In this document: piece after piece, positions 1 through 64,000 of the stretch | Layout: the number at the start of each line of letters is the position of its first letter | How positions within the stretch are numbered: the stretch's first letter is position 1 | From: Mesorhizobium sp. WSM2240 | GTDB lineage: Bacteria; Pseudomonadota; Alphaproteobacteria; Rhizobiales; Rhizobiaceae | Direction: 5' to 3' | Assembly: GCF_040438645.1 (NCBI RefSeq) | Contig: NZ_CP159253.1 | Span: 3,472,001 to 3,536,000, forward strand | DNA length: 64,000 nt | Notes under the pieces: generated by a model | Databases searched by the model: none | What the model saw: only the letters and a program-made list of their open reading frames with translations | What the model was told of the DNA's origin: nothing | Translations under genes and position numbers: made by a program

Positions 1-324
1 GATGCGGGGCAGCGTCGGATCGGTCATGTCCTTTTCGATGATGAAGGTCTCGACCGTCCGGTAGTCCTCGCCTTCGTGGCCACAGAGCCCAGTTGCGACC
101 TGAGTGCCGTCCTTGGCCGACGACACCTGCAGCCATTCGCATCCTGTCTCGTAGCCCTCGACGCTGTCGGCCTTCAGCACTAGCATTTCGTCATTGTTGT
201 AATTGCTGTCACGCATGAATTTGCATCCGGCCTCGTTGCCCCAGACACCCTCCAACGCAAGGGTTTGTGCCTGTGCCGGGCCAGCTACGCTGGCGACGAT
301 CGTTGCAACGCAAGTCAACCGCAT
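1..324 (-). CDS. Small exported protein, unknown function (3' end cut by window edge)
   Basis: This reading frame runs off the left edge, so only the N-terminal 108 residues are visible. It starts with a convincing signal peptide: Met-Arg, a hydrophobic core, then Gly-Pro-Ala-Gln-Ala before the probable cleavage site near residue 19. The mature part is polar with several cysteines and I recognise no family. I chose the ATG at 324. A GTG at 342 would overlap the hydA stop codon in a GTGA arrangement and a TTG at 336 is also possible; all three keep the signal peptide. It is the last visible gene of the pyrimidine operon and may be translationally coupled to hydA. Its periplasmic role is unknown. 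That it is a real gene is fairly likely because of the signal peptide and tight spacing. Confidence 0.6.
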   Translation of the reverse strand, partial: MRLTCVATIVASVAGPAQAQTLALEGVWGNEAGCKFMRDSNYNNDEMLVLKADSVEGYETGCEWLQVSSAKDGTQVATGLCGHEGEDYRTVETFIIEKDMTDPTLPRI

Positions 325-338
325 CAGCAACGCCAAGC

Positions 339-1787
339 TCACACTCCCGCCGGAATGCCGGTGCGCTCGACTTTGCGCGGCGCGACGACCTCTTTCCACT
401 TTGACAGAGCGCGGTTTACCGCGGCATTCGGCTCGCGGGCGACGAATTCGCCGTGGCCGGGCTTCGCCAGCACGTCCGATTCCTGGATGACCAGTTCGCC
501 GCGCGACAGCACGAAGCGCGGCAGGCCAGTCACTTCGAAGCCTTCGAAAACGTTGTAGTCGATCACCGACTGCTGGTCCTTTGCCGAAATCGTCTTCTTG
601 CGCTTGGGATCCCACACCACGATGTCGGCGTCCGCTCCTTCGACGATGGCGCCCTTTTTCGGGTACATATTCAATATCTTGGCGATGTTCGTGGAAGTGA
701 CGGCGACGAACTCGTTCATGGTCAGCCGGCCGGTATTGACCCCCTTGGTCCACAGCACAGGCATGCGGTCTTCGAGCCCGCCCGTGCCGTTCGGGATTTT
801 TGTGAAATCTCCGACGCCGAAGCGCTTCTGCTCCGTCGTGAAGGAGCAATGGTCGGTCGCGACCACCTGCAGAGACCCTGCCTGCAAGCCGGCCCACAGC
901 GAATCCTGGTGCAGCTTGTTGCGGAAGGGCGGGCTCATCACACGGCGCGCCGCATGGTCCCAATCCTTGTTCATGTACTCGCTTTCGTCGAGCGTCAGGT
1001 GCTGCACCAGCGGCTCGCCGAAAACGCGCATGCCCTTCTGCCTGGCCCTGCGGATCGCCTCATGCGCCTGCTCGCAGGAAACGTGCACGACGTATAGCGG
1101 CGCGCCCGCCATATCGGCGATCATGATGGCGCGGTTGGTCGCCTCGCCTTCCACCTCCGGCGGCCGCGAATAGGCGTGCGCCTCCGGGCCATCATTGCCG
1201 GCGGCGAGCAGCTTTTGCTGCAACTGCGCGACCACGTCGCCGTTTTCGGCATGGACCAGCGGCAACGCGCCGAGGGCTGCGCAGCGCTGGAACGACGAAT
1301 ACATTTCGTCGTCGTCGACCATCAGCGCGCCCTTGTACGCCATGAAATGCTTGAACGAGGTGATGCCCTTGTCGACGACGGTCGCCATCTCGTTGAACAC
1401 CTGCTCGCCCCACCAGGTGATCGCCATGTGGAAGGAAAAATCCGCGCAGGCCTTGGAGGTCTTGTTATCCCACATCTGCAAGGCTTCGAGCAGCGACTGG
1501 CCCGGCGACGGCAGGCAGAAGTCAACCACCATGGTCGTGCCGCCGGCGAGTGCCGCGCGCGTGCCGCTCTCGAAATCGTCGGCCGAATAGGTGCCCATGA
1601 ACGGCATTTCGAGGTGAGTGTGCGGATCGATGCCGCCCGGCATCACATAACAACCGGTGGCGTCATATTCGTGGTCGGCATGCAAGTCCGGCCCGATGCC
1701 GATGATCTTGTCGTGCTTGATCAGCACATCGCCCTTCCAGGTGCGGTCGGCCGTGACAATGGTGCCGTTCTTGATGACTTTGGACAT
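339..1787 (-). CDS. hydA: Dihydropyrimidinase (D-hydantoinase family)
   Basis: Predicted to open the ring of dihydrouracil or dihydrothymine to N-carbamoyl-beta-amino acids, the second step of reductive pyrimidine degradation in the cytoplasm. The 482-residue protein has the expected cyclic amidohydrolase metal site: an HTH motif at about 56-58, the bridging lysine in FMAYK at about 152, histidines at about 179 (HAENGD) and 235 (HVSCEQA), and Asp at about 312 (ATDHCSF). The start at 1787 is preferred over an in-frame ATG at 1823 because an AGGGA ribosome site lies just upstream and the sequence then begins with MSKVIKNGT, typical of the family. It follows the carbamoyl-amino acid hydrolase gene by 66 bp on the same strand. 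Hydantoinase activity is an alternative, but the pathway context favours dihydropyrimidinase. Confidence 0.95.
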   Translation of the reverse strand: MSKVIKNGTIVTADRTWKGDVLIKHDKIIGIGPDLHADHEYDATGCYVMPGGIDPHTHLEMPFMGTYSADDFESGTRAALAGGTTMVVDFCLPSPGQSLLEALQMWDNKTSKACADFSFHMAITWWGEQVFNEMATVVDKGITSFKHFMAYKGALMVDDDEMYSSFQRCAALGALPLVHAENGDVVAQLQQKLLAAGNDGPEAHAYSRPPEVEGEATNRAIMIADMAGAPLYVVHVSCEQAHEAIRRARQKGMRVFGEPLVQHLTLDESEYMNKDWDHAARRVMSPPFRNKLHQDSLWAGLQAGSLQVVATDHCSFTTEQKRFGVGDFTKIPNGTGGLEDRMPVLWTKGVNTGRLTMNEFVAVTSTNIAKILNMYPKKGAIVEGADADIVVWDPKRKKTISAKDQQSVIDYNVFEGFEVTGLPRFVLSRGELVIQESDVLAKPGHGEFVAREPNAAVNRALSKWKEVVAPRKVERTGIPAGV

Positions 1788-1853
1788 GTCTTGCGTTCCC
1801 TGTTCTGTCGCGCGCTTTTCCAAGCGCCAAAGCCGATATGAAGCGAAGGCAGA

Positions 1854-3104
1854 TCAGTCTACGATCACCGCTGTTTCCACCACCGCGTGGAAGAGCACGT
1901 CGCAGCCGGCCGCGGCCCATTCGGGGAAAATCTCCTCGGCCTCGTTGTGGCTGAGCCCGTCGACGCAGGGGCACATCACCATAGCCGTCGGCGCCACCCG
2001 GTTGATCCAGCAGGCATCATGACCGGCGCCAGAGACGATGTTGCGATGCGAGTAGCCGAGCCTTTCAGCCGCGTCTCGGATCGCTTTCACGCAACCTTCG
2101 TCGAAGGTCACCGGATCGAAATGGCCGACCTGCTCGATTTCGAATTTTATGTCCAGCGCCTCGCAGATAAGCGCGACGCCGTCGCGGATGCGAGCGTCCA
2201 TCTCGTCCAGCACGTCCTTGTTGGGGGAGCGGATGTCGATGGTGAAGACCGTGCGTCCGGCGATGATGTTGCGCGAGTTCGGATAGGCTTCCATGTGGCC
2301 GATCGCGCCGACCGCGTCGGGCTGGTAGTCCATCGCGATCTCGTGCACGAGTTCCGTCACCCGCGCCATGCCGAGCCCGGCATTGCGGCGCTTCGGCATG
2401 GGCGTCGAGCCGGTATGGCTCTCCTTGCCCGTCAGAGTGACCTGCAGCCATTTCAGCCCTTGGCCGTGGGTGACGACGCCGATGTCGATCATCTCGTCCT
2501 CGAGGATCGGCCCCTGCTCGATGTGGAGTTCGAAGAATGCCTTCATCTTGCGGGCGCCGACTTCCTCGTCGCCCTTCCAGCCGATGCGCTCGAGTTCGTC
2601 ACCGAAGCGCTTGCCCTTGGCGTCGACCCGGTCGTAGGCCCAATCCTTGTCGTGCACGCCGGCGAACACGCCGGAAGCGAGCATCGCAGGCGCGTAGCGG
2701 GTACCCTCCTCGTTCGTCCAGTTAGTGACGACGATCGGATGCTTCGTCTTGATGTCGAGCTCGTTGAGGGTGCGGATGATCTCCAGGCCGCCCAGCACGC
2801 CGAGCACGCCGTCATACTTGCCGCCGGTCGGCTGCGTATCGAGATGGCTGCCGACATAAACGGGCAGCGCGTCCGGGTCCGTGCCTTCGCGTCGGGCGAA
2901 CATCGTGCCCATCTGGTCGACGGCCATTTCGAGGCCGGCTTCCCTACACCATTTCTGGAAGAGATGGCGGCCCTCGCCGTCCTCGTCGGTCAGCGTCTGG
3001 CGGTTATTGCCCCCGGCAACGCCGGGGCCAATCTTCGCCATCTCCATGATGGAATCCCACAAACGGTCTGAATTGATTCGCAGATTCTCGCCTGGGGCGG
3101 CCAT
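1854..3104 (-). CDS. Zn-dependent M20-family amidohydrolase, probable N-carbamoyl-beta-alanine amidohydrolase
   Basis: A 416-residue member of the allantoate amidohydrolase / N-carbamoyl-L-amino acid hydrolase branch of peptidase family M20. Metal-site motifs are in order: GSHLDT (His87), Asp98 in GGKYDG, the Asn-Glu-Glu-Gly motif at 131-134, HIEQGP (His194) and SHNEAE (His386). The family cleaves an N-carbamoyl group to ammonia and CO2. Between hydA and a beta-alanine transaminase, the obvious substrate is N-carbamoyl-beta-alanine (or its methyl analogue from thymine), the third step of the reductive pathway. A GAGAGGA ribosome site precedes the ATG. Sequence alone does not separate ureidopropionase from hydantoin-pathway or allantoate enzymes; the context decides. 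Confidence 0.9.
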   Translation of the reverse strand: MAAPGENLRINSDRLWDSIMEMAKIGPGVAGGNNRQTLTDEDGEGRHLFQKWCREAGLEMAVDQMGTMFARREGTDPDALPVYVGSHLDTQPTGGKYDGVLGVLGGLEIIRTLNELDIKTKHPIVVTNWTNEEGTRYAPAMLASGVFAGVHDKDWAYDRVDAKGKRFGDELERIGWKGDEEVGARKMKAFFELHIEQGPILEDEMIDIGVVTHGQGLKWLQVTLTGKESHTGSTPMPKRRNAGLGMARVTELVHEIAMDYQPDAVGAIGHMEAYPNSRNIIAGRTVFTIDIRSPNKDVLDEMDARIRDGVALICEALDIKFEIEQVGHFDPVTFDEGCVKAIRDAAERLGYSHRNIVSGAGHDACWINRVAPTAMVMCPCVDGLSHNEAEEIFPEWAAAGCDVLFHAVVETAVIVD

Positions 3105-3181
3105 GTATTCGGTGTCCTCTCATTCTCTATCGCGGAAAGTCCGGCGGTTCCCGACGCCAGCCTTCCCGCTTCTTCGGTACG

Positions 3182-4510
3182 TCAGTCCACGAGGCGCAGC
3201 ACCTCGCGCACATGGTCGATCAGCTCGTCGATCTGGCCCTTGGTGATGATGAGCGGCGGCGACAGCGCGATGATGTCGCCGGTCGTGCGGATCAGCGCGC
3301 CGCGCTCGAACGCCTTCACGAAGGCCGAGAAGGCGCGCTTGGTTGGGCTGCCGGCGATCGGCGCAAGCTCGATCGCTCCGATCAGGCCGATGTTGCGGAT
3401 GTCGATGACGTTCGGCTCGCCCTTGAGCGAATGCAGCGCCTCTTCCCAGTAAGGGGCGAGTTCGGCGCCGCGGGTGAGCAGGCCCTCTTCCTTGTAGGTG
3501 TCGAGCGTGCCGAGTGCAGCGGCGCAGGCGATCGGGTTGCCCGAATAGGTGTAGCCGTGGAAGAACTCGATCATGTGCTCCGGGCCGGTCATGAAGGCGT
3601 CGTGGATTTCCTTCGTGACGAACACCGCCCCCATGGGGATGACGCCGTTGGATACGCCCTTGGCCGTGGTGATGATGTCCGGCGTGACGCCGAAATAATC
3701 CGCCGCGAACGGCGCGCCCATGCGGCCAAAGCCGGTGATGACCTCGTCGAAGATCAACAGGATACCGTGCTTGGTGCAGATCTCGCGCAGCTTCCGCAGA
3801 TAGCCTTTCGGCGGGATCAGGACGCCGGTCGAACCCGCCACCGGCTCGACAATCACCGCGGCGATGGTCGAGGCGTCGTGCAGCGTCACGATGCGCTCGA
3901 GTTCGTTGGCAAGTTCGGCGCCATATTCCGGCTCGCCGCGCGTAAATGCGTTCTTCTCCGGCAAATGCGTGTGCGGCATGTGGTCGACGCCGGTCAGCAA
4001 CGTGCCGAACATCTTGCGGTTGGTGACAATGCCCCCGACCGAGATGCCGCCGAAATTCACGCCGTGATAGCCGCGCTCGCGGCCGATGAGCCGGGTGCGC
4101 GAGCCCTCGCCCTTAACGCGCTGATAGGCCAGCGCGATCTTCAGCGCCGTATCGACCGATTCCGAACCCGAATTGGTGAAGAAAACGTGGTCCATGCCGG
4201 CCGGCGCGATGTCGACCAGCCGGTTGGCCAGTTCGAACACGATCGGGTGGCCCATCTGGAAGGCTGGCGCATAGTCGAGCTCGGCCGCCTGGCGCTGGAT
4301 CGCCTCGGTGATCTTCGGCCGGCAGTGACCGGCATTGACGCACCAGAGGCCGGCCGTGCCATCGAGAATCTTGCGGCCGTCGCTGGCCGTATAGTGCATG
4401 TCCTTGGCCGCGACCATCATGCGCGGCGCCTGCTTGAACTGCCGGTTCGACGTGAACGGCATCCAGAATGCGCTGAGGTCGTTCGGCGCTACATTCGTTC
4501 TGTTGGACAT
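3182..4510 (-). CDS. Class III omega-amino acid--pyruvate aminotransferase (beta-alanine transaminase)
   Basis: A 442-residue PLP fold-type I class III aminotransferase. The PLP lysine is K284 in TTAKGVSNG, the aspartate pairing with the ring nitrogen is in DEVITGFGR (255-263), and GSES near 115-118 contributes to phosphate binding. Close to the beta-alanine:pyruvate transaminase group, it would convert beta-alanine to malonate semialdehyde with alanine as product, the last amino-group step after uracil breakdown. The start at 4510 has an AAGGGAAGG ribosome site; the frame stays open upstream but that stretch reads like intergenic DNA. First gene of the operon running towards position 1, with a RutR-like operator about 80 bp upstream. 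Other omega-amino acids may also be substrates. Confidence 0.93.
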   Translation of the reverse strand: MSNRTNVAPNDLSAFWMPFTSNRQFKQAPRMMVAAKDMHYTASDGRKILDGTAGLWCVNAGHCRPKITEAIQRQAAELDYAPAFQMGHPIVFELANRLVDIAPAGMDHVFFTNSGSESVDTALKIALAYQRVKGEGSRTRLIGRERGYHGVNFGGISVGGIVTNRKMFGTLLTGVDHMPHTHLPEKNAFTRGEPEYGAELANELERIVTLHDASTIAAVIVEPVAGSTGVLIPPKGYLRKLREICTKHGILLIFDEVITGFGRMGAPFAADYFGVTPDIITTAKGVSNGVIPMGAVFVTKEIHDAFMTGPEHMIEFFHGYTYSGNPIACAAALGTLDTYKEEGLLTRGAELAPYWEEALHSLKGEPNVIDIRNIGLIGAIELAPIAGSPTKRAFSAFVKAFERGALIRTTGDIIALSPPLIITKGQIDELIDHVREVLRLVD

Positions 4511-4589
4511 GACCAAGCCTTCCCTTGAATCCCCTGTTTCGATACGGCCAACGCTTGGTCTTGGCTGCGTTTTCGTGCTACGCAAATTT

Positions 4590-4605
4590 TTGACCGATTG
4601 GACAA
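4590..4605. promoter_or_regulatory. Candidate RutR operator between the transaminase operon and rutR
   Basis: The 16 bases TTGACCGATTGGACAA match 12 of the 14 fixed positions of the RutR consensus described in Escherichia coli (TTGACCANNTGGTCAA). It lies in the 237-bp divergent region, about 80 bp before the transaminase start and 143 bp before rutR. The 12-mer TTTGACCGATTG here recurs in front of preT. Consensus match is seen; binding is inferred. Confidence 0.75.
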
Positions 4606-4747
4606 ACGTTAGCACCGCCAGATCGGCGGTCAAGGAAATAGTAGCGGAAATGGGCGGGCGAAATCGCGCTCCACAAGGCAGGTTAAACTGGTCCAGCCGA
4701 TTGGTCCACAGAACCGGTTTTGCCATATCGCGGGGAGCGGCATAGCT

Positions 4748-5386
4748 ATGGACACCAAGGCGCCCCGCCCCAGGACACGCATCCAGACGGAGAAGCGCGA
4801 ACTCATCCTGGAGGCGGCGCTCGAGGTTTTCTCGGCTCACGGTTTTCGCGGCTCGACCATCGACCAGATCGCCGAAGCGGCCGGAATGTCCAAGCCGAAC
4901 CTGCTTTATTATTTCCGCCGCAAAGAGGAAATCCACGAGACGCTGATGCAGCGCCTTCTCGACACTTGGCTGGCGCCGCTCAAGGAACTCGACGACATCG
5001 GCGACCCGCTGACCGAGCTGCGCAGCTATATCAGGCGCAAGCTCGAAATGGCGCGAGATTTCCCGCGCGAAAGTCGGCTCTTCGCCAACGAGATCCTGCA
5101 GGGCGCGCCGCGCATCATGCCGATGCTGGAAGGCGAGTTAAAAACCCTGGTCGACGAGAAGGCCGAGGTGATCAAGGGCTGGATGCGGGCAGGCAAGATC
5201 GTCAGGACCGATCCCTTCCACCTGATCTTCTCGATCTGGGCGACGACGCAGCATTATGCCGATTTCGATGTGCAGGTGCGGGCCGTGCTCGGCCCCGATC
5301 GCGGCGGCGAGGGCCGCTTCGAAGATGCGGCGCGGTTTCTGGAACACCTGTTCATGGAGGGACTTCGTCCGAGGGCGAACTCCTAG
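4748..5386 (+). CDS. rutR: TetR-family pyrimidine-responsive regulator RutR
   Basis: A 212-residue TetR-type repressor. The N-terminal helix-turn-helix covers about residues 15-62 (STIDQIAEAAGMSKPNLLYYF), and the C-terminal half has features I recognise from E. coli RutR: LLYYF, DIWLAPL-like DTWLAPL, a RLF-E-LAGAP-like RLFANEILQGAP segment and IWATTQHYADF. E. coli RutR is released from DNA by uracil. Here it sits between the two halves of a complete reductive pyrimidine pathway, so control of that pathway is the natural inference, supported by the operator-like palindromes at 4590 and 11312. It converges on the antiporter gene and the two stop codons share the bases CTAG. Whether it represses or activates cannot be read from the sequence. 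Confidence 0.92.
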   Translation: MDTKAPRPRTRIQTEKRELILEAALEVFSAHGFRGSTIDQIAEAAGMSKPNLLYYFRRKEEIHETLMQRLLDTWLAPLKELDDIGDPLTELRSYIRRKLEMARDFPRESRLFANEILQGAPRIMPMLEGELKTLVDEKAEVIKGWMRAGKIVRTDPFHLIFSIWATTQHYADFDVQVRAVLGPDRGGEGRFEDAARFLEHLFMEGLRPRANS

Positions 5387-7155
5387 CGATCCGTGACCGC
5401 AGCCCCCTGATCCAGCCGCTCGTCATGATGCTCGGAAGAAGTTGCTGCGGCGCGGTTCATGGCGAGGCGCTCTTCCGCCATCGCCTGCACCGCGGCCCGC
5501 ACCGCCGGATGACGCGACATGAAGAGTCTGAAATCGCGCAGCGACAAGACGAGGAAGTTGCAGTAATCGACCGCCGTCACATCGGCGGTGCGCGGCGCGC
5601 CGGTCAGCAGTGCCATTTCGCCGAAGAAGGAACCCGCGTTGAGCTGAACCTCGGTGCCGTTGACGTCGACCTCGACCGTTCCCGAAACGACGAAGTACAT
5701 GGCGTCGCCTCTTTCGCCCTCGCGCACGACGCGCTCGCCTGGCGAGGCAGCCTTGGGGACGAAGAGCAGAAGCAGTTCTTCCTGCGCCTCGGCATCAATC
5801 GCCGCAAAGAGCGGGAAAGTCTCGACGAATTCCGTGATCTTGCGAGCCTGCTCGTTCTCGCGCTTCTTGGCCTGGGCCCGGATACGGTCGAGCTCCACGG
5901 CCAGCACGCGTTCCCGGCGCCTGCCGAAATTGGTCGACCATTGCGGGAAACGGCTGCTTATCCACCGCTCCAACGCCTCCGCCGCGGCGAATGCAAGCGG
6001 ATTGATGGTTATGGCCAGGAGCGCGGCGGCGAGGATGAGGCTCTGGCCTTCCTGGGTCACCAATCCGTAGGTTGCGCCGAGGCCGGCGAGAATGAAGGAA
6101 AACTCGCCAATCTGGGCGATGCCCGCCGCGATGCCGAGCGCCAGCCGAACCGGATAGCGCAGGACAAGTATGATCAGGAAAGCATTGATCGGCTTTCCCA
6201 AGGCCGCGAGCGCTACCACCGCGAGCACCTCAAGCGGCTTCTCGACGAGGATGGTCGGATCGAACAGCATGCCGATCGAAACGAAGAACAGGACCGAGAA
6301 GGCGTCCTGCAGCGGCAAGGAATTGGCGGCGGCGCGATGGCTGAGCTGCGACTCGCCCATGATCACGCCGGCGAAGAACGCACCGAGCGCGAAAGACACT
6401 CCAAAAGCGGCGGCCGAACCGAAGGCGATGCCAAGCGCCATGGCCAGAACAGAGAGCGTGAAGAGCTCGCGTGAGCCGGTGCGCGCCACCTTGATCAGTA
6501 TCCAGGGCATAACCCTCGGCCCGATCAGGCCCGCAACCAGCGCAAAGCCGGCGACTTTCGAGAGCGTGAGGAGAATGGTGAGGGCTATCGGGGCGCTTGA
6601 AGCACCGCTGTCCGCTTCGGCATGCCCGCCCATGGTCTCGGCGAAAACCGGCAAAAGCACCAGCGCCAGCACCATCGCGAGATCCTCGACGATCAGCCAG
6701 CCGACCGCGACCCGTCCTTGCATCGAATCGACGAGGTTGCGCTCCTCGAGCGCCTTGAGCAGCACCACCGTGCTCGCCACCGAAACGCACAGTCCGAAGA
6801 CAATGCCGTAGCCGATACTCCATCCCCATAGCCAGGTGAGGCCGACGCCGAGCAGGGTCGCAAGCAGTATCTGGCCTAGAGCGCCCACGACCACCACGCC
6901 GCGCACGGCAAGCAGGTCGGAAGCCGAGAAATGCAGGCCGACGCCGAACATCAGGAGGATGATGCCGATTTCGGCGAGTTGCCCCGCCATATCCGCATCG
7001 GCCACGAAACCGGGGGTGAACGGTCCGATAAAGATGCCCGCGACGAGGTAGCCAACCAGCGCCGGCAACCGCAGCCTGTCGGCCAGATAGCCGAAGATGG
7101 ACGCCAGCACGAAACCGACGGCAATCGTCGCGACAAGGTTCACATCATGCGGCAA
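5383..7155 (-). CDS. CPA2-type cation:proton antiporter with C-terminal cyclic-nucleotide-binding-like domain
   Basis: A 590-residue inner-membrane protein. Residues about 1-395 form a dozen hydrophobic segments of the Na+/H+ exchanger (CPA2) fold, with the family-typical GVGLHFSASDL, WLIVEDLAMV and IGMLFDP stretches. After a charged linker (about 400-430), residues about 435-560 form a cNMP-binding-like domain with a phosphate-cassette-like motif GEMALLTGAPRTADVTA near 512-528. The arginine of the cassette is present, so nucleotide binding is possible but unproven. No TrkA-N (NAD-binding) domain is seen, unlike KefB/C. The transported ion could be Na+ or K+. It lies between the two pyrimidine operons but nothing shows shared control. 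Confidence 0.88.
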   Translation of the reverse strand: MPHDVNLVATIAVGFVLASIFGYLADRLRLPALVGYLVAGIFIGPFTPGFVADADMAGQLAEIGIILLMFGVGLHFSASDLLAVRGVVVVGALGQILLATLLGVGLTWLWGWSIGYGIVFGLCVSVASTVVLLKALEERNLVDSMQGRVAVGWLIVEDLAMVLALVLLPVFAETMGGHAEADSGASSAPIALTILLTLSKVAGFALVAGLIGPRVMPWILIKVARTGSRELFTLSVLAMALGIAFGSAAAFGVSFALGAFFAGVIMGESQLSHRAAANSLPLQDAFSVLFFVSIGMLFDPTILVEKPLEVLAVVALAALGKPINAFLIILVLRYPVRLALGIAAGIAQIGEFSFILAGLGATYGLVTQEGQSLILAAALLAITINPLAFAAAEALERWISSRFPQWSTNFGRRRERVLAVELDRIRAQAKKRENEQARKITEFVETFPLFAAIDAEAQEELLLLFVPKAASPGERVVREGERGDAMYFVVSGTVEVDVNGTEVQLNAGSFFGEMALLTGAPRTADVTAVDYCNFLVLSLRDFRLFMSRHPAVRAAVQAMAEERLAMNRAAATSSEHHDERLDQGAAVTDR

Positions 7156-7273
7156 GGCTCGACCTCGGCAGTCTTGTTCCCCTTCTGTCGGTGCAAGTTG
7201 GTGTAGTCAAACAGTTTTCGCCCCCAAAGCGAACCCCGAATGCGAAAATCTCGGCGGCCAACTGGCGAGCGGA

Positions 7274-8491
7274 TTATTGCAGGCGAACCGGCAAGCTTGC
7301 CAGGGCGCGAATGCCAAGCCGCTTGCGCCAAACAATTTTCGCCGGATCGACAGCTAATCGCATGGATGGAAACCGCGACAACAAGCGCTCGAACGCAATG
7401 GCCGCTTCGGCGCGGGCAAGCTGGAACCCGAGACAGAAATGCACGCCCGTGCCGAAGGAGAGATGCGGGTTGGGATGTCGCGCGATGTCGAAGCGGTGCG
7501 GATTCTCGAACTTCGCCGGATCGCAGTTCGCCGCCGAAAGGAAAGCCGCGAACATGTCGCCGCGTTTGAACGTAAGGCCCTGCCACTCGATGTCCCGCGC
7601 GGCGAAACGCGGCTTGGTCATCTGCACCGGCGAGACGTGGCGGAGGCATTCCTCAACACAGGTCGGCATCAGTGACGGATCGGCCTGCAGGCGCCGGCGT
7701 TCTTCCTCATGGGTGAGCAGGGTGTAGAGGCCGCCGGCGATGAGATGCGTTGTGGTCTCCTGCCCAGCGCCGAAGAGCAGGAAGATCATCGAGACCATCT
7801 CGTCCTCGGTCAGCCGCCCGCCCTCCATCTCGACTTCACCGAGTGCGGCGATCAGACCCTCCGGCAACGCCCCGCCGCCGGGCCGCGAGACGCGGCGAAG
7901 GTAGTTGACCACACTCCACACGCCGGGGACGGCGCGGAGGACCGCCCAGACATTGGCCGTGTCGGCGAGCCCGCCCAGCCATCTCTTGAAGCGATCGTGA
8001 TCCTTTTCCGGCAGGCCGAGCATCGCGCAGATGACGGACAGCGGCAGGTCGCGGCAGAACTCCGCCATCAGGTCGACTTCCACCCTGCCCTCCAGCCGGT
8101 CCAGCAGTCCGTCGGCCACATCGGCGATCATCGGCTTCATTGCGGCAATGCCCCTGCGCTGGAATGCCTGGTCGACGAGACCGCGCAACCGGCGATGCTC
8201 GGGGTCGTCGTGGCCCAGCATGTTGAGGGCGAGCAATCCGAGCGTTCGAGGAAGAACCCTGAGGACCCGCTCTTGCGTCTTGCTGCCGGCGTTGCCGGAA
8301 TCGCGGACGAAACTGCCGTGGTCCTTCAGCAATTCCACGCAGGCTTCATGCGTAACGGCAAGCCAAGTGCGTCCGACGATCGGCAGCCGCATCTGCACAA
8401 CCGGATCTGCCGCCCGCATCCGGTCGAGTTCCGGAAACGGGTTCGCGTGGAACTTCGGCGAGAGAATGTCGAAGTCGCGAGTCTCATTCAT
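7274..8491 (-). CDS. Cytochrome P450, third gene of the preTA operon
   Basis: A 405-residue soluble bacterial P450. Hallmarks are complete: an I-helix oxygen-binding stretch FGAGQETTTH (240-249), the K-helix ExxR at E281-R284, and the heme loop FGTGVHFCLG with the thiolate ligand Cys353. It starts 41 bp after the preA stop on the same strand with an AAAAGGC ribosome site, so it is probably co-transcribed with dihydropyrimidine dehydrogenase. No dedicated ferredoxin or ferredoxin reductase gene is adjacent; the iron-sulfur parts of PreA/PreT are the nearest electron carriers, but using them is speculation. Its substrate is unknown: a modified pyrimidine or nucleobase-derived compound would fit the context. 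Family call is certain, physiological role open. Confidence 0.93.
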   Translation of the reverse strand: MNETRDFDILSPKFHANPFPELDRMRAADPVVQMRLPIVGRTWLAVTHEACVELLKDHGSFVRDSGNAGSKTQERVLRVLPRTLGLLALNMLGHDDPEHRRLRGLVDQAFQRRGIAAMKPMIADVADGLLDRLEGRVEVDLMAEFCRDLPLSVICAMLGLPEKDHDRFKRWLGGLADTANVWAVLRAVPGVWSVVNYLRRVSRPGGGALPEGLIAALGEVEMEGGRLTEDEMVSMIFLLFGAGQETTTHLIAGGLYTLLTHEEERRRLQADPSLMPTCVEECLRHVSPVQMTKPRFAARDIEWQGLTFKRGDMFAAFLSAANCDPAKFENPHRFDIARHPNPHLSFGTGVHFCLGFQLARAEAAIAFERLLSRFPSMRLAVDPAKIVWRKRLGIRALASLPVRLQ

Positions 8492-8532
8492 GGCGTGCCT
8501 TTTCGCGCCGCCTCGCCCGAGACTTTTTTAAA

Positions 8533-9849
8533 CTACTCCGCAGCGACCTTCGGCGCCATCGGGTTGTTGGGGTGTTGCGTCCAGTTCGCGTAGACGGGCG
8601 AGACCGGCATGCCGGTGCGCTCGTCAATGACGCCGGCCGCCAGCGGCTCCATGGTGATGCAGCCGTCAACCGGGCAAACATTGACGCAGAGATTGCAGCC
8701 GACGCACTCAGCCTCGATCACCTCGAAATGGCGGGCGCCGTCGACCATGGAGGTGATGGCCTGGTGCGAAGTGTCTTCGCAGGCGATGTGGCAGCGGCCG
8801 CATTTGATGCAGAGATCCTGATTGATCTGCGCCTTGGCGACGTAGTTGAGGTTGAGATACTGCCAGTCGGTGACGTTGGGCGTGGCGCGTCCGATGATGG
8901 CGTCGAGATCGACGTGGCCCTTCTCGTCCATCCAGTTGTTCAGGCCATCGATCATCTCCTGGACAATTTTGAAGCCGTAGGTCATGGCGGCGGTGCAGAC
9001 CTGCACATTGCCGGCACCCAGCGCCATGAATTCGGCCGCGTCACGCCAGGTCGTGATGCCGCCAATGCCCGAGATCGGCAGGCCGTGGGTTTCCGGATCG
9101 CGGGCGATCTCGGCCACCATATTGAGCGCGATCGGCTTCACCGCCGGGCCGCAATAGCCGCCATGCGAGCCCTTGCCGTCGATCGAAGGCTCCGGTGAGA
9201 ATGTGTCGAGATCGACCGCGGTGATCGAATTGATCGTGTTGATCAGCGAGACCGCGTCGGTGCCGCCGGCAAGGGCGGCTCGCGCCGGTTTGCGGACGTC
9301 GGTGATGTTGGGCGTGAGCTTGGTGATGACCGGCATGCGGGTGTTGGCTTTGCACCAGCGCACCACCATCTCGATGTATTCCGGCACCTGGCCGACCGCG
9401 GCGCCCATGCCGCGCTCCGACATGCCATGCGGGCAGCCGAAATTGAGCTCGATGCCGTCGGCTTCGGTTGCCTCGACCAGCGGCAGGATCGCCTTCCAGC
9501 TCTCCTCGACGCAGGGCACCATCAGCGAGACGACGATGGCGCGATCGGGCCAGTCCTTCTTGACCTGCTTGATCTCGCGGAGATTAACGGAAAGGTCGCG
9601 GTCGGTGATGAGTTCGATATTGTTGAGACCGAGCAGTCGCCGGTCCGCGCCCCAGATTGCGCCGTAACGCGGCCCGTTGACATTAACAACGGGCGGGCCC
9701 TCTTCGCCGAGCGTTTTCCATACCACGCCGCCCCAGCCCGCCTTGAAGGCGCGGACGACGTTGTAGGCCTTGTCGGTCGGCGGCGCGGAGGCCAGCCAGA
9801 ACGGGTTCGGCGATTTGATGCCGACGAAATTGTTGCGGAGATCTGCCAT
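8533..9849 (-). CDS. preA: NAD-dependent dihydropyrimidine dehydrogenase, catalytic subunit PreA
   Basis: A 438-residue FMN-binding beta/alpha-barrel of the dihydroorotate/dihydropyrimidine dehydrogenase family with a C-terminal 2x[4Fe-4S] ferredoxin domain. The catalytic loop NFGCPHGMSERGMG carries the active-site cysteine at 139. The two clusters are CIKCGRCHIAC and CVGCNLCVNVCP in the last 90 residues. With PreT it reduces uracil and thymine to the 5,6-dihydro compounds, the first step of the reductive pathway. The gene starts 11 bp after preT with a GGGAG ribosome site. It corresponds to the C-terminal half of the eukaryotic single-chain DPD enzyme. Confidence 0.96.
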   Translation of the reverse strand: MADLRNNFVGIKSPNPFWLASAPPTDKAYNVVRAFKAGWGGVVWKTLGEEGPPVVNVNGPRYGAIWGADRRLLGLNNIELITDRDLSVNLREIKQVKKDWPDRAIVVSLMVPCVEESWKAILPLVEATEADGIELNFGCPHGMSERGMGAAVGQVPEYIEMVVRWCKANTRMPVITKLTPNITDVRKPARAALAGGTDAVSLINTINSITAVDLDTFSPEPSIDGKGSHGGYCGPAVKPIALNMVAEIARDPETHGLPISGIGGITTWRDAAEFMALGAGNVQVCTAAMTYGFKIVQEMIDGLNNWMDEKGHVDLDAIIGRATPNVTDWQYLNLNYVAKAQINQDLCIKCGRCHIACEDTSHQAITSMVDGARHFEVIEAECVGCNLCVNVCPVDGCITMEPLAAGVIDERTGMPVSPVYANWTQHPNNPMAPKVAAE

Positions 9850-9860
9850 GGGTCTGCTCC

Positions 9861-11243
9861 CTAAGCCGAAACTGCAACTGGCGCAGCGGCCACGGCCGCC
9901 AATGCGCGATGGATGCTCTCGGCCGCATCGCGGCCCTGCGCGACAGCCGAAACGGTCAAATCCTCGCCGACGCCGACGCAGTCTCCGCCCGCCCAGACTT
10001 TTGGCAGCGAAGTGCGGCCCTCGGCGTCAACTGCAATCTTGCCGCCTTCCAGGCGGATCGTGGAGCCGGTGGCGTTCAGGCTCGACAGATCGAAGGTCTG
10101 GCCGATCGCCTTGAAAATCTGGTCCGCCTCGATGTGGACGGTTTCGCCGGTGCCGACCAGCTTGCCTTCGACGAACTCGGTGTATTCGAGTTCGATGCCG
10201 GCGGCCTTGCCGAACTGCACCACGACGCGTTTCGGCTGCAGCCAGTGGCGGATGACCACGCCCTTGGAGGTCGCCAGATCCTGCTCGAACTCCGAAGCGT
10301 TCATGTGCTCCTTGCCGCGGCGGTAGCAGATCGTCACCTCTTCGGCGCCGAGCAGCTTCGACTGGACCGCGGCGTCGATCGCCGTCATGCCGCCGCCGAT
10401 GACGACGACGCGGCGGCCGACCGGCAAATCGGACAAGTCCTCAGCCTGTCGAAGGGTGGCGATGAATTCGACAGCATTCACGACGCCTTCAGCGTCCTCG
10501 CCCTCGACGCGGAGCCCGTTGATGCCGCCAAGGCCCATGCCAAGGAAGACGGCATCGTAGGTGTTGACCAGATCAGGCAGGAAATAGTCGCGGCCGAGCG
10601 CCTTGCCCTCCACGATGTCGATGCCGCCGATGGCGGTGACGTAGTCGACTTCGGCCTGGGCGAAATCGTCGGTGCTCTTATAGGCGGCGATACCGTATTC
10701 GTTGAGGCCGCCGGCCTTCGGCCGCGCCTCCAGGATCGTCACGTCATGGCCGTAGCGGGCCAGACGATGTGCGCAGGCGAGGCCCGCCGGGCCGGCCCCG
10801 ACCACGGCGATCTTCTGCCCGGTCGGCTGGGCGCGCTTGTAGAACTGTTTTTCCATCGTCATCGCGACGTCGGTGGCGTAACGCTGCAGCCGGCCGATCT
10901 GAACCGGCTTGCCTTCGGCGACCTCGCGCACGCAGACCTCCTCGCACAGCGTCTCGGTCGGGCAGACGCGCGCGCACATGCCGCCCAGAATATTCTGGTC
11001 GAAGATGGTCTTGGCCGAGCCGAGCGGGTTGCCGGTGGCAATCTGGCGGATGAACAGCGGGATGTCGATCGAGGTCGGGCACGCATTCATGCACGGCGCA
11101 TCGTAGCAGAAATAGCAGCGATCCGCCTCGACCAGCGCCTCGTGGCGGTCGAACGGCGGATGCAGGTCGGAAAAATTCTCTGCGTATTTTTCGGGCGGAA
11201 GCCGGTCTCCGGCTATCCCTTCCTTGAACTGGCCCTCTGGCAT
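9861..11243 (-). CDS. preT: NAD-dependent dihydropyrimidine dehydrogenase, subunit PreT
   Basis: A 460-residue flavoprotein of the glutamate-synthase small-subunit type. The N-terminal 120 residues hold cysteine-rich iron-sulfur motifs (CYFCYDAPCMNACP and CARVCPTETLCEEVC), then an FAD-binding GAGPAGLACA near 150 and an NAD(P)-binding GGGMTAIDAA near 280. It passes electrons from NAD(P)H to PreA. First gene of the preT-preA-P450 operon, with a RutR-like palindrome about 70 bp upstream. Bases 10437-10455 resemble the core of a widespread extragenic palindrome, but the encoded peptide is unbroken, so I read it as ordinary coding sequence. Confidence 0.95.
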   Translation of the reverse strand: MPEGQFKEGIAGDRLPPEKYAENFSDLHPPFDRHEALVEADRCYFCYDAPCMNACPTSIDIPLFIRQIATGNPLGSAKTIFDQNILGGMCARVCPTETLCEEVCVREVAEGKPVQIGRLQRYATDVAMTMEKQFYKRAQPTGQKIAVVGAGPAGLACAHRLARYGHDVTILEARPKAGGLNEYGIAAYKSTDDFAQAEVDYVTAIGGIDIVEGKALGRDYFLPDLVNTYDAVFLGMGLGGINGLRVEGEDAEGVVNAVEFIATLRQAEDLSDLPVGRRVVVIGGGMTAIDAAVQSKLLGAEEVTICYRRGKEHMNASEFEQDLATSKGVVIRHWLQPKRVVVQFGKAAGIELEYTEFVEGKLVGTGETVHIEADQIFKAIGQTFDLSSLNATGSTIRLEGGKIAVDAEGRTSLPKVWAGGDCVGVGEDLTVSAVAQGRDAAESIHRALAAVAAAPVAVSA

Positions 11244-11311
11244 CGTCGCAGTTCCCCTTAGCTGGCTTTGTCGCTGGCTTATTTTTCAGGAAGGCTAGCA
11301 CGTTTTGATTT

Positions 11312-11327
11312 TTTATCAATCGGTCAA
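11312..11327. promoter_or_regulatory. Candidate RutR operator upstream of preT
   Basis: The 16 bases TTTATCAATCGGTCAA match 11 of 14 fixed positions of TTGACCANNTGGTCAA. On the minus strand the segment contains TTTGACCGATTG, the exact 12-mer also found in the operator candidate before the transaminase operon. It lies about 70 bp before the preT start, a suitable place for promoter control. The match is seen; binding is inferred. Confidence 0.7.
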
Positions 11328-11699
11328 ATATTGGAGAGGGCGCACCTCTCCGTCGCCACGCCCGCTCTCGCGTCTGGCCATTGTGGGGAGCGGCGCATGG
11401 CAACGACGCCTAATCAATTTAGTTAGTTGACGCGCTGCCATGCGCCGCCGGCGTTTTCTCCCCTGATCGCTGTCCGGCCCATCGCTCCTGTCCCGTATGC
11501 TGGGACGGAGCGCGGGCGCACAGGCGCGACCCGGGGCCGGAGCGATCCGCGCGACCCAGCGGGTATCTCTCCGGCGCCACACTTGCCTGGATGCCGGTCG
11601 TGTACACCCGTCCCCACCAGCAAGCTGCCGGGACGGAGTATGCGGGCAGCGCCAGGGGGTGTGGACAAATCGGAGGAAAACATTCCTGACAGATGCTGA
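11328..11699. other. Gene-free intergenic stretch
   Basis: Between the preT control region and the palindromic repeat I see no frame with ribosome site, protein-like composition or recognisable family on either strand, and no tRNA-like fold. The GC-rich sequence with partly repeated phrases (for example CCGGGACGGAGTATGCGGGC beside a similar GGGACGGAGCGCGGGC) suggests decayed or mosaic repeat material. Confidence 0.45.
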
Positions 11700-11824
11700 C
11701 AGGTGGAGTGGAGCGGTCGTCCTTCTCCCCTTGTGGGAGAAGGTGGATCGGCGCGAAGCGCCGAGACGGGATGTTGGAAGAAACGCCACCTTCTCCCACA
11801 AGGGGACGAGGGAGAGGCGCTGGG
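11700..11824. repeat. Mosaic palindromic intergenic repeat (rhizobial type)
   Basis: Three nested structures are visible. CCTTCTCCC (11721-11729) pairs with GGGAGAAGG (11735-11743). TCGGCGC/GCGCCGA (11748-11764) forms a perfect 7-bp hairpin with a GAA loop. The 21 bases 11726-11746 recur as an exact inverted copy at 11786-11806. The pattern matches short mosaic repeats common between genes in rhizobia. Lying just past the flavoprotein stop codon, it could act in transcription termination or mRNA stability. Confidence 0.75.
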
Positions 11825-14266
11825 CTACCCCCGCATCCGACCCTGATTGGCGTCGAACAACGGCGCGGGCTGTATGCGGGTGGGGTAGCGCTTGCCGAGC
11901 AGTTCGATCTCGAAGCCGCCGCTTTCGTCGGCGATCTCCTTCGGCACGTAGCCCATGGCCACGGACGCATTGGAGCCGTGGGCGTAGCCGCCCGAGGTTA
12001 CCCAGCCGCGCACCTCGCCGGAAAACCAGATCGGCTCGTCGCCGATGACGTCGGCGTCGTCGGTTTCGACGATGAAGGCGCGGAGCCGCAGTCTGCCGCC
12101 CGAGGCGCGCTCGGCCAGCGCGCCGGCCTTGCCGATGAAATCGGCATCCTTGCCATAGGCAACGAAGCGGTCGAGCCCGGCTTCAAGCGGGCCGTAGATC
12201 GGTCGGTATTCGCGCGCCCAGGAGCCGTAATTCTTTTCGAGCCTGAGTGCGTTGAGCGCCCTGCTGCCGAAGAGGCCGATGCCGAGTTCCGCGCCGGAGG
12301 TCATCAGACTGTGGAACACGGCGCGCTGATATTCCGGCTCTATCCAGATCTCGTAGCCGAGATCGCCGGTGTAGCTGACGCGGCCGACCAGGCAGGGCGC
12401 CATGCCGATGTCGAGCTTCTTCACATCCATGAACTTGAAGGCGGCATTGGAAACGTCCGCGCGCGTGACCTTTGCCAGCAGGCTGCGGGCATTCGGCCCG
12501 GCGATCGACAGGCCGGTTAGCTTTGGCCCGAGCGCCTCGATCGTCACCGAACCGTCCTTCGGCAGGTGCTTTTCGAACCAGCGCATATGATACTGCTCGG
12601 CAATGCCTGAGCCGGCGATAAACCATTCTCCATTGCCATTGCGGTCGGGGCCGAGATTGGCCAGCGAAAAATCACCGATCAGCTTGCCGTCTTCCTTGAG
12701 CATCGGCGCCAGCGTCATGCGGCCAGGCTTCGGCAGCTTGCAGGCAAGCATCCTGTCCAGCCAGGCTTCGGCGCCCTGCCCCTTCACGCGGTATTTGGCG
12801 AAGTTCGATATTTCGGAGAGGCCGACGCTTGTCCGCACGGTCCGGCATTCATTCGCCACATGCTCGAAATCGGTCGAGCGCCGCCAAGAGAACTCATCCC
12901 TGGCGCCTTCGGGCGCGAACCAGAGCGGCACTTCGAGACCATAGGATACGCCCCATTGCGCGCCTCTGGCCGACAGCAAATCATAGATCGGCGTCGTCTT
13001 CAGCGGCCGCCCGGCGGGCAGCTCCTCGTTGGGGAAGCGGATGGAGAAGCGGCGTGAGTAGTTTTCGCGCACTTTTGCGTTGGTATAGGCCATGGACGCC
13101 CAGTCACCGTAGCGCGAGACGTCCATCGCCCAAATGTCGGCGCCCGGATCGCCGTGGATCATCCAGTTTGCGAGCGCCAGTCCGACGCCGCCGCCCTGGG
13201 AGAAACCCGCCATCACGCCGCAGGCGACCCAGAAGCCCGGCAGGCCGCGTACCGGCCCGACCAGCGGATTGCCGTCCGGCGCGAAGGTGAAGGGGCCATT
13301 GATGATCTGTTTTATCCCGGTGTTCTGGAAGGCCGGAAAATGCCGGAAGCCGACTTCCAGCGACGGCGCGATGCGGTCGATGTCCGGCTCCAGCAGCTCG
13401 TGGCCGAAATTCCAGGGCGTCTCGAATTCCGACCAGGGCTTGGCGGCCTTCTCATAGGTGCCCATCAGCATGCCGCCGCGCTCCTGGCGCAGATAAAGCT
13501 CGCCGTCGAAATCGATCGCGTGGATGATTTCCGTGCCGGTTTTTGCGTTCCAGGCGGCAACTTCCGGCATATCTTCGGTGATGAGGTACATGTGCTCCAT
13601 GGCGAGCACCGGGAGTTCCAGCCCGACCATGCGGCCGACTTCGCGCGCCCACAGGCCGCCGGCATTGACGACATGCTCGGCAACGATCTCGCCCTTGTTG
13701 GTAACCACACGCCAGAGCCCGTCCTCGCGGCGAACGATGTCCTCGACCTTGGTGAAGCGCTCGACCTCCGCCCCGAGCGCGCGGGCGGCCTTGGCATAAG
13801 CATGGGTGACGCCGGACGGGTCGAGATGACCATCGACCACGGTGCGGACCGCACCGACGAATTCCTTCGGGTCGAGCAGCGGCATGATCTCGCCGGCTTC
13901 ACTGGCGGAGATCTCCTCGAGCTCGATGCCGAGATAGCGACCCTTGGCGACCAGGCCGCGCAGCCAGTCCATACGCGCCTGCGTGGCAGCCAGCATGACG
14001 CCGCCAGTCAGATGCACGCCGGTCGCCTGGCCGGACAGCGCCTCGATCTCCTTGTAGAGCTCGATCGTGTATTTCTGCAGCTTGGCGACGTTGGGGTCGC
14101 CATTGACCGTGTGCATGCCGCCGGCGGCATGCCAGGTCGAGCCGGAGGTGAGTTCGTCGCGCTCCAGAAGCACGACGTCTGTCCAGCCGTGCTTGGCCAG
14201 ATGGAACAGCACCGAGCAGCCGACGACGCCTCCTCCGATGACCACGACCTGGGTGTGCGATTTCAT
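11825..14266 (-). CDS. Dimethylglycine/sarcosine dehydrogenase-like FAD oxidoreductase with C-terminal GcvT-type domain
   Basis: An 813-residue two-part enzyme. The N-terminal DAO-type FAD domain starts with GGGVVGCSV (11-19). TWHAAGG follows, whose His46 matches the histidine that binds FAD covalently in mammalian dimethylglycine dehydrogenase. The C-terminal 400 residues form an aminomethyltransferase (GcvT-like) domain that in relatives passes the released formaldehyde unit to tetrahydrofolate. It likely oxidatively demethylates an N-methylated amino compound such as dimethylglycine or sarcosine. It follows the MttB-like methyltransferase gene by 88 bp on the same strand, so the two may act on one methylated substrate. 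The exact substrate cannot be told from sequence. Confidence 0.88.
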   Translation of the reverse strand: MKSHTQVVVIGGGVVGCSVLFHLAKHGWTDVVLLERDELTSGSTWHAAGGMHTVNGDPNVAKLQKYTIELYKEIEALSGQATGVHLTGGVMLAATQARMDWLRGLVAKGRYLGIELEEISASEAGEIMPLLDPKEFVGAVRTVVDGHLDPSGVTHAYAKAARALGAEVERFTKVEDIVRREDGLWRVVTNKGEIVAEHVVNAGGLWAREVGRMVGLELPVLAMEHMYLITEDMPEVAAWNAKTGTEIIHAIDFDGELYLRQERGGMLMGTYEKAAKPWSEFETPWNFGHELLEPDIDRIAPSLEVGFRHFPAFQNTGIKQIINGPFTFAPDGNPLVGPVRGLPGFWVACGVMAGFSQGGGVGLALANWMIHGDPGADIWAMDVSRYGDWASMAYTNAKVRENYSRRFSIRFPNEELPAGRPLKTTPIYDLLSARGAQWGVSYGLEVPLWFAPEGARDEFSWRRSTDFEHVANECRTVRTSVGLSEISNFAKYRVKGQGAEAWLDRMLACKLPKPGRMTLAPMLKEDGKLIGDFSLANLGPDRNGNGEWFIAGSGIAEQYHMRWFEKHLPKDGSVTIEALGPKLTGLSIAGPNARSLLAKVTRADVSNAAFKFMDVKKLDIGMAPCLVGRVSYTGDLGYEIWIEPEYQRAVFHSLMTSGAELGIGLFGSRALNALRLEKNYGSWAREYRPIYGPLEAGLDRFVAYGKDADFIGKAGALAERASGGRLRLRAFIVETDDADVIGDEPIWFSGEVRGWVTSGGYAHGSNASVAMGYVPKEIADESGGFEIELLGKRYPTRIQPAPLFDANQGRMRG

Positions 14267-14354
14267 GATTTCCGTTCTCGTTCAGTGGGTTGGGGGAAGC
14301 GGTGGAATCGGGATGGGAGGGAGGTGATTCAGTTTGAGAAGTCCACGCTAAGCC

Positions 14355-15893
14355 TCACGGCTCGCCTGCCCCGATTTCTTCCTTGCGCATGGTCACATAG
14401 GCCTCCAGTTCCTCGCGCACGGAAATGTCCATCGTGGGCTCGACATATTCCTCCAGCGCCTTCTTCCACAGCCGCGTGGCGCGGGCGGTGGCGTCGAGGC
14501 CGCCGGCTTCCTGCCAGGCTTCGTAATTCTGCCAGTTGGAGAGCAGCGGCTGGTAGAAGGCTGTGGAATACCGCTCCAGCGTGTGCTGCTCGCCGAAGAA
14601 GTGGCCGCCTGTCGGCACGCGGCCGAGCGCATCGAGCGCCAGTTCGCCGTCATTGACCTCGATGGGCTTCAGGAACTCCATCATGTGCTGGATCAGCTCG
14701 ACATCGATGATGAACTTCTCGAAGGACGCGGTCAGCCCGCCCTCCTGCCAGCCTGCGGCGTGATAGACGAGATTGCCATGGCCGAGCACCGCGCCCCAGA
14801 GCGCCATCATAGTTTCGTAAGCTCCTTGAGCGTCGGCGGCGTTGGAGGCCGAGCCGGGCGTCGTGCGGTAGGGCAGACTGTAGCGTCGGGCGAGCTGGCC
14901 GGACGCGATGTTGGCCTTGGTGTTTTCCGGCGTGCCGAAGGCCGGAGCGCCCGAGCGCATGTCGACATTGGAGGTGAACGCGCCGTACATCACCGGCGCG
15001 CCGGGGCGGACAAGCTGCGTCAGCACCACGCCGAAAAGCGCCTCGGCGTTCTGCTGCGCCAGCGCGCCCGCGAGCGTCACCGGGCTCATTGCGCCCATCA
15101 GCGTGAACGGCGTGACGGCGACCGACTGCCCATGCTCGGCCATGGCCATCAGCCCTTCCGCCATGAACTCGTCATAGCGGCGCGGAGAGTTGACGGAGAT
15201 GACCGTGGTGACGCCCGGGTCTCGCGCCAGTTCGTCGAGCGTCAGCCCGCGCGAGATCGCCATCATCTTGATGCCGTCCAGCGCCCTGCCCCGGCCGATC
15301 GCCGAGACATGGAACGCTTTGTCGGTCAGGGTCAGGTTGGCGAAGTAGGTGTCGAGATGGCGCGAATTGGCCGGTAGCTCGACCGGCGCGCAGACCTGGT
15401 TGCCGATCAGATGGATGCAGTTGAAATGCTGCGCCAGCCGCACGAGATCGGAATAGTCGCTTAGATTGCCGGCGCGGCGGCCGCGCTCCATGTCGTGGAC
15501 GTTGGGGGGGCCGGCGACCAGGGTGAAGTTGATCGTGTCGCCGCCGAGATGGATCTTTCGCTCGGGATTGCGCGGCGCCAGCGTGTAATTCGACTGGGTA
15601 GTCTTGAGCGCCTCGTCGACAAGTCCGCGGTCGAGCCAGACAGTCTGCGCGGCGTGGTCGACCTTCGCCCCGGCCTTCTCGAACAGAGCGAGAGCGCGGG
15701 AACTCATCAATTCGATGCCGAAATTTTCCAATATATGCAGCGACGCTTCGTGGATCGCCTCGATCTGGTCGTCCGACAGAAGCGCCATCGGCGGATACGG
15801 ATTGCGCACGCGGCGGAGCGGCAGTTGCGGGATTGCGGCTGGTCCGCGGTTGCCGGTCCGCTCGGCGCCGCGCTTTCGTCTGGGTTCTGTCAT
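14355..15893 (-). CDS. Pyrrolysine-free MttB-family methyltransferase
   Basis: A 512-residue member of the trimethylamine methyltransferase (MttB) superfamily. It reads through without any in-frame amber codon, so it belongs to the non-pyrrolysine branch, which includes corrinoid-dependent glycine betaine methyltransferases such as MtgB. True MttB needs pyrrolysine. I placed the start at 15893, giving an Arg-rich leader before the conserved LSDDQIEAIHEASLHILENFGIEL region; the frame stays open upstream to 16007 and the ribosome site is weak. A quaternary or N-methylated amine substrate is likely, with product passed to the downstream dehydrogenase. No corrinoid protein is encoded in this window, so the methyl acceptor is unknown. 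Confidence 0.85.
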   Translation of the reverse strand: MTEPRRKRGAERTGNRGPAAIPQLPLRRVRNPYPPMALLSDDQIEAIHEASLHILENFGIELMSSRALALFEKAGAKVDHAAQTVWLDRGLVDEALKTTQSNYTLAPRNPERKIHLGGDTINFTLVAGPPNVHDMERGRRAGNLSDYSDLVRLAQHFNCIHLIGNQVCAPVELPANSRHLDTYFANLTLTDKAFHVSAIGRGRALDGIKMMAISRGLTLDELARDPGVTTVISVNSPRRYDEFMAEGLMAMAEHGQSVAVTPFTLMGAMSPVTLAGALAQQNAEALFGVVLTQLVRPGAPVMYGAFTSNVDMRSGAPAFGTPENTKANIASGQLARRYSLPYRTTPGSASNAADAQGAYETMMALWGAVLGHGNLVYHAAGWQEGGLTASFEKFIIDVELIQHMMEFLKPIEVNDGELALDALGRVPTGGHFFGEQHTLERYSTAFYQPLLSNWQNYEAWQEAGGLDATARATRLWKKALEEYVEPTMDISVREELEAYVTMRKEEIGAGEP

Positions 15894-16007
15894 GCCCGCA
15901 TCAATACGCCGCCGGGGCAGGCGGGCTGTCAAGAATCCGGCATGTGCGGGCGTGATTTTAACCACAGCGTCATAGCTGGGCCGGATCGGGAAGAAAAGCG
16001 ACGCCAA

Positions 16008-16033
16008 TAGTCGTATTATCTACAATACGACTA
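16008..16033. promoter_or_regulatory. Perfect 10-bp inverted repeat, candidate operator
   Basis: TAGTCGTATT (16008-16017) and AATACGACTA (16024-16033) are exact reverse complements around the 6-base spacer ATCTAC. It is AT-rich in a GC-rich region and lies in the divergent gap, about 115 bp before the methyltransferase start and 80 bp before the lipoprotein start. No T-run follows, so an operator fits better than a terminator. The binding protein is not encoded nearby; GntR-type regulators bind similar GTAT/ATAC sites. Confidence 0.6.
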
Positions 16034-16114
16034 CGAACCGGCTAAATGCGGTTGCCGAATTGGTTAAGGCTGGCTGCAACATTCCTTTTATGTTTTCGGC
16101 CTAAAGCTTCGCCG

Positions 16115-16708
16115 ATGCATGCGTCGGGTTTTAGTAAAATTGTACCGATCGCCCTCGTGCTGGCGCTTTCCGCCTGCGCCAGCGCACCGAACCACATCAA
16201 TGATGTCTGCGCCGTGTTCGAGCAAAACGATGGCTGGTTCAACAACTGGCATAGCGCAGCAAAGAAGGCGGAACGCAAGCACGGCGTGCCAGTACCCGTG
16301 CTGATGGCGACGGTTCGCAAGGAATCCGGCTTTAAGAGCAATGCCAAGCCGCCTCGCACCAAGCTGCTCGGCTTCATACCGTGGAAGCGCAAGTCCAGCG
16401 CCTATGGTTATTCGCAGGCGCTGGACGGCACCTGGGCGCAATACAAGACGGAGACTGGAAACTTCGCCGCCCGGCGCAACAGCTTCGCCGACGCGGTGGA
16501 TTTCGTCGGCTGGTACCATTCAAAGACCGCCGACACCTACGGCGTCGCCCGCAACGACACCTTCAATCTATACCTGGCCTGTTATTCCGGCTGGGGCGGC
16601 TACAAACGCGGCGACTGGCGCAGCAATTCCAGCCTGCAACGCTACGCCCGCGATACCGAGGCGATGGCGCAGAAATATGAAGCACAACTGGCGCGGTGCG
16701 GCGGTTAG
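16115..16708 (+). CDS. Lipoprotein with lysozyme-like / lytic transglycosylase-like domain
   Basis: A 197-residue exported lipoprotein. A hydrophobic signal ends in the lipobox LSAC, so the mature protein would start with a lipidated cysteine at about residue 21. The rest resembles SLT/goose-type lysozyme domains: RKESGF supplies a candidate catalytic glutamate, followed by AYGYSQALDGTWAQY and YLACYSGWGGY. It probably cleaves or binds peptidoglycan in the periplasm. I chose ATG 16115 because it puts a normal-length signal before the lipobox; an ATG at 16046 would add 23 residues and neither has a strong ribosome site. It is divergent from the methyltransferase gene and probably unrelated in function. 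Confidence 0.8.
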   Translation: MHASGFSKIVPIALVLALSACASAPNHINDVCAVFEQNDGWFNNWHSAAKKAERKHGVPVPVLMATVRKESGFKSNAKPPRTKLLGFIPWKRKSSAYGYSQALDGTWAQYKTETGNFAARRNSFADAVDFVGWYHSKTADTYGVARNDTFNLYLACYSGWGGYKRGDWRSNSSLQRYARDTEAMAQKYEAQLARCGG

Positions 16709-16751
16709 GTGAGGATTTGGGCACGTCCTTCGAGGCTCGCTCCGCTCGCAC

Positions 16752-19214
16752 CTACTTCTTCTTCTCCGCCTCTTCCTCGTTTTCCTCTTCGGTCGGCTCG
16801 AAGGCCGAGGGCACGTCGGCGTCGTCGGCCTGACGGCCGTCACCCACCTGCAGCGGGGTGGCGGGGAGCGCCGAGGAAGGATCGGATGGGTCGATATCGG
16901 CGCCCTGGCCGCCACTGTCGTCGCGGACTTCCTCGCGGCGGGTGCGAGCCGCGGCTTCGGTTTCCTGGGCTCCGGCGCCGGCCATGCCGGCTTCTGGCGT
17001 TGCGAGCTTGCCGTGCGGGCGCTGCGGCGGCCGGCCGGCGAAGCCCGGATCCGCACCGTGGCCTTCGGGCCGGAGCGGCGCGTCGGCGGGAATGGCGTCC
17101 GTTGCGGGCGCGTGGTCGTCACCGCCGGAGAAGCTGATCACCGGCTCCATCGTTGCCAGAACCTCGTCGTCGAGCCAGCACAGGCTGCGATGGCCGTTGC
17201 CGAGATCCTTGAACGGCGGCAATTGCGTCTCGCAGAGATTGTCTGGAACGAGATATTTGCGCGGGCAGCGGGTCTGGAACGGGCAGCCCGAGGGCGGGTT
17301 CATGGCGGAGGGAATGTCGCCGTCCAGCACGATGTGCTTCTTGACCACGCTGGTATCGGCGATCGGAATCGCCGACAGCAGCGCCTCAGTATAGGGGTGA
17401 TAGGGCGGCGAAAAAATCTGGTCGGTCGTGCCCTGCTCGACGATGTGACCGAGATACATGACAACGACGCGGTCGGCGATGTAGCGCACGACCGACAGGT
17501 CGTGGCTGATGAACAGCATCGTCGTCTTCGACTCGCGCTGTATGTCCATCAGCAGTTCGGTGACGGCCGCCTGGACCGAGACGTCGAGCGCGGAGACCGG
17601 CTCGTCGGCGACCACCACTTGGGCGCGGCCGGCGAAGGCGCGCGCCACCCCGATGCGCTGCTTCTGCCCGCCCGACAGCTGTCGCGGCATGCGCTCGGCG
17701 AAAGCGCGTGGAAGCTTTACGAGATCCAGCAGTTCCAGCATGCGTTGCCGCCGCTCGCCGGGGTTCCTGCCGATGCCGAACTTTTCCAGCGTGCGGATGA
17801 TCTGCGAGCCGACCGAATGGCTGGGGTTCAGCGTGTCGAACGGGTTTTGGAACACCATCTGGATCGACGAGACCGTCTTCACGTCGCGATCCTCGATGCC
17901 GGTCGACTGGATCTGGCTGTTTCCGAGCGTGACCGTGCCGGAACTCGCCGTCTCCAGCCCGAGCAGCACCTTGGCGAGGGTAGATTTGCCGCAGCCGGAT
18001 TCGCCGACGATGGCGACGGTTTCGGATTCGCGCGCCTCGAAGCTGATCGCCTCGTTTGCCTTGACGACGCGGCCTTCGCCGCTGCCGCCGAAGATTTCGT
18101 TGGCGGATACCTTGTAGTACTTCTTCAGGTCGTTGATCTTGAGCACGGGCGCGCCGGGCTGGACCGGCTCCTTGTGCGTCTTGGCTCCTTCAGGCACGGC
18201 CGACCAGTCAATGTCGTTGAAGCGCACGCAACGGCTGAAATGATTGTCGTGGCCCGCGACCGGGATCATAGGGATCTCGGCGGCGTTGCAGACGCCTTCG
18301 ACGAAATGGTGGCAGCGCGGCCCGAAATTGCAGCCCTTCGGCCGCTCATGTGGCAGCGGCAACTGGCCGGGAATCGAGATTAGCGGCCGCGAATTCTTGT
18401 CGGCGCCGGGCAGCGGGATCGAGCGGAACAGCCCCTGCGTATAGGGGTGACGCATGCGGTCGAAGACGTCCTTGATGTTGCCGGTTTCGACGGCTTCGCC
18501 CGAATACATCACCGTGATGCGATCGCAGGTCTCGAGGATCAGGCCGAGATTGTGCGACACGAAGATCATCGACGTGCCGAACTCCTTGCCGAGCCCCTTG
18601 ACCAGTTCGACGATGCCGGCCTCGACGGTCACGTCGAGCGCAGTCGTCGGCTCGTCGAGAAGCAGCAGCGCCGGCTTCGACAGCAGCGCCATGGCGATGA
18701 CGATGCGCTGCTGCTGGCCGCCCGAAAGCTGGTGCGGGTAGGATTTCATCATGCGCTCGGGATCGGGCAGGCGCACCGATTTCAGCATGGCGAGCGAGCG
18801 GTTGTAGGCTTCTTCCTTCGACACCTTGTCGTGCAGCAGCGGCACTTCCATCAACTGCTTGCCGACCTTCATGGCCGGGTTCAGGCTCGCCATCGGCTCC
18901 TGGTAGATCATCGCGATCTTGTTGCCGCGGATCTCCTGCAACTCCTCCTGGGTCATATCGCCCATGTCGCGGCCCTGGAATTTGATCCGGCCGCCGACGA
19001 TTTTGCCGATGTTCGAGAGGTCGCGCATGATGCCGAGCGAGACGGTCGACTTGCCGCAGCCGCTCTCGCCGACGATGCCCATCGCCTCGCCGGGCATGAC
19101 CGTGCAGGAAAAATCCATGACGGCCGGTATCTCGCCGCGCCGCGTGAAGAAGGAGATGGAGAGGTTCTCGATTTCGACGATCGGTTGGGCAGGGTTCCTG
19201 ACAGCCTCGTTCAT
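16752..19214 (-). CDS. Fused dipeptide/oligopeptide ABC transporter ATPase (DppD-DppF type) with acidic tail
   Basis: An 820-residue protein with two complete ABC cassettes. The first has Walker A GESGCGKS (49-56), signature LSGGQQQR (163-170) and Walker B LLLLDEPT. The second has Walker A at 404-411, signature LSGGQKQR (513-520) and VVVADEPV. Each is followed by the cysteine-containing oligopeptide-family extension (CNFGPRC at 295-301, CPFQTRC at 644-650). It powers the importer formed by the next genes. Unusually, residues about 685-820 form a long low-complexity tail rich in Ala, Pro, Asp and Glu, ending in Glu/Lys runs; no domain is recognisable there. Last gene of the operon, 14 bp after the permease. 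Confidence 0.93.
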   Translation of the reverse strand: MNEAVRNPAQPIVEIENLSISFFTRRGEIPAVMDFSCTVMPGEAMGIVGESGCGKSTVSLGIMRDLSNIGKIVGGRIKFQGRDMGDMTQEELQEIRGNKIAMIYQEPMASLNPAMKVGKQLMEVPLLHDKVSKEEAYNRSLAMLKSVRLPDPERMMKSYPHQLSGGQQQRIVIAMALLSKPALLLLDEPTTALDVTVEAGIVELVKGLGKEFGTSMIFVSHNLGLILETCDRITVMYSGEAVETGNIKDVFDRMRHPYTQGLFRSIPLPGADKNSRPLISIPGQLPLPHERPKGCNFGPRCHHFVEGVCNAAEIPMIPVAGHDNHFSRCVRFNDIDWSAVPEGAKTHKEPVQPGAPVLKINDLKKYYKVSANEIFGGSGEGRVVKANEAISFEARESETVAIVGESGCGKSTLAKVLLGLETASSGTVTLGNSQIQSTGIEDRDVKTVSSIQMVFQNPFDTLNPSHSVGSQIIRTLEKFGIGRNPGERRQRMLELLDLVKLPRAFAERMPRQLSGGQKQRIGVARAFAGRAQVVVADEPVSALDVSVQAAVTELLMDIQRESKTTMLFISHDLSVVRYIADRVVVMYLGHIVEQGTTDQIFSPPYHPYTEALLSAIPIADTSVVKKHIVLDGDIPSAMNPPSGCPFQTRCPRKYLVPDNLCETQLPPFKDLGNGHRSLCWLDDEVLATMEPVISFSGGDDHAPATDAIPADAPLRPEGHGADPGFAGRPPQRPHGKLATPEAGMAGAGAQETEAAARTRREEVRDDSGGQGADIDPSDPSSALPATPLQVGDGRQADDADVPSAFEPTEEENEEEAEKKK

Positions 19215-19228
19215 ATCGATTTTCTCCG

Positions 19229-20380
19229 TCAGTCTTTCATTGACTGTTCGCGCAGCGCGTCAGCGAGAAGATTGAGGCCGAGCACAAAGGACATCAGCGC
19301 GACCGTCGGCGGCAGGGCCGGATGGATGAAAGAGCGCAGAAGCCTGCTGGCGTCCTTGATTGCGGTGCCCCAGTCGGGGCTTTCCGGCGCAAGGCCCAAG
19401 CCGAAGTACCCGAGCGTGCCGAGCAGGATGGTCGTGTAACCGATGCGCAGGCAGGCATCGACGATCAGCGGCCCGCGCGCATTGGGCAGGATCTCCCAAA
19501 GCATGATGTACCACGGGCTTTCGCCGCGCGTCTGGGCGGCAGCGACGTAGTCGCGCGTCTTGATATCCATGACCAGGCCGCGGACGATGCGGAACACGCC
19601 CGGGCTCGATGCGAACACCACCGCCACGAAGATGTTGAGCTGGTTCGGCGCGATGGAAACGATGCCGAGCGGATCGGCATTGAAAACCAGGCCGGCATAA
19701 ACCCAGCCGCCTATGACGAATGTCAGACCGAGCAGCAGATAGAGCCGGTCAGGCCGGCTCTTGAAACGCGTGTAAAACAGCGTGGCGAAGAAGATGATCG
19801 GGAACAGGAAGAACAGCCCGGCCATGCCGTAAGGGATCGGTGTTTCCATGATGCCCGGCGTCACCAGCAGGTAAAAGAGCAGGATGACGGGGAAGGCCAG
19901 CACCAGATTGGCGAGGAATGACAGCACTGAATCTATCCGCCCGCCATAATAGCCGGCGGGCAGGCCGAGCGTGATGCCGACCATCAGCGCGAATGCGGTC
20001 GCCGCCGGTGCGATGATCAGCACGATCTGGCTGCCAAAGACCATGCGGGAAAACACGTCGCGGGCCAGCTTGTCGCCGCCGAACAGATAGGCCTGGCCGG
20101 ATGCGGCGTCGATCGCGCCCGGCATCGCGTCCTTCATGATCGGGATCTGCGCCAGCGGATTGAAGGGCGCGATGGTGCCGGCGAAGATCGCTGTGAACAG
20201 CCAGAAGAAGCAGATGCCGACGCCGACTATGCCGACGCCCGAATCGAACAGTTGCCCATAGAGGCCGAGACGCTTCTTGTAGACGAAGCTCGCCCCCATG
20301 ACGATCACCAGCGCCAGCCAGACCGGCCAAAAGCGGGCGAGAACGCCGAGAAAGATCTGGAATCCCCCGATATGCTCCAT
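19229..20380 (-). CDS. ABC importer inner-membrane permease (DppC/OppC type)
   Basis: A 383-residue permease with an N-terminal membrane segment, a periplasmic loop and a five- to six-helix BPD-transport core. The cytoplasmic EAA-like loop lies around KTRDYVAAAQTRGESPWYI, which docks on the ATPase. It is somewhat longer than typical DppC because of two extra hydrophobic segments before the core (about 185-230). It pairs with the DppB-type permease 2 bp upstream. Substrate is unknown; the class imports peptides, opines and similar compounds. Confidence 0.9.
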   Translation of the reverse strand: MEHIGGFQIFLGVLARFWPVWLALVIVMGASFVYKKRLGLYGQLFDSGVGIVGVGICFFWLFTAIFAGTIAPFNPLAQIPIMKDAMPGAIDAASGQAYLFGGDKLARDVFSRMVFGSQIVLIIAPAATAFALMVGITLGLPAGYYGGRIDSVLSFLANLVLAFPVILLFYLLVTPGIMETPIPYGMAGLFFLFPIIFFATLFYTRFKSRPDRLYLLLGLTFVIGGWVYAGLVFNADPLGIVSIAPNQLNIFVAVVFASSPGVFRIVRGLVMDIKTRDYVAAAQTRGESPWYIMLWEILPNARGPLIVDACLRIGYTTILLGTLGYFGLGLAPESPDWGTAIKDASRLLRSFIHPALPPTVALMSFVLGLNLLADALREQSMKD

Positions 20381-20382
20381 GC

Positions 20383-21420
20383 CTACTGCACCCTTATGCG
20401 TGGATTGAGATAGGCATAGCCCACGTCCGAGATCAGCTGCGTGAACAGCACCACGAACACAGACACCAACGAGCAGCCGAGCAGGAGGTCGATGTCGTTG
20501 TTGCCGGCGGCTTCAACCAGCGTGTAGCCGAAGCCTTGGTAGCGGAACATCACCTCGACGATGACGACGCCGGTGAGCAGCCATGGGAATTGCAGCATGA
20601 TCACCGTGAAAGGCGCGATCAGCGCATTGCGCAGCGCGTGCTTGATGACGACGCTGCCGAAGCTCAGCCCCTTGAGCCGAGCCGTGCGGATATACTGCTG
20701 CGTCATCACCTCGACCATCGAGGCGCGAGTCATGCGGGCGATGTAGCCGATGCCGTAGATGGCCATCGTCATCACAGGCAGGGTGAAATTATAGAAGGTG
20801 ATGCCCTGCCCCGTCGCCGATGCGGCCGAGCCGTTCAGCCAGCCGAGCCATGAGGCGAAGATGACCGTGAAGATGACGCCCGACACATATTCAGGTGTGG
20901 CGGTAGTGGCGATCGACGCCACAGAAAGACTTCGGTCCGTCCGGGTTCCCTCTCGCATGCCGGCGATGATGCCGATGAGCAGCGAAATCGGAACCATTGT
21001 CACCATGACCCAGAACATCAGTATGCCGGTCGCGCCCAGCGCCGGGAACAGCTTGGCGGAGACGGTCGTCTTGAATTTGGTCGAGCAGCCGAAATCGCCT
21101 TGCAGGATGCCCGAGAACCTCGTCTCGGCTGGCTCGTTGCAAAAGGTGAAGCGCGGGACGGCCTGGCCGGTCGCAGGATCGATGTTGGGGTATTTGGGCC
21201 AGACGCCCAGCCACTGGCCGTAGCGCACGAAGAAGTTCTGGCGGTAGCCGTTCTTGACCAGCCAGCTTTCGATATGCTCGTCCGACGAGCGCATGTCGAG
21301 TTGGCTGATCGACAGCTTGCGCAGGTTCGGCTCGAGATTGATCATGAAGAACACGACCATCGTCAGGCACAGCATGGTCAGCGCCATGGTGCCCATCCGG
21401 CGCAATATGAAAGCAAGCAT
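20383..21420 (-). CDS. ABC importer inner-membrane permease (DppB/OppB type)
   Basis: A 345-residue permease starting with the typical MLAFILRRMGTM membrane anchor. A periplasmic loop of about 80 residues follows, including the common GDFGCS motif, then a permease core with the EAA-type loop TQQYIRTARLKGLSF. The terminal LNPRIRV is a family hallmark. It lies 95 bp after the binding-protein gene and 2 bp before the second permease gene, giving the standard order binding protein, DppB, DppC, ATPase. Confidence 0.92.
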   Translation of the reverse strand: MLAFILRRMGTMALTMLCLTMVVFFMINLEPNLRKLSISQLDMRSSDEHIESWLVKNGYRQNFFVRYGQWLGVWPKYPNIDPATGQAVPRFTFCNEPAETRFSGILQGDFGCSTKFKTTVSAKLFPALGATGILMFWVMVTMVPISLLIGIIAGMREGTRTDRSLSVASIATTATPEYVSGVIFTVIFASWLGWLNGSAASATGQGITFYNFTLPVMTMAIYGIGYIARMTRASMVEVMTQQYIRTARLKGLSFGSVVIKHALRNALIAPFTVIMLQFPWLLTGVVIVEVMFRYQGFGYTLVEAAGNNDIDLLLGCSLVSVFVVLFTQLISDVGYAYLNPRIRVQ

Positions 21421-21515
21421 GTTCGCCCCCTGCCAAGCGGGTTGGGGTCAGATGCGATCAACCCGTGAGAGTGTGGAGGGGGGCGTGAAGCTCCCCTCGC
21501 GACAATCGTTGCGGA

Positions 21516-23171
21516 TCAAGCTTCGTCGAGCCAGACCTTGCCGAAATCATGTTCGAAGGTCGGGTGCATGCCATGGTTCTTCACCGCCGGCACCGAGTGG
21601 TTGTAGAGCTTGCGCCAGTAAGGCTGGATGATGATGCCGGAATCCTGCAGGATCTTCTCGATATCGGCCATGACCACCTTGCGCTTCTCGGCGTCCGCGA
21701 TCGAGAGCGCCTCGCCGATCTTGGCGTCAAGCTCCGGATTGGAGTAGGCCGCCTCGTTCCAGGCCTCACCGGTGCGGTATGCGATCGAGACGACCTGGAT
21801 GCCGAGCGGACGCATGTTCCAGTTGGTCATGGAATATGGATATTTCGTCCAGTCGTTCCAGAAGGTCGAACCCGGCAGAACCGTGCGCTTGACCTTGATG
21901 CCCGCCTCGCGAAGCTGGGCGGCGATCGCATCGCCGGTGTTCTTGTGCCAGTCCTCGTCGACCGTGATCAGCTCGTGCTCGAAATCCGCCTGTCCGGCTT
22001 CGGCCATCAGCGCCTTGGCCTTCTCCGTGTCGCGAGCGATCTTCGGCAGTTCGGCGTACTCGGGATGGATCGGGCAGACATGGTGGTTCTCGGCCACCTC
22101 GCCGGCATTGCCGTAACCGAGCTGAAGCACGACCGCATTGTCGACAGCGAGCTGAAGCGCGTTGCGGACCTTCTGGTCGTCATAGGGCTTGTTGGTAACG
22201 TTGGTGCGCGCCACGATGGTCGATGCGGTCACCACTTCCGAGGTGATGGCGCCGACGCCTTCGAGAATCGAAACGTAGTCGGCGGTGGTTTCGTGGTTGG
22301 TGTGAACCTCGCCGGCTTCGTACGCCGAGACCATGGCCGAGGGATCGGTGCCGTAGTCGATGAACTCGACACCGTCGAGCATGACCTCGCCGCCCCACCA
22401 TTTGCCGTCTTCGCGGCGCTTGTAAACGACCTTCTGGCCGACATCGTAGGAGACCAGCTCGAAGGGTCCGGTGCCGATCGGATGCTGGACGAAATTGGCG
22501 CCCTTTTCGTCGAAGGCGCGGTGCACGACCAAGCCGGGATAATCGCAGAGATTAGGGATGAGGCCGATGTCCGACTTGGTCAGGGAGAGCTTGACCGTCA
22601 TGTCGTCGACCTTGGTGACCGAACCTTCACGCAGCTTGCCCGAAGCCTCGTCGACCAGCGTGCCGAGGCGGCCGGGCATGGAGTTGCCCTCGGCGCTCTT
22701 GTCGGCCCAGCGGGAGAAATTGTAGATCACGTCGTCGGCGGTGAACGGCTCGCCGGTAGACCAGGTCACGCCGGGGCGGACGTTCAGCGTGTATTCGGTC
22801 GCGTCGTCATTCACTTCCCAGCTTTCCAGCAGGTACGGCTCGAAGGTGAAGTCGCGCGTGTACTTGACCAGCGGCTCGAGAGCCTGACGCTCGGCGTTGG
22901 CGATCTCGGACCAGTCGGCGGTACGCGGATCCTTCGGATCCTTGATCGACATCGAGACCTTGATGATGCCGCCTTTCTTAGGCGTCTCCTGCGCAACGGC
23001 AGGCGTCGGCGCGGCAAGACCGATCATGCTGTAGGCCATCGCCGTCGAGGCGCCGAACACGCTGGCCATCGCAAGAAATTCGCGGCGATCTACCCCGCCC
23101 GCCTTAGTGCTTTCCGCCATCTTGACGATGTGATCCGGAACGCGATCCCCATTACTCTTGTAGAACGTCAT
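21516..23171 (-). CDS. Periplasmic substrate-binding protein of the peptide/opine ABC importer (SBP_bac_5), Tat-exported
   Basis: A 551-residue family 5 extracellular solute-binding protein. Its N-terminus has a long polar leader with twin arginines ([14 protein letters not shown] at 29-30), a hydrophobic stretch and AVA before cleavage near residue 60, pointing to Tat export in folded form. The mature part shows family landmarks such as [22 protein letters not shown] and [13 protein letters not shown] prefer ATG 23171 over the GTG just upstream, with GGGAG as ribosome site. It delivers substrate to the downstream permeases. The ligand is not predictable from sequence. Confidence 0.92.
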
Positions 23172-23653
23172 CACAAACTCCCATTGTTGGCTTTCCGCCG
23201 ATTATCATTCCGCATCCGACCAACCATGTCAAAAGAAGGCCGGGTTGGGAACCCTGCTGCGGAATGTGCAACTTTGATCGGGAGGCGGTTCGCGCGAATG
23301 CGACAATCTTGGCGCAAAATTGCTATTGCGCGGCGGATTCGGCGGGAATCTTTCGTCAAATTAAACTGTGACATTCGCGGCGGTTCCGACAGCGCCAGAA
23401 CGGCTCGCTGCATGATGCCAATGCGCGGCCGGCGCTGGCCAGGCAGCCGGCCTGCCTCCACGTCCCGAGGCTCGAAGCACAACCGATGCTTGAAATAAAC
23501 ACCCGCCGGCCCGCCGCCCGTTCGCAAAGCGGCCACAATCGGCCAAACAGAAATTTCCCGTATGGCGGGAGCGGAGTGCTGTCCCCTCTCGAATTCACAA
23601 GCTATACTGAAACTATTCATGCCGGTTCACGGCAGCAGCATACGGAGGGGAAT
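23172..23653. other. Divergent intergenic region between importer and macroglobulin genes
   Basis: About 480 bases with no credible gene on either strand: open frames here lack ribosome sites and protein-like composition. It should carry the promoters of both neighbours. A GGAGGGG ribosome site lies just before the macroglobulin start, and an AT-rich patch with TATACT (near 23604) is a possible -10 element for that gene. No palindrome stood out. Confidence 0.45.
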
Positions 23654-26600
23654 ATGTCACTGCGCGCGGCTCGTGGTCTTTCTGCTTTCCTTGTTTTCTT
23701 CTTCTCCTGGCTGGCCCCGGCGCTGGCGCTAGACGCGAGAACGGTCGTAACGACCGAGAATCAGGACTATTTCGGCTTCGACCTGAGATCCGAGCAGAAC
23801 GTCACGCTCGACCAGTGCAAATCCACCTGTCTCGGCGATTCCGCCTGCCGCGCCTTCACCTACAACGCCAAGGCGAAATGGTGCTTCCTGAAGTCGGATT
23901 TCGCGACGCTTAAGCCCTTCAACGGCGCCGTCGCCGGCAAGATCGTCAAGGTGGGCAGCGATCCCGACATCGGCGCGCCGCCGGAACTGACCTTCCTGCC
24001 GCAATGGCTGATGGACGAAGCTGCCCGTTATCGCGACCGGCTGACCAACGGCATGGATGCAATCGGCGAAGAGGGCCTCGCGGCGCTGACCGAGGCAGGC
24101 GAATACGCCATGCTGACCGGCGATCCGCGCGACGCCGCTCAGAAATTCCGCGCCGCAATCGCGATTTCGCCCGACGACGGCGCGCTGTGGGCAAGCCTCG
24201 CTCACGCGATCATGACCGTGCCCGCAGCCGACGGTTCCGAAACCGCCAACCGCGATCGCGACTTCACAGACGCGGCACTGAACGCCTACAAGCTTGTGCG
24301 CACCGCCGCCGCGCGCGCCGATGCGCTTGCCTTGCTCGCCGCCGGGCTCGAGCGACGCGACCTCTACCGCCCGTCGCTCGAGGCCTATGAGGCGAGCCTC
24401 GCTCTGGTCAATTCGGCCAATGTGCGGGCCGAGTACGAAGACCTGAAGGCGCGCAAGGGCTTCCGCATCGTCGATCATTCGATTGACGCCGATAGCGCTT
24501 CGCCGCGTGTCTGCGCCCAATTTTCCGAGGAACTGGTCAAGACCGGCGTCGACTATGCGCCCTTCGTGACGATCGACGATGCAGCCCCCAAGGCCGTCGA
24601 AGCCAAGGACCGGCAGATCTGCGTGGAGGGCCTGGAGCATGGCCGCCATTATCGCGTGGCGTTCCGTCCCGGCCTGCCGGCCGCGATCGGCGAGGTGATC
24701 GAATCTCCGGTCGTGCTGGAGGTCTACGTCCAGGATCGCGCGGCGTCTGCCCGCTTCACCGGCGACAGCTTCGTACTGCCCTCCTCCGGCCGGCGGGGCA
24801 TTCCTCTGGTCACCATCAATATGGAGGCGGCCGACCTCAAGCTGTTCCGCATCGGCGACCGCTCGCTCGCCCAGCTTCTCACTGGCTATCAGTTTCTGCG
24901 CCAGCTCGACGGCTACGACATCACCAATATAGCCGACCAGATCGGCGAACCGATCTGGTCGGGCGAGATCGAGGTCACCAGCACGCTGAACGAGGAGGTC
25001 ACCACCTCCTTCCCGGTCGACGAGGCGCTGCCGAATCGCGAGCCCGGTGTCTATGTGTTGACCGCGCAGCCCAAGAACGACACGCGCGACACCTGGGAAT
25101 CGCGCGCCACGCAATGGTTCGTCGTTTCGGACATAGGCCTCTCCACCTATACCGGGCAGGACGGCCTCAATGTGTTCGCCCGCTCGCTCGGCTCGGCCAA
25201 ACCGCTCGCCGATGTTGAGCTGACACTGCTCGCCCGCAACAACGAAATTCTCGGCACCGCCACCACCAACGCCGAAGGCCGCGCAATGTTCATGCCCGGC
25301 CTGACCCGCGGCGATGGCGGCATGGCGCCGGCGGTGCTGATGGCCAGCCAGGGCGAGAAGGATTTCGTCTTCCTCGACATGACCCGCGCCGGCTTCGATC
25401 TGTCGGACCGCGGCGTCATGGGCCGCCCCGCGCCCGGCGCGCTCGACGTGTATGCGTGGACCGAGCGCGGCATCTACCGCGCCGGCGAGGAGGTGCATGT
25501 CGCAGCGCTTGCCCGCGACGATACGGCAAAGGCGGTCGAGAACCTGCCGCTCACCTTCATCTTCTCGCGCCCGGACGGCGTCGAGGACCGCCGCATCATT
25601 TCAGACGGGGCCAATGCCGGCGGCCATTCGGTCGACCTGACGCTTTCGCCCAACGCCATGCGCGGCACCTGGACGGTGAATATACACACCGATCCGAAGG
25701 AAGCAGCGGTCGCCAGCCATATGTTCCTGGTCGAGGATTTCGTTCCCGACCGGATCGAGTTCACGCTCACCAGCGACAGCGACGAAATTGCCGCGGGCGA
25801 GACAGCCAACGTCACCGTCGACGGCCGCTTTCTATACGGCGCGCCTGCTGCCGGCTTGGCGCTCGAAGGCGAGATCACGCTTTCCACGATGCGCGAATGG
25901 AAGCGCTTTGTCGGCTATTCCTTCGGGCTTGCCGACGAGCAGGAAGGCGACGCCACCCGCATTCCGCTGACCGGCCTGCCCCTGGTCGGCGATGACGGCA
26001 AGGCCACCTTCCCGATCGAAATCGACCAGTTGCCCTCGACGACGCGCCTGCTCAACGCCGCAGTGACGGTGCGCATGCGCGAGAGCGGCGGCCGCGCGGT
26101 GGAGGAATCCACCGATATCAAAATTCGTCCGACCGGCGCGATGATCGGCATCAAGCCGGAATTCTCGGCCGGCGAGTTGCCGCAGGCCTCGACCGCGAAA
26201 TTCAGCGTCATCGCCGTCGATCCGGACGGCAATCGCGAAGCGCTGGCCGGAGCCGAGTGGTCGCTGGTCAAGGTTGAGCGCAATTACCAATGGTACCGCA
26301 GCGGCAATTCCTGGAACTACGAGCCGGTGACCTTCACCAAGGCCATCGCCAACGGAAAGGTCGACATTCCGGCCGACGGTGCGGCCCAGGTGGCGGTCTC
26401 CGTCGACTGGGGCCGCTACAGGCTGGAAGTCGAGACCGCCGACCCGGCCGGTCCGGCGACGAGCGTCGAGTTCGAGGCAGGCTGGTATGTCGAAGCTTCG
26501 TCGACTGAAACGCCGGATGCGCTCGAGATCGCGCTCGACAAGGAAACCTATGTTGCTGGCGACATCGCCAAACTGCAGGTTTCCCCGCGCTTCGCCGGCG

Positions 26601-29128
26601 AGCTTCTGGTCACGGTTGGCGCCGACAAGCTCCTGACCACGGTCACCGCTGCGATTCCGGAGGGCGGCACGACTGTCGACATTCCGGTCGGCGCCGACTG
26701 GGGCGCAGGCGCCTACGTCACCGCCACGCTCTACCGTCCCGGCGAGGCGCAGGAATCGCGCATGCCGGCCCGCGCCATCGGAGTGAAATGGCTGAAGGTC
26801 GATCCCGGCGCGAAAAAGCTCGCCGTCGCGATGACGACGCCCGAAAAGACGTCGCCACGCCAGACCCTGTCGATCCCGGTCGCAGTGACGGGCGCCGCTC
26901 CGGGCAGCGACGCCTATGTCATGGTCGCCGCAGTGGATGTCGGCATCCTCAATCTGACGGACTACAAGGCGCCCGATCCGGAAGCCTGGTTCTTCGGCCA
27001 ACGCCAGCTCGGCCTCGAACTGCGCGACCTTTACGGCCGGCTGATCGACGGCTCGCTGGGCGCCGCCGGAAGACTGCGCACCGGCGGCGACGGGGCTGCG
27101 ATGACCGCCGAAGGCAGCGCACCGACCGAAAGACTGGTCGCCTTCTTCTCCGGTCCCGTAAAACTCGATGCGGAAGGCAAGGCGACGATTGATTTCGACA
27201 TACCGCAATTCAACGGCACCGTGCGCGTGATGTCGGTGGCCTGGACGAAGGAGGCCGTCGGCCACGCCTCGGCCGACGTGATCGTGCGCGATCCGGTGGT
27301 CATCACCGCCGGCCTACCGCGCTTCCTGGCGCCCGGCGACGCCGCCGTGATGCGCCTCGACGTCGCCAACACCGACGCGCCCGACGGCGATTATTCGCTC
27401 GCCATTGAAACCACTGGCGATCTCTCCACCGGCAGCGCCGCCCTGCCGGACAGGCTGCAACTGACGGCCGGCAAGCGCCAGACGCTGACCGTGCCGCTGA
27501 TCGCGCAGACTGCGGGCGACGCGGGCATCACTATCCGCCTCGCCCATGCGAGCGGACTGACCGTCGAGCAGAACCTCTCCATTCCGGTTCGCCCGGCGGC
27601 GATGCCGGTCACCACTCGAATGGTCGTCGATCTCGGACCGAACGGCAGGAGCCTGCGCGTAGACCGCGAATTGCTCGCCGCCAGCCTGCTGCCCGGCGCC
27701 TATGTCAGCGTCGGCGTCTCGCCTTCATCCGCCTTCGACGTGCCGTCGCTGCTGATGACGCTCGACCGCTATCCCTATGGCTGCGCCGAGCAGACCACCA
27801 GCCGTGCGCTGCCGTTGCTCTATGTCAGCGAGCTTTCGGCCGCCGCTGGCATGGAAATCGACCCGGGGTTGCGCGGCCGCATCCAGGACGCGATCTACCG
27901 CGTTCTCAACTACCAGTCCTCGTCGGGCAGCTTCGGCCTGTGGTCACCTGGTTCGGGCGATCTCTGGCTCGATTCCTACGTCACCGACTTCCTGACGCGG
28001 GCGCGCGAGCAGAATTACGACGTGCCGCGGCGGGCGATGGAGCAGGCGCTGAACAACCTGCAAAACTCGCTGTCCTACGACATCGATCTACAGGACCGCG
28101 GCAGCCAGATCGCCTATGCGCTCTACGTGCTGGCCCGCAACAAGAAGGCTTCGGTCGGCGATCTGCGCTATTATTCCGACACGCAGATCGAGGCGTTCTC
28201 CAGCCCGATGGCGGTCGCCCAGCTTGCCGCGAGCCTTGCGCTTTATGGCGATCCGCAGCGCTCGCAATCTGCATTCACGACCGCGCTGCAACTGGCCAAG
28301 TCCAATGCCGAACACAACTACTACCGCTCGGACTACGGCTCGCGCCTTCGCGACGGCGCGGCGATGCTGGCGCTGGCGGCGGAAAGCCGGCCGATGCCGG
28401 CCGTCGTCCCTGAACTGGTCAGGCTGGTCTCGGCCGAGCGGCGCGCAGCGTCCTACACCAGCACCCAGGACGAAGCCTGGATGCTGCTCGCGGCCCGCGC
28501 CATGAAGGCCAACAGCGCGGCGATCAGGCTCACAGTGAACGATGCACCGCACACCGGCGCCTATTCCGAGCGCCTGACCGGGACGGAACTTCTCGACAAC
28601 CCGCTGGTCATCGCCAACACCGGCCCGGACCCGGTGCAGGCGGTGGTGACCACCGTCGCTGCCCCGGCCCAGCCGCTGCCCGCCGGCGGCAACGGCTTCA
28701 CCATCGAGCGCACTTACTACCGCCTGGACGGAACCGAGGCCAACGTCACCCAGGCGACGCAGAACGAGCGCTTCGTGGTGGTGCTGAAGGTCGAGGAACT
28801 GAGCAGCTGGCCGTCGCGCGTCCTCGTCACCGACCTCCTTCCGGCAGGCTTCGAGATCGACAATCCGCGCCTGATATCGAGCGCCGAACTCGCCAATTTC
28901 GGCTGGCTTGCCCGGACGGAAGCCGCCCACCTCGAATTCCGAGACGACCGTTTCGTCGCGGCGTTCAACCGCGACGCGGGCAGCGACCGATCCGTCAGCA
29001 TGGCCTATGTGGTGCGCGCGGTGACACCCGGCGTCTATGCGCATCCGGCAGCAAGCGTGGAGGACATGTACCGCCCGCAATTCTCGGCGCGCACGGCGAC
29101 GGGCATGATGGAGGTGAAGGCGCCGTGA
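23654..29128 (+). CDS. Bacterial alpha-2-macroglobulin with N-terminal PAN domain
   Basis: A very large exported protein (1824 residues) of the bacterial alpha-2-macroglobulin family, thought to trap and covalently bind invading proteases in the periplasm. The start at 23654 gives a clear signal peptide ending APALA near residue 26. Residues about 30-95 form a cysteine-rich PAN/apple domain (DQCKSTCLGDSACRAF), then a helical repeat region, then macroglobulin and bait-like domains. The thioester motif CAEQ lies at 1377-1380 inside RYPYGCAEQTTS, so this is the thioester-competent (YfhM-like) type. No lipobox is seen, unlike the E. coli lipoprotein, so it may be soluble. It is followed by pbpC, the classical partner. 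Confidence 0.95.
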   Translation: MSLRAARGLSAFLVFFFSWLAPALALDARTVVTTENQDYFGFDLRSEQNVTLDQCKSTCLGDSACRAFTYNAKAKWCFLKSDFATLKPFNGAVAGKIVKVGSDPDIGAPPELTFLPQWLMDEAARYRDRLTNGMDAIGEEGLAALTEAGEYAMLTGDPRDAAQKFRAAIAISPDDGALWASLAHAIMTVPAADGSETANRDRDFTDAALNAYKLVRTAAARADALALLAAGLERRDLYRPSLEAYEASLALVNSANVRAEYEDLKARKGFRIVDHSIDADSASPRVCAQFSEELVKTGVDYAPFVTIDDAAPKAVEAKDRQICVEGLEHGRHYRVAFRPGLPAAIGEVIESPVVLEVYVQDRAASARFTGDSFVLPSSGRRGIPLVTINMEAADLKLFRIGDRSLAQLLTGYQFLRQLDGYDITNIADQIGEPIWSGEIEVTSTLNEEVTTSFPVDEALPNREPGVYVLTAQPKNDTRDTWESRATQWFVVSDIGLSTYTGQDGLNVFARSLGSAKPLADVELTLLARNNEILGTATTNAEGRAMFMPGLTRGDGGMAPAVLMASQGEKDFVFLDMTRAGFDLSDRGVMGRPAPGALDVYAWTERGIYRAGEEVHVAALARDDTAKAVENLPLTFIFSRPDGVEDRRIISDGANAGGHSVDLTLSPNAMRGTWTVNIHTDPKEAAVASHMFLVEDFVPDRIEFTLTSDSDEIAAGETANVTVDGRFLYGAPAAGLALEGEITLSTMREWKRFVGYSFGLADEQEGDATRIPLTGLPLVGDDGKATFPIEIDQLPSTTRLLNAAVTVRMRESGGRAVEESTDIKIRPTGAMIGIKPEFSAGELPQASTAKFSVIAVDPDGNREALAGAEWSLVKVERNYQWYRSGNSWNYEPVTFTKAIANGKVDIPADGAAQVAVSVDWGRYRLEVETADPAGPATSVEFEAGWYVEASSTETPDALEIALDKETYVAGDIAKLQVSPRFAGELLVTVGADKLLTTVTAAIPEGGTTVDIPVGADWGAGAYVTATLYRPGEAQESRMPARAIGVKWLKVDPGAKKLAVAMTTPEKTSPRQTLSIPVAVTGAAPGSDAYVMVAAVDVGILNLTDYKAPDPEAWFFGQRQLGLELRDLYGRLIDGSLGAAGRLRTGGDGAAMTAEGSAPTERLVAFFSGPVKLDAEGKATIDFDIPQFNGTVRVMSVAWTKEAVGHASADVIVRDPVVITAGLPRFLAPGDAAVMRLDVANTDAPDGDYSLAIETTGDLSTGSAALPDRLQLTAGKRQTLTVPLIAQTAGDAGITIRLAHASGLTVEQNLSIPVRPAAMPVTTRMVVDLGPNGRSLRVDRELLAASLLPGAYVSVGVSPSSAFDVPSLLMTLDRYPYGCAEQTTSRALPLLYVSELSAAAGMEIDPGLRGRIQDAIYRVLNYQSSSGSFGLWSPGSGDLWLDSYVTDFLTRAREQNYDVPRRAMEQALNNLQNSLSYDIDLQDRGSQIAYALYVLARNKKASVGDLRYYSDTQIEAFSSPMAVAQLAASLALYGDPQRSQSAFTTALQLAKSNAEHNYYRSDYGSRLRDGAAMLALAAESRPMPAVVPELVRLVSAERRAASYTSTQDEAWMLLAARAMKANSAAIRLTVNDAPHTGAYSERLTGTELLDNPLVIANTGPDPVQAVVTTVAAPAQPLPAGGNGFTIERTYYRLDGTEANVTQATQNERFVVVLKVEELSSWPSRVLVTDLLPAGFEIDNPRLISSAELANFGWLARTEAAHLEFRDDRFVAAFNRDAGSDRSVSMAYVVRAVTPGVYAHPAASVEDMYRPQFSARTATGMMEVKAP

Positions 29129-29158
29129 GGTGCCCAAGAAACTTGCGAACATGACGCT

Positions 29159-29318
29159 GCCCCTCACCTGCCTGCCGGCATCCTCTCCCCGTAAGAACGG
29201 GGAGAGGAGACACGGCCGCAACGCTGACGCCTCCCTCTCCCCGTTCTTCACGGGGGTCCGCAGGACGGGTCGAGACAAGCGGCTCGACCCAGGGCGCGGG
29301 TAAGGGTGAGGGGCGGCG
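29159..29318. repeat. Mosaic palindromic repeat between macroglobulin and pbpC genes
   Basis: An 11-bp hairpin arm CCTCTCCCCGT (29182-29192) pairs with ACGGGGAGAGG (29197-29207). A second CTCCCTCTCCCCGTTC lies at 29231-29246, and GGGTCGAG pairs with CTCGACCC near 29268-29290. The last 21 bases (29298-29318) are the exact reverse complement of 54484-54504 in another repeat of this window. Its end supplies the ribosome-binding sequence of pbpC. Confidence 0.75.
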
Positions 29319-29320
29319 CC

Positions 29321-31411
29321 ATGCCGGTCCGGGGAAGCCTGAGAAAAGCAGCCCTCGCCTGTGCCGCTGGCGCTGGCCTCCTCGCCTCGGTTATCGCAGG
29401 CTTAAACAGCCTCGACCGCGCCTTCCCGCCGCCGCTGCCGGAAAAGCTCATCGTCTCGGCCGAAGTCGTGGACCGCGACGGCGCATTGCTGCGCGCCTTC
29501 GCCACGCCCGACGGGCGCTGGCGGTTGGCGGTTGGCCTCGACCAGGTCGATCCGCAATTCGTCGACATGCTCATCGCCTACGAGGACAAACGCTTTCACG
29601 ACCACCAAGGCGTCGATCCGCTGGCGCTGCTGCGGGCCGCGGGACAATTCGCCGGCAATGGCCGCATCGTCTCCGGCGGCTCGACACTCTCCATGCAGCT
29701 TGCGCGCCTCATCGAACCGCGTGCGAGCCGCAGCATCGCCTCGAAGCTGCGCCAGATGGTCCGCGCCATCCAGATCGAGCGGCGGCTGACCAAACGCGAA
29801 ATCCTCGAGCGCTATCTGACACTGGCCCCCTATGGCGGCAACCTCGAAGGCGTGCGCGCCGCCTCGCTCGCCTGGTTTGGCAAGGAACCGAAGCGGCTGA
29901 CGGTCTCGGAAGCCGCGCTGCTCGTCGCCTTGCCGCAGCTTCCGGAAAGGCGCCGGCCCGATCGCCATCCCAAGGCGGCGCACGCCGCGCGCGACCGCGT
30001 GCTTTCCCGAATGGTGGCCGCCGGGCTGCTCGGCGAAAGAGAGGCCGCGCGCGCCGCTCTGGGAGAGCCGCCGGGCAGACGCCTTGCGCTGCCGGCGCTC
30101 GCCGCCCACGCAGCCGATGCCGCGTTACGCGCCGCGCCCGCCGAAACCCGCCACCAGTTGACGGTGAAGAAGAGTGTCCAGCAGGGGCTGGAGACGGTCG
30201 CCCGCGACGCGGCGGCAAAGCTCGGGCCGCGCATCTCGGTCGCGATGGTGCTTGCCGACGCCCGCACCGGAGAGATCCTCGGTGAAGTCGGTTCAGCGAA
30301 TTATTTCGATGCCAGCCGCTCCGGCTGGATCGACATGACGAACACGCGGCGCTCACCTGGCTCCACTTTGAAGCCCTTCATCTACGGTCTGGCGTTCGAG
30401 CAGGGGCTGGTGGCGCAGGAAACGCTGATTGAGGATCGTCCCACCGATTTCGCAGGCTACCGGCCGAAGAATTTCGACATGAGGTACCAGGGCGATGTCA
30501 GCGTCAGACAGGCGCTGCAGCTTTCGCTCAACGTGCCGGCGGTGCGGCTGCTCGACGCCGTCGGCCCGGCGCGGCTCGTGGCGCGGTTCCGCCGGGCCGG
30601 CGTGACGCCCGAGCTGCCGCCCGGCGAGACGCCCGGCCTCGCCATCGGGCTCGGCGGCGTCGGCGTGTCGCTGCGAGATCTGGTGCAGCTTTATACCGGC
30701 CTCGCCAATGGCGGGCGGGCAAAGCCGCTGCGCGACCGGGCGGAAGGCGGAGAGTCGTCATCGGCCGAGGGCCTCATCCTGGAAGCGCAAGCCGCGTGGC
30801 AGGTCAGTGACATGCTGGCCGGCGTCAGGCCGCCGGAGGGCGCAGCCCCTCGTGGTATTGCCTACAAGACCGGCACCTCCTACGGCTACCGTGACGCATG
30901 GTCGATCGGCTATGACGGCCGTCATGTCCTCGGCGTCTGGGTCGGCCGCCCCGATTCCGGCTCGGTGCCTGGCCTGTCCGGCTATGTCTCGGCAGCGCCC
31001 ATACTGTTCGAAGGCTTCGCCAAATCCGGCCTCGCCGCCGTGCCGCTGCCCCGCGCGCCGGCCGGTGTCTTCCACGCCAGGCGCGAGGATCTGCCGGTCA
31101 CGCTCGAGCGCTTCGGTCCGGGTGGAGACGGAACTGCCGTCGCCGCGATCTCCGAACCCGCGCCGCAGATCGTCTTTCCGCCAGACGGCGCGCGCGTCGA
31201 ACTCGGCGCGGCCACGGCTGAGGCGACACCGCTGGTCCTGAAATTGCAAGGCGGCCGCGCGCCCTTCCGCTGGCTGGCCAACGGCAAGCCGCTGACCGAG
31301 ACGATCCGCCGGCGCACGGCGACGTGGCAGCCGGACGGCACTGGCTATTCGACGCTGACCGTGATCGACGCGGCGGGGCGCGCGGCCAGTGTCAGGGTGT
31401 TCGTGGAATAG
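29321..31411 (+). CDS. pbpC: Penicillin-binding protein 1C
   Basis: A 696-residue bifunctional peptidoglycan synthase. After one N-terminal membrane anchor comes a GT51 glycosyltransferase domain with the catalytic glutamate in YEDKRFHDHQG (E88) and GGSTLSMQLAR. A transpeptidase domain follows, with the serine in SPGSTLKP (S348, K351), the SLN motif and KTGTS (516-520). The C-terminal about 90 residues match the PBP1C-specific BiPBP_C domain. The start at 29321 follows a GAGGGG ribosome site belonging to the end of a mosaic repeat; a GTG at 29306 is an alternative. PBP1C next to a macroglobulin is a widespread pairing, proposed to link wall repair with defence against proteases. Confidence 0.95.
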   Translation: MPVRGSLRKAALACAAGAGLLASVIAGLNSLDRAFPPPLPEKLIVSAEVVDRDGALLRAFATPDGRWRLAVGLDQVDPQFVDMLIAYEDKRFHDHQGVDPLALLRAAGQFAGNGRIVSGGSTLSMQLARLIEPRASRSIASKLRQMVRAIQIERRLTKREILERYLTLAPYGGNLEGVRAASLAWFGKEPKRLTVSEAALLVALPQLPERRRPDRHPKAAHAARDRVLSRMVAAGLLGEREAARAALGEPPGRRLALPALAAHAADAALRAAPAETRHQLTVKKSVQQGLETVARDAAAKLGPRISVAMVLADARTGEILGEVGSANYFDASRSGWIDMTNTRRSPGSTLKPFIYGLAFEQGLVAQETLIEDRPTDFAGYRPKNFDMRYQGDVSVRQALQLSLNVPAVRLLDAVGPARLVARFRRAGVTPELPPGETPGLAIGLGGVGVSLRDLVQLYTGLANGGRAKPLRDRAEGGESSSAEGLILEAQAAWQVSDMLAGVRPPEGAAPRGIAYKTGTSYGYRDAWSIGYDGRHVLGVWVGRPDSGSVPGLSGYVSAAPILFEGFAKSGLAAVPLPRAPAGVFHARREDLPVTLERFGPGGDGTAVAAISEPAPQIVFPPDGARVELGAATAEATPLVLKLQGGRAPFRWLANGKPLTETIRRRTATWQPDGTGYSTLTVIDAAGRAASVRVFVE

Positions 31412-33014
<1,603 letters not shown>

Positions 33015-33017
33015 TTC

Positions 33018-34031
33018 ATGCCGCGCAAGACCATGATCGAGGCGATCCGCGACGCGATGGACGTGTCGATGGGCAAGGACGACAGTGTCGTCGTGTTCGG
33101 CGAGGATGTCGGCTATTTCGGCGGCGTCTTCCGCTGCACGCAGGGCCTGCAGCAAAAGTACGGCGTCACCCGCTGCTTCGACACGCCGATCAGCGAACTC
33201 GGCATCGTCGGCGCGGCGATCGGCATGGCTGCCTATGGCCTGCGTCCGTGCATCGAGGTGCAATTCGCCGACTATGTCTATCCGGCCTACGACCAGATCG
33301 TCTCGGAAGCAGCGCGCATCCGCTACCGCTCCAATGGCGGGTTCACCTGTCCGATCGTCATCCGCATGCCGACAGGCGGCGGCATCTTCGGTGGGCAGAC
33401 CCACAGCCAGAGCCCGGAGGCGCTGTTCACCCACGTCTCGGGTCTCAAGGTGGTGGTTCCCTCCAATCCGCATGACGCCAAGGGACTGCTGATCGCGTCG
33501 ATCGAGGATCCCGATCCGGTCATCTTCCTTGAGCCGAAGCGGCTTTATAACGGCCCCTTCGACGGCCATCACGACCGGCCTGTGACGCCGTGGTCGAAGC
33601 ACAGGCTGGGCGAGGTGCCGGACGGGCACTACTCCATCCCGCTCGGCAAGGCCGAAATCAGGCGGCAAGGCGCGGACGTGACCATCCTCGCCTACGGCAC
33701 CATGGTCTATGTCGCAGAAGCGGCGGCCGAGGAGACCGGCATCAATGCCGAGATCATCGATCTGCGCACGCTCCTGCCGCTGGACCTCGATGCCATCGTC
33801 GCTTCGGTCAGGAAGACCGGCCGTTGCGTGGTGGTGCACGAGGCGACGCTGACCTCCGGCTTCGGCGCGGAACTGGCCGCGCTGGTGCAGCAGCATTGCT
33901 TCTACGAGCTGGAAGCGCCCATCGTCCGCGTCACCGGCTGGGATACGCCATATCCGCACGCGCAGGAGTGGGATTATTTTCCGGGCCCGGCCCGCGTCGG
34001 CCAGGCCCTGCGCGAAACGATGGAGGCTTGA
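33018..34031 (+). CDS. bkdA2: Branched-chain 2-oxoacid dehydrogenase E1 component, beta subunit
   Basis: A 337-residue E1-beta subunit of the transketolase-like family. The N-terminal half binds the thiamine pyrimidine ring, with the conserved FGEDVGYFGGVFRCT and FDTPISELGIVG stretches. The C-terminal transketolase domain includes DLRTLLPLDLDAI and VHEATLTSGFGAEL. It forms the alpha2-beta2 E1 core with the preceding gene product. Only 3 bp separate the two genes. Confidence 0.95.
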   Translation: MPRKTMIEAIRDAMDVSMGKDDSVVVFGEDVGYFGGVFRCTQGLQQKYGVTRCFDTPISELGIVGAAIGMAAYGLRPCIEVQFADYVYPAYDQIVSEAARIRYRSNGGFTCPIVIRMPTGGGIFGGQTHSQSPEALFTHVSGLKVVVPSNPHDAKGLLIASIEDPDPVIFLEPKRLYNGPFDGHHDRPVTPWSKHRLGEVPDGHYSIPLGKAEIRRQGADVTILAYGTMVYVAEAAAEETGINAEIIDLRTLLPLDLDAIVASVRKTGRCVVVHEATLTSGFGAELAALVQQHCFYELEAPIVRVTGWDTPYPHAQEWDYFPGPARVGQALRETMEA

Positions 34032-34087
34032 GATGCCGAAAGCCTCGCCAGGAACTGGCACGAACCTGTCCGACAAAGGGGCCCGCA

Positions 34088-35440
34088 ATGGGTGAGCACA
34101 CGATCAAGCTGCCCGATGTCGGCGAAGGGGTAGCGGAGGCGGAACTCGTCGAATGGCACGTCAAGATCGGCGATCTGGTGCGCGAGGATTCAATCCTGGC
34201 CGCTGTCATGACCGACAAGGCTACGGTCGAAATCCCCTCCCCGGTCGACGGCGAGATAACCTGGCTGGGCGCAGAGATCGGCGACACGGTCGCCGTCGGC
34301 TCGCCGCTGATCCGGCTGAAGGTCGAAGGCGGTGCAGAAATTCCCGCTGTGGAAGCGGTGCCGGTGGAAGCGGTGCCGGTGGAAGCGGCCATGAATGACG
34401 ACCAGGAGGAAGCGCCGCTCGCCGACGGCATGGCCGAAGAGGGCGAACGCATCCCGCCGCCTCCTGAAAAGCCCGCGACTGCGGCGCCGGCCAAGGCGCC
34501 GGCACAGTCCGCCGTAGCGGCCAGGCCCGCTGCGCGGCCCGCAACCGCCGGCGCGCCGCGCCCCGAAGGGGAAAGGCCGCTCGCTTCGCCGGCGGTCAGG
34601 CTGCGCGCCAGGGAATCCGGCGTCGACCTGCGCCAGGTTCCGGGCAGCGGGCCGGCCGGCCGCATCACCCACGAAGACCTAGACGGCTTCATCGCGCGCG
34701 GCTCGCAGACGGCGCGTCCAGCCGGCCTGCAGCGCAACGACGCGGTCGAGGACATCAAGATCGTTGGGCTGAGGCGCAAGATCGCCGAGAAGATGGCGCT
34801 GGCCAAATCGCGCATCCCGCACATTACCTATGTCGAGGAAGTCGATGTCACGGCGCTGGAGGAGCTGCGCGCGGCGCTCAACAAGGGCAAGCGCGCCGAC
34901 CAGCCCAAGCTGACGGTGCTGCCCTTCCTGATGCGGGCAATGGTCAAGGCGATCGCCGAGCAGCCCGGCATCAATGCCATCTTCGACGACGAGGCCGGCA
35001 TCATCCACCGCCATGGCGGCGTCCATATCGGCATCGCGGCGCAGACGGCGTCGGGACTGGTGGTGGCGGTCGTCAAGCACGCAGAGGCGCGCGATCTCTG
35101 GGATTGCGGCGCCGAGGTCAACCGGCTGGCCGAAGCGGCCAAGGCCGGCACGGCGACGCGCGAGGAATTGTCTGGCTCGACTATCACCATCACCTCGCTC
35201 GGCGCGATGGGCGGTGTGGCGACGACGCCGGTCATCAACCATCCTGAAGTGGCGATCATCGGCGTCAACAAGATGATGGTCCGCCCGGTCTGGGATGGCA
35301 CGCAGTTCATTCCGCGCAAGATGATGAATTTGTCGTCCTCATTCGATCACCGCGTCGTCGACGGCTGGGATGCGGCGGTGTTCGTCCAGCGCATCAAGAC
35401 GCTGCTGGAAACGCCGGCGCTGATTTTCGTGGAGGGGTGA
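34088..35440 (+). CDS. bkdB: Branched-chain 2-oxoacid dehydrogenase E2 (lipoamide acyltransferase)
   Basis: A 450-residue E2 core protein. The N-terminal lipoyl domain carries the modified lysine K44 in MTDKATVEIP. A flexible Ala/Pro-rich linker (about 90-165) follows, then a peripheral subunit-binding domain (about 170-205) and the catalytic acyltransferase domain with DHRVVDG (His421, Asp425). It transfers the branched acyl group to CoA. The start at 34088 has an AAAGGGG ribosome site. Within the linker, a 15-base unit encoding VEAVP repeats about two and a half times near 34348-34389, a likely slippage expansion. Confidence 0.95.
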   Translation: MGEHTIKLPDVGEGVAEAELVEWHVKIGDLVREDSILAAVMTDKATVEIPSPVDGEITWLGAEIGDTVAVGSPLIRLKVEGGAEIPAVEAVPVEAVPVEAAMNDDQEEAPLADGMAEEGERIPPPPEKPATAAPAKAPAQSAVAARPAARPATAGAPRPEGERPLASPAVRLRARESGVDLRQVPGSGPAGRITHEDLDGFIARGSQTARPAGLQRNDAVEDIKIVGLRRKIAEKMALAKSRIPHITYVEEVDVTALEELRAALNKGKRADQPKLTVLPFLMRAMVKAIAEQPGINAIFDDEAGIIHRHGGVHIGIAAQTASGLVVAVVKHAEARDLWDCGAEVNRLAEAAKAGTATREELSGSTITITSLGAMGGVATTPVINHPEVAIIGVNKMMVRPVWDGTQFIPRKMMNLSSSFDHRVVDGWDAAVFVQRIKTLLETPALIFVEG

Positions 35441-35476
35441 GATGACGTTGGTAGCGCTCGAACTGTTGTGGTTGGG

Positions 35477-35893
35477 ATGAAAATCTCAAGAGGATTTTGG
35501 ATCGCGGCGTTGTGCCTCGTAGGGCTGCCATCGTTGTTGTTCGTGACTAATTTTGTGCTCTCTGGCCCTGCATATGAGTTTTCGAACGGAAAAATTTTGG
35601 ACCAAGACACAGGAGTGGTCGTAGACAGCTTGGAGCACGTGAGGTTCGTTTGCCTTATCGGTACGCCGATGGCTGAAATCGTCGGCAAGGTGGACCAGCG
35701 AGATATAAGCGGCTGTCCAGCGATCAAGGACCAAGGCATCATAGTGAGGAGAGACGACAGCTGCTCATTCTATGAGATTCATAGCCACAGGGTCCTCGAT
35801 GAATATGACTACCAGTGCAGGGACGACATACAGAACTTAAAGCGATTCAATCGCTACGGAGTCTACACGCTTTACTTCGACGACCCCGTTTAA
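35477..35893 (+). CDS. Orphan membrane-anchored protein inserted in the bkd operon
   Basis: A 138-residue protein I do not recognise. Residues about 7-29 form one hydrophobic segment (signal anchor or uncleaved signal), and the remainder is polar with four cysteines (59, 80, 96, 114), compatible with disulfides in the periplasm. It sits on the same strand between the E2 and E3 genes, 37 bp from each, where such operons normally have nothing. Its DNA is clearly AT-richer than its neighbours, and it uses codons rare around it (AGG, AGA, ATA, TTA). That suggests recent acquisition. The ribosome site before ATG 35477 is weak (TTGGG). Gene reality is likely but not certain. Confidence 0.6.
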   Translation: MKISRGFWIAALCLVGLPSLLFVTNFVLSGPAYEFSNGKILDQDTGVVVDSLEHVRFVCLIGTPMAEIVGKVDQRDISGCPAIKDQGIIVRRDDSCSFYEIHSHRVLDEYDYQCRDDIQNLKRFNRYGVYTLYFDDPV

Positions 35894-35929
35894 TCCGCTG
35901 AGGGCTTAGCCCCCGAGGGCCAACCAGAC

Positions 35930-37327
35930 ATGAAAGAAATCTCCTGCAAGCTTCTGGTCGTCGGCGCGGGTCCGGGCGGCTATGTCTGCGCCATCCGGGC
36001 GGGACAGCTCGGCGTGGACACGGTGATCGTCGAGGCGAAGAAGCCTGGTGGCACCTGCCTGACTGTAGGCTGCATCCCCTCCAAGGCGCTGATCCATGCG
36101 GCGGAGGAGTTCGAGAAAGTCGCCCATATGGCAGGTGGCAAGAACCCGCTCGGCATCTCGCTTTCAGCGCCCAAGCTCGACCTCGGTAAAACAATCGCAT
36201 GGAAGGACGGCATCGTCGGCCGGCTGACCGGCGGGGTATCGGGGCTTCTGAAGAAGGCCAAGGTGAAAACCGTCCATGGCTGGGCGAGATTCCGCGACGG
36301 CAAGACGGTGGAGGTCGAAACCGAGACCGGAATCCAGGTCATCCGCGCCGAGACTGTGGTAATCGCCACCGGATCGGTCTCCTTGGAACTGCCGTCCCTG
36401 CCCTTCGGCGGACCGGTGATTTCATCGACGGAAGCGCTGGCGCTGACGAAGCTGCCGGAACGTCTGGTGGTGGTCGGCGGCGGCTATATCGGGCTCGAAC
36501 TCGGCACCGTCTTTGCCAAGCTGGGCTCTCAAGTGGCGGTGGTCGAGGCCGAGCCACGCATCCTGCCGCAATACGATTCCGAGCTGACCCGGCCAGTCGC
36601 CAAGCGGCTGGCGGAGCTCGGCGTCGACGTCTTGACCGGCGCCAAGGCCAAGGGCCCGTCGCCGAAACGCGACGCCTTGCTGGTCGAGACCGCCGATGGC
36701 GCGGAGAAGAAGCTGCCGGCGGACAAGATACTGGTGACGGTCGGGCGCAAGCCGATGACCGAGGCCTGGGGGCTGGAAGAGCTGGTCCTAGACCGGAACG
36801 GAAGATCCGTCCGCATCGACGACCAGTGCCGCACCTCGATGCGCGGCGTCTATGCGATCGGCGACGTCACCGGTGAGCCGATGCTGGCGCATCGCGCCAT
36901 GGCGCAGGGCGAGATGGTCGCCGAGATCGTCGCCGGCCACAAAAGAAGCTGGGACAAGCGCTGCATCCCGGCGGTGTGCTTCACCGACCCGGAAGTGGTG
37001 ACGGCCGGCCTGTCACCCGACGAGGCGCGGAAAGCCGGCCGCGAGATCAGGGTCGGGCAGTTTCCGTTCTCGGCCAATGGTCGCGCCATGACCAAGCTTG
37101 GCGAGGAAGGATTTGTACGGGTCGTCGCCCGTGCCGACAATCATGTCGTGCTCGGCATCCAGGCGGTCGGACATGGCGTTTCCGAATTGTCGACGGCCTT
37201 CGGCCTGGCGATCGAAATGGGCGCGCGGCTGGAGGACATTGCCGGAACGATCCACGCGCACCCCACGCAGGGCGAAGGTTTCCAGGAAGCCGCGCTCAAG
37301 GCGCTGGGGCACGCGCTGCATATTTGA
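35930..37327 (+). CDS. lpdV: Dihydrolipoamide dehydrogenase (E3)
   Basis: A 465-residue FAD-dependent disulfide oxidoreductase that reoxidises the lipoyl group of E2 with NAD+. It shows the FAD motif GAGPGGYV (12-19), the redox-active disulfide GGTCLTVGC (C43, C48), the NAD-binding [10 protein letters not shown] near 184, the second FAD motif YAIGDV, and the C-terminal HAHPTQGE, where His acts as catalytic base with Glu. The usual LS of this last motif is QG here, but the key residues are kept. Separated from E2 by the orphan gene. The stop is 19 bp from the convergent aldehyde dehydrogenase. Confidence 0.94.
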
Positions 37328-37346
37328 GATCGTTTGCGGCCGCAAC

Positions 37347-38773
37347 CTACTCCCCGTACCCGACGATCCCCTTGGTCTCGAGGAAATCGTGGATGGCCCA
37401 GTCGGCGTATTCGCGGCCATTACCGGACTGCTTGTAGCCGCCGAAGGGCGCGAACGTGTCCCATTCGGGGTAATTGAGATAGACCGAGCCCGCGCGCATC
37501 CTGCCCGCGACGCGGCGGGCGCGCTCCAGGTTTTCCGACTGGATGTAGGCCGCGAGGCCATAGACCGTGTCGTTGGCGATGCTGACCGCATCCTCTTCGT
37601 CCTGGTACGACATGATCGAGAGCACCGGCCCGAAAATTTCCTCGCGCGCGATGGCATCTCGGGCGTGACGTGGCCAAACACGGTCGGCCGGACATAATAG
37701 CCGCGATTGAGGGTCTCGGGACGGCCCGGACCGCCCGTCACGAGAGTTGCGCCTTCCGAAATGCCGCTTTCGATCAGCCGCTGGATCTTGTCGTATTGCA
37801 ACTGGCTGACCACCGGCCCGAGCTTGGTGTCGGGCGAGCGCGGATCGCCCACATTGTGGGCTTCGGCCGCTTCTTTGGCCATTGCGAGCGCCTCATCGTG
37901 GCGGTCGGCGGGAACCAGCATGCGGGTCGGCGCGTCGCAGGACTGACCGCTATTGCCGAAGCATCCATTGACGCCCTCGCGCACCGCATGAGCGAAATTC
38001 GCGTCGGGCAGGATTATGTTGGCAGATTTGCCGCCGAGTTCCTGGGCGACACGCTTAACCGTGTCGGCGGCAGTCTTGGCGACGATTATGCCGGCGCGCG
38101 TCGAACCGGTGAACGACACCATGTCGACGCCGGGATGGCCGGCCATGACCTGGCCCACATCCGGGCCGGTGCCGTTGACGAGATTGAACACACCCTTGGG
38201 AACGCCGGCCTCGTGCATGATCTCGGCAAATACGATGCCGCTGATCGGCGCGATCTCGGACGGCTTGAGCACCACCGTGCAACCGGCGGCGATGGCCGGC
38301 GCGACCTTGCAGACGATCTGGTTGAGCGGCCAGTTCCACGGAGTGATCAGGGCGCAGACGCCGATCGGCTCCTTCACAACCATGGTCGTGCCGCGCTTCT
38401 CGCTGAATTCGTAGTCTTCCAGCGCCTTGATCGTGGATTCCAGATGCGCCCGGCCCGCCCAGGCCTGCGCCTCGCGCGCCCAGGTGATCGGCGCGCCCAT
38501 CTCCTGCGAGATCGCCTGCGCCACGTCCTCGTAACGCCTGTTGTAGACTTCCAGGATCTTGCGCAGCAGCGCCAAGCGCTCTTCCCTGGTGGTCTCGGAG
38601 AAAGCCGCGAATGCCGCGCGCGCCGCAGCGACGGCCTCGTCGACATCGGCCTTCGAGCCGACGAAAATCGCGGTGTAGGCCTCCTCGGTCGACGGGTCGA
38701 TCACGTCGAGCGTTGCCGGGGCCACCGGAGAAACCCATTTGCCGTCAATGTAGAAATTGCGATGGTTGCTCAT
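37347..38773 (-). pseudogene. Aldehyde dehydrogenase, interrupted by a single-base frameshift
   Basis: The N-terminal 373 codons encode a normal NAD(P)+-dependent aldehyde dehydrogenase with the general base E245 in QELGGKS and the nucleophile C279 in GNSGQSC. At about 37654/37655 one base is missing (a G in the gene's sense strand, after codon 373). The frame then changes and would run on to 37013 as nonsense. Restoring one base rejoins it to the intact family C-terminus, which ends FLETKGIVGYGE at 37347, for a normal length of about 475 residues. No other damage is seen, so a sequencing error or very recent mutation is likely. It follows a PuuB-like oxidase and an acetylpolyamine deacetylase, so aminoaldehydes from polyamines are plausible substrates. 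Confidence 0.85.
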
Positions 38774-38875
38774 GCTGGATGCTCCGGGGTGGGGTTCTCA
38801 GGGACGTATGGCCGAGATAGCGCCATCTCGATGGCTTATATCCGCCGCAAGGTTTAGGAAAAAGGCCTCCGCATG

Positions 38876-40168
38876 TCAGCGTTCCAGCGCATCGAGCGCT
38901 CGATACCAGGCGATTGCGGCCGCAACGCCGACGCGGCGGAACCGATGGAATGGGATCGGCCGGATCGGCGAGACTGGAAAGGGCGACGCCGCCGGATCGC
39001 GTGTTGCAACGTAATCGGCGATGCGGGCACCGAGCGATGTCATCAGCCCGATGCCGCGGCCCTGGCAGCCGATGGCGGCGATCAGTCCGTCTTCCGGCTC
39101 GTGCAGATGCGGCAGGTGATCGGGCGTCATCGCCACGCGGCCGAACCATCGCCGTTCGACGGCGATCCCTTCCAGCGCGGGAAACAGCCGCGTGATAGTG
39201 CGTTCGAGATGCGCCCAGTCGGCGGCGCTGCGCGGCAAGCCCATACGCCCGCGCCCGCCGAGCATCAGCCGGCCGTCGGGGCTCTTGCGGAAATAGATCA
39301 GGATGCGCCGCGAATCCGAGACGGCCTGACCGCCGGGCAGGATGCCCGACGCAATTGAAGGCAGCAGCGGCGCGGTTGCGATCTGGAAGGAGTGCAACGG
39401 CACGATGGTGCGCGCCAGTTCCGGGATCAGCCCGTCCGAATAGGCGTTGGTCGCCGCGACCACTGCCTTGGCGACGAGCGAATTTCCGCTGACGGTCCCG
39501 ACGCGCCATGCGCCTGCGTGACGGGTCAGCCGCGTCACGCGCTCGTTGGTTGCGATGCGTGCGCCGGCCTCTGTGGCGATGCGCGCCAGCTCCAGCGTGT
39601 AGGCGAGCGGGTCGATGACGCCGGCGCGCCGGTCGAACCAGCCGCCGACATAGCCGCGCGCACCGGTCTTGGCGGCGATTTCGCCGGGGCCGAGGATCGA
39701 CGCGTTGACGCCGCGCGCGCTCCATTGCTGCGCCCGCTTCTCGGCGGCCTGCAGCGCGGTGTCGGTATGCGCCGCCTGTATCCAGCCGTTTCGCGCATGG
39801 GGAACGTTCAGGCGCTCGTTCCCGATCAGGTCGAACACGCTGTCGGCCGTGCCGGACGCAAAGGCGATGATCCGTTCGCCGCGCTGCTCGCCGAAATGCT
39901 CGATCAGCCAGTCCGGATCGTATTTCAGGCCGGGGATGACCTGGCCTCCATTGAGGCCAGATGCACCCTGCCCGATTTCCAGGGCCTCGACCACCCGGAC
40001 CGAAAGGCCGCGGCGCGCCGCATGCAGCGCCGTCGAGAGCCCCATGATGCCGGCCCCGACAACCACCAGGTCCATATGCTCGCCATCGTCCAGCGCCTGC
40101 GAGACCGGCGTGATGTCGGCCGCAGCCTGCCACAAGGGCGTATTGAAGGTGGCTGCCTGCCGCGGCAT
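38876..40168 (-). CDS. FAD-dependent amine/amino acid oxidase (DAO fold, PuuB-like)
   Basis: A 430-residue flavoprotein with the dinucleotide motif VVGAGIMGLSTAL starting near residue 36 and the GASGLNGGQVIPG loop (68-80). That loop is typical of gamma-glutamylputrescine oxidase (PuuB) and related DAO enzymes. The C-terminal GCQGRGIGLMTSLG closes the FAD site. It would oxidise a primary or secondary amine to an aldehyde, ammonia and peroxide. Placed between the acetylpolyamine amidohydrolase and aldehyde dehydrogenase genes, it fits oxidation of a deacetylated polyamine. No glutamate-polyamine ligase is seen in the window, so the substrate need not be gamma-glutamylated. Confidence 0.87.
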   Translation of the reverse strand: MPRQAATFNTPLWQAAADITPVSQALDDGEHMDLVVVGAGIMGLSTALHAARRGLSVRVVEALEIGQGASGLNGGQVIPGLKYDPDWLIEHFGEQRGERIIAFASGTADSVFDLIGNERLNVPHARNGWIQAAHTDTALQAAEKRAQQWSARGVNASILGPGEIAAKTGARGYVGGWFDRRAGVIDPLAYTLELARIATEAGARIATNERVTRLTRHAGAWRVGTVSGNSLVAKAVVAATNAYSDGLIPELARTIVPLHSFQIATAPLLPSIASGILPGGQAVSDSRRILIYFRKSPDGRLMLGGRGRMGLPRSAADWAHLERTITRLFPALEGIAVERRWFGRVAMTPDHLPHLHEPEDGLIAAIGCQGRGIGLMTSLGARIADYVATRDPAASPFPVSPIRPIPFHRFRRVGVAAAIAWYRALDALER

Positions 40169-40199
40169 GAAGGCTATTTCCGTTTGGCTTCAGGAGACC

Positions 40200-41231
40200 T
40201 CAGCGGCCCTCGAAGCCGGTGAGTACGCCGACGGCGTTTATACCGATCTCGTCGACCGCATAGCCGCCTTCCATGACGAACAGCGTCGGCAGGCCGAGTG
40301 CCGCGATCCTCCTGCCGATCTTCGGATAGTCGGCGCTTTTCAGCTTGAACTGGCTGATCGGATCCTTCTCGAATGTGTCGACGCCGAGAGAAACGACTAC
40401 CACGTCCGGCGCATAGGCCCGAAGCTTGCCGCAGGCGTCCTCCAACGCCGCGCTCCAGCTTTCCCAGCCTGTGCCGAAGGGCATGGGATAGTTGTGGTTG
40501 AAGCCTTCGCCCTCCCCCGCTCCGCGCTCGTCGGCATGGCCGAGGAAGAACGGATATTCGGTCATCGGATCGCCATGCAGATTCAGCACCTGTACGTCGC
40601 CGCGCTGGTAGAAAATCTCCTGCGTGCCGTTGCCGTGATGATAGTCGACATCGAGGATCGAGACACGCGCCGCACCTTGGTCGCGGAACCACTGCGCTGT
40701 AACCGCCGCATTGTTGATGTAGCAATAACCGCCCATGAAACCCGCCCCGGCATGGTGGCCGGGCGGGCGGCAAAGCGCGAAGGCCGAGCGCTCGCCGGCC
40801 TTGACGATGCCGGCTGCCGTCAACGCCACGTCGTAGGACGATTTGATCGCCTCCCACGTGCCCTTCACGAAACTCGCGCCGCCGTCGAACGAGTAGAAGC
40901 CGAGCAGCGCGTCGATGGTTTTTGGCCGGACATCGCCGCGCAGGCCCCGCGTCGGCCAGGTAAAGGGGATCGCCGAGCCGGATTTCCCGGACGCCTCCCA
41001 GAGCGGCCAGACGGTCGGCAGGAAATCGAGATAATCCTGCCGGTGGATGCGCGCCGCGGCAGCGAGATCGTGCGTTTCGGGCGCAAGGATCGGCCCAAGC
41101 TTCTCAGATTCGACGCGAGCCCTGACGATCTCGGCGCGGGACGGCTTTTCGAATCCGGGAACGATCGCCCCTGCCACCAGTTCCATCTGCCCGCCATGGC
41201 CGGCATGCAGCGGCGAAAATACAGTCTTCAT
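40200..41231 (-). CDS. aphA: Acetylpolyamine amidohydrolase (class II histone-deacetylase-like)
   Basis: A 343-residue zinc hydrolase that is strikingly similar in layout to the acetylpolyamine amidohydrolase of Mycoplana ramosa. It starts MKTVFSPLHAGHGG and has PPGHHAG with tandem His159-His160. Zinc ligands D196 and H198 lie in ILDVDYHHGNGTQ and D285 in GVDTFEKDPIS; the catalytic-type tyrosine is Y324 in MEGGY. It removes acetyl groups from acetylputrescine, acetylspermidine and related amines in the cytoplasm. The start at 41231 is chosen for that conserved N-terminus. First gene of the minus-strand oxidase/dehydrogenase operon, divergent from the amidohydrolase and polyamine-importer genes. 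Confidence 0.92.
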   Translation of the reverse strand: MKTVFSPLHAGHGGQMELVAGAIVPGFEKPSRAEIVRARVESEKLGPILAPETHDLAAAARIHRQDYLDFLPTVWPLWEASGKSGSAIPFTWPTRGLRGDVRPKTIDALLGFYSFDGGASFVKGTWEAIKSSYDVALTAAGIVKAGERSAFALCRPPGHHAGAGFMGGYCYINNAAVTAQWFRDQGAARVSILDVDYHHGNGTQEIFYQRGDVQVLNLHGDPMTEYPFFLGHADERGAGEGEGFNHNYPMPFGTGWESWSAALEDACGKLRAYAPDVVVVSLGVDTFEKDPISQFKLKSADYPKIGRRIAALGLPTLFVMEGGYAVDEIGINAVGVLTGFEGR

Positions 41232-41370
41232 GGATGTCCTCTCGGCTATTCGCCGCGAACCTAGCCGCAGGCGCTGGCACTTCACAAGCGCCGCTCTTGG
41301 GCCAAGACCGATCTTCCGGCTGGTCTGGCGTTCGGGCACGAGGCAGTGCTAGCCTCCCGGCAACGGAGCC

Positions 41371-43038
41371 ATGATGCCAGTTTTCGCCGATCTGATCGTG
41401 ACCAATGCGCGCGTCCTCACCATGGACAGCGAAAACCCCGCCGCCGAGGCTATCGCCGTCAAGGACGGCTTGATCCTGTCCGTCGGGGACCAGAGTTCGG
41501 TCCTGGTGGCGCGTGGACCGGAGACCAGGATGATCGACGCCGGCGGCGGCTCGGTCATTCCGGGTTTCATCGAAGCGCATATGCATCTTTTCTCCGGCGC
41601 GGCCGAACTTGCGCATCTGCACCTTGCCGGCATTGCCGGTTTCGATGCGCTGCAAAGCGCGATCCGCGGCTACGCGGCTTCCAATCCGGACCGGAAAATG
41701 CTGGTCGGCCAGGGCGTCGACTATACGGTGCTGGGTGGTGAGCGCGTCACCCGCCACCATCTGGACCGCATCCTGCCCGACCGTCCCTTCGTCATGGGCG
41801 CGCCCGACCATCACACAATGTGGGCCAACACCAAGGCGCTGGAGATGGCGGGCATACTGCACGGCAGGGCGCTTGGGCCCGGCAATGAGATCGTCATGGG
41901 CGCTGATGGCCTTGCCGAGGGCGAGTTGCGCGAAGGCGAGGCGTTCGGGCCGGTCGTGGCGCTGGCCGGCGAGGAGCGCGCGCGGCTCGGCCTGTCGACC
42001 GGCGGCGAGCCGGATCCTGCCCCGACGCCGCAGGAACGCGCCACGGACCGCGACATCTTGCGGCGCGGCCTTGCCTGGTGCGCCAGGCACGGCATCACCT
42101 CCATCCAGAACATGGACGGCAACCTCTACCAGCTCGAACTCCTCTCAGAGATCGAGGCGGAGGGCGGGCTGGCCTGCCGCGTCAAGATCCCGTTCCACTA
42201 CAAGAACTTTATGACGCTCGACATGCTTGGCAAGGCATCCGCCATGGCCGAGCGCTACGACAGCGAGTGGCTGTCGTCCGGCATGGTCAAGGTGTTTTAC
42301 GACGGCGTGCTGGACTCGTGGACCGCTGTGATGATCGATCCCTATGCCGACCGGCCGGACTGGCGCGGCGAGCCATTGTTCACACCGGAGCAATTCACGG
42401 AGGTCGCGGTCGAAGCCGACCGGCGCGGCCTGCAAATCGCGGTGCACGCCATCGGCGACGGCGCGGTGCGCGCCGTGCTCAACGGCTACGAAGCTGCGCA
42501 GCGAAAGAACGGCAAGCGCGACAGCCGTCACCGCATCGAGCATATAGAGGTGACCACCGAAGCCGACGTGCCGCGCTTTGCCGAACTCGGCGTGATCGCC
42601 TCGATGCAGCCGCCGCATCCGCCGGGCGCCATGGGCCTGCCGCTCGAGCCGACGATTTCGCGCATCGGCCGCAAGCGTTGGCCGCTGAGTTATGCCTGGC
42701 GCACGCTGAAGGATGCCGGCGCGCATGTCGTCTTCGCCTCCGACTGGCCGGTTTCGCCGATCGATCCGATTGCCGGCATCCAGGCGGCGGTGCTGCGCAA
42801 GCCTTGGGCAGAAGGCATGCCGGACCAGCACTTTTCGCTGCACGAGGCACTGGCCGGCTACACCGTGGAAGGCGCCTATGCCGGCTTCATGGAACACCGC
42901 AAGGGCGTGCTGAAACCTGGCCATCTGGCCGATATCGCCGTGCTTTCCGGCGACATCGAAGCGACAGCGCCCGAGGCGCTGCACGCAATCCGCGTAGTGA
43001 CCACGATTTGCGGCGGAAGGATTACCTGGCAGCATTGA
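41371..43038 (+). CDS. YtcJ-like metal-dependent amidohydrolase
   Basis: A 555-residue amidohydrolase of the YtcJ/amidohydrolase_3 group. Metal-site motifs are EAHMHLF near 70, HAIGDGAVR near 355, HRIEH near 390 and SDWPVSP near 457 on the barrel, with a beta-sandwich made by N- and C-terminal segments. Its substrate is unknown; the family acts on amides, carbamates and cyclic ureas. It is transcribed away from aphA and towards the polyamine importer, 130 bp upstream of potA, so a nitrogenous amide linked to polyamine use is plausible. Two adjacent ATGs start it; the first is used. Confidence 0.85.
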   Translation: MMPVFADLIVTNARVLTMDSENPAAEAIAVKDGLILSVGDQSSVLVARGPETRMIDAGGGSVIPGFIEAHMHLFSGAAELAHLHLAGIAGFDALQSAIRGYAASNPDRKMLVGQGVDYTVLGGERVTRHHLDRILPDRPFVMGAPDHHTMWANTKALEMAGILHGRALGPGNEIVMGADGLAEGELREGEAFGPVVALAGEERARLGLSTGGEPDPAPTPQERATDRDILRRGLAWCARHGITSIQNMDGNLYQLELLSEIEAEGGLACRVKIPFHYKNFMTLDMLGKASAMAERYDSEWLSSGMVKVFYDGVLDSWTAVMIDPYADRPDWRGEPLFTPEQFTEVAVEADRRGLQIAVHAIGDGAVRAVLNGYEAAQRKNGKRDSRHRIEHIEVTTEADVPRFAELGVIASMQPPHPPGAMGLPLEPTISRIGRKRWPLSYAWRTLKDAGAHVVFASDWPVSPIDPIAGIQAAVLRKPWAEGMPDQHFSLHEALAGYTVEGAYAGFMEHRKGVLKPGHLADIAVLSGDIEATAPEALHAIRVVTTICGGRITWQH

Positions 43039-43168
43039 TGGCACGGCGATTGCATGGCGCAAGACGCGTTGAAGCGCAGCTTGGAAGGCCGATTGCCAAG
43101 CGTGCCGGCATGTGATGACAATTGAACGGGAACACCGCCCGGCCGCAAAGAACCGGGACGGACAATGA

Positions 43169-44275
43169 GTGGGGCGATTTGTGCCGGCAGCACCGGGTAG
43201 GAATGCGATTGAAGTTCGCGGCGTCAGCAAGCTGTTTGGAACCGGCGAAGCGCAAGTGGCCGCGCTCGACAATGTTTCGGTAGCGATCCGCGAAAACGAG
43301 TTCTTCACCCTGCTCGGGCCGTCAGGATGCGGCAAGACAACGCTTCTGCGGCTGATCGCAGGTTTCGACTATCCAACCGAGGGTGAGATACTGCTTTACG
43401 GTGAGGACATCGCGCCGCTGCCGCCCTTCAAGCGGCCGGTCAACACGGTATTCCAGAGCTACGCACTGTTCCCGCACATGACCGTCGGCCAGAATATCGG
43501 CTTCGGGCTCGAAATGCTCGGCAAGCCGAAAGCCGACGTCGAAGCCCGGGTTTCGGCCATGCTCAAGCTGGTCAGGATGGAGGCGCTGAAGGACCGCCGC
43601 ACCAGCCAGATTTCCGGCGGCCAGCAGCAGCGCGTAGCGCTCGCCCGTGCGTTGGCGCCGCAGCCCAAGGTGCTTCTGCTCGACGAGCCGCTGTCGGCGC
43701 TCGACTATAAGCTGCGCAAGGAGATGCAGATCGAGCTCAAACGGCTCCAGCACGAGACCGGCATCACCTTCATCTTCGTCACGCATGACCAGGAGGAGGC
43801 GCTGACGATGTCCGACCGCATCGCAGTGATGTCTTCGGGCAAGATCCTGCAGGTCGGCTCGCCCTGGGACATTTACGACCGCCCGGCAGAGCGCTTCGTC
43901 GCGGATTTCATTGGCGAGACCAATTTCCTGCCGGCCTCCGTCAGCGCCGTTGAAAACGGCATTGCGCGGGTTACGCTGCGGTCGGGAGCGGAGATCTCCG
44001 CCACGGTCGCCGAGGGCTACCAGCCGAAGGCCGAAGCCACCGTCGCCGTCAGGCCTGAACATGCGACGGCGGTGAGAACGGGAGGACAACTGCTGGGAAC
44101 GGTGGAAACCGTCGTTTATCTCGGCACGGATACGCACATCCATATCAATCTGGACAGCGGCGGCAACTTCATGGTGCGCCAGCAGAACATGCGCAGCCAG
44201 TCCTGTGGTTTCGAGGTCGGTGAGCGCGTGGGTGTGCAGATCGCGGCGGACGCCGCGCAGGTTCTGAGGGACTGA
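43169..44275 (+). CDS. potA: Spermidine/putrescine-type ABC transporter ATPase
   Basis: A 368-residue ATPase with Walker [10 protein letters not shown]-loop [11 protein letters not shown], signature ISGGQQQR and Walker [15 protein letters not shown]-terminal TOBE domain (about 285-365) is typical of PotA/PotG. The start is a GTG: 43169 gives the listed length, while GTG 43181 has a better-spaced GTGGGG ribosome site and would shorten it by four residues. The stop overlaps the permease start by one base. It energises uptake of polyamines or a similar cationic amine. Confidence 0.93.
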
Positions 44276-45198
44276 TGACGGGCGCCGCCGAGATCGCCAG
44301 ACAGGCTGGGCGCAAAAATGTCCATGCGCGATGGCTGCTTTCGGCGCCCGCGCTGCTGATCATCTTCTTCGCCGCCGTCGGACCGTTGTTCGTCATGCTG
44401 GCTTACTCCGTGATGGTGAAGGGCGACTATGGCGACGTGAAGTTTGGCGAGTTCTCGCTGGACGGCTGGTTTTCCGTCTTGTTCCAGCGCGATATCTTCG
44501 ACGACACGGTCGGCCTTGCCGACGCCCACCTGTCGATCTTCTGGCGCTCGGTGAAGCTGTCTTTGATGACCACCGTGCTGACGCTGGCGCTGGGTTTTCC
44601 CACCGCCTACTTTATCGCCACGCGCCCGCCGCAGACGCGGGAGGTCTGGGTATTCCTTGTCACCATTCCGTTCTGGACGAACCTGCTGATACGCACCTTC
44701 GCCATGCAGGAGGTGATCCGCAATGAAGGCCTCCTCAACACAATGATGATGTGGCTGGGGGTGATCGATCAGCCGGTTCAGCTCATGTACACTGACGCCG
44801 CAATTCTCTTCGGCATGGTCTATGTCTACCTGCCGCTGATGGTTCTGCCGCTCTATGCCAGCATGGAAAAGCTGGACTTCCGCCTCGTCGAAGCCGGCTA
44901 TGACCTGTACGCGACACGGCTGCGGGTGCTCTGGCGCATCATCATCCCTCTGGTGCGGCCCGGCATCATTGCCGGTTCCATCCTGGTGTTCATCCCGTCG
45001 CTCGGCGCCTATGTCATTCCGCGCGTGCTCGGCGGCGGCAAGAACATGATGCTGGGCAATTTGATCGAACTGCAGTTCGGCGCCGGCCGTAACTGGCCGC
45101 TCGGCGCGGCCATTTCCATAACCCTGATGTTCATCGTCATGCTGGCGCTTCTCGTTTATGTGCGCAACGCGGCGCGCTCGGGAGCGCAGCATGGCTAG
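44275..45198 (+). CDS. potB: Polyamine ABC transporter permease (PotB/PotH type)
   Basis: A 307-residue inner-membrane permease with about six hydrophobic segments. The EAA-type coupling loop is EAGYDLYATRLRVLWRIIIP. The segment NEGLLNTMMMWLGVIDQP and the first periplasmic loop are typical of PotB/PotH. It starts one base inside the potA stop and overlaps potC by eight bases, indicating translational coupling. Confidence 0.93.
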   Translation: MTGAAEIARQAGRKNVHARWLLSAPALLIIFFAAVGPLFVMLAYSVMVKGDYGDVKFGEFSLDGWFSVLFQRDIFDDTVGLADAHLSIFWRSVKLSLMTTVLTLALGFPTAYFIATRPPQTREVWVFLVTIPFWTNLLIRTFAMQEVIRNEGLLNTMMMWLGVIDQPVQLMYTDAAILFGMVYVYLPLMVLPLYASMEKLDFRLVEAGYDLYATRLRVLWRIIIPLVRPGIIAGSILVFIPSLGAYVIPRVLGGGKNMMLGNLIELQFGAGRNWPLGAAISITLMFIVMLALLVYVRNAARSGAQHG

Positions 45199-45997
45199 CA
45201 GACGCACCTTCGATCTCCGCAGTCAGCCGTCCTTCGCCTTCGTCGCGCTATTCACCTTTTTCATGCTCTACCTGCCGATCGCGGCTCTCGTCATGTACGC
45301 CTTCAACGCCGGCAGTTCGATGACGACCTGGGAAGGTGTATCGCTACGATGGTTCTACGAGGCTGCCGGCAATGAGCGCGTACAGGAGGCTGCGTTGCGA
45401 TCGGCGGTCATCGCCCTGTTCGCCGCCTTTATTGCAACCATCGCCGCCACCATGGCCGCCATCGCCACCACCCGTACAAGGCCCTATCCGGGCCTCACCT
45501 TCAAATACGCATTCATCAATCAGCCTTTGATGGTGCCCGAAATCGTGACGGCGGTGGCGCTGCTCATCGTCTTCTCGCGGATCAAGGTGTGGACCGGCTA
45601 TTCCGGTCTGGGCTACCTCATCGCGGCGCATTCGGCATTCTGCATTCCCTTCGCCTATCTGCCGATCCGCGCCCGGCTGGAGAATATGGATCTGTCGCTT
45701 GAGACGGCCGCCGCCGATCTCTACGCAACCGGATGGCAGGCGTTCCTCTACGTCACCTTGCCGCTGCTGAGGCCAGGCATCATCGCCGGCTTCATGCTGG
45801 CTTTCGTCATTTCGCTGGACGACGTGGTGATCACCGAGTTCGTAAAGTCCGGCGGCCAGGATACCTTGCCGACCTACATGCTTGGCCAGCTTCGCCGCGA
45901 AACCACACCGGAGATCAACGCGATCGCGGTGGTGTTCCTGCTCTTTTCGGTCATCCTCGTCACGGCATTCTTTTTCATCAACCGCCGCAAGGTGTAA
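45191..45997 (+). CDS. potC: Polyamine ABC transporter permease (PotC/PotI type)
   Basis: A 268-residue permease with six predicted membrane segments and the coupling loop ETAAADLYATGWQAF. The SLDDVVITEFVKSGG segment is characteristic of PotC/PotI. I start it at ATG 45191, whose codons overlap the end of potB (ATGGCTAG), with GGAGCGC as ribosome site. It is the second half of the transmembrane channel. Followed after 29 bp by the binding protein. Confidence 0.93.
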   Translation: MASRRTFDLRSQPSFAFVALFTFFMLYLPIAALVMYAFNAGSSMTTWEGVSLRWFYEAAGNERVQEAALRSAVIALFAAFIATIAATMAAIATTRTRPYPGLTFKYAFINQPLMVPEIVTAVALLIVFSRIKVWTGYSGLGYLIAAHSAFCIPFAYLPIRARLENMDLSLETAAADLYATGWQAFLYVTLPLLRPGIIAGFMLAFVISLDDVVITEFVKSGGQDTLPTYMLGQLRRETTPEINAIAVVFLLFSVILVTAFFFINRRKV

Positions 45998-46026
45998 CTC
46001 GCTCAAGGGAACCAAGGGAGAAAACC

Positions 46027-47061
46027 ATGAGACAAAAGCTAAGGACCGCAACCGCGGCGACGGCGCTGCTCGCCTTCGCCGGCATGGCGCATGCGGATGG
46101 GGAACTCAACATCTACAATTGGGGCGACTACACCAACCCCGACCTGATCAAGAAGTTTGAGGAAGCCCACAACGTCAAGGTGACGATTACCGACTACGAT
46201 TCCAACGACACCGCGCTCGCCAAGGTCCGCGCCGGCGGCCATGGCTTCGACATCGTCGTCCCTTCGGCGAACTACGTGCCGATCTGGGTCAAGGAAGACC
46301 TGCTGCTCGAGGCGCGTCCGGACCAGATGGAGAACTTCAAGAATGTCGATCCGCGCTGGGTGGACGTGCCGTGGGATCCGGGCCGCCACTACTCCGTGCC
46401 GTGGCAGTGGGGCGTGACCGGCATTGGCGTCAACACAAAGGTCTATGGCGGGGACATCAACACCTCGGCGATCTTCCTTGATCCGCCGGCCGAACTCGTC
46501 GGCAAGATCAATGTGGCGCCGGAAATGAACGACGTGCTCTACGCCACGATCAAATATTTCGGCGGCGACTGGTGCACCGAGGACAAGGAGCTGCTCAAGA
46601 AAGTGCGCGACAAGCTGGTCGAGGCCAAGACCAAGTGGCTGGCGATGGACTACAGCGTCACCGACAAGCTTCCCGCCGGCGACTATTCCGCCGTCTATTA
46701 TTGGAACGGCGCCATCATGCGCTCACGCCTGGCCAATCCGGACATCAAGTTCGGCTATCCGAAGGAAGGATACCCGATTTTCATGGACAGCGTCGCGATC
46801 CTCAAGGACGCGAAGAATGTCGAAAACGCCAAGCTGTTCATGAACTTCATCATGGAACCGGAGAATGCGGCTTTAATCTCGGCATTCGCGAAGTATGCGA
46901 ACGGCATCAAGGGATCGGAGCAGTTCATGCCCGAGGACATGAAGACTGCCCCGGAACTCGTCGTTCCGGCCGAGTTCGAGAAGGCCGGCGAGTTCCTGGT
47001 GTCCTGTTCGCCCGAGGTCGTCAGCCTCTACTCGCGAATCTGGACCGACGTGCAGAAGTAA
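46027..47061 (+). CDS. potD: Polyamine-type periplasmic binding protein (PotD/PotF)
   Basis: A 344-residue family 1 binding protein. A signal peptide ends GMAHA near residue 23; the mature protein starts with the family hallmark LNIYNWGDYTNPDLI. Aromatic and acidic residues that line the polyamine pocket in PotD/PotF (W in IYNWGDY, WQWGVTGIG) are present. It captures putrescine, spermidine or a related amine for PotABC. The ribosome site AAGGGAG is strong, and a rho-independent terminator follows 16 bp after the stop, closing the operon. Confidence 0.92.
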   Translation: MRQKLRTATAATALLAFAGMAHADGELNIYNWGDYTNPDLIKKFEEAHNVKVTITDYDSNDTALAKVRAGGHGFDIVVPSANYVPIWVKEDLLLEARPDQMENFKNVDPRWVDVPWDPGRHYSVPWQWGVTGIGVNTKVYGGDINTSAIFLDPPAELVGKINVAPEMNDVLYATIKYFGGDWCTEDKELLKKVRDKLVEAKTKWLAMDYSVTDKLPAGDYSAVYYWNGAIMRSRLANPDIKFGYPKEGYPIFMDSVAILKDAKNVENAKLFMNFIMEPENAALISAFAKYANGIKGSEQFMPEDMKTAPELVVPAEFEKAGEFLVSCSPEVVSLYSRIWTDVQK

Positions 47062-47076
47062 GCCTTTTGGGCGTGC

Positions 47077-47105
47077 GACCCGGCGGGCGACCGCCGGGTC
47101 TTTTT
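47077..47105 (+). terminator. Rho-independent terminator of the pot operon
   Basis: GACCCGGCGG (47077-47086) pairs perfectly with CCGCCGGGTC (47091-47100) around a GCGA loop and is followed by TTTTT. It is the clearest terminator in the window and lies 16 bp after the binding-protein stop, separating it from the serine hydrolase gene. Confidence 0.92.
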
Positions 47106-47133
47106 GCGCGTGGCGCATGGCAGGGGATTGACG

Positions 47134-48309
47134 ATGGACCCTACGGCATTCGAACGGCGATACGGCTTTCGCCGTGACGAGGTAACGCTCGGCAACTGGC
47201 GTACGCGCCCCTATTCCTCCTGGTCGTTCCAGAATGTCGGCGAGTTGGTGCCGTCAGCCGTGATCGCCTGCGCCGATAGCCAGGTTGAATCTCGCTTGGC
47301 CGATCCGGGAAGCCTGCTCGCGCAGTCGGTCGACTTCGAAGGACGGTGGGAAACCGTCGCGGATTTCCTGCTGCGCTCGCACACGGACGCATTCGTAGCG
47401 ATGAAGCGTGGCGAGTTCGTCGCCGACCATTTCGCGCCGCACATGAATCCAGGCGCCGCTCACATCGTCTTCTCGATCAGCAAATCGCTGACCGCCATTC
47501 TCGCCGGCTCGCTCCAGGCGGAGGGGCTACTCGATCCAGCCGCGCCCGTCACCCGCTACATTCCCGAGGCTGAGGGATCTGCCTATAGCGACGCGTCGGT
47601 GCAGCATCTCCTCGACATGACGGTCAGCGTCGACTTTGACGAGGCTTATCTCGACCCTGCGGGCGCCTTCGAACGCTACCGCCGCGCCATGCTGTGGAAC
47701 CCTGGCGGCGGCGATGAGCCGCTGCTCGCCTTCCTCCTGACTTTGCAAAAAGGTCCGCATCCGCACGGCGGACCGTTCCGCTACCGCTCGCCCAATTCCG
47801 ACCTCCTCGGCGTCATTCTCGAACGCGCGTCCGGCCGCCGCTATGCCGAACTGATGCGGGAGCGCCTCTGGCTGCCGCTTCGCGCGAAAAGCGCTGCCTC
47901 GGTAACAGTCGACGGGGAAGGTACGGCGCGCGCCGCCGGCGGCGTGTCGGTCACAGCTCGCGACCTCGCCCGCGTCGGCGAGATGATGCGACTTGGAGGG
48001 GTGCTCGACGGCCGGCGGATCGTGCCGGAAAGCTGGGTGCGCGACACGTTGACCGGCGGCAGCCAGGCCGCCTGGAAGGCCGGCGACTTCGCCCATCTGC
48101 TCGAGAACGGACGCTACCGTAACAAATGGTACCAGACCGGCTTCGACAGCGGCGCCTTCTTCGCGATCGGAATTCACGGCCAGTGGCTCTATGTCGATCC
48201 GGCGACGGAGGTCGTCATGGTCAAGATGTCGTCGCAGCCCATTCCCGTCGACGACCCGCTCGATCGGCAATGCGTCGCCTTTTTCCAGGCAGTATCGGCC
48301 ATGCTGTAG
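47134..48309 (+). CDS. Serine hydrolase of the beta-lactamase / penicillin-binding-protein fold
   Basis: A 391-residue class C beta-lactamase-like protein. The nucleophile motif SxxK is S114-I-S-K117 in FSISKSLT, and the YxN-like motif is in RYRSPNSD. The region near AAGGVSVTARDLARVGEMM is typical of the family. No signal peptide is visible, so it is likely cytoplasmic and more likely an esterase, amidase or oligomer hydrolase (as in 6-aminohexanoate-dimer hydrolases) than a true lactamase. The start at 47134 has AGGGG upstream. It follows the pot terminator and ends 3 bp from the convergent SLC13 gene. Confidence 0.85.
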   Translation: MDPTAFERRYGFRRDEVTLGNWRTRPYSSWSFQNVGELVPSAVIACADSQVESRLADPGSLLAQSVDFEGRWETVADFLLRSHTDAFVAMKRGEFVADHFAPHMNPGAAHIVFSISKSLTAILAGSLQAEGLLDPAAPVTRYIPEAEGSAYSDASVQHLLDMTVSVDFDEAYLDPAGAFERYRRAMLWNPGGGDEPLLAFLLTLQKGPHPHGGPFRYRSPNSDLLGVILERASGRRYAELMRERLWLPLRAKSAASVTVDGEGTARAAGGVSVTARDLARVGEMMRLGGVLDGRRIVPESWVRDTLTGGSQAAWKAGDFAHLLENGRYRNKWYQTGFDSGAFFAIGIHGQWLYVDPATEVVMVKMSSQPIPVDDPLDRQCVAFFQAVSAML

Positions 48310-48312
48310 GGC

Positions 48313-50091
48313 TCAGTTCAACGGCCAGACCAGCATCAGCATCGGCACCGCGACCAAGACAACGATGAAGGACAGCGGCAAGCCCAGCCGCGGATAGTCG
48401 CTGAACTTGTAGCCGCCCGGGCCCATGACCAGCGTGTTGCACTGATGGCCGATCGGAGTCAGGAAATCGCAACCGGCGCCGATCGCCACCGCCATCAGGA
48501 ACGCTTCGGGCCGGAAGTCGAGGCTGGCGGCGAAGCCGGCCGCTATCGGCGCCATCACCAGCACGGTTGCGGCGTTGTTGAGGAAGGGCGTGATCGCCAT
48601 CGCCACCACCAGGATAAGCCCCAGCGCACCATAGGCCGGCAACGTGGCGCCGACACTCGCCAGCCAGCCCGCGATGACGTCGGTGGCGCCAGTGCTTCGC
48701 AGCGAATCGCTGACGGGAATGAGCGTGGCAAGCATCACCAGGATCGGCCCGTCGACCGCCGAATAGATCTCGCGCGTGGGGATGACCTTGAACAGGATCA
48801 TCGCCACGGCAGCGGTGAAGAAGGCGATCTGCACCGGCAGCAGCCCGAGCGCGGTCGACCCCATGGCGCCGGCCAGGATGAGCACCGGGACGATGCCGCG
48901 CCGCACCGTGCCCAGCAGGATCGGCCGCTCGGCAAGCGGCAGCAGGCCTAGATCGCGCAAGATCTCCGGCAGCGCCCGCCGGTTGCCCTGGAGAACGATG
49001 ACGTCGCCCAGCCGCAGCGTGATAGCGCCCAGCCGCTGCGTCAGCCGTTCGCCTTTCCTGCTGACGGCCAGCAGATTGACGTTGAAGCGATCGTAGAGCG
49101 CCAGGCGCTGCGCCGACCATCCGATCAGGATCGAATGTTCGCCGATAACCGCTTCGATTGCGTCCACCTCCTCCGCTGCGCCCTGTTTGCTGGCCGGCTT
49201 GCGTTGGTCGGTTAGGCTGAGTTTGGCCTGCGCCACCAGCCGGTCGAGTGCTTCCGGCGCGCCTTCCATCAGCAGGATGTCGCCCTCGCGCAGCACCGCG
49301 TCGGGCAGCGGTGTGATGCGAACGTCTCTGGAACGCACGATCGATGTGACGATCGCGCTGCCGTCGGACATCTTCAGGAGCTCGCCCACGGTCTTCCCAA
49401 GCACCGTCGATCCTTCCACGACCTTGCCTTCGGCCATGTAGTTCTTGATGTCGATCGCCTCGTTCATGGAAACGTTTTCGCGCTGCCGTGGGGGCACGAG
49501 GCGGTAGAACAGGACTAGAAAAATGGTGCCGACGGCCGCAAGCGCCGCGCCCACCGGCATGAAGTCGAACATCCGGAACGCCTGACCCGTGATGTCGTCG
49601 CGAAGCTGCGACACGACGATGTTCGGCGAGGTGCCGACCAGCGTCATCAGGCCGCCGAGCAACGACCCGAACGCCATCGGCATCAGGAATACCGAGGGCG
49701 ACGCGCCGGACCGCCGGGCGAACTGGAAAGCGATCGGGATCATGATCGCCAGCGCGCCGATATTTTTGACGAATGCCGATAGCACCGTAACCACGATCAC
49801 CAGCAGGGCCAGTTGCGCCCTGACCGACGTAACGCTCGGCGCATAGCGCTGGATGGTGAATTCCATGATGCCCGACCGGGCGACGCCCGCGCTGACCAGA
49901 AGCGCACTGCCGACGATGATGACGATGTCGTTGCTGAAGCCGCTGAACGCGTCCTCGTAGGGCACCACGCCCAGCGCCAGCGCCACAAGCAGAGAACCGG
50001 CGGCGACCAGGTCGTAGCGGAAGCGGCCCCACACAAATGCCGCCATCATTGCCGCGATGACACCGATCGATAGTATCTGGTCAAGTGTCAT
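48313..50091 (-). CDS. SLC13/DASS-type transporter with two RCK_C (TrkA_C) domains
   Basis: A 592-residue membrane transporter. Two hydrophobic halves (about 1-185 and 395-590) flank a cytoplasmic region with two TrkA_C-like domains around 215-290 and 300-380. The halves carry the substrate/sodium loops VGTSPN (near 152) and GHQCNT (near 555), as in the DASS/ArsB-like superfamily. Related proteins carry dicarboxylates, sulfate or other anions; the substrate here is unknown. It follows the Fsr-like exporter gene by 76 bp on the same strand. Confidence 0.87.
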   Translation of the reverse strand: MTLDQILSIGVIAAMMAAFVWGRFRYDLVAAGSLLVALALGVVPYEDAFSGFSNDIVIIVGSALLVSAGVARSGIMEFTIQRYAPSVTSVRAQLALLVIVVTVLSAFVKNIGALAIMIPIAFQFARRSGASPSVFLMPMAFGSLLGGLMTLVGTSPNIVVSQLRDDITGQAFRMFDFMPVGAALAAVGTIFLVLFYRLVPPRQRENVSMNEAIDIKNYMAEGKVVEGSTVLGKTVGELLKMSDGSAIVTSIVRSRDVRITPLPDAVLREGDILLMEGAPEALDRLVAQAKLSLTDQRKPASKQGAAEEVDAIEAVIGEHSILIGWSAQRLALYDRFNVNLLAVSRKGERLTQRLGAITLRLGDVIVLQGNRRALPEILRDLGLLPLAERPILLGTVRRGIVPVLILAGAMGSTALGLLPVQIAFFTAAVAMILFKVIPTREIYSAVDGPILVMLATLIPVSDSLRSTGATDVIAGWLASVGATLPAYGALGLILVVAMAITPFLNNAATVLVMAPIAAGFAASLDFRPEAFLMAVAIGAGCDFLTPIGHQCNTLVMGPGGYKFSDYPRLGLPLSFIVVLVAVPMLMLVWPLN

Positions 50092-50167
50092 TCGTGGAAG
50101 GCCCCCGGCCGCCGCGGCGCGGCAAAACGGAACGCGCCGGCCGCGACTTGGTTGCGCGGCCGAAGGT

Positions 50168-51382
50168 TCAGGCCGCCGAAGTCCGCATCTCCCGCTGGCT
50201 CGGCAAGAAGATCGTCAGCAATCCGAGCAGCGGTAAATAGGAGCAGACCAGGTAGACGAATTCAATACCTCTGGCGTCGGCCACCACGCCGAGCACGGCT
50301 GCGGCTATGCCGGCCATGCCGAATGCAAAGCCGAAGAAGATGCCGGCGATCATGCCCACCCTTCCCGGCACCAGTTCCTGCGCGAACACCACGATGGCCG
50401 GGAAGGCCGAAGCGAGGATCAGGCCGATCAAGCCGGTCAGCACCATGGTCCATTCGAGATTTGCGTAAGGCAGCGCCAGCGTGAAGGGCAATACGCCAAG
50501 GATCGAGAACCAGATCACGAATTTCGGTCCGAAACGGTCGCCGATCGGCCCTCCCGCAACGGTGCCGACGGCAGCCGCGCCGAGGAAGATGAACAGCATC
50601 AACTGCGACTGCTGCACCGTCACGCCGAATTTGTGGATCACGAAGAAAGTGAAATAACTCGAGAGGCTGGCGAGATAGATGTTTTTGGTGAAGACCAGCA
50701 GCGCCAGCACCACCAGCGCGATCACGATCTTGCGGCGCGGCAATGCGACCGTGATGGCGCCGGCCGGGCGTTTTGCGCTGCGGATCCGGTAGCGGCTGTA
50801 CCAGTTGCCGACCTGCCAGAGAATGATCATGCCGAGCAGGGCCGCAGCCGAGAACCAGGCGACGCTACCCTGCCCGCGCGGTACGACGATGAAGGCAGCC
50901 AGCAACGGCCCGAGCGCCGAGCCGAAATTGCCGCCGACCTGGAATAGCGATTGCGCCAGGCCATAGCGCCCGCCGGAAGCAAGGCGCGCCACACGCGAGG
51001 ATTCCGGGTGGAAGATCGCCGAGCCGATGCCGATGAAGGCCGCGCCCATGATCAGCAGCGCATAATCGGAGGCGAAGGCCAGGATGAACAGCCCGACCAT
51101 TGACGAGCCCATGCCGACGGGCAGCGAGTAGGGCATCGGCCTTTTGTCGGTGACGATGCCGATCAGCGGCTGCAGCAGCGAGGCGGTAACCTGGAACGTC
51201 ATCGTGAGCACGCCGATCTGCCAGAAATCGAGACCGTAATCGGCCTTAAGCATCGGGTAGATCGCCGCCAGCAGCGACTGCATCACGTCGTTCAGCAGAT
51301 GGCAGAAGCTTACCGCCAGGATGACGGCGTAGGCCGTAGTATCGACCTGGATGCGGCTGGCTGTCGCCGAGGCGTCGGTCAT
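50168..51382 (-). CDS. fsr: MFS exporter of the fosmidomycin-resistance (Fsr) family
   Basis: A 404-residue major facilitator with about twelve membrane segments, closely resembling E. coli Fsr. Shared stretches include LLNDVMQSLLAAIYP, FHPESSRVARLASGG and FQVGGNFGSALGPLLAA. It probably exports small phosphonate-like or other toxic compounds; the natural substrate is unknown. I start it at ATG 51382, which gives an N-terminus of normal length; an in-frame start at 51436 would add 18 residues. It follows ilvD by 113 bp. Confidence 0.9.
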   Translation of the reverse strand: MTDASATASRIQVDTTAYAVILAVSFCHLLNDVMQSLLAAIYPMLKADYGLDFWQIGVLTMTFQVTASLLQPLIGIVTDKRPMPYSLPVGMGSSMVGLFILAFASDYALLIMGAAFIGIGSAIFHPESSRVARLASGGRYGLAQSLFQVGGNFGSALGPLLAAFIVVPRGQGSVAWFSAAALLGMIILWQVGNWYSRYRIRSAKRPAGAITVALPRRKIVIALVVLALLVFTKNIYLASLSSYFTFFVIHKFGVTVQQSQLMLFIFLGAAAVGTVAGGPIGDRFGPKFVIWFSILGVLPFTLALPYANLEWTMVLTGLIGLILASAFPAIVVFAQELVPGRVGMIAGIFFGFAFGMAGIAAAVLGVVADARGIEFVYLVCSYLPLLGLLTIFLPSQREMRTSAA

Positions 51383-51495
51383 GGTCTCATTCCGTGAACT
51401 CGGACGGGACAAAAGAGTCCTGCCCGCCGAGCACATAGACCGTGCGAACCGATGCTCCTTGGGTCAGACAGCCGTTCTTTGTGGCGCAGGTGCGC

Positions 51496-53334
51496 TCAGC
51501 CCTCGCCGAGGTCGCGTACCGCGCCGCGCGAGGCGCTGGTGGCGAAGGCGGCATAGGCCTTCAACGCCGTGGTGACTTTGCGCTTGCGCTGTTCGGCGGG
51601 TTTCCAGCCAGCGGCATCCTGCTCTGCGCGGCGGGCGGCGAGCATCGCCTCATCGACGGCGAGATGGATGGTGCGGTTCGGGATGTCGATCTCGATCCGG
51701 TCGCCTTCGCGCACCAGGCCGATGGTTCCGCCCTCGGCGGCTTCCGGCGAGACATGGCCGATCGAAAGACCGGACGTGCCGCCCGAAAAGCGCCCGTCGG
51801 TGATCAGCGCACAGGCCTTTCCCAGCCCCTTCGATTTCAGATAGCTGGTCGGATAAAGCATCTCCTGCATGCCGGGGCCGCCGCGCGGGCCCTCGTAGCG
51901 GATGACCAGCACGTCGCCTTCCTTGATATGGCCGGAAAGGATCGCCTTCACCGTCGCGTCCTGGCTCTCAAACACGCGCGCCGGGCCGGCGAACTTCAGG
52001 ATGCTCTCGTCCACGCCAGCGGTCTTCACGATGCAGCCGTCCACCGCGAGATTGCCGCTGAGTACCGCAAGTCCGCCATCCCTTGAGAAGGCGTGCTCCA
52101 CGTTGCGGATCGCGCCCTTTTCACGGTCGAGATCGAGCTCGTCCCAGCGCCGTTCCTGGCTGAAGGCGACCTGGGTAGGCACGCCACCGGGTGCCGCCAT
52201 GAAGAATTTGCGCACGCTTTCGCTGTTGCTGCGCGAAATATCCCAGCGGTCGAGCGCGTCGCCTATCGTTGATGTGTGCACGGTCGGCAAATCGCGGTTG
52301 ATGAGGCCGGCTTTGTCGAGCTGGCCGAGAATCGCCATGATGCCGCCGGCGCGGTGGACATCTTCCATGTGCACGTCGGCCTTGGCGGGTGCCACCTTGC
52401 ACAGGACGGGCACGCGGCGCGACAGCTGGTCGATGTCTTCAAGATCGAAATCGATCTCGCCCTCATGCGCCGCAGCGAGGATGTGCAGAACGGTGTTGGT
52501 CGAGCCGCCCATGGCGATGTCGAGCGTCATGGCGTTCTCGAACGCGCCCTTCGACGCGATGGTGCGCGGCAGCGCTGTCTCGTCGTCCTGCTCGTAATAG
52601 CGCTGGGCGAGATCGACGATGAGGTGTCCCGCCTCGACAAACAGCCGCTTGCGGTCGGCGTGGGTGGCGAGCGTCGAGCCATTGCCGGGCAGCGACAGGC
52701 CAAGCGCCTCGGTCAGGCAATTCATCGAATTGGCGGTGAACATGCCCGAGCAGGAGCCGCAAGTCGGGCAGGCGGAACGCTCGATGGTCTTGACGTCCTC
52801 GTCAGAGACCCGGTCGTCGGCGGCCGCGACCATGGCGTCGACAAGGTCAAGCGCCTGCGTCTTGCCGGCCAGCACCACCTTGCCGGCCTCCATCGGACCG
52901 CCGGAGACGAAGACGGTCGGAATGTTAAGGCGCAGCGACGCCATCAGCATTCCGGGCGTGATCTTGTCGCAATTGGAGATGCAAACCATGGCGTCGGCGC
53001 AATGCGCATTGACCATGTATTCGACGGAATCGGCGATGATCTCGCGCGACGGCAGCGAATAGAGCATGCCGTCATGGCCCATGGCGATGCCGTCATCGAC
53101 GGCAATGGTGTTGAATTCCTTGGCGACGCCGCCGGCCTTCTCGATCTCGCGTGCGACGAGCTGGCCGAGATCCTTCAGATGCACATGGCCCGGCACGAAC
53201 TGGGTGAAGGAGTTAACCACGGCGATGATCGGCTTGCCGAAATCCGAATCCTTCATGCCGGTGGCGCGCCACAAGCCGCGCGCGCCGGCCATGTTGCGGC
53301 CATGGGTTGTGGTGCGGGAGCGATAGGGCGGCAT
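51496..53334 (-). CDS. ilvD: Dihydroxy-acid dehydratase
   Basis: A 612-residue iron-sulfur dehydratase of the IlvD/Edd family that converts 2,3-dihydroxy-3-methylbutanoate (or -pentanoate) to the 2-oxoacid precursors of valine, leucine and isoleucine. Cluster cysteines are at C122 in [10 protein letters not shown] and C195 in [13 protein letters not shown], the same positions as in E. coli. Lys124 beside C122 is the carbamylated metal-binding lysine of the family. Length and N-terminus ([14 protein letters not shown]) are standard. No other branched-chain synthesis gene is near, as is usual in Rhizobiales. Confidence 0.96.
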
Positions 53335-53504
53335 AGCGTGGTTCCTGGGTGGTCGGCTTACTTATGTGTGGGCGCGCGGCCTTTGCCGCAACCATTTCCC
53401 TTGCTGATAGCGAAAAGCGGCGGTCGCGTCACCCGTAATGTGTGCTGGCGCATCTTCCCTTCCCCCTGATCGCGGAAGCGGGAAAGGCGGAATAGCTCGG
53501 CGGT

Positions 53505-53556
53505 CGCCCCCTCCACCACGCTTCGCGTGGTCCCCTCCCCCGTAAACGGGGGAGGA
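53505..53556. repeat. Tandem palindromes in the gap between transglutaminase and ilvD genes
   Basis: ACCACG/CGTGGT with loop CTTCG (53515-53531) is followed at once by CCTCCCCCGT/ACGGGGGAGG with a two-base loop (53534-53555). This double-hairpin layout resembles the other intergenic palindromes in the window. It lies 10 bp past the transglutaminase stop (minus strand), so a role as a transcript end is possible, though no T-run follows. Confidence 0.7.
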
Positions 53557-53565
53557 TCTGCTACC

Positions 53566-54441
53566 TCACCCCACCGGCACGACATCGACCGACTGCTCGC
53601 CCGCCTGGCCGCCAGTGGTCTTCAACACGCCGACGATCGGGGCTACGTCGGAATAGTCGCGGCCATAGCCGACGGTGATGTGGTCGTTGCCGGCACGCAT
53701 GGCGTTGGTGGGATCGAATTCCTGCCAGCCCATTTCCCTGCCGCACCAGACTTTTACCCAGGCGTGCATGGCGTCCGACCCTTCGAGCCGTTCCTTGCCC
53801 TCCGGCGGGATGGTGCGCAGGAAGCCCGAGACATAGCCGGCCGGAATGCCCAAGCCGCGCAGGCCGGCGATCATCACATGCGAAAAATCCTGGCAGACGC
53901 CTCGCTTCAGCCTGAACGCATCGGCTGCATGGGTTGCTACGGTGGTCGCCTCATTGTCATAGGCGAATTCGTCGTGGAGACGTCGGCAGAAATCGTTGGC
54001 GACGGCGAGCACCGAGCCGGAGGAAAGGCTTTCCGCCGCATAGGCGGTGATCGCCGGGTCGATGCCGGCATGGTCGCTGGAGGCGAGGAAATGATGCGGC
54101 GCGTCCGGCGCGAGCGACAGCACCTGCCGGATCTCCTCGCTGAGCGCCGGCACGGTCGGCGAGACGTCGAGGCCGGGTTCCGACCGTTTGACCGCGACGC
54201 GCGCGCTCATCTTCACGTCGAGCGTCTCATGCGCGTCTCGATAGGCGATGGAAGCGGCGTGATTGCCGAAGAAATCGCTGAATTCCGCGCGCTCTATCGG
54301 CTCGGGCGAAAACGACAGGCTTGCTGCAATCACCCGCTGCACGCCGGGTATGGTCTGCGGCATGACGCGGACCTGATGCCTGCCGCCGCCGGCCCAGGAT
54401 TCGTAGTCATAGTGGAGGGTCAGCCGGATATCGTAGTGCAT
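53566..54441 (-). CDS. Transglutaminase-like cysteine protease-fold protein
   Basis: A 291-residue protein with an N-terminal beta-rich bacterial transglutaminase-associated region (about 1-95) and a transglutaminase-like core. The catalytic triad is visible: Cys183 in RGVCQDFSH, His226 in DAMHAWVKVW and Asp243 in EFDPTNAM. Such proteins usually cleave amide bonds rather than cross-link. No signal peptide, so cytoplasmic. It is the third gene of a set with an ATP-grasp/alpha-E fusion and a second, much larger transglutaminase, separated from the fusion gene by 173 bp containing a mosaic repeat. Substrate unknown. Confidence 0.88.
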   Translation of the reverse strand: MHYDIRLTLHYDYESWAGGGRHQVRVMPQTIPGVQRVIAASLSFSPEPIERAEFSDFFGNHAASIAYRDAHETLDVKMSARVAVKRSEPGLDVSPTVPALSEEIRQVLSLAPDAPHHFLASSDHAGIDPAITAYAAESLSSGSVLAVANDFCRRLHDEFAYDNEATTVATHAADAFRLKRGVCQDFSHVMIAGLRGLGIPAGYVSGFLRTIPPEGKERLEGSDAMHAWVKVWCGREMGWQEFDPTNAMRAGNDHITVGYGRDYSDVAPIVGVLKTTGGQAGEQSVDVVPVG

Positions 54442-54481
54442 GGGAATAAGTCCGCTTTGTCGATGCTAACCTGTCAAAATC

Positions 54482-54606
54482 GGCGCCGCCCCTCACCCTT
54501 ACCCTCTCCCCGTGTAGAACGGGGAGATGGGTCGTCAGCGTTGCGGCCAGCATCCTTCTCCCCGTCATACACGGGGAGAAGGGCCCGGCACGGGGATGAG
54601 GGGCAG
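54482..54606. repeat. Mosaic palindromic repeat within the transglutaminase/ATP-grasp gene set
   Basis: TCTCCCCGT/ACGGGGAGA (54505-54527, loop GTAGA) and CCTTCTCCCCGT/ACGGGGAGAAGG (54554-54582, loop CATAC) are two hairpins. The outer ends CCCCTCACCC and GATGAGGGG are roughly inverted. Bases 54484-54504 reappear exactly, inverted, before pbpC (29298-29318). It separates the fusion gene from the smaller transglutaminase gene. Confidence 0.8.
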
Positions 54607-54614
54607 TTTCATTC

Positions 54615-57026
54615 TTACCCGAAATACGTCCTGGCAAGCGTTTCGTAGAGGCCGCCAATATCCCATGCCAGCGTATCGAGCGCTTCCGGCGTCATCTCCG
54701 CCGGCTCCCGGATCGCGAGCGAAGTATGCAGGCGCAGGACCTCCTTGGCGGCGGGGGAGAGATGGCCGGCAGCGCCCCTGCCCGGCAGATGGTCGATCTC
54801 CGTCTTCAGCCGTTCGAGCTGGAACAGCACCGAGCGCGGATTGAGTGGGTCGAGCGCCAAGAGGTCGACCACGGTCAGCCGGCTTGAGCGGACATGATAC
54901 TGGCGGCGGTGGGTCATGACGCTGTCGCCGATCTCCAGCATCATGTCGAGAGCGCCGTCCGGTGCGTCTTTATACGTCGCGCGCGCGAGCGTGCGGGCGA
55001 TCTGGATGGCGCGTTCCAGCCGCCGGCCGATTTCGAGGAACCGCCAGCCAGTGAAGCGGTACATGTTCTCGTGCAGCAGGCCTGAAAATCCCGCAAGCTT
55101 GCGCAGCAGGACCGTCATCGCCCGCGTCGCGTCGTCGCCGGGCGCAACAGTCGCGGCGAACTGGTGCACGGTCTTCGACAGATCGCGCAACGCCAGCCAG
55201 CCATCCGGCGAGAAGCGGTCGCGGATCTGTCCGGCGCTGTAGACGGCGCTGTCTATATTGGCGATCAGCCCGGCCGGAATGGCGGCCTCGAGATCGATGC
55301 CGAACGGTTCGAGATAGTCGCGGACGTCGGAAAGCAGCGGCAGGTCCGGATCCGAGGTTTCGGCGAGCCGCACATGGTACGCGCGCAGTGTGCGAACCGT
55401 GTCTTCCGAGCGTTCGATATAGCGGCCGAGCCAGGTCAGGTTTTCCGCCGCGCGGCTCGGTAGGCTGCCTGGAATGCTGCGCACGAAATCGTCGCCCTCA
55501 GCCGGCAGCAGCGTGTCGCGCTCGACCGGCCGGTTGCTCACAACCCAGACGTCGGCGGCCTGGCCGCCGCGCTGCATGGCGATCGCCTTCGCATCCAGCG
55601 TGTCGCCGACACGGGCGAAACCGCCGGGCATCACCACCCAGCCGTCGGCCGTGCGCGCCAGATGGACCCGCAAGATGGCAGGACGCGGCTCCAGCCGGCC
55701 GTTGACGAAGACCGGCGTGGTCGACAGCGTCACCGCTTCCTGACCGACAAAATCGCCCCCATTTTCCGTCAGATCCGCCAGCAGTTGCTGTCTTGCCTCC
55801 GGACCGAGCGAGGCGCCAAGCATGGTCGCATCGTCGTCCTCGAAGGCCAGCCGCGTCGACAGGGCCGGGCCGACCATCATCCGATCGAGGTTTCCCTTGA
55901 CATGCCGGCGTTCCTCGTCCTGGCCGCACCACCATGTCGCAATGCTCGGCAGGAAAAGCTCCTCGCCTCGCAGCGCCCTGGAAATTCGAGGCAGAAAGGC
56001 CAAGAGCGCGCGGGTCTCGACGAACCCCGAGCCGAGTGCGTTGACCAGGGTCACCGAACCATGCCGCACCGCCTCGCTGAGGCCTGGCGTGCCGATGTGG
56101 GAATCCGGATTGAGTTCGAGCGGGTCGGCGAAGGCGGCGTCGAGCCGCCGCCACAGCACGCTGATCGGTTTCAATCCGGATACGGTTCGCACCATCAGCC
56201 GGCCGCCGGAAACGGTCAGGTCCTCGCCTTCGAGCAGCATGATGCCGAGATAGCGGGCGATGTAAGCGTGCTCGAAATAGGTTTCGTTGAGCGGCCCGGG
56301 CGTCAAGATTGCGGCGCGGCCGTCCCGATCGCCGATCATGCCGATGAGCGTGTCGCGGAAGCGGCGGAAGAAGCCGGCAAGCCGGTGCACATGCATGTCG
56401 CCATAGATGTCGGACAGAGCGCGTGTCGTGGCGACGCGATTCTCCAGCGCGAAACCCGCGCCCGACGGCGCCTGCGTTCTGTCGCCCAGCACCCACCACT
56501 GGCCGCCGGGACCGCGCCCGAGCTCGAAGGCGCAGACATGCAGGAAATAGCCGCCAGCCGGCTTCACGCCGGCTACGGGGCGCAGATATTCCGCGTTCGA
56601 TGCGACGAGGCCGGGTGGCAGCAGGCCCTGCGCGACCAGCCTGTTGTCGCCGTAAATATCGGCGACGATGGTTTCCAGGAGGTCGGCGCGCTGGATCAGC
56701 CCGGCGCTGATGGCGGCCCACTCATCTTCGTCGATGAGAAGCGGGATATGGGCGAGCGGCCATTCGCGCTCCTTCACCCCCACCTTGTCGTAGAAGCGGT
56801 AATAGACGCCGGCGTCGCGCAGATACTGGTCGGCGCGGGCAAAGCGCTGCGCAAGCTGCTCAGGGCCGATGTCCTCGAGCGCGGCGATGAAATCACGCCA
56901 GACGGGCCGCGGATTGCCGGCCTCGTCGACCATCTCGTCGGCGACGCCGGCCACCGGCCGGTAGCCGTCCAGCAAAATGCCGGGGCTCGGCCCTGCCCTC
57001 TCGCGCTTCTGATTCCCCTCAGCCAT
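54615..57026 (-). CDS. Circularly permuted ATP-grasp ligase fused to an alpha-E domain
   Basis: An 803-residue two-domain protein. Residues about 60-470 correspond to the circularly permuted ATP-grasp family (formerly DUF404/DUF407), with ATP-grasp-like stretches around ILTPGPLNETYFEHAYIARYLG and GSGFVETRALLAFLP. From about 500 to the end is an all-helical alpha-E domain (formerly DUF403), beginning LPSRAAENLTWLGRYIERSED. In many bacteria these are two adjacent genes; here they are one. ATP-grasp ligases form amide bonds, so a peptide-like product or tag is predicted. The gene starts 6 bp after the larger transglutaminase gene; ATG 57026 is preferred over a TTG two codons earlier. Confidence 0.9.
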   Translation of the reverse strand: MAEGNQKRERAGPSPGILLDGYRPVAGVADEMVDEAGNPRPVWRDFIAALEDIGPEQLAQRFARADQYLRDAGVYYRFYDKVGVKEREWPLAHIPLLIDEDEWAAISAGLIQRADLLETIVADIYGDNRLVAQGLLPPGLVASNAEYLRPVAGVKPAGGYFLHVCAFELGRGPGGQWWVLGDRTQAPSGAGFALENRVATTRALSDIYGDMHVHRLAGFFRRFRDTLIGMIGDRDGRAAILTPGPLNETYFEHAYIARYLGIMLLEGEDLTVSGGRLMVRTVSGLKPISVLWRRLDAAFADPLELNPDSHIGTPGLSEAVRHGSVTLVNALGSGFVETRALLAFLPRISRALRGEELFLPSIATWWCGQDEERRHVKGNLDRMMVGPALSTRLAFEDDDATMLGASLGPEARQQLLADLTENGGDFVGQEAVTLSTTPVFVNGRLEPRPAILRVHLARTADGWVVMPGGFARVGDTLDAKAIAMQRGGQAADVWVVSNRPVERDTLLPAEGDDFVRSIPGSLPSRAAENLTWLGRYIERSEDTVRTLRAYHVRLAETSDPDLPLLSDVRDYLEPFGIDLEAAIPAGLIANIDSAVYSAGQIRDRFSPDGWLALRDLSKTVHQFAATVAPGDDATRAMTVLLRKLAGFSGLLHENMYRFTGWRFLEIGRRLERAIQIARTLARATYKDAPDGALDMMLEIGDSVMTHRRQYHVRSSRLTVVDLLALDPLNPRSVLFQLERLKTEIDHLPGRGAAGHLSPAAKEVLRLHTSLAIREPAEMTPEALDTLAWDIGGLYETLARTYFG

Positions 57027-57032
57027 CGCCAA

Positions 57033-60000
57033 TCACAATCTCGGCGGCCGCCTGAGGTCAAGCGTCAGCGGAAATTCGTCCGATGGTTCCTCGGGCCGGA
57101 TCTCGAACGCCGACGGCGTGTGGCCGCGCGGCTCGAAGCGGGCGAGCCGCCGCGCCTCGGCCTCGTTGGCGTTGACCGGGAAGGTCTCGTAATTGCGCCC
57201 GCCGGGATGGGCGACATGATAGACGCAGCCGCCGACCGAGCGGCCGGACCAGCGGTCGTAAATGTCGAAGGTAAGCGGGGTGTTGACCGGCAGCGCCGGA
57301 TGCATGCCCGAAGACGGCTGCCACGCCTTGTAGCGCACGCCGGCAACCGCGATCTCGCGATTGTCAGTTGCCTTCATCGGCACGACGCGGCCGTTGCAGA
57401 GAATAGCGTGGCGCTCGGGATTGAGGCCTTCGGCTTTGACCTGCAGCCGCTCGACGGAAGAATCGACAAAGCGCACCGTACCGCCAATCGTGCCCTGTTC
57501 ACCCATCACATGCCACGGCTCCAGCGCCTGGCGGAGCTCGAGCTTTACGCCGGAGTATTGAACTTCGCCGCAGAAGGGGAAGCGGAATTCGAGCTGCGCG
57601 TCGAACCATTCCGGGCGGAAGGCAAAGCCGTGCTGCGCGAGATCGTCGAGCACGTCGAGAAAATCGGCCCAGACATAGTGCGGCAGCATGAAGCGGTCGT
57701 GCAGCGCCGTGCCCCAGCGGGTGAAACGCCCGTCGAGCGGAGCTGTCCACAGGCGGGCGATGATGGCGCGGACCAGCAATTGCTGGGCGAGGTTCATGCG
57801 CGCATTGGGCGGCATTTCGAAGCCGCGGAATTCGACCAGCCCCAGCCGGCCGGTCGGGCCGTCGGGCGAAAACAGCTTGTCGATGCAGATCTCGGAGCGG
57901 TGGGTATTGCCGGTGACGTCGGTGAGGACATTGCGGAAAAGGCGGTCGACCAGCCAGGGCAGCGGCGGGTTGCCCTGGTCGGGACGCGGCACCTGCGCCA
58001 GCGCGATCTCCAGTTCGTAAAGACTGTCGTGGCGCGCCTCGTCGAAGCGCGGCGCCTGGCTGGTAGGGCCGATGAACAGGCCGGAAAACAGATAGGACAG
58101 CGCGGAATGGCGCTGCCAGTGCAGCACCAGGCTCTTCAACAGGTCCGGCCGGCGCAGAAACGGGCTGTCGTTGGGCGTGGCGCCGCCGACCACGACATGG
58201 TTGCCGCCGCCCGTGCCGGTGTGGCGGCCGTCAATCATGAATTTCTCCGCGCCGAGCCGGGTCTGGCGCGCTTCCTCGTAGATAGCGGTGGTGGTGGCAA
58301 CGCAGTCGCGCCAGCTCGAGGCCGGATGGATGTTGACCTCGATGACGCCGGGATCGGGCGCGACGCGGATGACGTTGAGCCGTGGATCGTGCGGCGGGCC
58401 GTAGCCTTCGATGTGGACCGGCAGGCCGGTCTTCTTTGCCGCGTTCTCGGCCGCCGCGACAAGGTCGAGATAATCTTCCAGCGCTTCGGTGGGCGGCATA
58501 AAAACGCAGAGCCGGCCGTCGCGCGGTTCGACGCTGATTGCGGTGCGCACGGCGCCGCCGATCTCGCCAAGCTCCTGCTCGACCCGGTTCTGCTGGCCGG
58601 TGACGGCGGTGAAGGACGCCGCAGCCTGGCGGCGCGCCATTTCGTCCGCGCCGGCCGCTTCCGCAGGAGACGCGGCGGCTTCGCGCGGCGGCAGCGGCCC
58701 GCGCGGCACTGACGGGTCAACAGGCACGATGAACGGAAATTGCGACGGCGGCACATAAGGCAGCGTGCCGAGTGGAAGGCGGTAACCGACGGGGGAGTCT
58801 CCGGGTACCAGGAAAAGCCTGCCGCGCCGCGTCTGCCATTTCTCCGACCGCCAGCGGTGGCCGGCGGCTTCGGCATTCCATCGCTGCACCGGCAGTACGT
58901 AGCCGGAGGGCTGCGTCAGCCCACGCTCGAAGACGCGCGCCATGCGGCTGCGCTCCTCCGGATCGTTCAGCTTCGAGTCGGATGGATCGACGTTTTCCGG
59001 CAGCTTGCCTTCCTTGAGCAGCCATTCGGCCGGATCCTCATAGGCCTCTGCGACCATGCCGGTATCGATGCCGAGTTCGCCGGCGATCGCGGTGAGCAGC
59101 GTTTCGGCCTGCTGCGGCGTCGTCTTGCCGTCGGCCTTCTCCGTGGCGATTAGCGACGGATCCATCCACACCGGCTCGCCGTCGGTGCGCCAAAACAGTG
59201 AAAAGGTCCAGCGCGGCAGGGATTCGCCCGGATACCATTTGCCCTGCCCGTAATGGAGAAAGCCGCCCGGTGCGAATTTTTCACGCAGGCGGCGGATCAG
59301 CAGATCGGCCTTTTCGCGCTTGGTCGGCCCGACAGCGGCGGTGTTCCACTCCTCGGATTCGAAATCGTCTATCGACACGAAGGTCGGCTCGCCGCCCATG
59401 GTGAGCCGGACGTCTTCCTTTTGCAGCACTGCGTCGACCTCTTCGCCGAGCGCGTCGAGCGCCTGCCAGGAGGCGTCGGAAAACGGCTTGGTGATGCGCG
59501 GATGCTCGGCGACGCGATCGACGCGCATGTCGAACTTGAAATCGACATTGGCGAAGCTCGCCATGCCCGAAATGGGCGCGGCGTTGCGAAAATGCGGTGT
59601 GGCGGCAAGCGGCACATGGCTTTCGCCGGTCAGCAGCCCCGACGTCGGATCGAGCCCGATCCAGCCGGCCCCCGGAATATAGACCTCGCACCAGGCATGC
59701 AGGTCGGTGAAATCGTGCGTCGCGCCGGCGGGGCCGTCCAGCGCGACCAGATCGGGCTTGAGCTGGATCAGATAACCGGAGACGAAGCGCGCGGCGATGC
59801 CGAGATGCCGAAGCACCTGGACAAGCAGCCAGCTCGAATCGCGGCACGAGCCCTTGGCCAGCGCGAGCGTTTCTTCCGGCGTCTGCACGCCGGTTTCCAG
59901 CCGCACGATATAGGCGACCTCGCGCTGGATCCGTGCGTTGAGCGCGACGATGAAATTCACCGTGCTGGTCTCGGAACGATCGATCGTTCCCAGGAAGGCC

Positions 60001-60383
60001 GTGAGCAGCGGCCCGGCCGGCTCGGGCGTGCGGTAGATCGCCAGATCATCGCGGATGTCTTCGGGATATTCGAACGGGAACGCTTCCGCCGAGGGTTCGA
60101 CGAAGAAATCGAACGGATTATAGACCGTCATGTCGGCGACGAGATCGACCTCGATCTTAAGTTCTGTCACCGGCTCCGGAAAGACGAAGCGCGCCAGGAA
60201 ATTGCCGTAGGGATCCTGCTGCAGATTGGTGAAATGATTGGCGGGGCCGACCTTCAGCGAGTGGCTGAGCACTTTGGTTCGGGAATGCGGCGCCGGCCGC
60301 AGGCGGATTATTTGGGGCCCGAGAATGACCGGCCGATCATAGACATAGTGGGTCAGGTGATAGACGGCTGCCAGAATTGCCAT
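57033..60383 (-). CDS. Large transglutaminase-like protein with DUF2126 region
   Basis: A 1116-residue cytoplasmic protein. The N-terminal 280 residues form a transglutaminase N-region and core with the triad Cys180 (KGSCRDSSW), His229 (DLHAWCEVY) and Asp245 (GLDPTSG). The remaining about 830 residues are the DUF2126 region, of unknown structure, which always accompanies this transglutaminase type; it contains recognisable stretches such as [14 protein letters not shown] and [16 protein letters not shown]. The start at 60383 gives the typical N-terminus [17 protein letters not shown]. First gene of a probable operon with the ATP-grasp/alpha-E fusion. A coupled ligase and peptidase acting on one peptide-like compound is the leading idea from comparative genomics; no function is proven. 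Confidence 0.92.
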
Positions 60384-60571
60384 GTGCGCCCGGTGCCTTT
60401 CGTCGGAAGGCCACCTTTCCACACTTCGTCTCGGGCCGCCAAGAATTTATTGCACTGCGAAGAAGGTCTGCCTTATGCGAGTTGAACGCCAGCCATGGTG
60501 TACAGCACGCCACTGGCTTGCTGACCTCTTCCCCCGCCCCGAGGGAGAAGACGGCTAAGCGCCGGGTACCG

Positions 60572-61075
60572 CTACTCGTCCTTCGGCTTTTCCTCGCCGC
60601 CGTCGGTTTCCGCCTGCTTGGCCCCTTCCTCAGCCTGGCGGCGAAGCACCTCGTCGGTGCCGACGATAGTCGTTTTGGTGGCGATGGTGGTGGATACCAC
60701 GGAAACTGGGTCGCTGGCGGGGAACGTATCCTCCAGCCCTTCTTCGAGCTGCTCTTCGAGCGTCTCGGGATCCTGGGCCCTGCCCTCTGTTTTTCGCCCC
60801 ATTTCCTCGGCATGCCGCTTCCGCTCCTCGGCCTGGCGCCGCTCCTCGGCTTGACGGCGGAGCACCTCGTCAGTGCCGACGATCTTCTTTGTTTTGCTGG
60901 CTATGGTCGTGGAGACGACAGAAACCGGGTCGCTGGCAGGAAAAGTATCCTCCAGCCCCTCCTCCAACTGTTCGTCCAGAGTGGTGCGGTCTTCAGCCCG
61001 GCCTTCGGTTCGGCGCGGTTTGTCGTCGTCGCCTTCGTGGGCCTTGCCTGTTCGGTGTTTGCGCGCGTCAGGCAT
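60572..61075 (-). CDS. Hydrophilic protein with a duplicated FPASDP motif unit, probable stress protein
   Basis: A 167-residue highly charged protein. Two near-identical units, about residues 24-78 and 97-150, each contain LEEGLEDTFPASDPVSVVST followed by IVGTDEVLRRQAEE. They are joined by a short Glu/Arg/Lys-rich linker. At DNA level the two copies differ at many synonymous positions, so the duplication is old and the peptide is under selection. Single-copy FPASDP proteins are common small proteins of unknown function in alphaproteobacteria. No signal or membrane segment. The start has a GGAG ribosome site 8 bases upstream, and an EcfG-type promoter lies about 110 bp before it. Confidence 0.8.
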   Translation of the reverse strand: MPDARKHRTGKAHEGDDDKPRRTEGRAEDRTTLDEQLEEGLEDTFPASDPVSVVSTTIASKTKKIVGTDEVLRRQAEERRQAEERKRHAEEMGRKTEGRAQDPETLEEQLEEGLEDTFPASDPVSVVSTTIATKTTIVGTDEVLRRQAEEGAKQAETDGGEEKPKDE

Positions 61076-61186
61076 GACTTTGCTCCATCCCTTGGCATGA
61101 TCCAGAAATCATGCCGACTACTCAACATGTTGGAGCCATTTCCATCCCCGTTTCCGTGGGAATGGTAGAGCTCTGATGTCCTCGAA

Positions 61187-61211
61187 AACGAAAGTCAGCC
61201 GATAACGTTCC
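61187..61211 (-). promoter_or_regulatory. EcfG-type general stress promoter
   Basis: On the minus strand GGAAC (61211-61207) is followed after exactly 16 bases by CGTT (61190-61187). This fits the GGAAC-N16/17-CGTT pattern of alphaproteobacterial EcfG sigma factors that drive the general stress response. Transcription would start near 61180 and read into the duplicated-motif gene after a leader of about 100 bases. Confidence 0.65.
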
Positions 61212-61268
61212 GCTTTGCCGCATTCGGTGCAACAATGCTGCGGGGGCGCAATTCGACTGGTGAGTGCG

Positions 61269-61607
61269 ATGACTTCAGGATTTCGTTTCGTGGTGATCAT
61301 GCTTGCGGCAATGCCGGCATCGGCCTGCTCGTCGCTTCCAGCCGCGATCGAGGCGGAAGTGGTGCGGTCGACCCTCTATGACGACATCCCTTGCGGAACA
61401 CTCCAGGCTGAGCGCGCCGCACTGGTCAGGCAATATGGAGACCCTGAAAAGAATCCCGACAAGAGGCAGCCGGGCGACCCGGTGACGCCGACCGGCCTCA
61501 GCGTAGTCACGCCGGATTTCCGCTCTGCGGCGGAAAAGGAGCGCGGGATTGCCTGGGGCAAGATCGTGGCGATGAATTCGTCGATTAAGCGGCGGTGCAG
61601 CGCGTAG
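61269..61607 (+). CDS. Small probable lipoprotein, unknown function
   Basis: A 112-residue protein with a hydrophobic N-terminus ending MPASACSSL. The cysteine near residue 20 could be lipidated, although Ala rather than Leu at position -3 makes the lipobox imperfect; otherwise it is a cleaved secretory signal. The mature part is polar with two further cysteines and no recognisable family. I chose ATG 61269 because it gives a compact signal; an ATG at 61215 would add an unlikely polar leader. It is divergent from the stress-protein gene and converges on the cupin gene, whose stop is 2 bp away. Confidence 0.6.
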   Translation: MTSGFRFVVIMLAAMPASACSSLPAAIEAEVVRSTLYDDIPCGTLQAERAALVRQYGDPEKNPDKRQPGDPVTPTGLSVVTPDFRSAAEKERGIAWGKIVAMNSSIKRRCSA

Positions 61608-61609
61608 CG

Positions 61610-62008
61610 TCAGGCCGCAGAATACTGCGCGTCGGTGACATGCTCCAGCCATTCAACGGAGACACCGTCGAGCGCCTCCTGCATGGCGATATGTGTCATC
61701 GAATTGGCCGGCGCGGCGCCGTGCCAATGCTTTTCGCCCGGCGCGAAAAAGACCGTGTCGCCGGCGCGGATGTCCAGGACCGGCCCGCCCCAGCTCTGCA
61801 CCTTGCCGAAGCCCGAAACGACGTAGAGCGTCTGGCCGAGCGGGTGCATATGCCAGGCCGTTCGAGCGCCGGGCTCGAAGCTCACCACCAAAGCCCGGAT
61901 ACGCGCCGGCGCCTCGGCTTCGACGATCGGTTCCTGCCACACCGTCCTGGTGAACCATTTGTCCGGCGCCCGGCGCGACGGCAACGAGCCGCAGGGGGTA
62001 ATTTTCAT
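61610..62008 (-). CDS. Small single-domain cupin
   Basis: A 132-residue cupin with a complete metal site: His53, His55 and Gln59 in AWHMHPLGQT, and His94 (with His96 nearby) in PGEKHWHGA. Gln in place of the usual Glu is a common variant in this subgroup, which resembles carboxymuconolactone decarboxylase-associated cupins and small quercetinase-like proteins. It may be a small dioxygenase, isomerase or ligand sensor; the sequence does not say which. It stands alone between convergent and unrelated small genes. Confidence 0.85.
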   Translation of the reverse strand: MKITPCGSLPSRRAPDKWFTRTVWQEPIVEAEAPARIRALVVSFEPGARTAWHMHPLGQTLYVVSGFGKVQSWGGPVLDIRAGDTVFFAPGEKHWHGAAPANSMTHIAMQEALDGVSVEWLEHVTDAQYSAA

Positions 62009-62139
62009 GGCTTTTCTCCAAAGGCGGTGCTTTGCGCCTCAACATAGAGCGGCCGCGGCTTGGAGGGAAATGCCGATCATCGAACGCGCGGAATGCCCTT
62101 CTTTCTCACCTTCGCCAGAGGAAAAAGGCCTGCACGGAT

Positions 62140-62364
62140 TCAATGAAGCTCGTCGATGGGCTTTTTCTGGCGGACGATCTGGCCGGCCTTGTCGACGGTT
62201 GGCTCGACGCTGTTGCTTCGCGGACCGGGCTCCACGTCGCCGGAAATCTCGGGATCCTGCACTTCGGAGACGCGGCTGCGCGTAGTCGAATCGCGGTCGT
62301 CTCGGCGCTTTACCGGCTCGCCGTCCGGCGGCGTCGGAAGCTTTTTCCTGGGTCCATCGGCCAT
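62140..62364 (-). CDS. Small hydrophilic protein, unknown function
   Basis: A 74-residue, very polar protein rich in Pro, Arg, Asp and Lys, probably disordered, with no recognisable family, signal or membrane segment. Evidence that it is real: a good AAAGGGA ribosome site before the ATG and a composition like that of other small soluble rhizobial proteins. The start begins MADGPRKKLPTPP. It lies downstream of doeB on the same strand, 98 bp away and beyond a palindrome, so it is probably separate. Confidence 0.6.
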   Translation of the reverse strand: MADGPRKKLPTPPDGEPVKRRDDRDSTTRSRVSEVQDPEISGDVEPGPRSNSVEPTVDKAGQIVRQKKPIDELH

Positions 62365-62435
62365 GGCTTTCCCTTTCGCATGGATCGAAGGAAAAACGCC
62401 CGGCCGGTGGATCGGTTGCAGGGTTTGCGGGGCTC

Positions 62436-62454
62436 CCCTCCCCGTCGGGGAGGG
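62436..62454. repeat. Short GC palindrome downstream of doeB
   Basis: CCCTCCCC (62436-62443) pairs with GGGGAGGG (62447-62454) around a GTC loop, 9 bp past the doeB stop on the minus strand. It resembles one arm of the larger mosaic repeats in this window. It could stabilise the 3' end of the doe transcript; no T-run follows. Confidence 0.6.
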
Positions 62455-62462
62455 ATATCGCC

Positions 62463-63467
62463 TTACTCCACCACCGCCAGAACTGCGGCGCAGTCGCCGG
62501 CCTTGACCAGGCCCGGAAAATGCCGCGCGGCGAGCACTCCGGACATCTTTGCCCGGATCTCCTGCAGCACGCCACCCGTGCGTCCGACCGGGTAGATACG
62601 CGCCACGACCTGGCCCGCCTCCACACTCTCGCCGAGATCGATCATGGTTTCGATCAACCCGTCATTCTCGGCGAAAGAGAAACAATCGCCGGACGGCATA
62701 TCGAGCCAGCGTGTAGGCTGCGCCTCTACGGCGCCAGAGACGATGCCGGCATGGCGCAGCACGTTGAGCGTGCCGCGCCGCGCGATCCGTACGGTTTCGG
62801 CGCGAGAGGTGCCGCCGCCGCCGAGTTCGGTGGTGACGAAAACCTTGCCCATCTCCTCAGCGGCCGTGTCGTACATGCCCACCGTGTCAATCTCGATCAT
62901 CCGCATCGAATAGGGCGCGGAAAACGCCGCGACTGCGGCAAAGGCCTTCCGCTCCTGCTCCTTGTCTGGCAGCACATGGGCCGCGCAAAAGGGCAGGAAA
63001 TCGAGCGTTTTGCCGCCCGAATGGAAGTCGAGCACGATGTCGGCCCGGGGCAAAAGATGCCGCTGGAAATAGTCGGCTATCTTTTCCGTCACCGTGCCGT
63101 CCGGGCGGCCCGGAAAGCTGCGGTTCAGGTTGCCCTTGTCGATCGGCGAGGTGCGCGTACCGGCCCGGAACGCCGGATAGTTCATCGCCGGCACGATGAT
63201 GACCGTGCCTGAGACGTCCTTCGGATCGAGCGTACGGGCCAGGTCGTAGAGCGCCAGCGGGCCTTCATACTCGTCGCCGTGATTGCCGCCGGTGAGGAGC
63301 GCGGTCGGCCCCTCCCCGTTCCGGATCACGCAGACAGGGATCATCACCGATCCCCACGCCGAATCGTCGCGGCTGTAGGGCAGCCGCAGAAAGCCGTGCT
63401 GCACGCCGTCCGCGTTGAAGTCGACGGTCGGGGCTATAGGCGAAGGCCGAAGATTTGGCATCAGCAT
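62463..63467 (-). CDS. doeB: N-alpha-acetyl-L-2,4-diaminobutanoate deacetylase (DoeB)
   Basis: A 334-residue member of the succinylglutamate desuccinylase/aspartoacylase (M14-like) family. Zinc-site residues are His63 and Glu66 in TGGNHGDEYEG and His149 in LDFHSGGK; LNRSFPG supplies the substrate-binding arginine motif. Together with DoeA just upstream it fits ectoine breakdown: DoeA opens the ectoine ring to N-acetyl-diaminobutyrate and DoeB removes the acetyl group. The ATG at 63467 lies 3 bp after the doeA stop; an ATG at 63461 is equally possible. The final steps to aspartate would be encoded beyond the window. Confidence 0.9.
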   Translation of the reverse strand: MLMPNLRPSPIAPTVDFNADGVQHGFLRLPYSRDDSAWGSVMIPVCVIRNGEGPTALLTGGNHGDEYEGPLALYDLARTLDPKDVSGTVIIVPAMNYPAFRAGTRTSPIDKGNLNRSFPGRPDGTVTEKIADYFQRHLLPRADIVLDFHSGGKTLDFLPFCAAHVLPDKEQERKAFAAVAAFSAPYSMRMIEIDTVGMYDTAAEEMGKVFVTTELGGGGTSRAETVRIARRGTLNVLRHAGIVSGAVEAQPTRWLDMPSGDCFSFAENDGLIETMIDLGESVEAGQVVARIYPVGRTGGVLQEIRAKMSGVLAARHFPGLVKAGDCAAVLAVVE

Positions 63468-63470
63468 GGC

Positions 63471-64000
63471 TCAGTTCTTCACGAAAAGCTGGCGCGGGAC
63501 ATTGGCGAGGCACTCGACGCCGGTCTCCGTGATGACGATGCTCTCGGTGATTTCGAGACCCATCGTCTCCAGCCACAGGCCGGTCATGAAATGGAAGGTC
63601 ATGCCGGGCTTCAGCTCGGTGCGGTCGCCGGGGCGCAGGCTCATGGTGCGCTCGCCCCAGTCCGGCGGATAGGAAAGACCGATCGGGTAGCCGGTGCGGT
63701 TGTCCTTGACGATGCCGTATTTCTTCAGGACCGCGAAGAAGGCGTTGGCGATATCCTCGCAGGCATTGCCGGGCTTGGCCGCCGCCAGCCCCGCTTCCAT
63801 GCCCTCCAGCGTCGCCTTCTCGGCATCCAGGAACTCCTGCGTCGGCTTGCCGAGGAAGACGGTGCGTGAGAGCGGGCAGTGATAGCGGTTGTAGCAGCCG
63901 GCGATCTCGAAGAAGGTGCCCTCGCCCCCCTTCATCGGCCGGTCGTCCCAGGTCAAATGCGGCGCGGACGCGTCGGCGCCCGACGGCAGCAGCGGCACGA
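63471..64000 (-). CDS. doeA: Ectoine hydrolase DoeA, C-terminal part (5' end beyond the window)
   Basis: Only the C-terminal 176 residues are in the window; the frame stays open to the right edge, so the start lies beyond 64000. It belongs to the M24 (creatinase/aminopeptidase P-like) family. NRTGYPIGLSYPPDWGERTMSL and the terminal GLEITESIVITETG stretch are typical of DoeA. The enzyme hydrolyses ectoine to N-acetyl-L-2,4-diaminobutyrate. It is immediately upstream of doeB on the same strand, which supports the identification over other M24 hydrolases. Confidence 0.87.
   Translation of the reverse strand, partial: VPLLPSGADASAPHLTWDDRPMKGGEGTFFEIAGCYNRYHCPLSRTVFLGKPTQEFLDAEKATLEGMEAGLAAAKPGNACEDIANAFFAVLKKYGIVKDNRTGYPIGLSYPPDWGERTMSLRPGDRTELKPGMTFHFMTGLWLETMGLEITESIVITETGVECLANVPRQLFVKN

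What the first reader, a model, noticed from the sequence alone, without database searches (positions are those of the whole stretch)
53566..60383. Transglutaminase / ATP-grasp / alpha-E gene set with a fused ligase and no nearby Anbu peptidase
A large DUF2126 transglutaminase (triad intact), a circularly permuted ATP-grasp fused to alpha-E, and a second transglutaminase form a conserved but uncharacterised system predicted from comparative genomics to make and trim a peptide-like product or tag. In several lineages an Anbu proteasome-like peptidase gene is linked; here ilvD follows instead, and ligase and alpha-E are one chain. This is the best candidate in the window for an undescribed biochemical system.
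Basis: partly seen in the sequence, partly recalled or inferred. Interest (0 to 1): 0.7.

Follow-up and report, generated by a model that had tools for sequence, protein, structure and literature searches.

The report
Ligase cluster with a dead ligase
A common but unexplained bacterial gene cluster, probably tied to nitrogen shortage in many hosts, is present and intact here; its supposed ATP-driven ligase appears to have lost its ATP site, the likely working ligase is part of the neighbouring giant protein, and the whole set appears to lean on a second, intact gene set elsewhere in the same genome.

Summary
The three genes are real and correctly placed: DUF2126 (57033-60383), ATP-grasp fused to alpha-E (54615-57026), transglutaminase (53566-54441), all on the minus strand. 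Four points change the reading. (1) DUF2126 is more than a transglutaminase: its model shows a glutamine-synthetase-like ligase fold behind that domain (model of middling confidence). (2) The fused ATP-grasp has the glutathione-synthetase fold but lost its Mg-ATP residues: none of 91 fused chains keeps more than 2 of 6 core positions, while 37 of 38 relatives of the Anbu-operon type keep all 6. (3) The fusion is the rule (89 of 100 loci), Anbu linkage the exception (9 of 100); ilvD is incidental. (4) Anbu is in this genome, 1.38 Mb away, in its own operon with an intact ATP-grasp; all 129 DUF2126 genomes sampled hold an ATP-grasp of that type. Sigma54-type sites precede DUF2126 in 24 of 99 upstream regions, not in the window; published expression data point to nitrogen limitation. 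The locus is an ordinary member of a predicted, uncharacterised system; the dead-ligase, two-module picture is the useful result.

The parts
57033..60383 (-). DUF2126 protein, 1116 aa (ATG 60383): transglutaminase-like cysteine domain plus glutamine-synthetase-like amidoligase domain
   Evidence: PF09899 1342 bits, PF08379, PF01841; start inferred from 1116-aa homologues; folds
59502..60383 (-). Transglutaminase-like N-terminal part, residues 1-294; triad C180, H229, D245
57570..59492 (-). Glutamine-synthetase-like domain, about residues 298-938; invariant E332, E682, H729, E851, R853
54615..57026 (-). Fused chain, 803 aa (ATG 57026): degenerate circularly permuted ATP-grasp plus alpha-E
   Evidence: PF14403, PF04174 and PF04168 in one ORF; start inferred from 803-aa homologues; model pLDDT 89.4
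55536..56939 (-). ATP-grasp part, residues 30-497: glutathione-synthetase-type fold without the Mg-ATP residues
56454..56489 (-). Degenerate Mg site, residues 180-191: G181 and R183 where the intact paralogue has E206 and N208
56010..56018 (-). Residues 337-339 (E-T-R) where the intact paralogue has D365-D366-K367
55815..55871 (-). Residues 386-404: G386 where the intact paralogue has lysine K414, and no glycine-rich loop
   Evidence: the alignment in the loop itself is loose because the fused chains vary there
54618..55469 (-). Alpha-E domain, residues 520-803; both ER motifs kept (E538-R539, E671-R672)
   Evidence: PF04168 194 bits; E538 158, R539 161, E671 158, R672 161 of 161 fused rows
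53566..54441 (-). Second transglutaminase-like protein, 291 aa; triad C183, H226, D243
   Evidence: PF08379 and PF01841; conservation
60384..60571 (-). Upstream region of the set: no sigma54-type site (best 7 of 10 in 350 bases), unlike 24 of 98 relatives
51496..53334 (-). ilvD, dihydroxy-acid dehydratase: downstream neighbour, not part of the set
   Evidence: equivalog NF009103 1178 bits; seldom beside the set elsewhere

Best explanation
The window holds one module of a two-module amide-bond system. Module 1, elsewhere in this genome with Anbu, has the intact ATP-grasp ligase plus a separate alpha-E and a transglutaminase. Module 2, in the window, has DUF2126 (a transglutaminase-like cysteine enzyme joined to a glutamine-synthetase-like, ATP-using amidoligase), a catalytically dead ATP-grasp joined to alpha-E, and a second transglutaminase-like enzyme. 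Shown by computation: domain content, triads, folds, loss of the Mg-ATP residues over the whole fused family sampled, purifying selection on the fused gene, and presence of an intact-type ATP-grasp in every DUF2126 genome sampled. Inferred: the dead ATP-grasp/alpha-E chain is a scaffold that binds the same peptide or amine substrate or the module 1 enzymes; the glutamine-synthetase-like domain performs the second ligation (an amine onto an activated carboxylate); the cysteine domains cleave or transfer those amides; and the pathway serves nitrogen limitation in many hosts.
Against: The DUF2126 model is of middling confidence (pLDDT 73.4), Foldseek alone ranks glutamine synthetases only from E 0.06, and one GS metal ligand (by recalled numbering) seems not to be an acid in the motif alignment. 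The window's own promoter region has no sigma54-type site, nor does the genome's Anbu operon within two mismatches in the 800 bases before its ATP-grasp. The P. putida data concern module 1 only; that I35_5083 is DUF2126 is my inference. No substrate or product is known. Eight of 129 DUF2126 genomes show no fused-type match, so the dead chain is not absolutely required. Co-occurrence and promoter counts are not corrected for relatedness: 21 of the 24 promoter hits come from two families. The six positions were named ATP/Mg positions from motif likeness to GspS-type proteins (E-x-N motif in 11 of 12 rows, SNK in 10, my lysine-loop pattern in only 3) and from recall, not from a solved nucleotide complex of this family. 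The tree program warned of long branches.
Confidence: 0.6

Rival explanations
1. One reading: the fused chain is an active peptide ligase, and the set makes a peptide-like product or tag that an Anbu peptidase would trim.
For: Pfam calls it ATP-grasp; the Yersinia bercovieri Anbu-operon ATP-grasp releases phosphate from ATP (PMC6376114, passages).
Against: The fused family sampled lost the Mg-ATP residues; the Yersinia enzyme is encoded in an Anbu operon, and that type is intact in the 38 rows compared. Anbu was not found by protein search in 48 of 129 DUF2126 genomes.
Confidence: 0.08
2. The fused ATP-grasp is remodelled, not dead: its own conserved residues (R183, Q185, the acid at 337 and others) run another chemistry, with or without nucleotide.
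For: Residues conserved in the fused family but different in the intact type, for example Q185 in 80 of 91 and E at position 337 in 86 of 91; purifying selection.
Against: The positions of the glycine-rich loop show no common residue within the fused family, which argues against a conserved nucleotide chemistry of the usual kind.
Confidence: 0.2
3. Nitrogen salvage rather than product synthesis: the transglutaminase-like domains act as amidases or peptidases on amides or cross-links, and the glutamine-synthetase-like domain recaptures the ammonia or amine.
For: Sigma54-type sites and published nitrogen-limitation expression (PMC5491218, PMC8050072, PMC3325844, passages); association with urea metabolism domains in marine metagenomes (PMC3597751, passages).
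Against: Does not explain why an intact-type ATP-grasp is in 129 of 129 and a degenerate one in 121 of 129 DUF2126 genomes.
Confidence: 0.25
4. The fused chain is a decaying relic.
For: Lost active site; stops inside 2 of the fused-type matches listed (G026, G053).
Against: dN/dS about 0.2, no stop inside the other fused-type matches listed, conserved alpha-E motifs, spread over many families.
Confidence: 0.02

Closest known systems
Anbu operon (ATP-grasp, alpha-E, transglutaminase, Anbu), as described in PMC5666114 and PMC6376114
   Same: Paralogous ATP-grasp, alpha-E and transglutaminase components; a complete copy lies in the same genome.
   Different: The window set has DUF2126, a fused and degenerate ATP-grasp/alpha-E chain, and no Anbu.
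Predicted amidoligase / peptide-tagging system of Iyer et al. 2009 (recalled; paper not held)
   Same: By recall it combines a circularly permuted ATP-grasp, a circularly permuted glutamine-synthetase-like ligase, an NTN peptidase and an alpha-helical domain; the DUF2126 locus fits that set.
   Different: Here only one of the two ligase-fold domains of the operon keeps a plausible active site. I could not check whether that paper already noted this.
Putative glutathionylspermidine synthase Mfla_0391 (3n6x), GspS, YgiC and glutathione synthetases
   Same: Fold of the fused ATP-grasp part.
   Different: 3n6x keeps the E-x-N, K and GSGGYG residues (alignment); the window chain does not.
Glutamine synthetase superfamily (GlnA, GmaS)
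   Same: Fold of DUF2126 residues about 298-938, and motif order.
   Different: Joined to a transglutaminase domain; sequence similarity is at twilight level; one metal ligand seems replaced.
Cytophaga hutchinsonii putative cysteine protease 3isr and TgpA (6g49)
   Same: Fold of the DUF2126 N-terminal part and sequence kinship of both transglutaminases.
   Different: Not joined to a ligase domain in the matched chains; no such operon is implied by the match.

Membership tests
Catalytic circularly permuted ATP-grasp ligase (CP_ATPgrasp_2) | Sequence and fold of the family | tested here: met
Catalytic circularly permuted ATP-grasp ligase (CP_ATPgrasp_2) | Mg ligands, two ATP lysines and glycine-rich loop | tested here: not met
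   window has 0 of the 6 core positions (residue string); 0 of 91 fused chains keep more than 2 of 6
Catalytic circularly permuted ATP-grasp ligase (CP_ATPgrasp_2) | ATP-dependent ligase activity | not testable with these tools
   needs protein
Glutamine-synthetase-like amidoligase (DUF2126) | Pfam family membership | tested here: met
   PF09899, described as a putative amidoligase, 1342 bits
Glutamine-synthetase-like amidoligase (DUF2126) | Glutamine synthetase fold | tested here: met
Glutamine-synthetase-like amidoligase (DUF2126) | All metal and ATP ligands of glutamine synthetase | tested here: inconclusive
   three motifs align in order, one ligand seems replaced, alignment E 0.05
Transglutaminase-like superfamily | Cys-His-Asp triad in both proteins | tested here: met
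Anbu operon | Anbu gene linked to the set | tested here: not met
   Anbu is 1.38 Mb away
Anbu operon | Separate, intact ATP-grasp and separate alpha-E | tested here: not met
   fused and degenerate in the window; the second operon of the genome meets it
Predicted peptide-tagging system (Iyer et al. 2009, recalled) | Production of a peptide tag or conjugate | not testable with these tools
   no product known

The most novel reading that the evidence does not exclude
DUF2126 loci are a dependent second stage of the ATP-grasp/alpha-E system: a pseudo-ATP-grasp fused to alpha-E serves as a non-catalytic scaffold, the only ATP-driven ligase of the operon is a glutamine-synthetase-like domain joined to a transglutaminase-like hydrolase, and the pathway works only together with the intact ATP-grasp module, forming and removing amide conjugates under nitrogen limitation.
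Probability: 0.35. Interest if true: 0.75.

Novelty: new member of a known kind. Interest (0 to 1): 0.5.

Why it matters
DUF2126 is in 129 of 397 sampled genomes of the phylum and alpha-E in 232, yet I found no product described, and 'DUF2126' occurs in none of the held papers. Knowing which domains can be active and which appear dead, and that the set was always found with an intact-type ATP-grasp, turns a vague prediction into clear tests: assay the glutamine-synthetase-like domain, not the fused ATP-grasp; delete both modules; look under nitrogen limitation. It might also bear on why tests of one operon gave little: with Yersinia bercovieri Anbu operon proteins no stable complexes were detected and Anbu showed no peptidase activity (PMC6376114, passages); whether that species has a DUF2126 set I did not check.

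Full report
WHAT IS THERE. On the minus strand lie DUF2126 (57033-60383), a fused ATP-grasp/alpha-E chain (54615-57026) and a transglutaminase-like protein (53566-54441), followed by ilvD. Homologue lengths of 1116 and 803 aa place the first two starts slightly inside the ORFs of the ORF tool. The genome is 6.70 Mb in four contigs and the window is on C1. The nearest named homologues are from Mesorhizobium and its neighbours (the best 120 rows of each search).

THE FUSED ATP-GRASP IS DEGENERATE. Its model is good (pLDDT 89.4) and has the fold of 3n6x, glutathione synthetases, YgiC and GspS. But of six core ATP/Mg positions (E206, N208, K367, K414, G421, G423 in the genome's intact paralogue), 39 of 91 fused chains keep none, 43 one and 9 two; 37 of 38 chains of the Anbu-operon type keep all six, and the last has gaps at two. 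The window chain keeps none. That these are the ATP/Mg positions rests on like motifs in GspS-type proteins (E-x-N in 11 of 12 rows, SNK in 10, my lysine-loop pattern in 3) and on recall of the known structures. The two types fall on two sides of one branch (quick tree, with warnings about long branches). The gene is under purifying selection (dN/dS 0.20-0.23 against four relatives) and the alpha-E motifs are kept. So it is best read as a working pseudoenzyme.

TWO MODULES. The same genome has a complete Anbu operon at C1:2.14 Mb, 1.38 Mb from the window set, with an ATP-grasp that keeps all six positions, alpha-E, a transglutaminase and Anbu. In 397 sampled genomes of the phylum, DUF2126 is in 129, alpha-E in 232, Anbu in 161 (Anbu by one protein query). 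All 129 DUF2126 genomes have alpha-E, 122 have two or more copies, 81 have Anbu and in 48 it was not found. All 129 have an ATP-grasp of the intact type, at least 48% identical to this genome's own, whereas the fused-type matches are 26-38% identical (64 of 64; 65 of 65); in two of them (G389, G157) the match, which runs upstream of the likely start, includes stop codons. Eight of the 129 (G291, G036, G049, G064, G076, G218, G362, G380) gave no fused-type match. In 100 of the 129 neighbourhoods fetched, DUF2126, fused chain and transglutaminase follow one another in 81; the fused chain is in 89, the intact-type ATP-grasp in 38, Anbu in 9. In 80 named loci the same order is seen in 70; of the other ten, five are cut by contig ends. 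So the DUF2126 set looks like an add-on that needs the intact module but not Anbu. These counts are not corrected for relatedness.

NITROGEN LINK. Sigma54-type sites (9 or more of 10 positions) lie within 350 bases before DUF2126 in 24 of 99 upstream regions (98 relatives and the window), against a mean of 1.5 and a maximum of 3 in 20 rounds of shuffling, and 8 on the reverse strand. The 24 come from five families, mostly two (f47 12, f46 9, three others one each). Before the intact-type ATP-grasp they occur in 9 of 36 (13 of 36 with a 500-base window), before the inner fused gene in 1 of 90 and before the transglutaminase in 0 of 92. The window has none (best 7 of 10). Published data agree: NtrC-dependent I35_5080-83 in B. 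cenocepacia, which from its description holds ATP-grasp, alpha-E, transglutaminase and a large transglutaminase protein (that this is DUF2126 is my inference) (PMC5491218, passages); for module 1 genes, P. putida PP_2685 and PP_2688 (PMC8050072, passages) and PP2685-2687 (PMC3325844, passage); and urea-metabolism domains associated with these domains in marine metagenomes (PMC3597751, passages).

MECHANISM, AND HOW SURE. Likely: DUF2126 makes an amide bond with its glutamine-synthetase-like domain, and its cysteine domain, with the second transglutaminase, cleaves or transfers such bonds; the fused chain positions substrate or partners; the intact module supplies the first ligation. Anatomy and loss of the ATP site: about 0.85. 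Two-module dependence: about 0.6. Scaffold role, substrate and nitrogen role: 0.3-0.4.

KNOWN OR NEW. The set belongs to a system predicted in 2009 (Iyer et al., recalled; not held) and, in the papers I could search, I found no characterised function: 'DUF2126' is in none, and 'circularly permuted ATP-grasp' is in three, none of which characterises this set in the passages read. Whether the degenerate ATP-grasp was noted in 2009 I could not check. The locus itself is an ordinary member.

Noticed in passing
window 43039-43054, + strand: A sigma54-type promoter sequence with 0 mismatches to the pattern used just before an ABC transporter set that looks polyamine-type (ATPase 43169-44275, permeases to 45997, named by eye). 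Possibly nitrogen-regulated; the window as a whole has no more such matches than shuffled sequence (19, expected 26, up to 2 mismatches).
   Followed up: partly
window 60572-61075, - strand: A 167-aa protein without a significant Pfam or NCBIfam match, built of two diverged copies of one unit (155-nt repeats, 70% alike); no match near DUF2126 in 180 other loci.
   Followed up: partly
L166:3222-4766 and 13 other loci of L067-L166: A zinc-ribbon plus Peptidase_Mx (PF15887) putative metallopeptidase recurs beside DUF2126 in 14 of 100 loci (Pfam on one representative); not found in the window's genome, but the control rang nowhere.
   Followed up: partly
L117:3831-4385 and 6 other loci: A RidA/YjgF-like gene near the set in 7 of 100 loci; PMC3325844 (passage) lists a putative endoribonuclease, PP2689, beside the P. 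putida nitrogen-responsive genes.
   Followed up: partly
L166 (G335) and G218: DUF2126 is split into two frames in G335 and fragmented in G218: possible loss of the module in single lineages.
   Followed up: no
L006:8618-9559: The genome's stand-alone alpha-E scores 320 bits against PF04168, the fused one 194; the Pfam model may be built mainly on the intact module.
   Followed up: no
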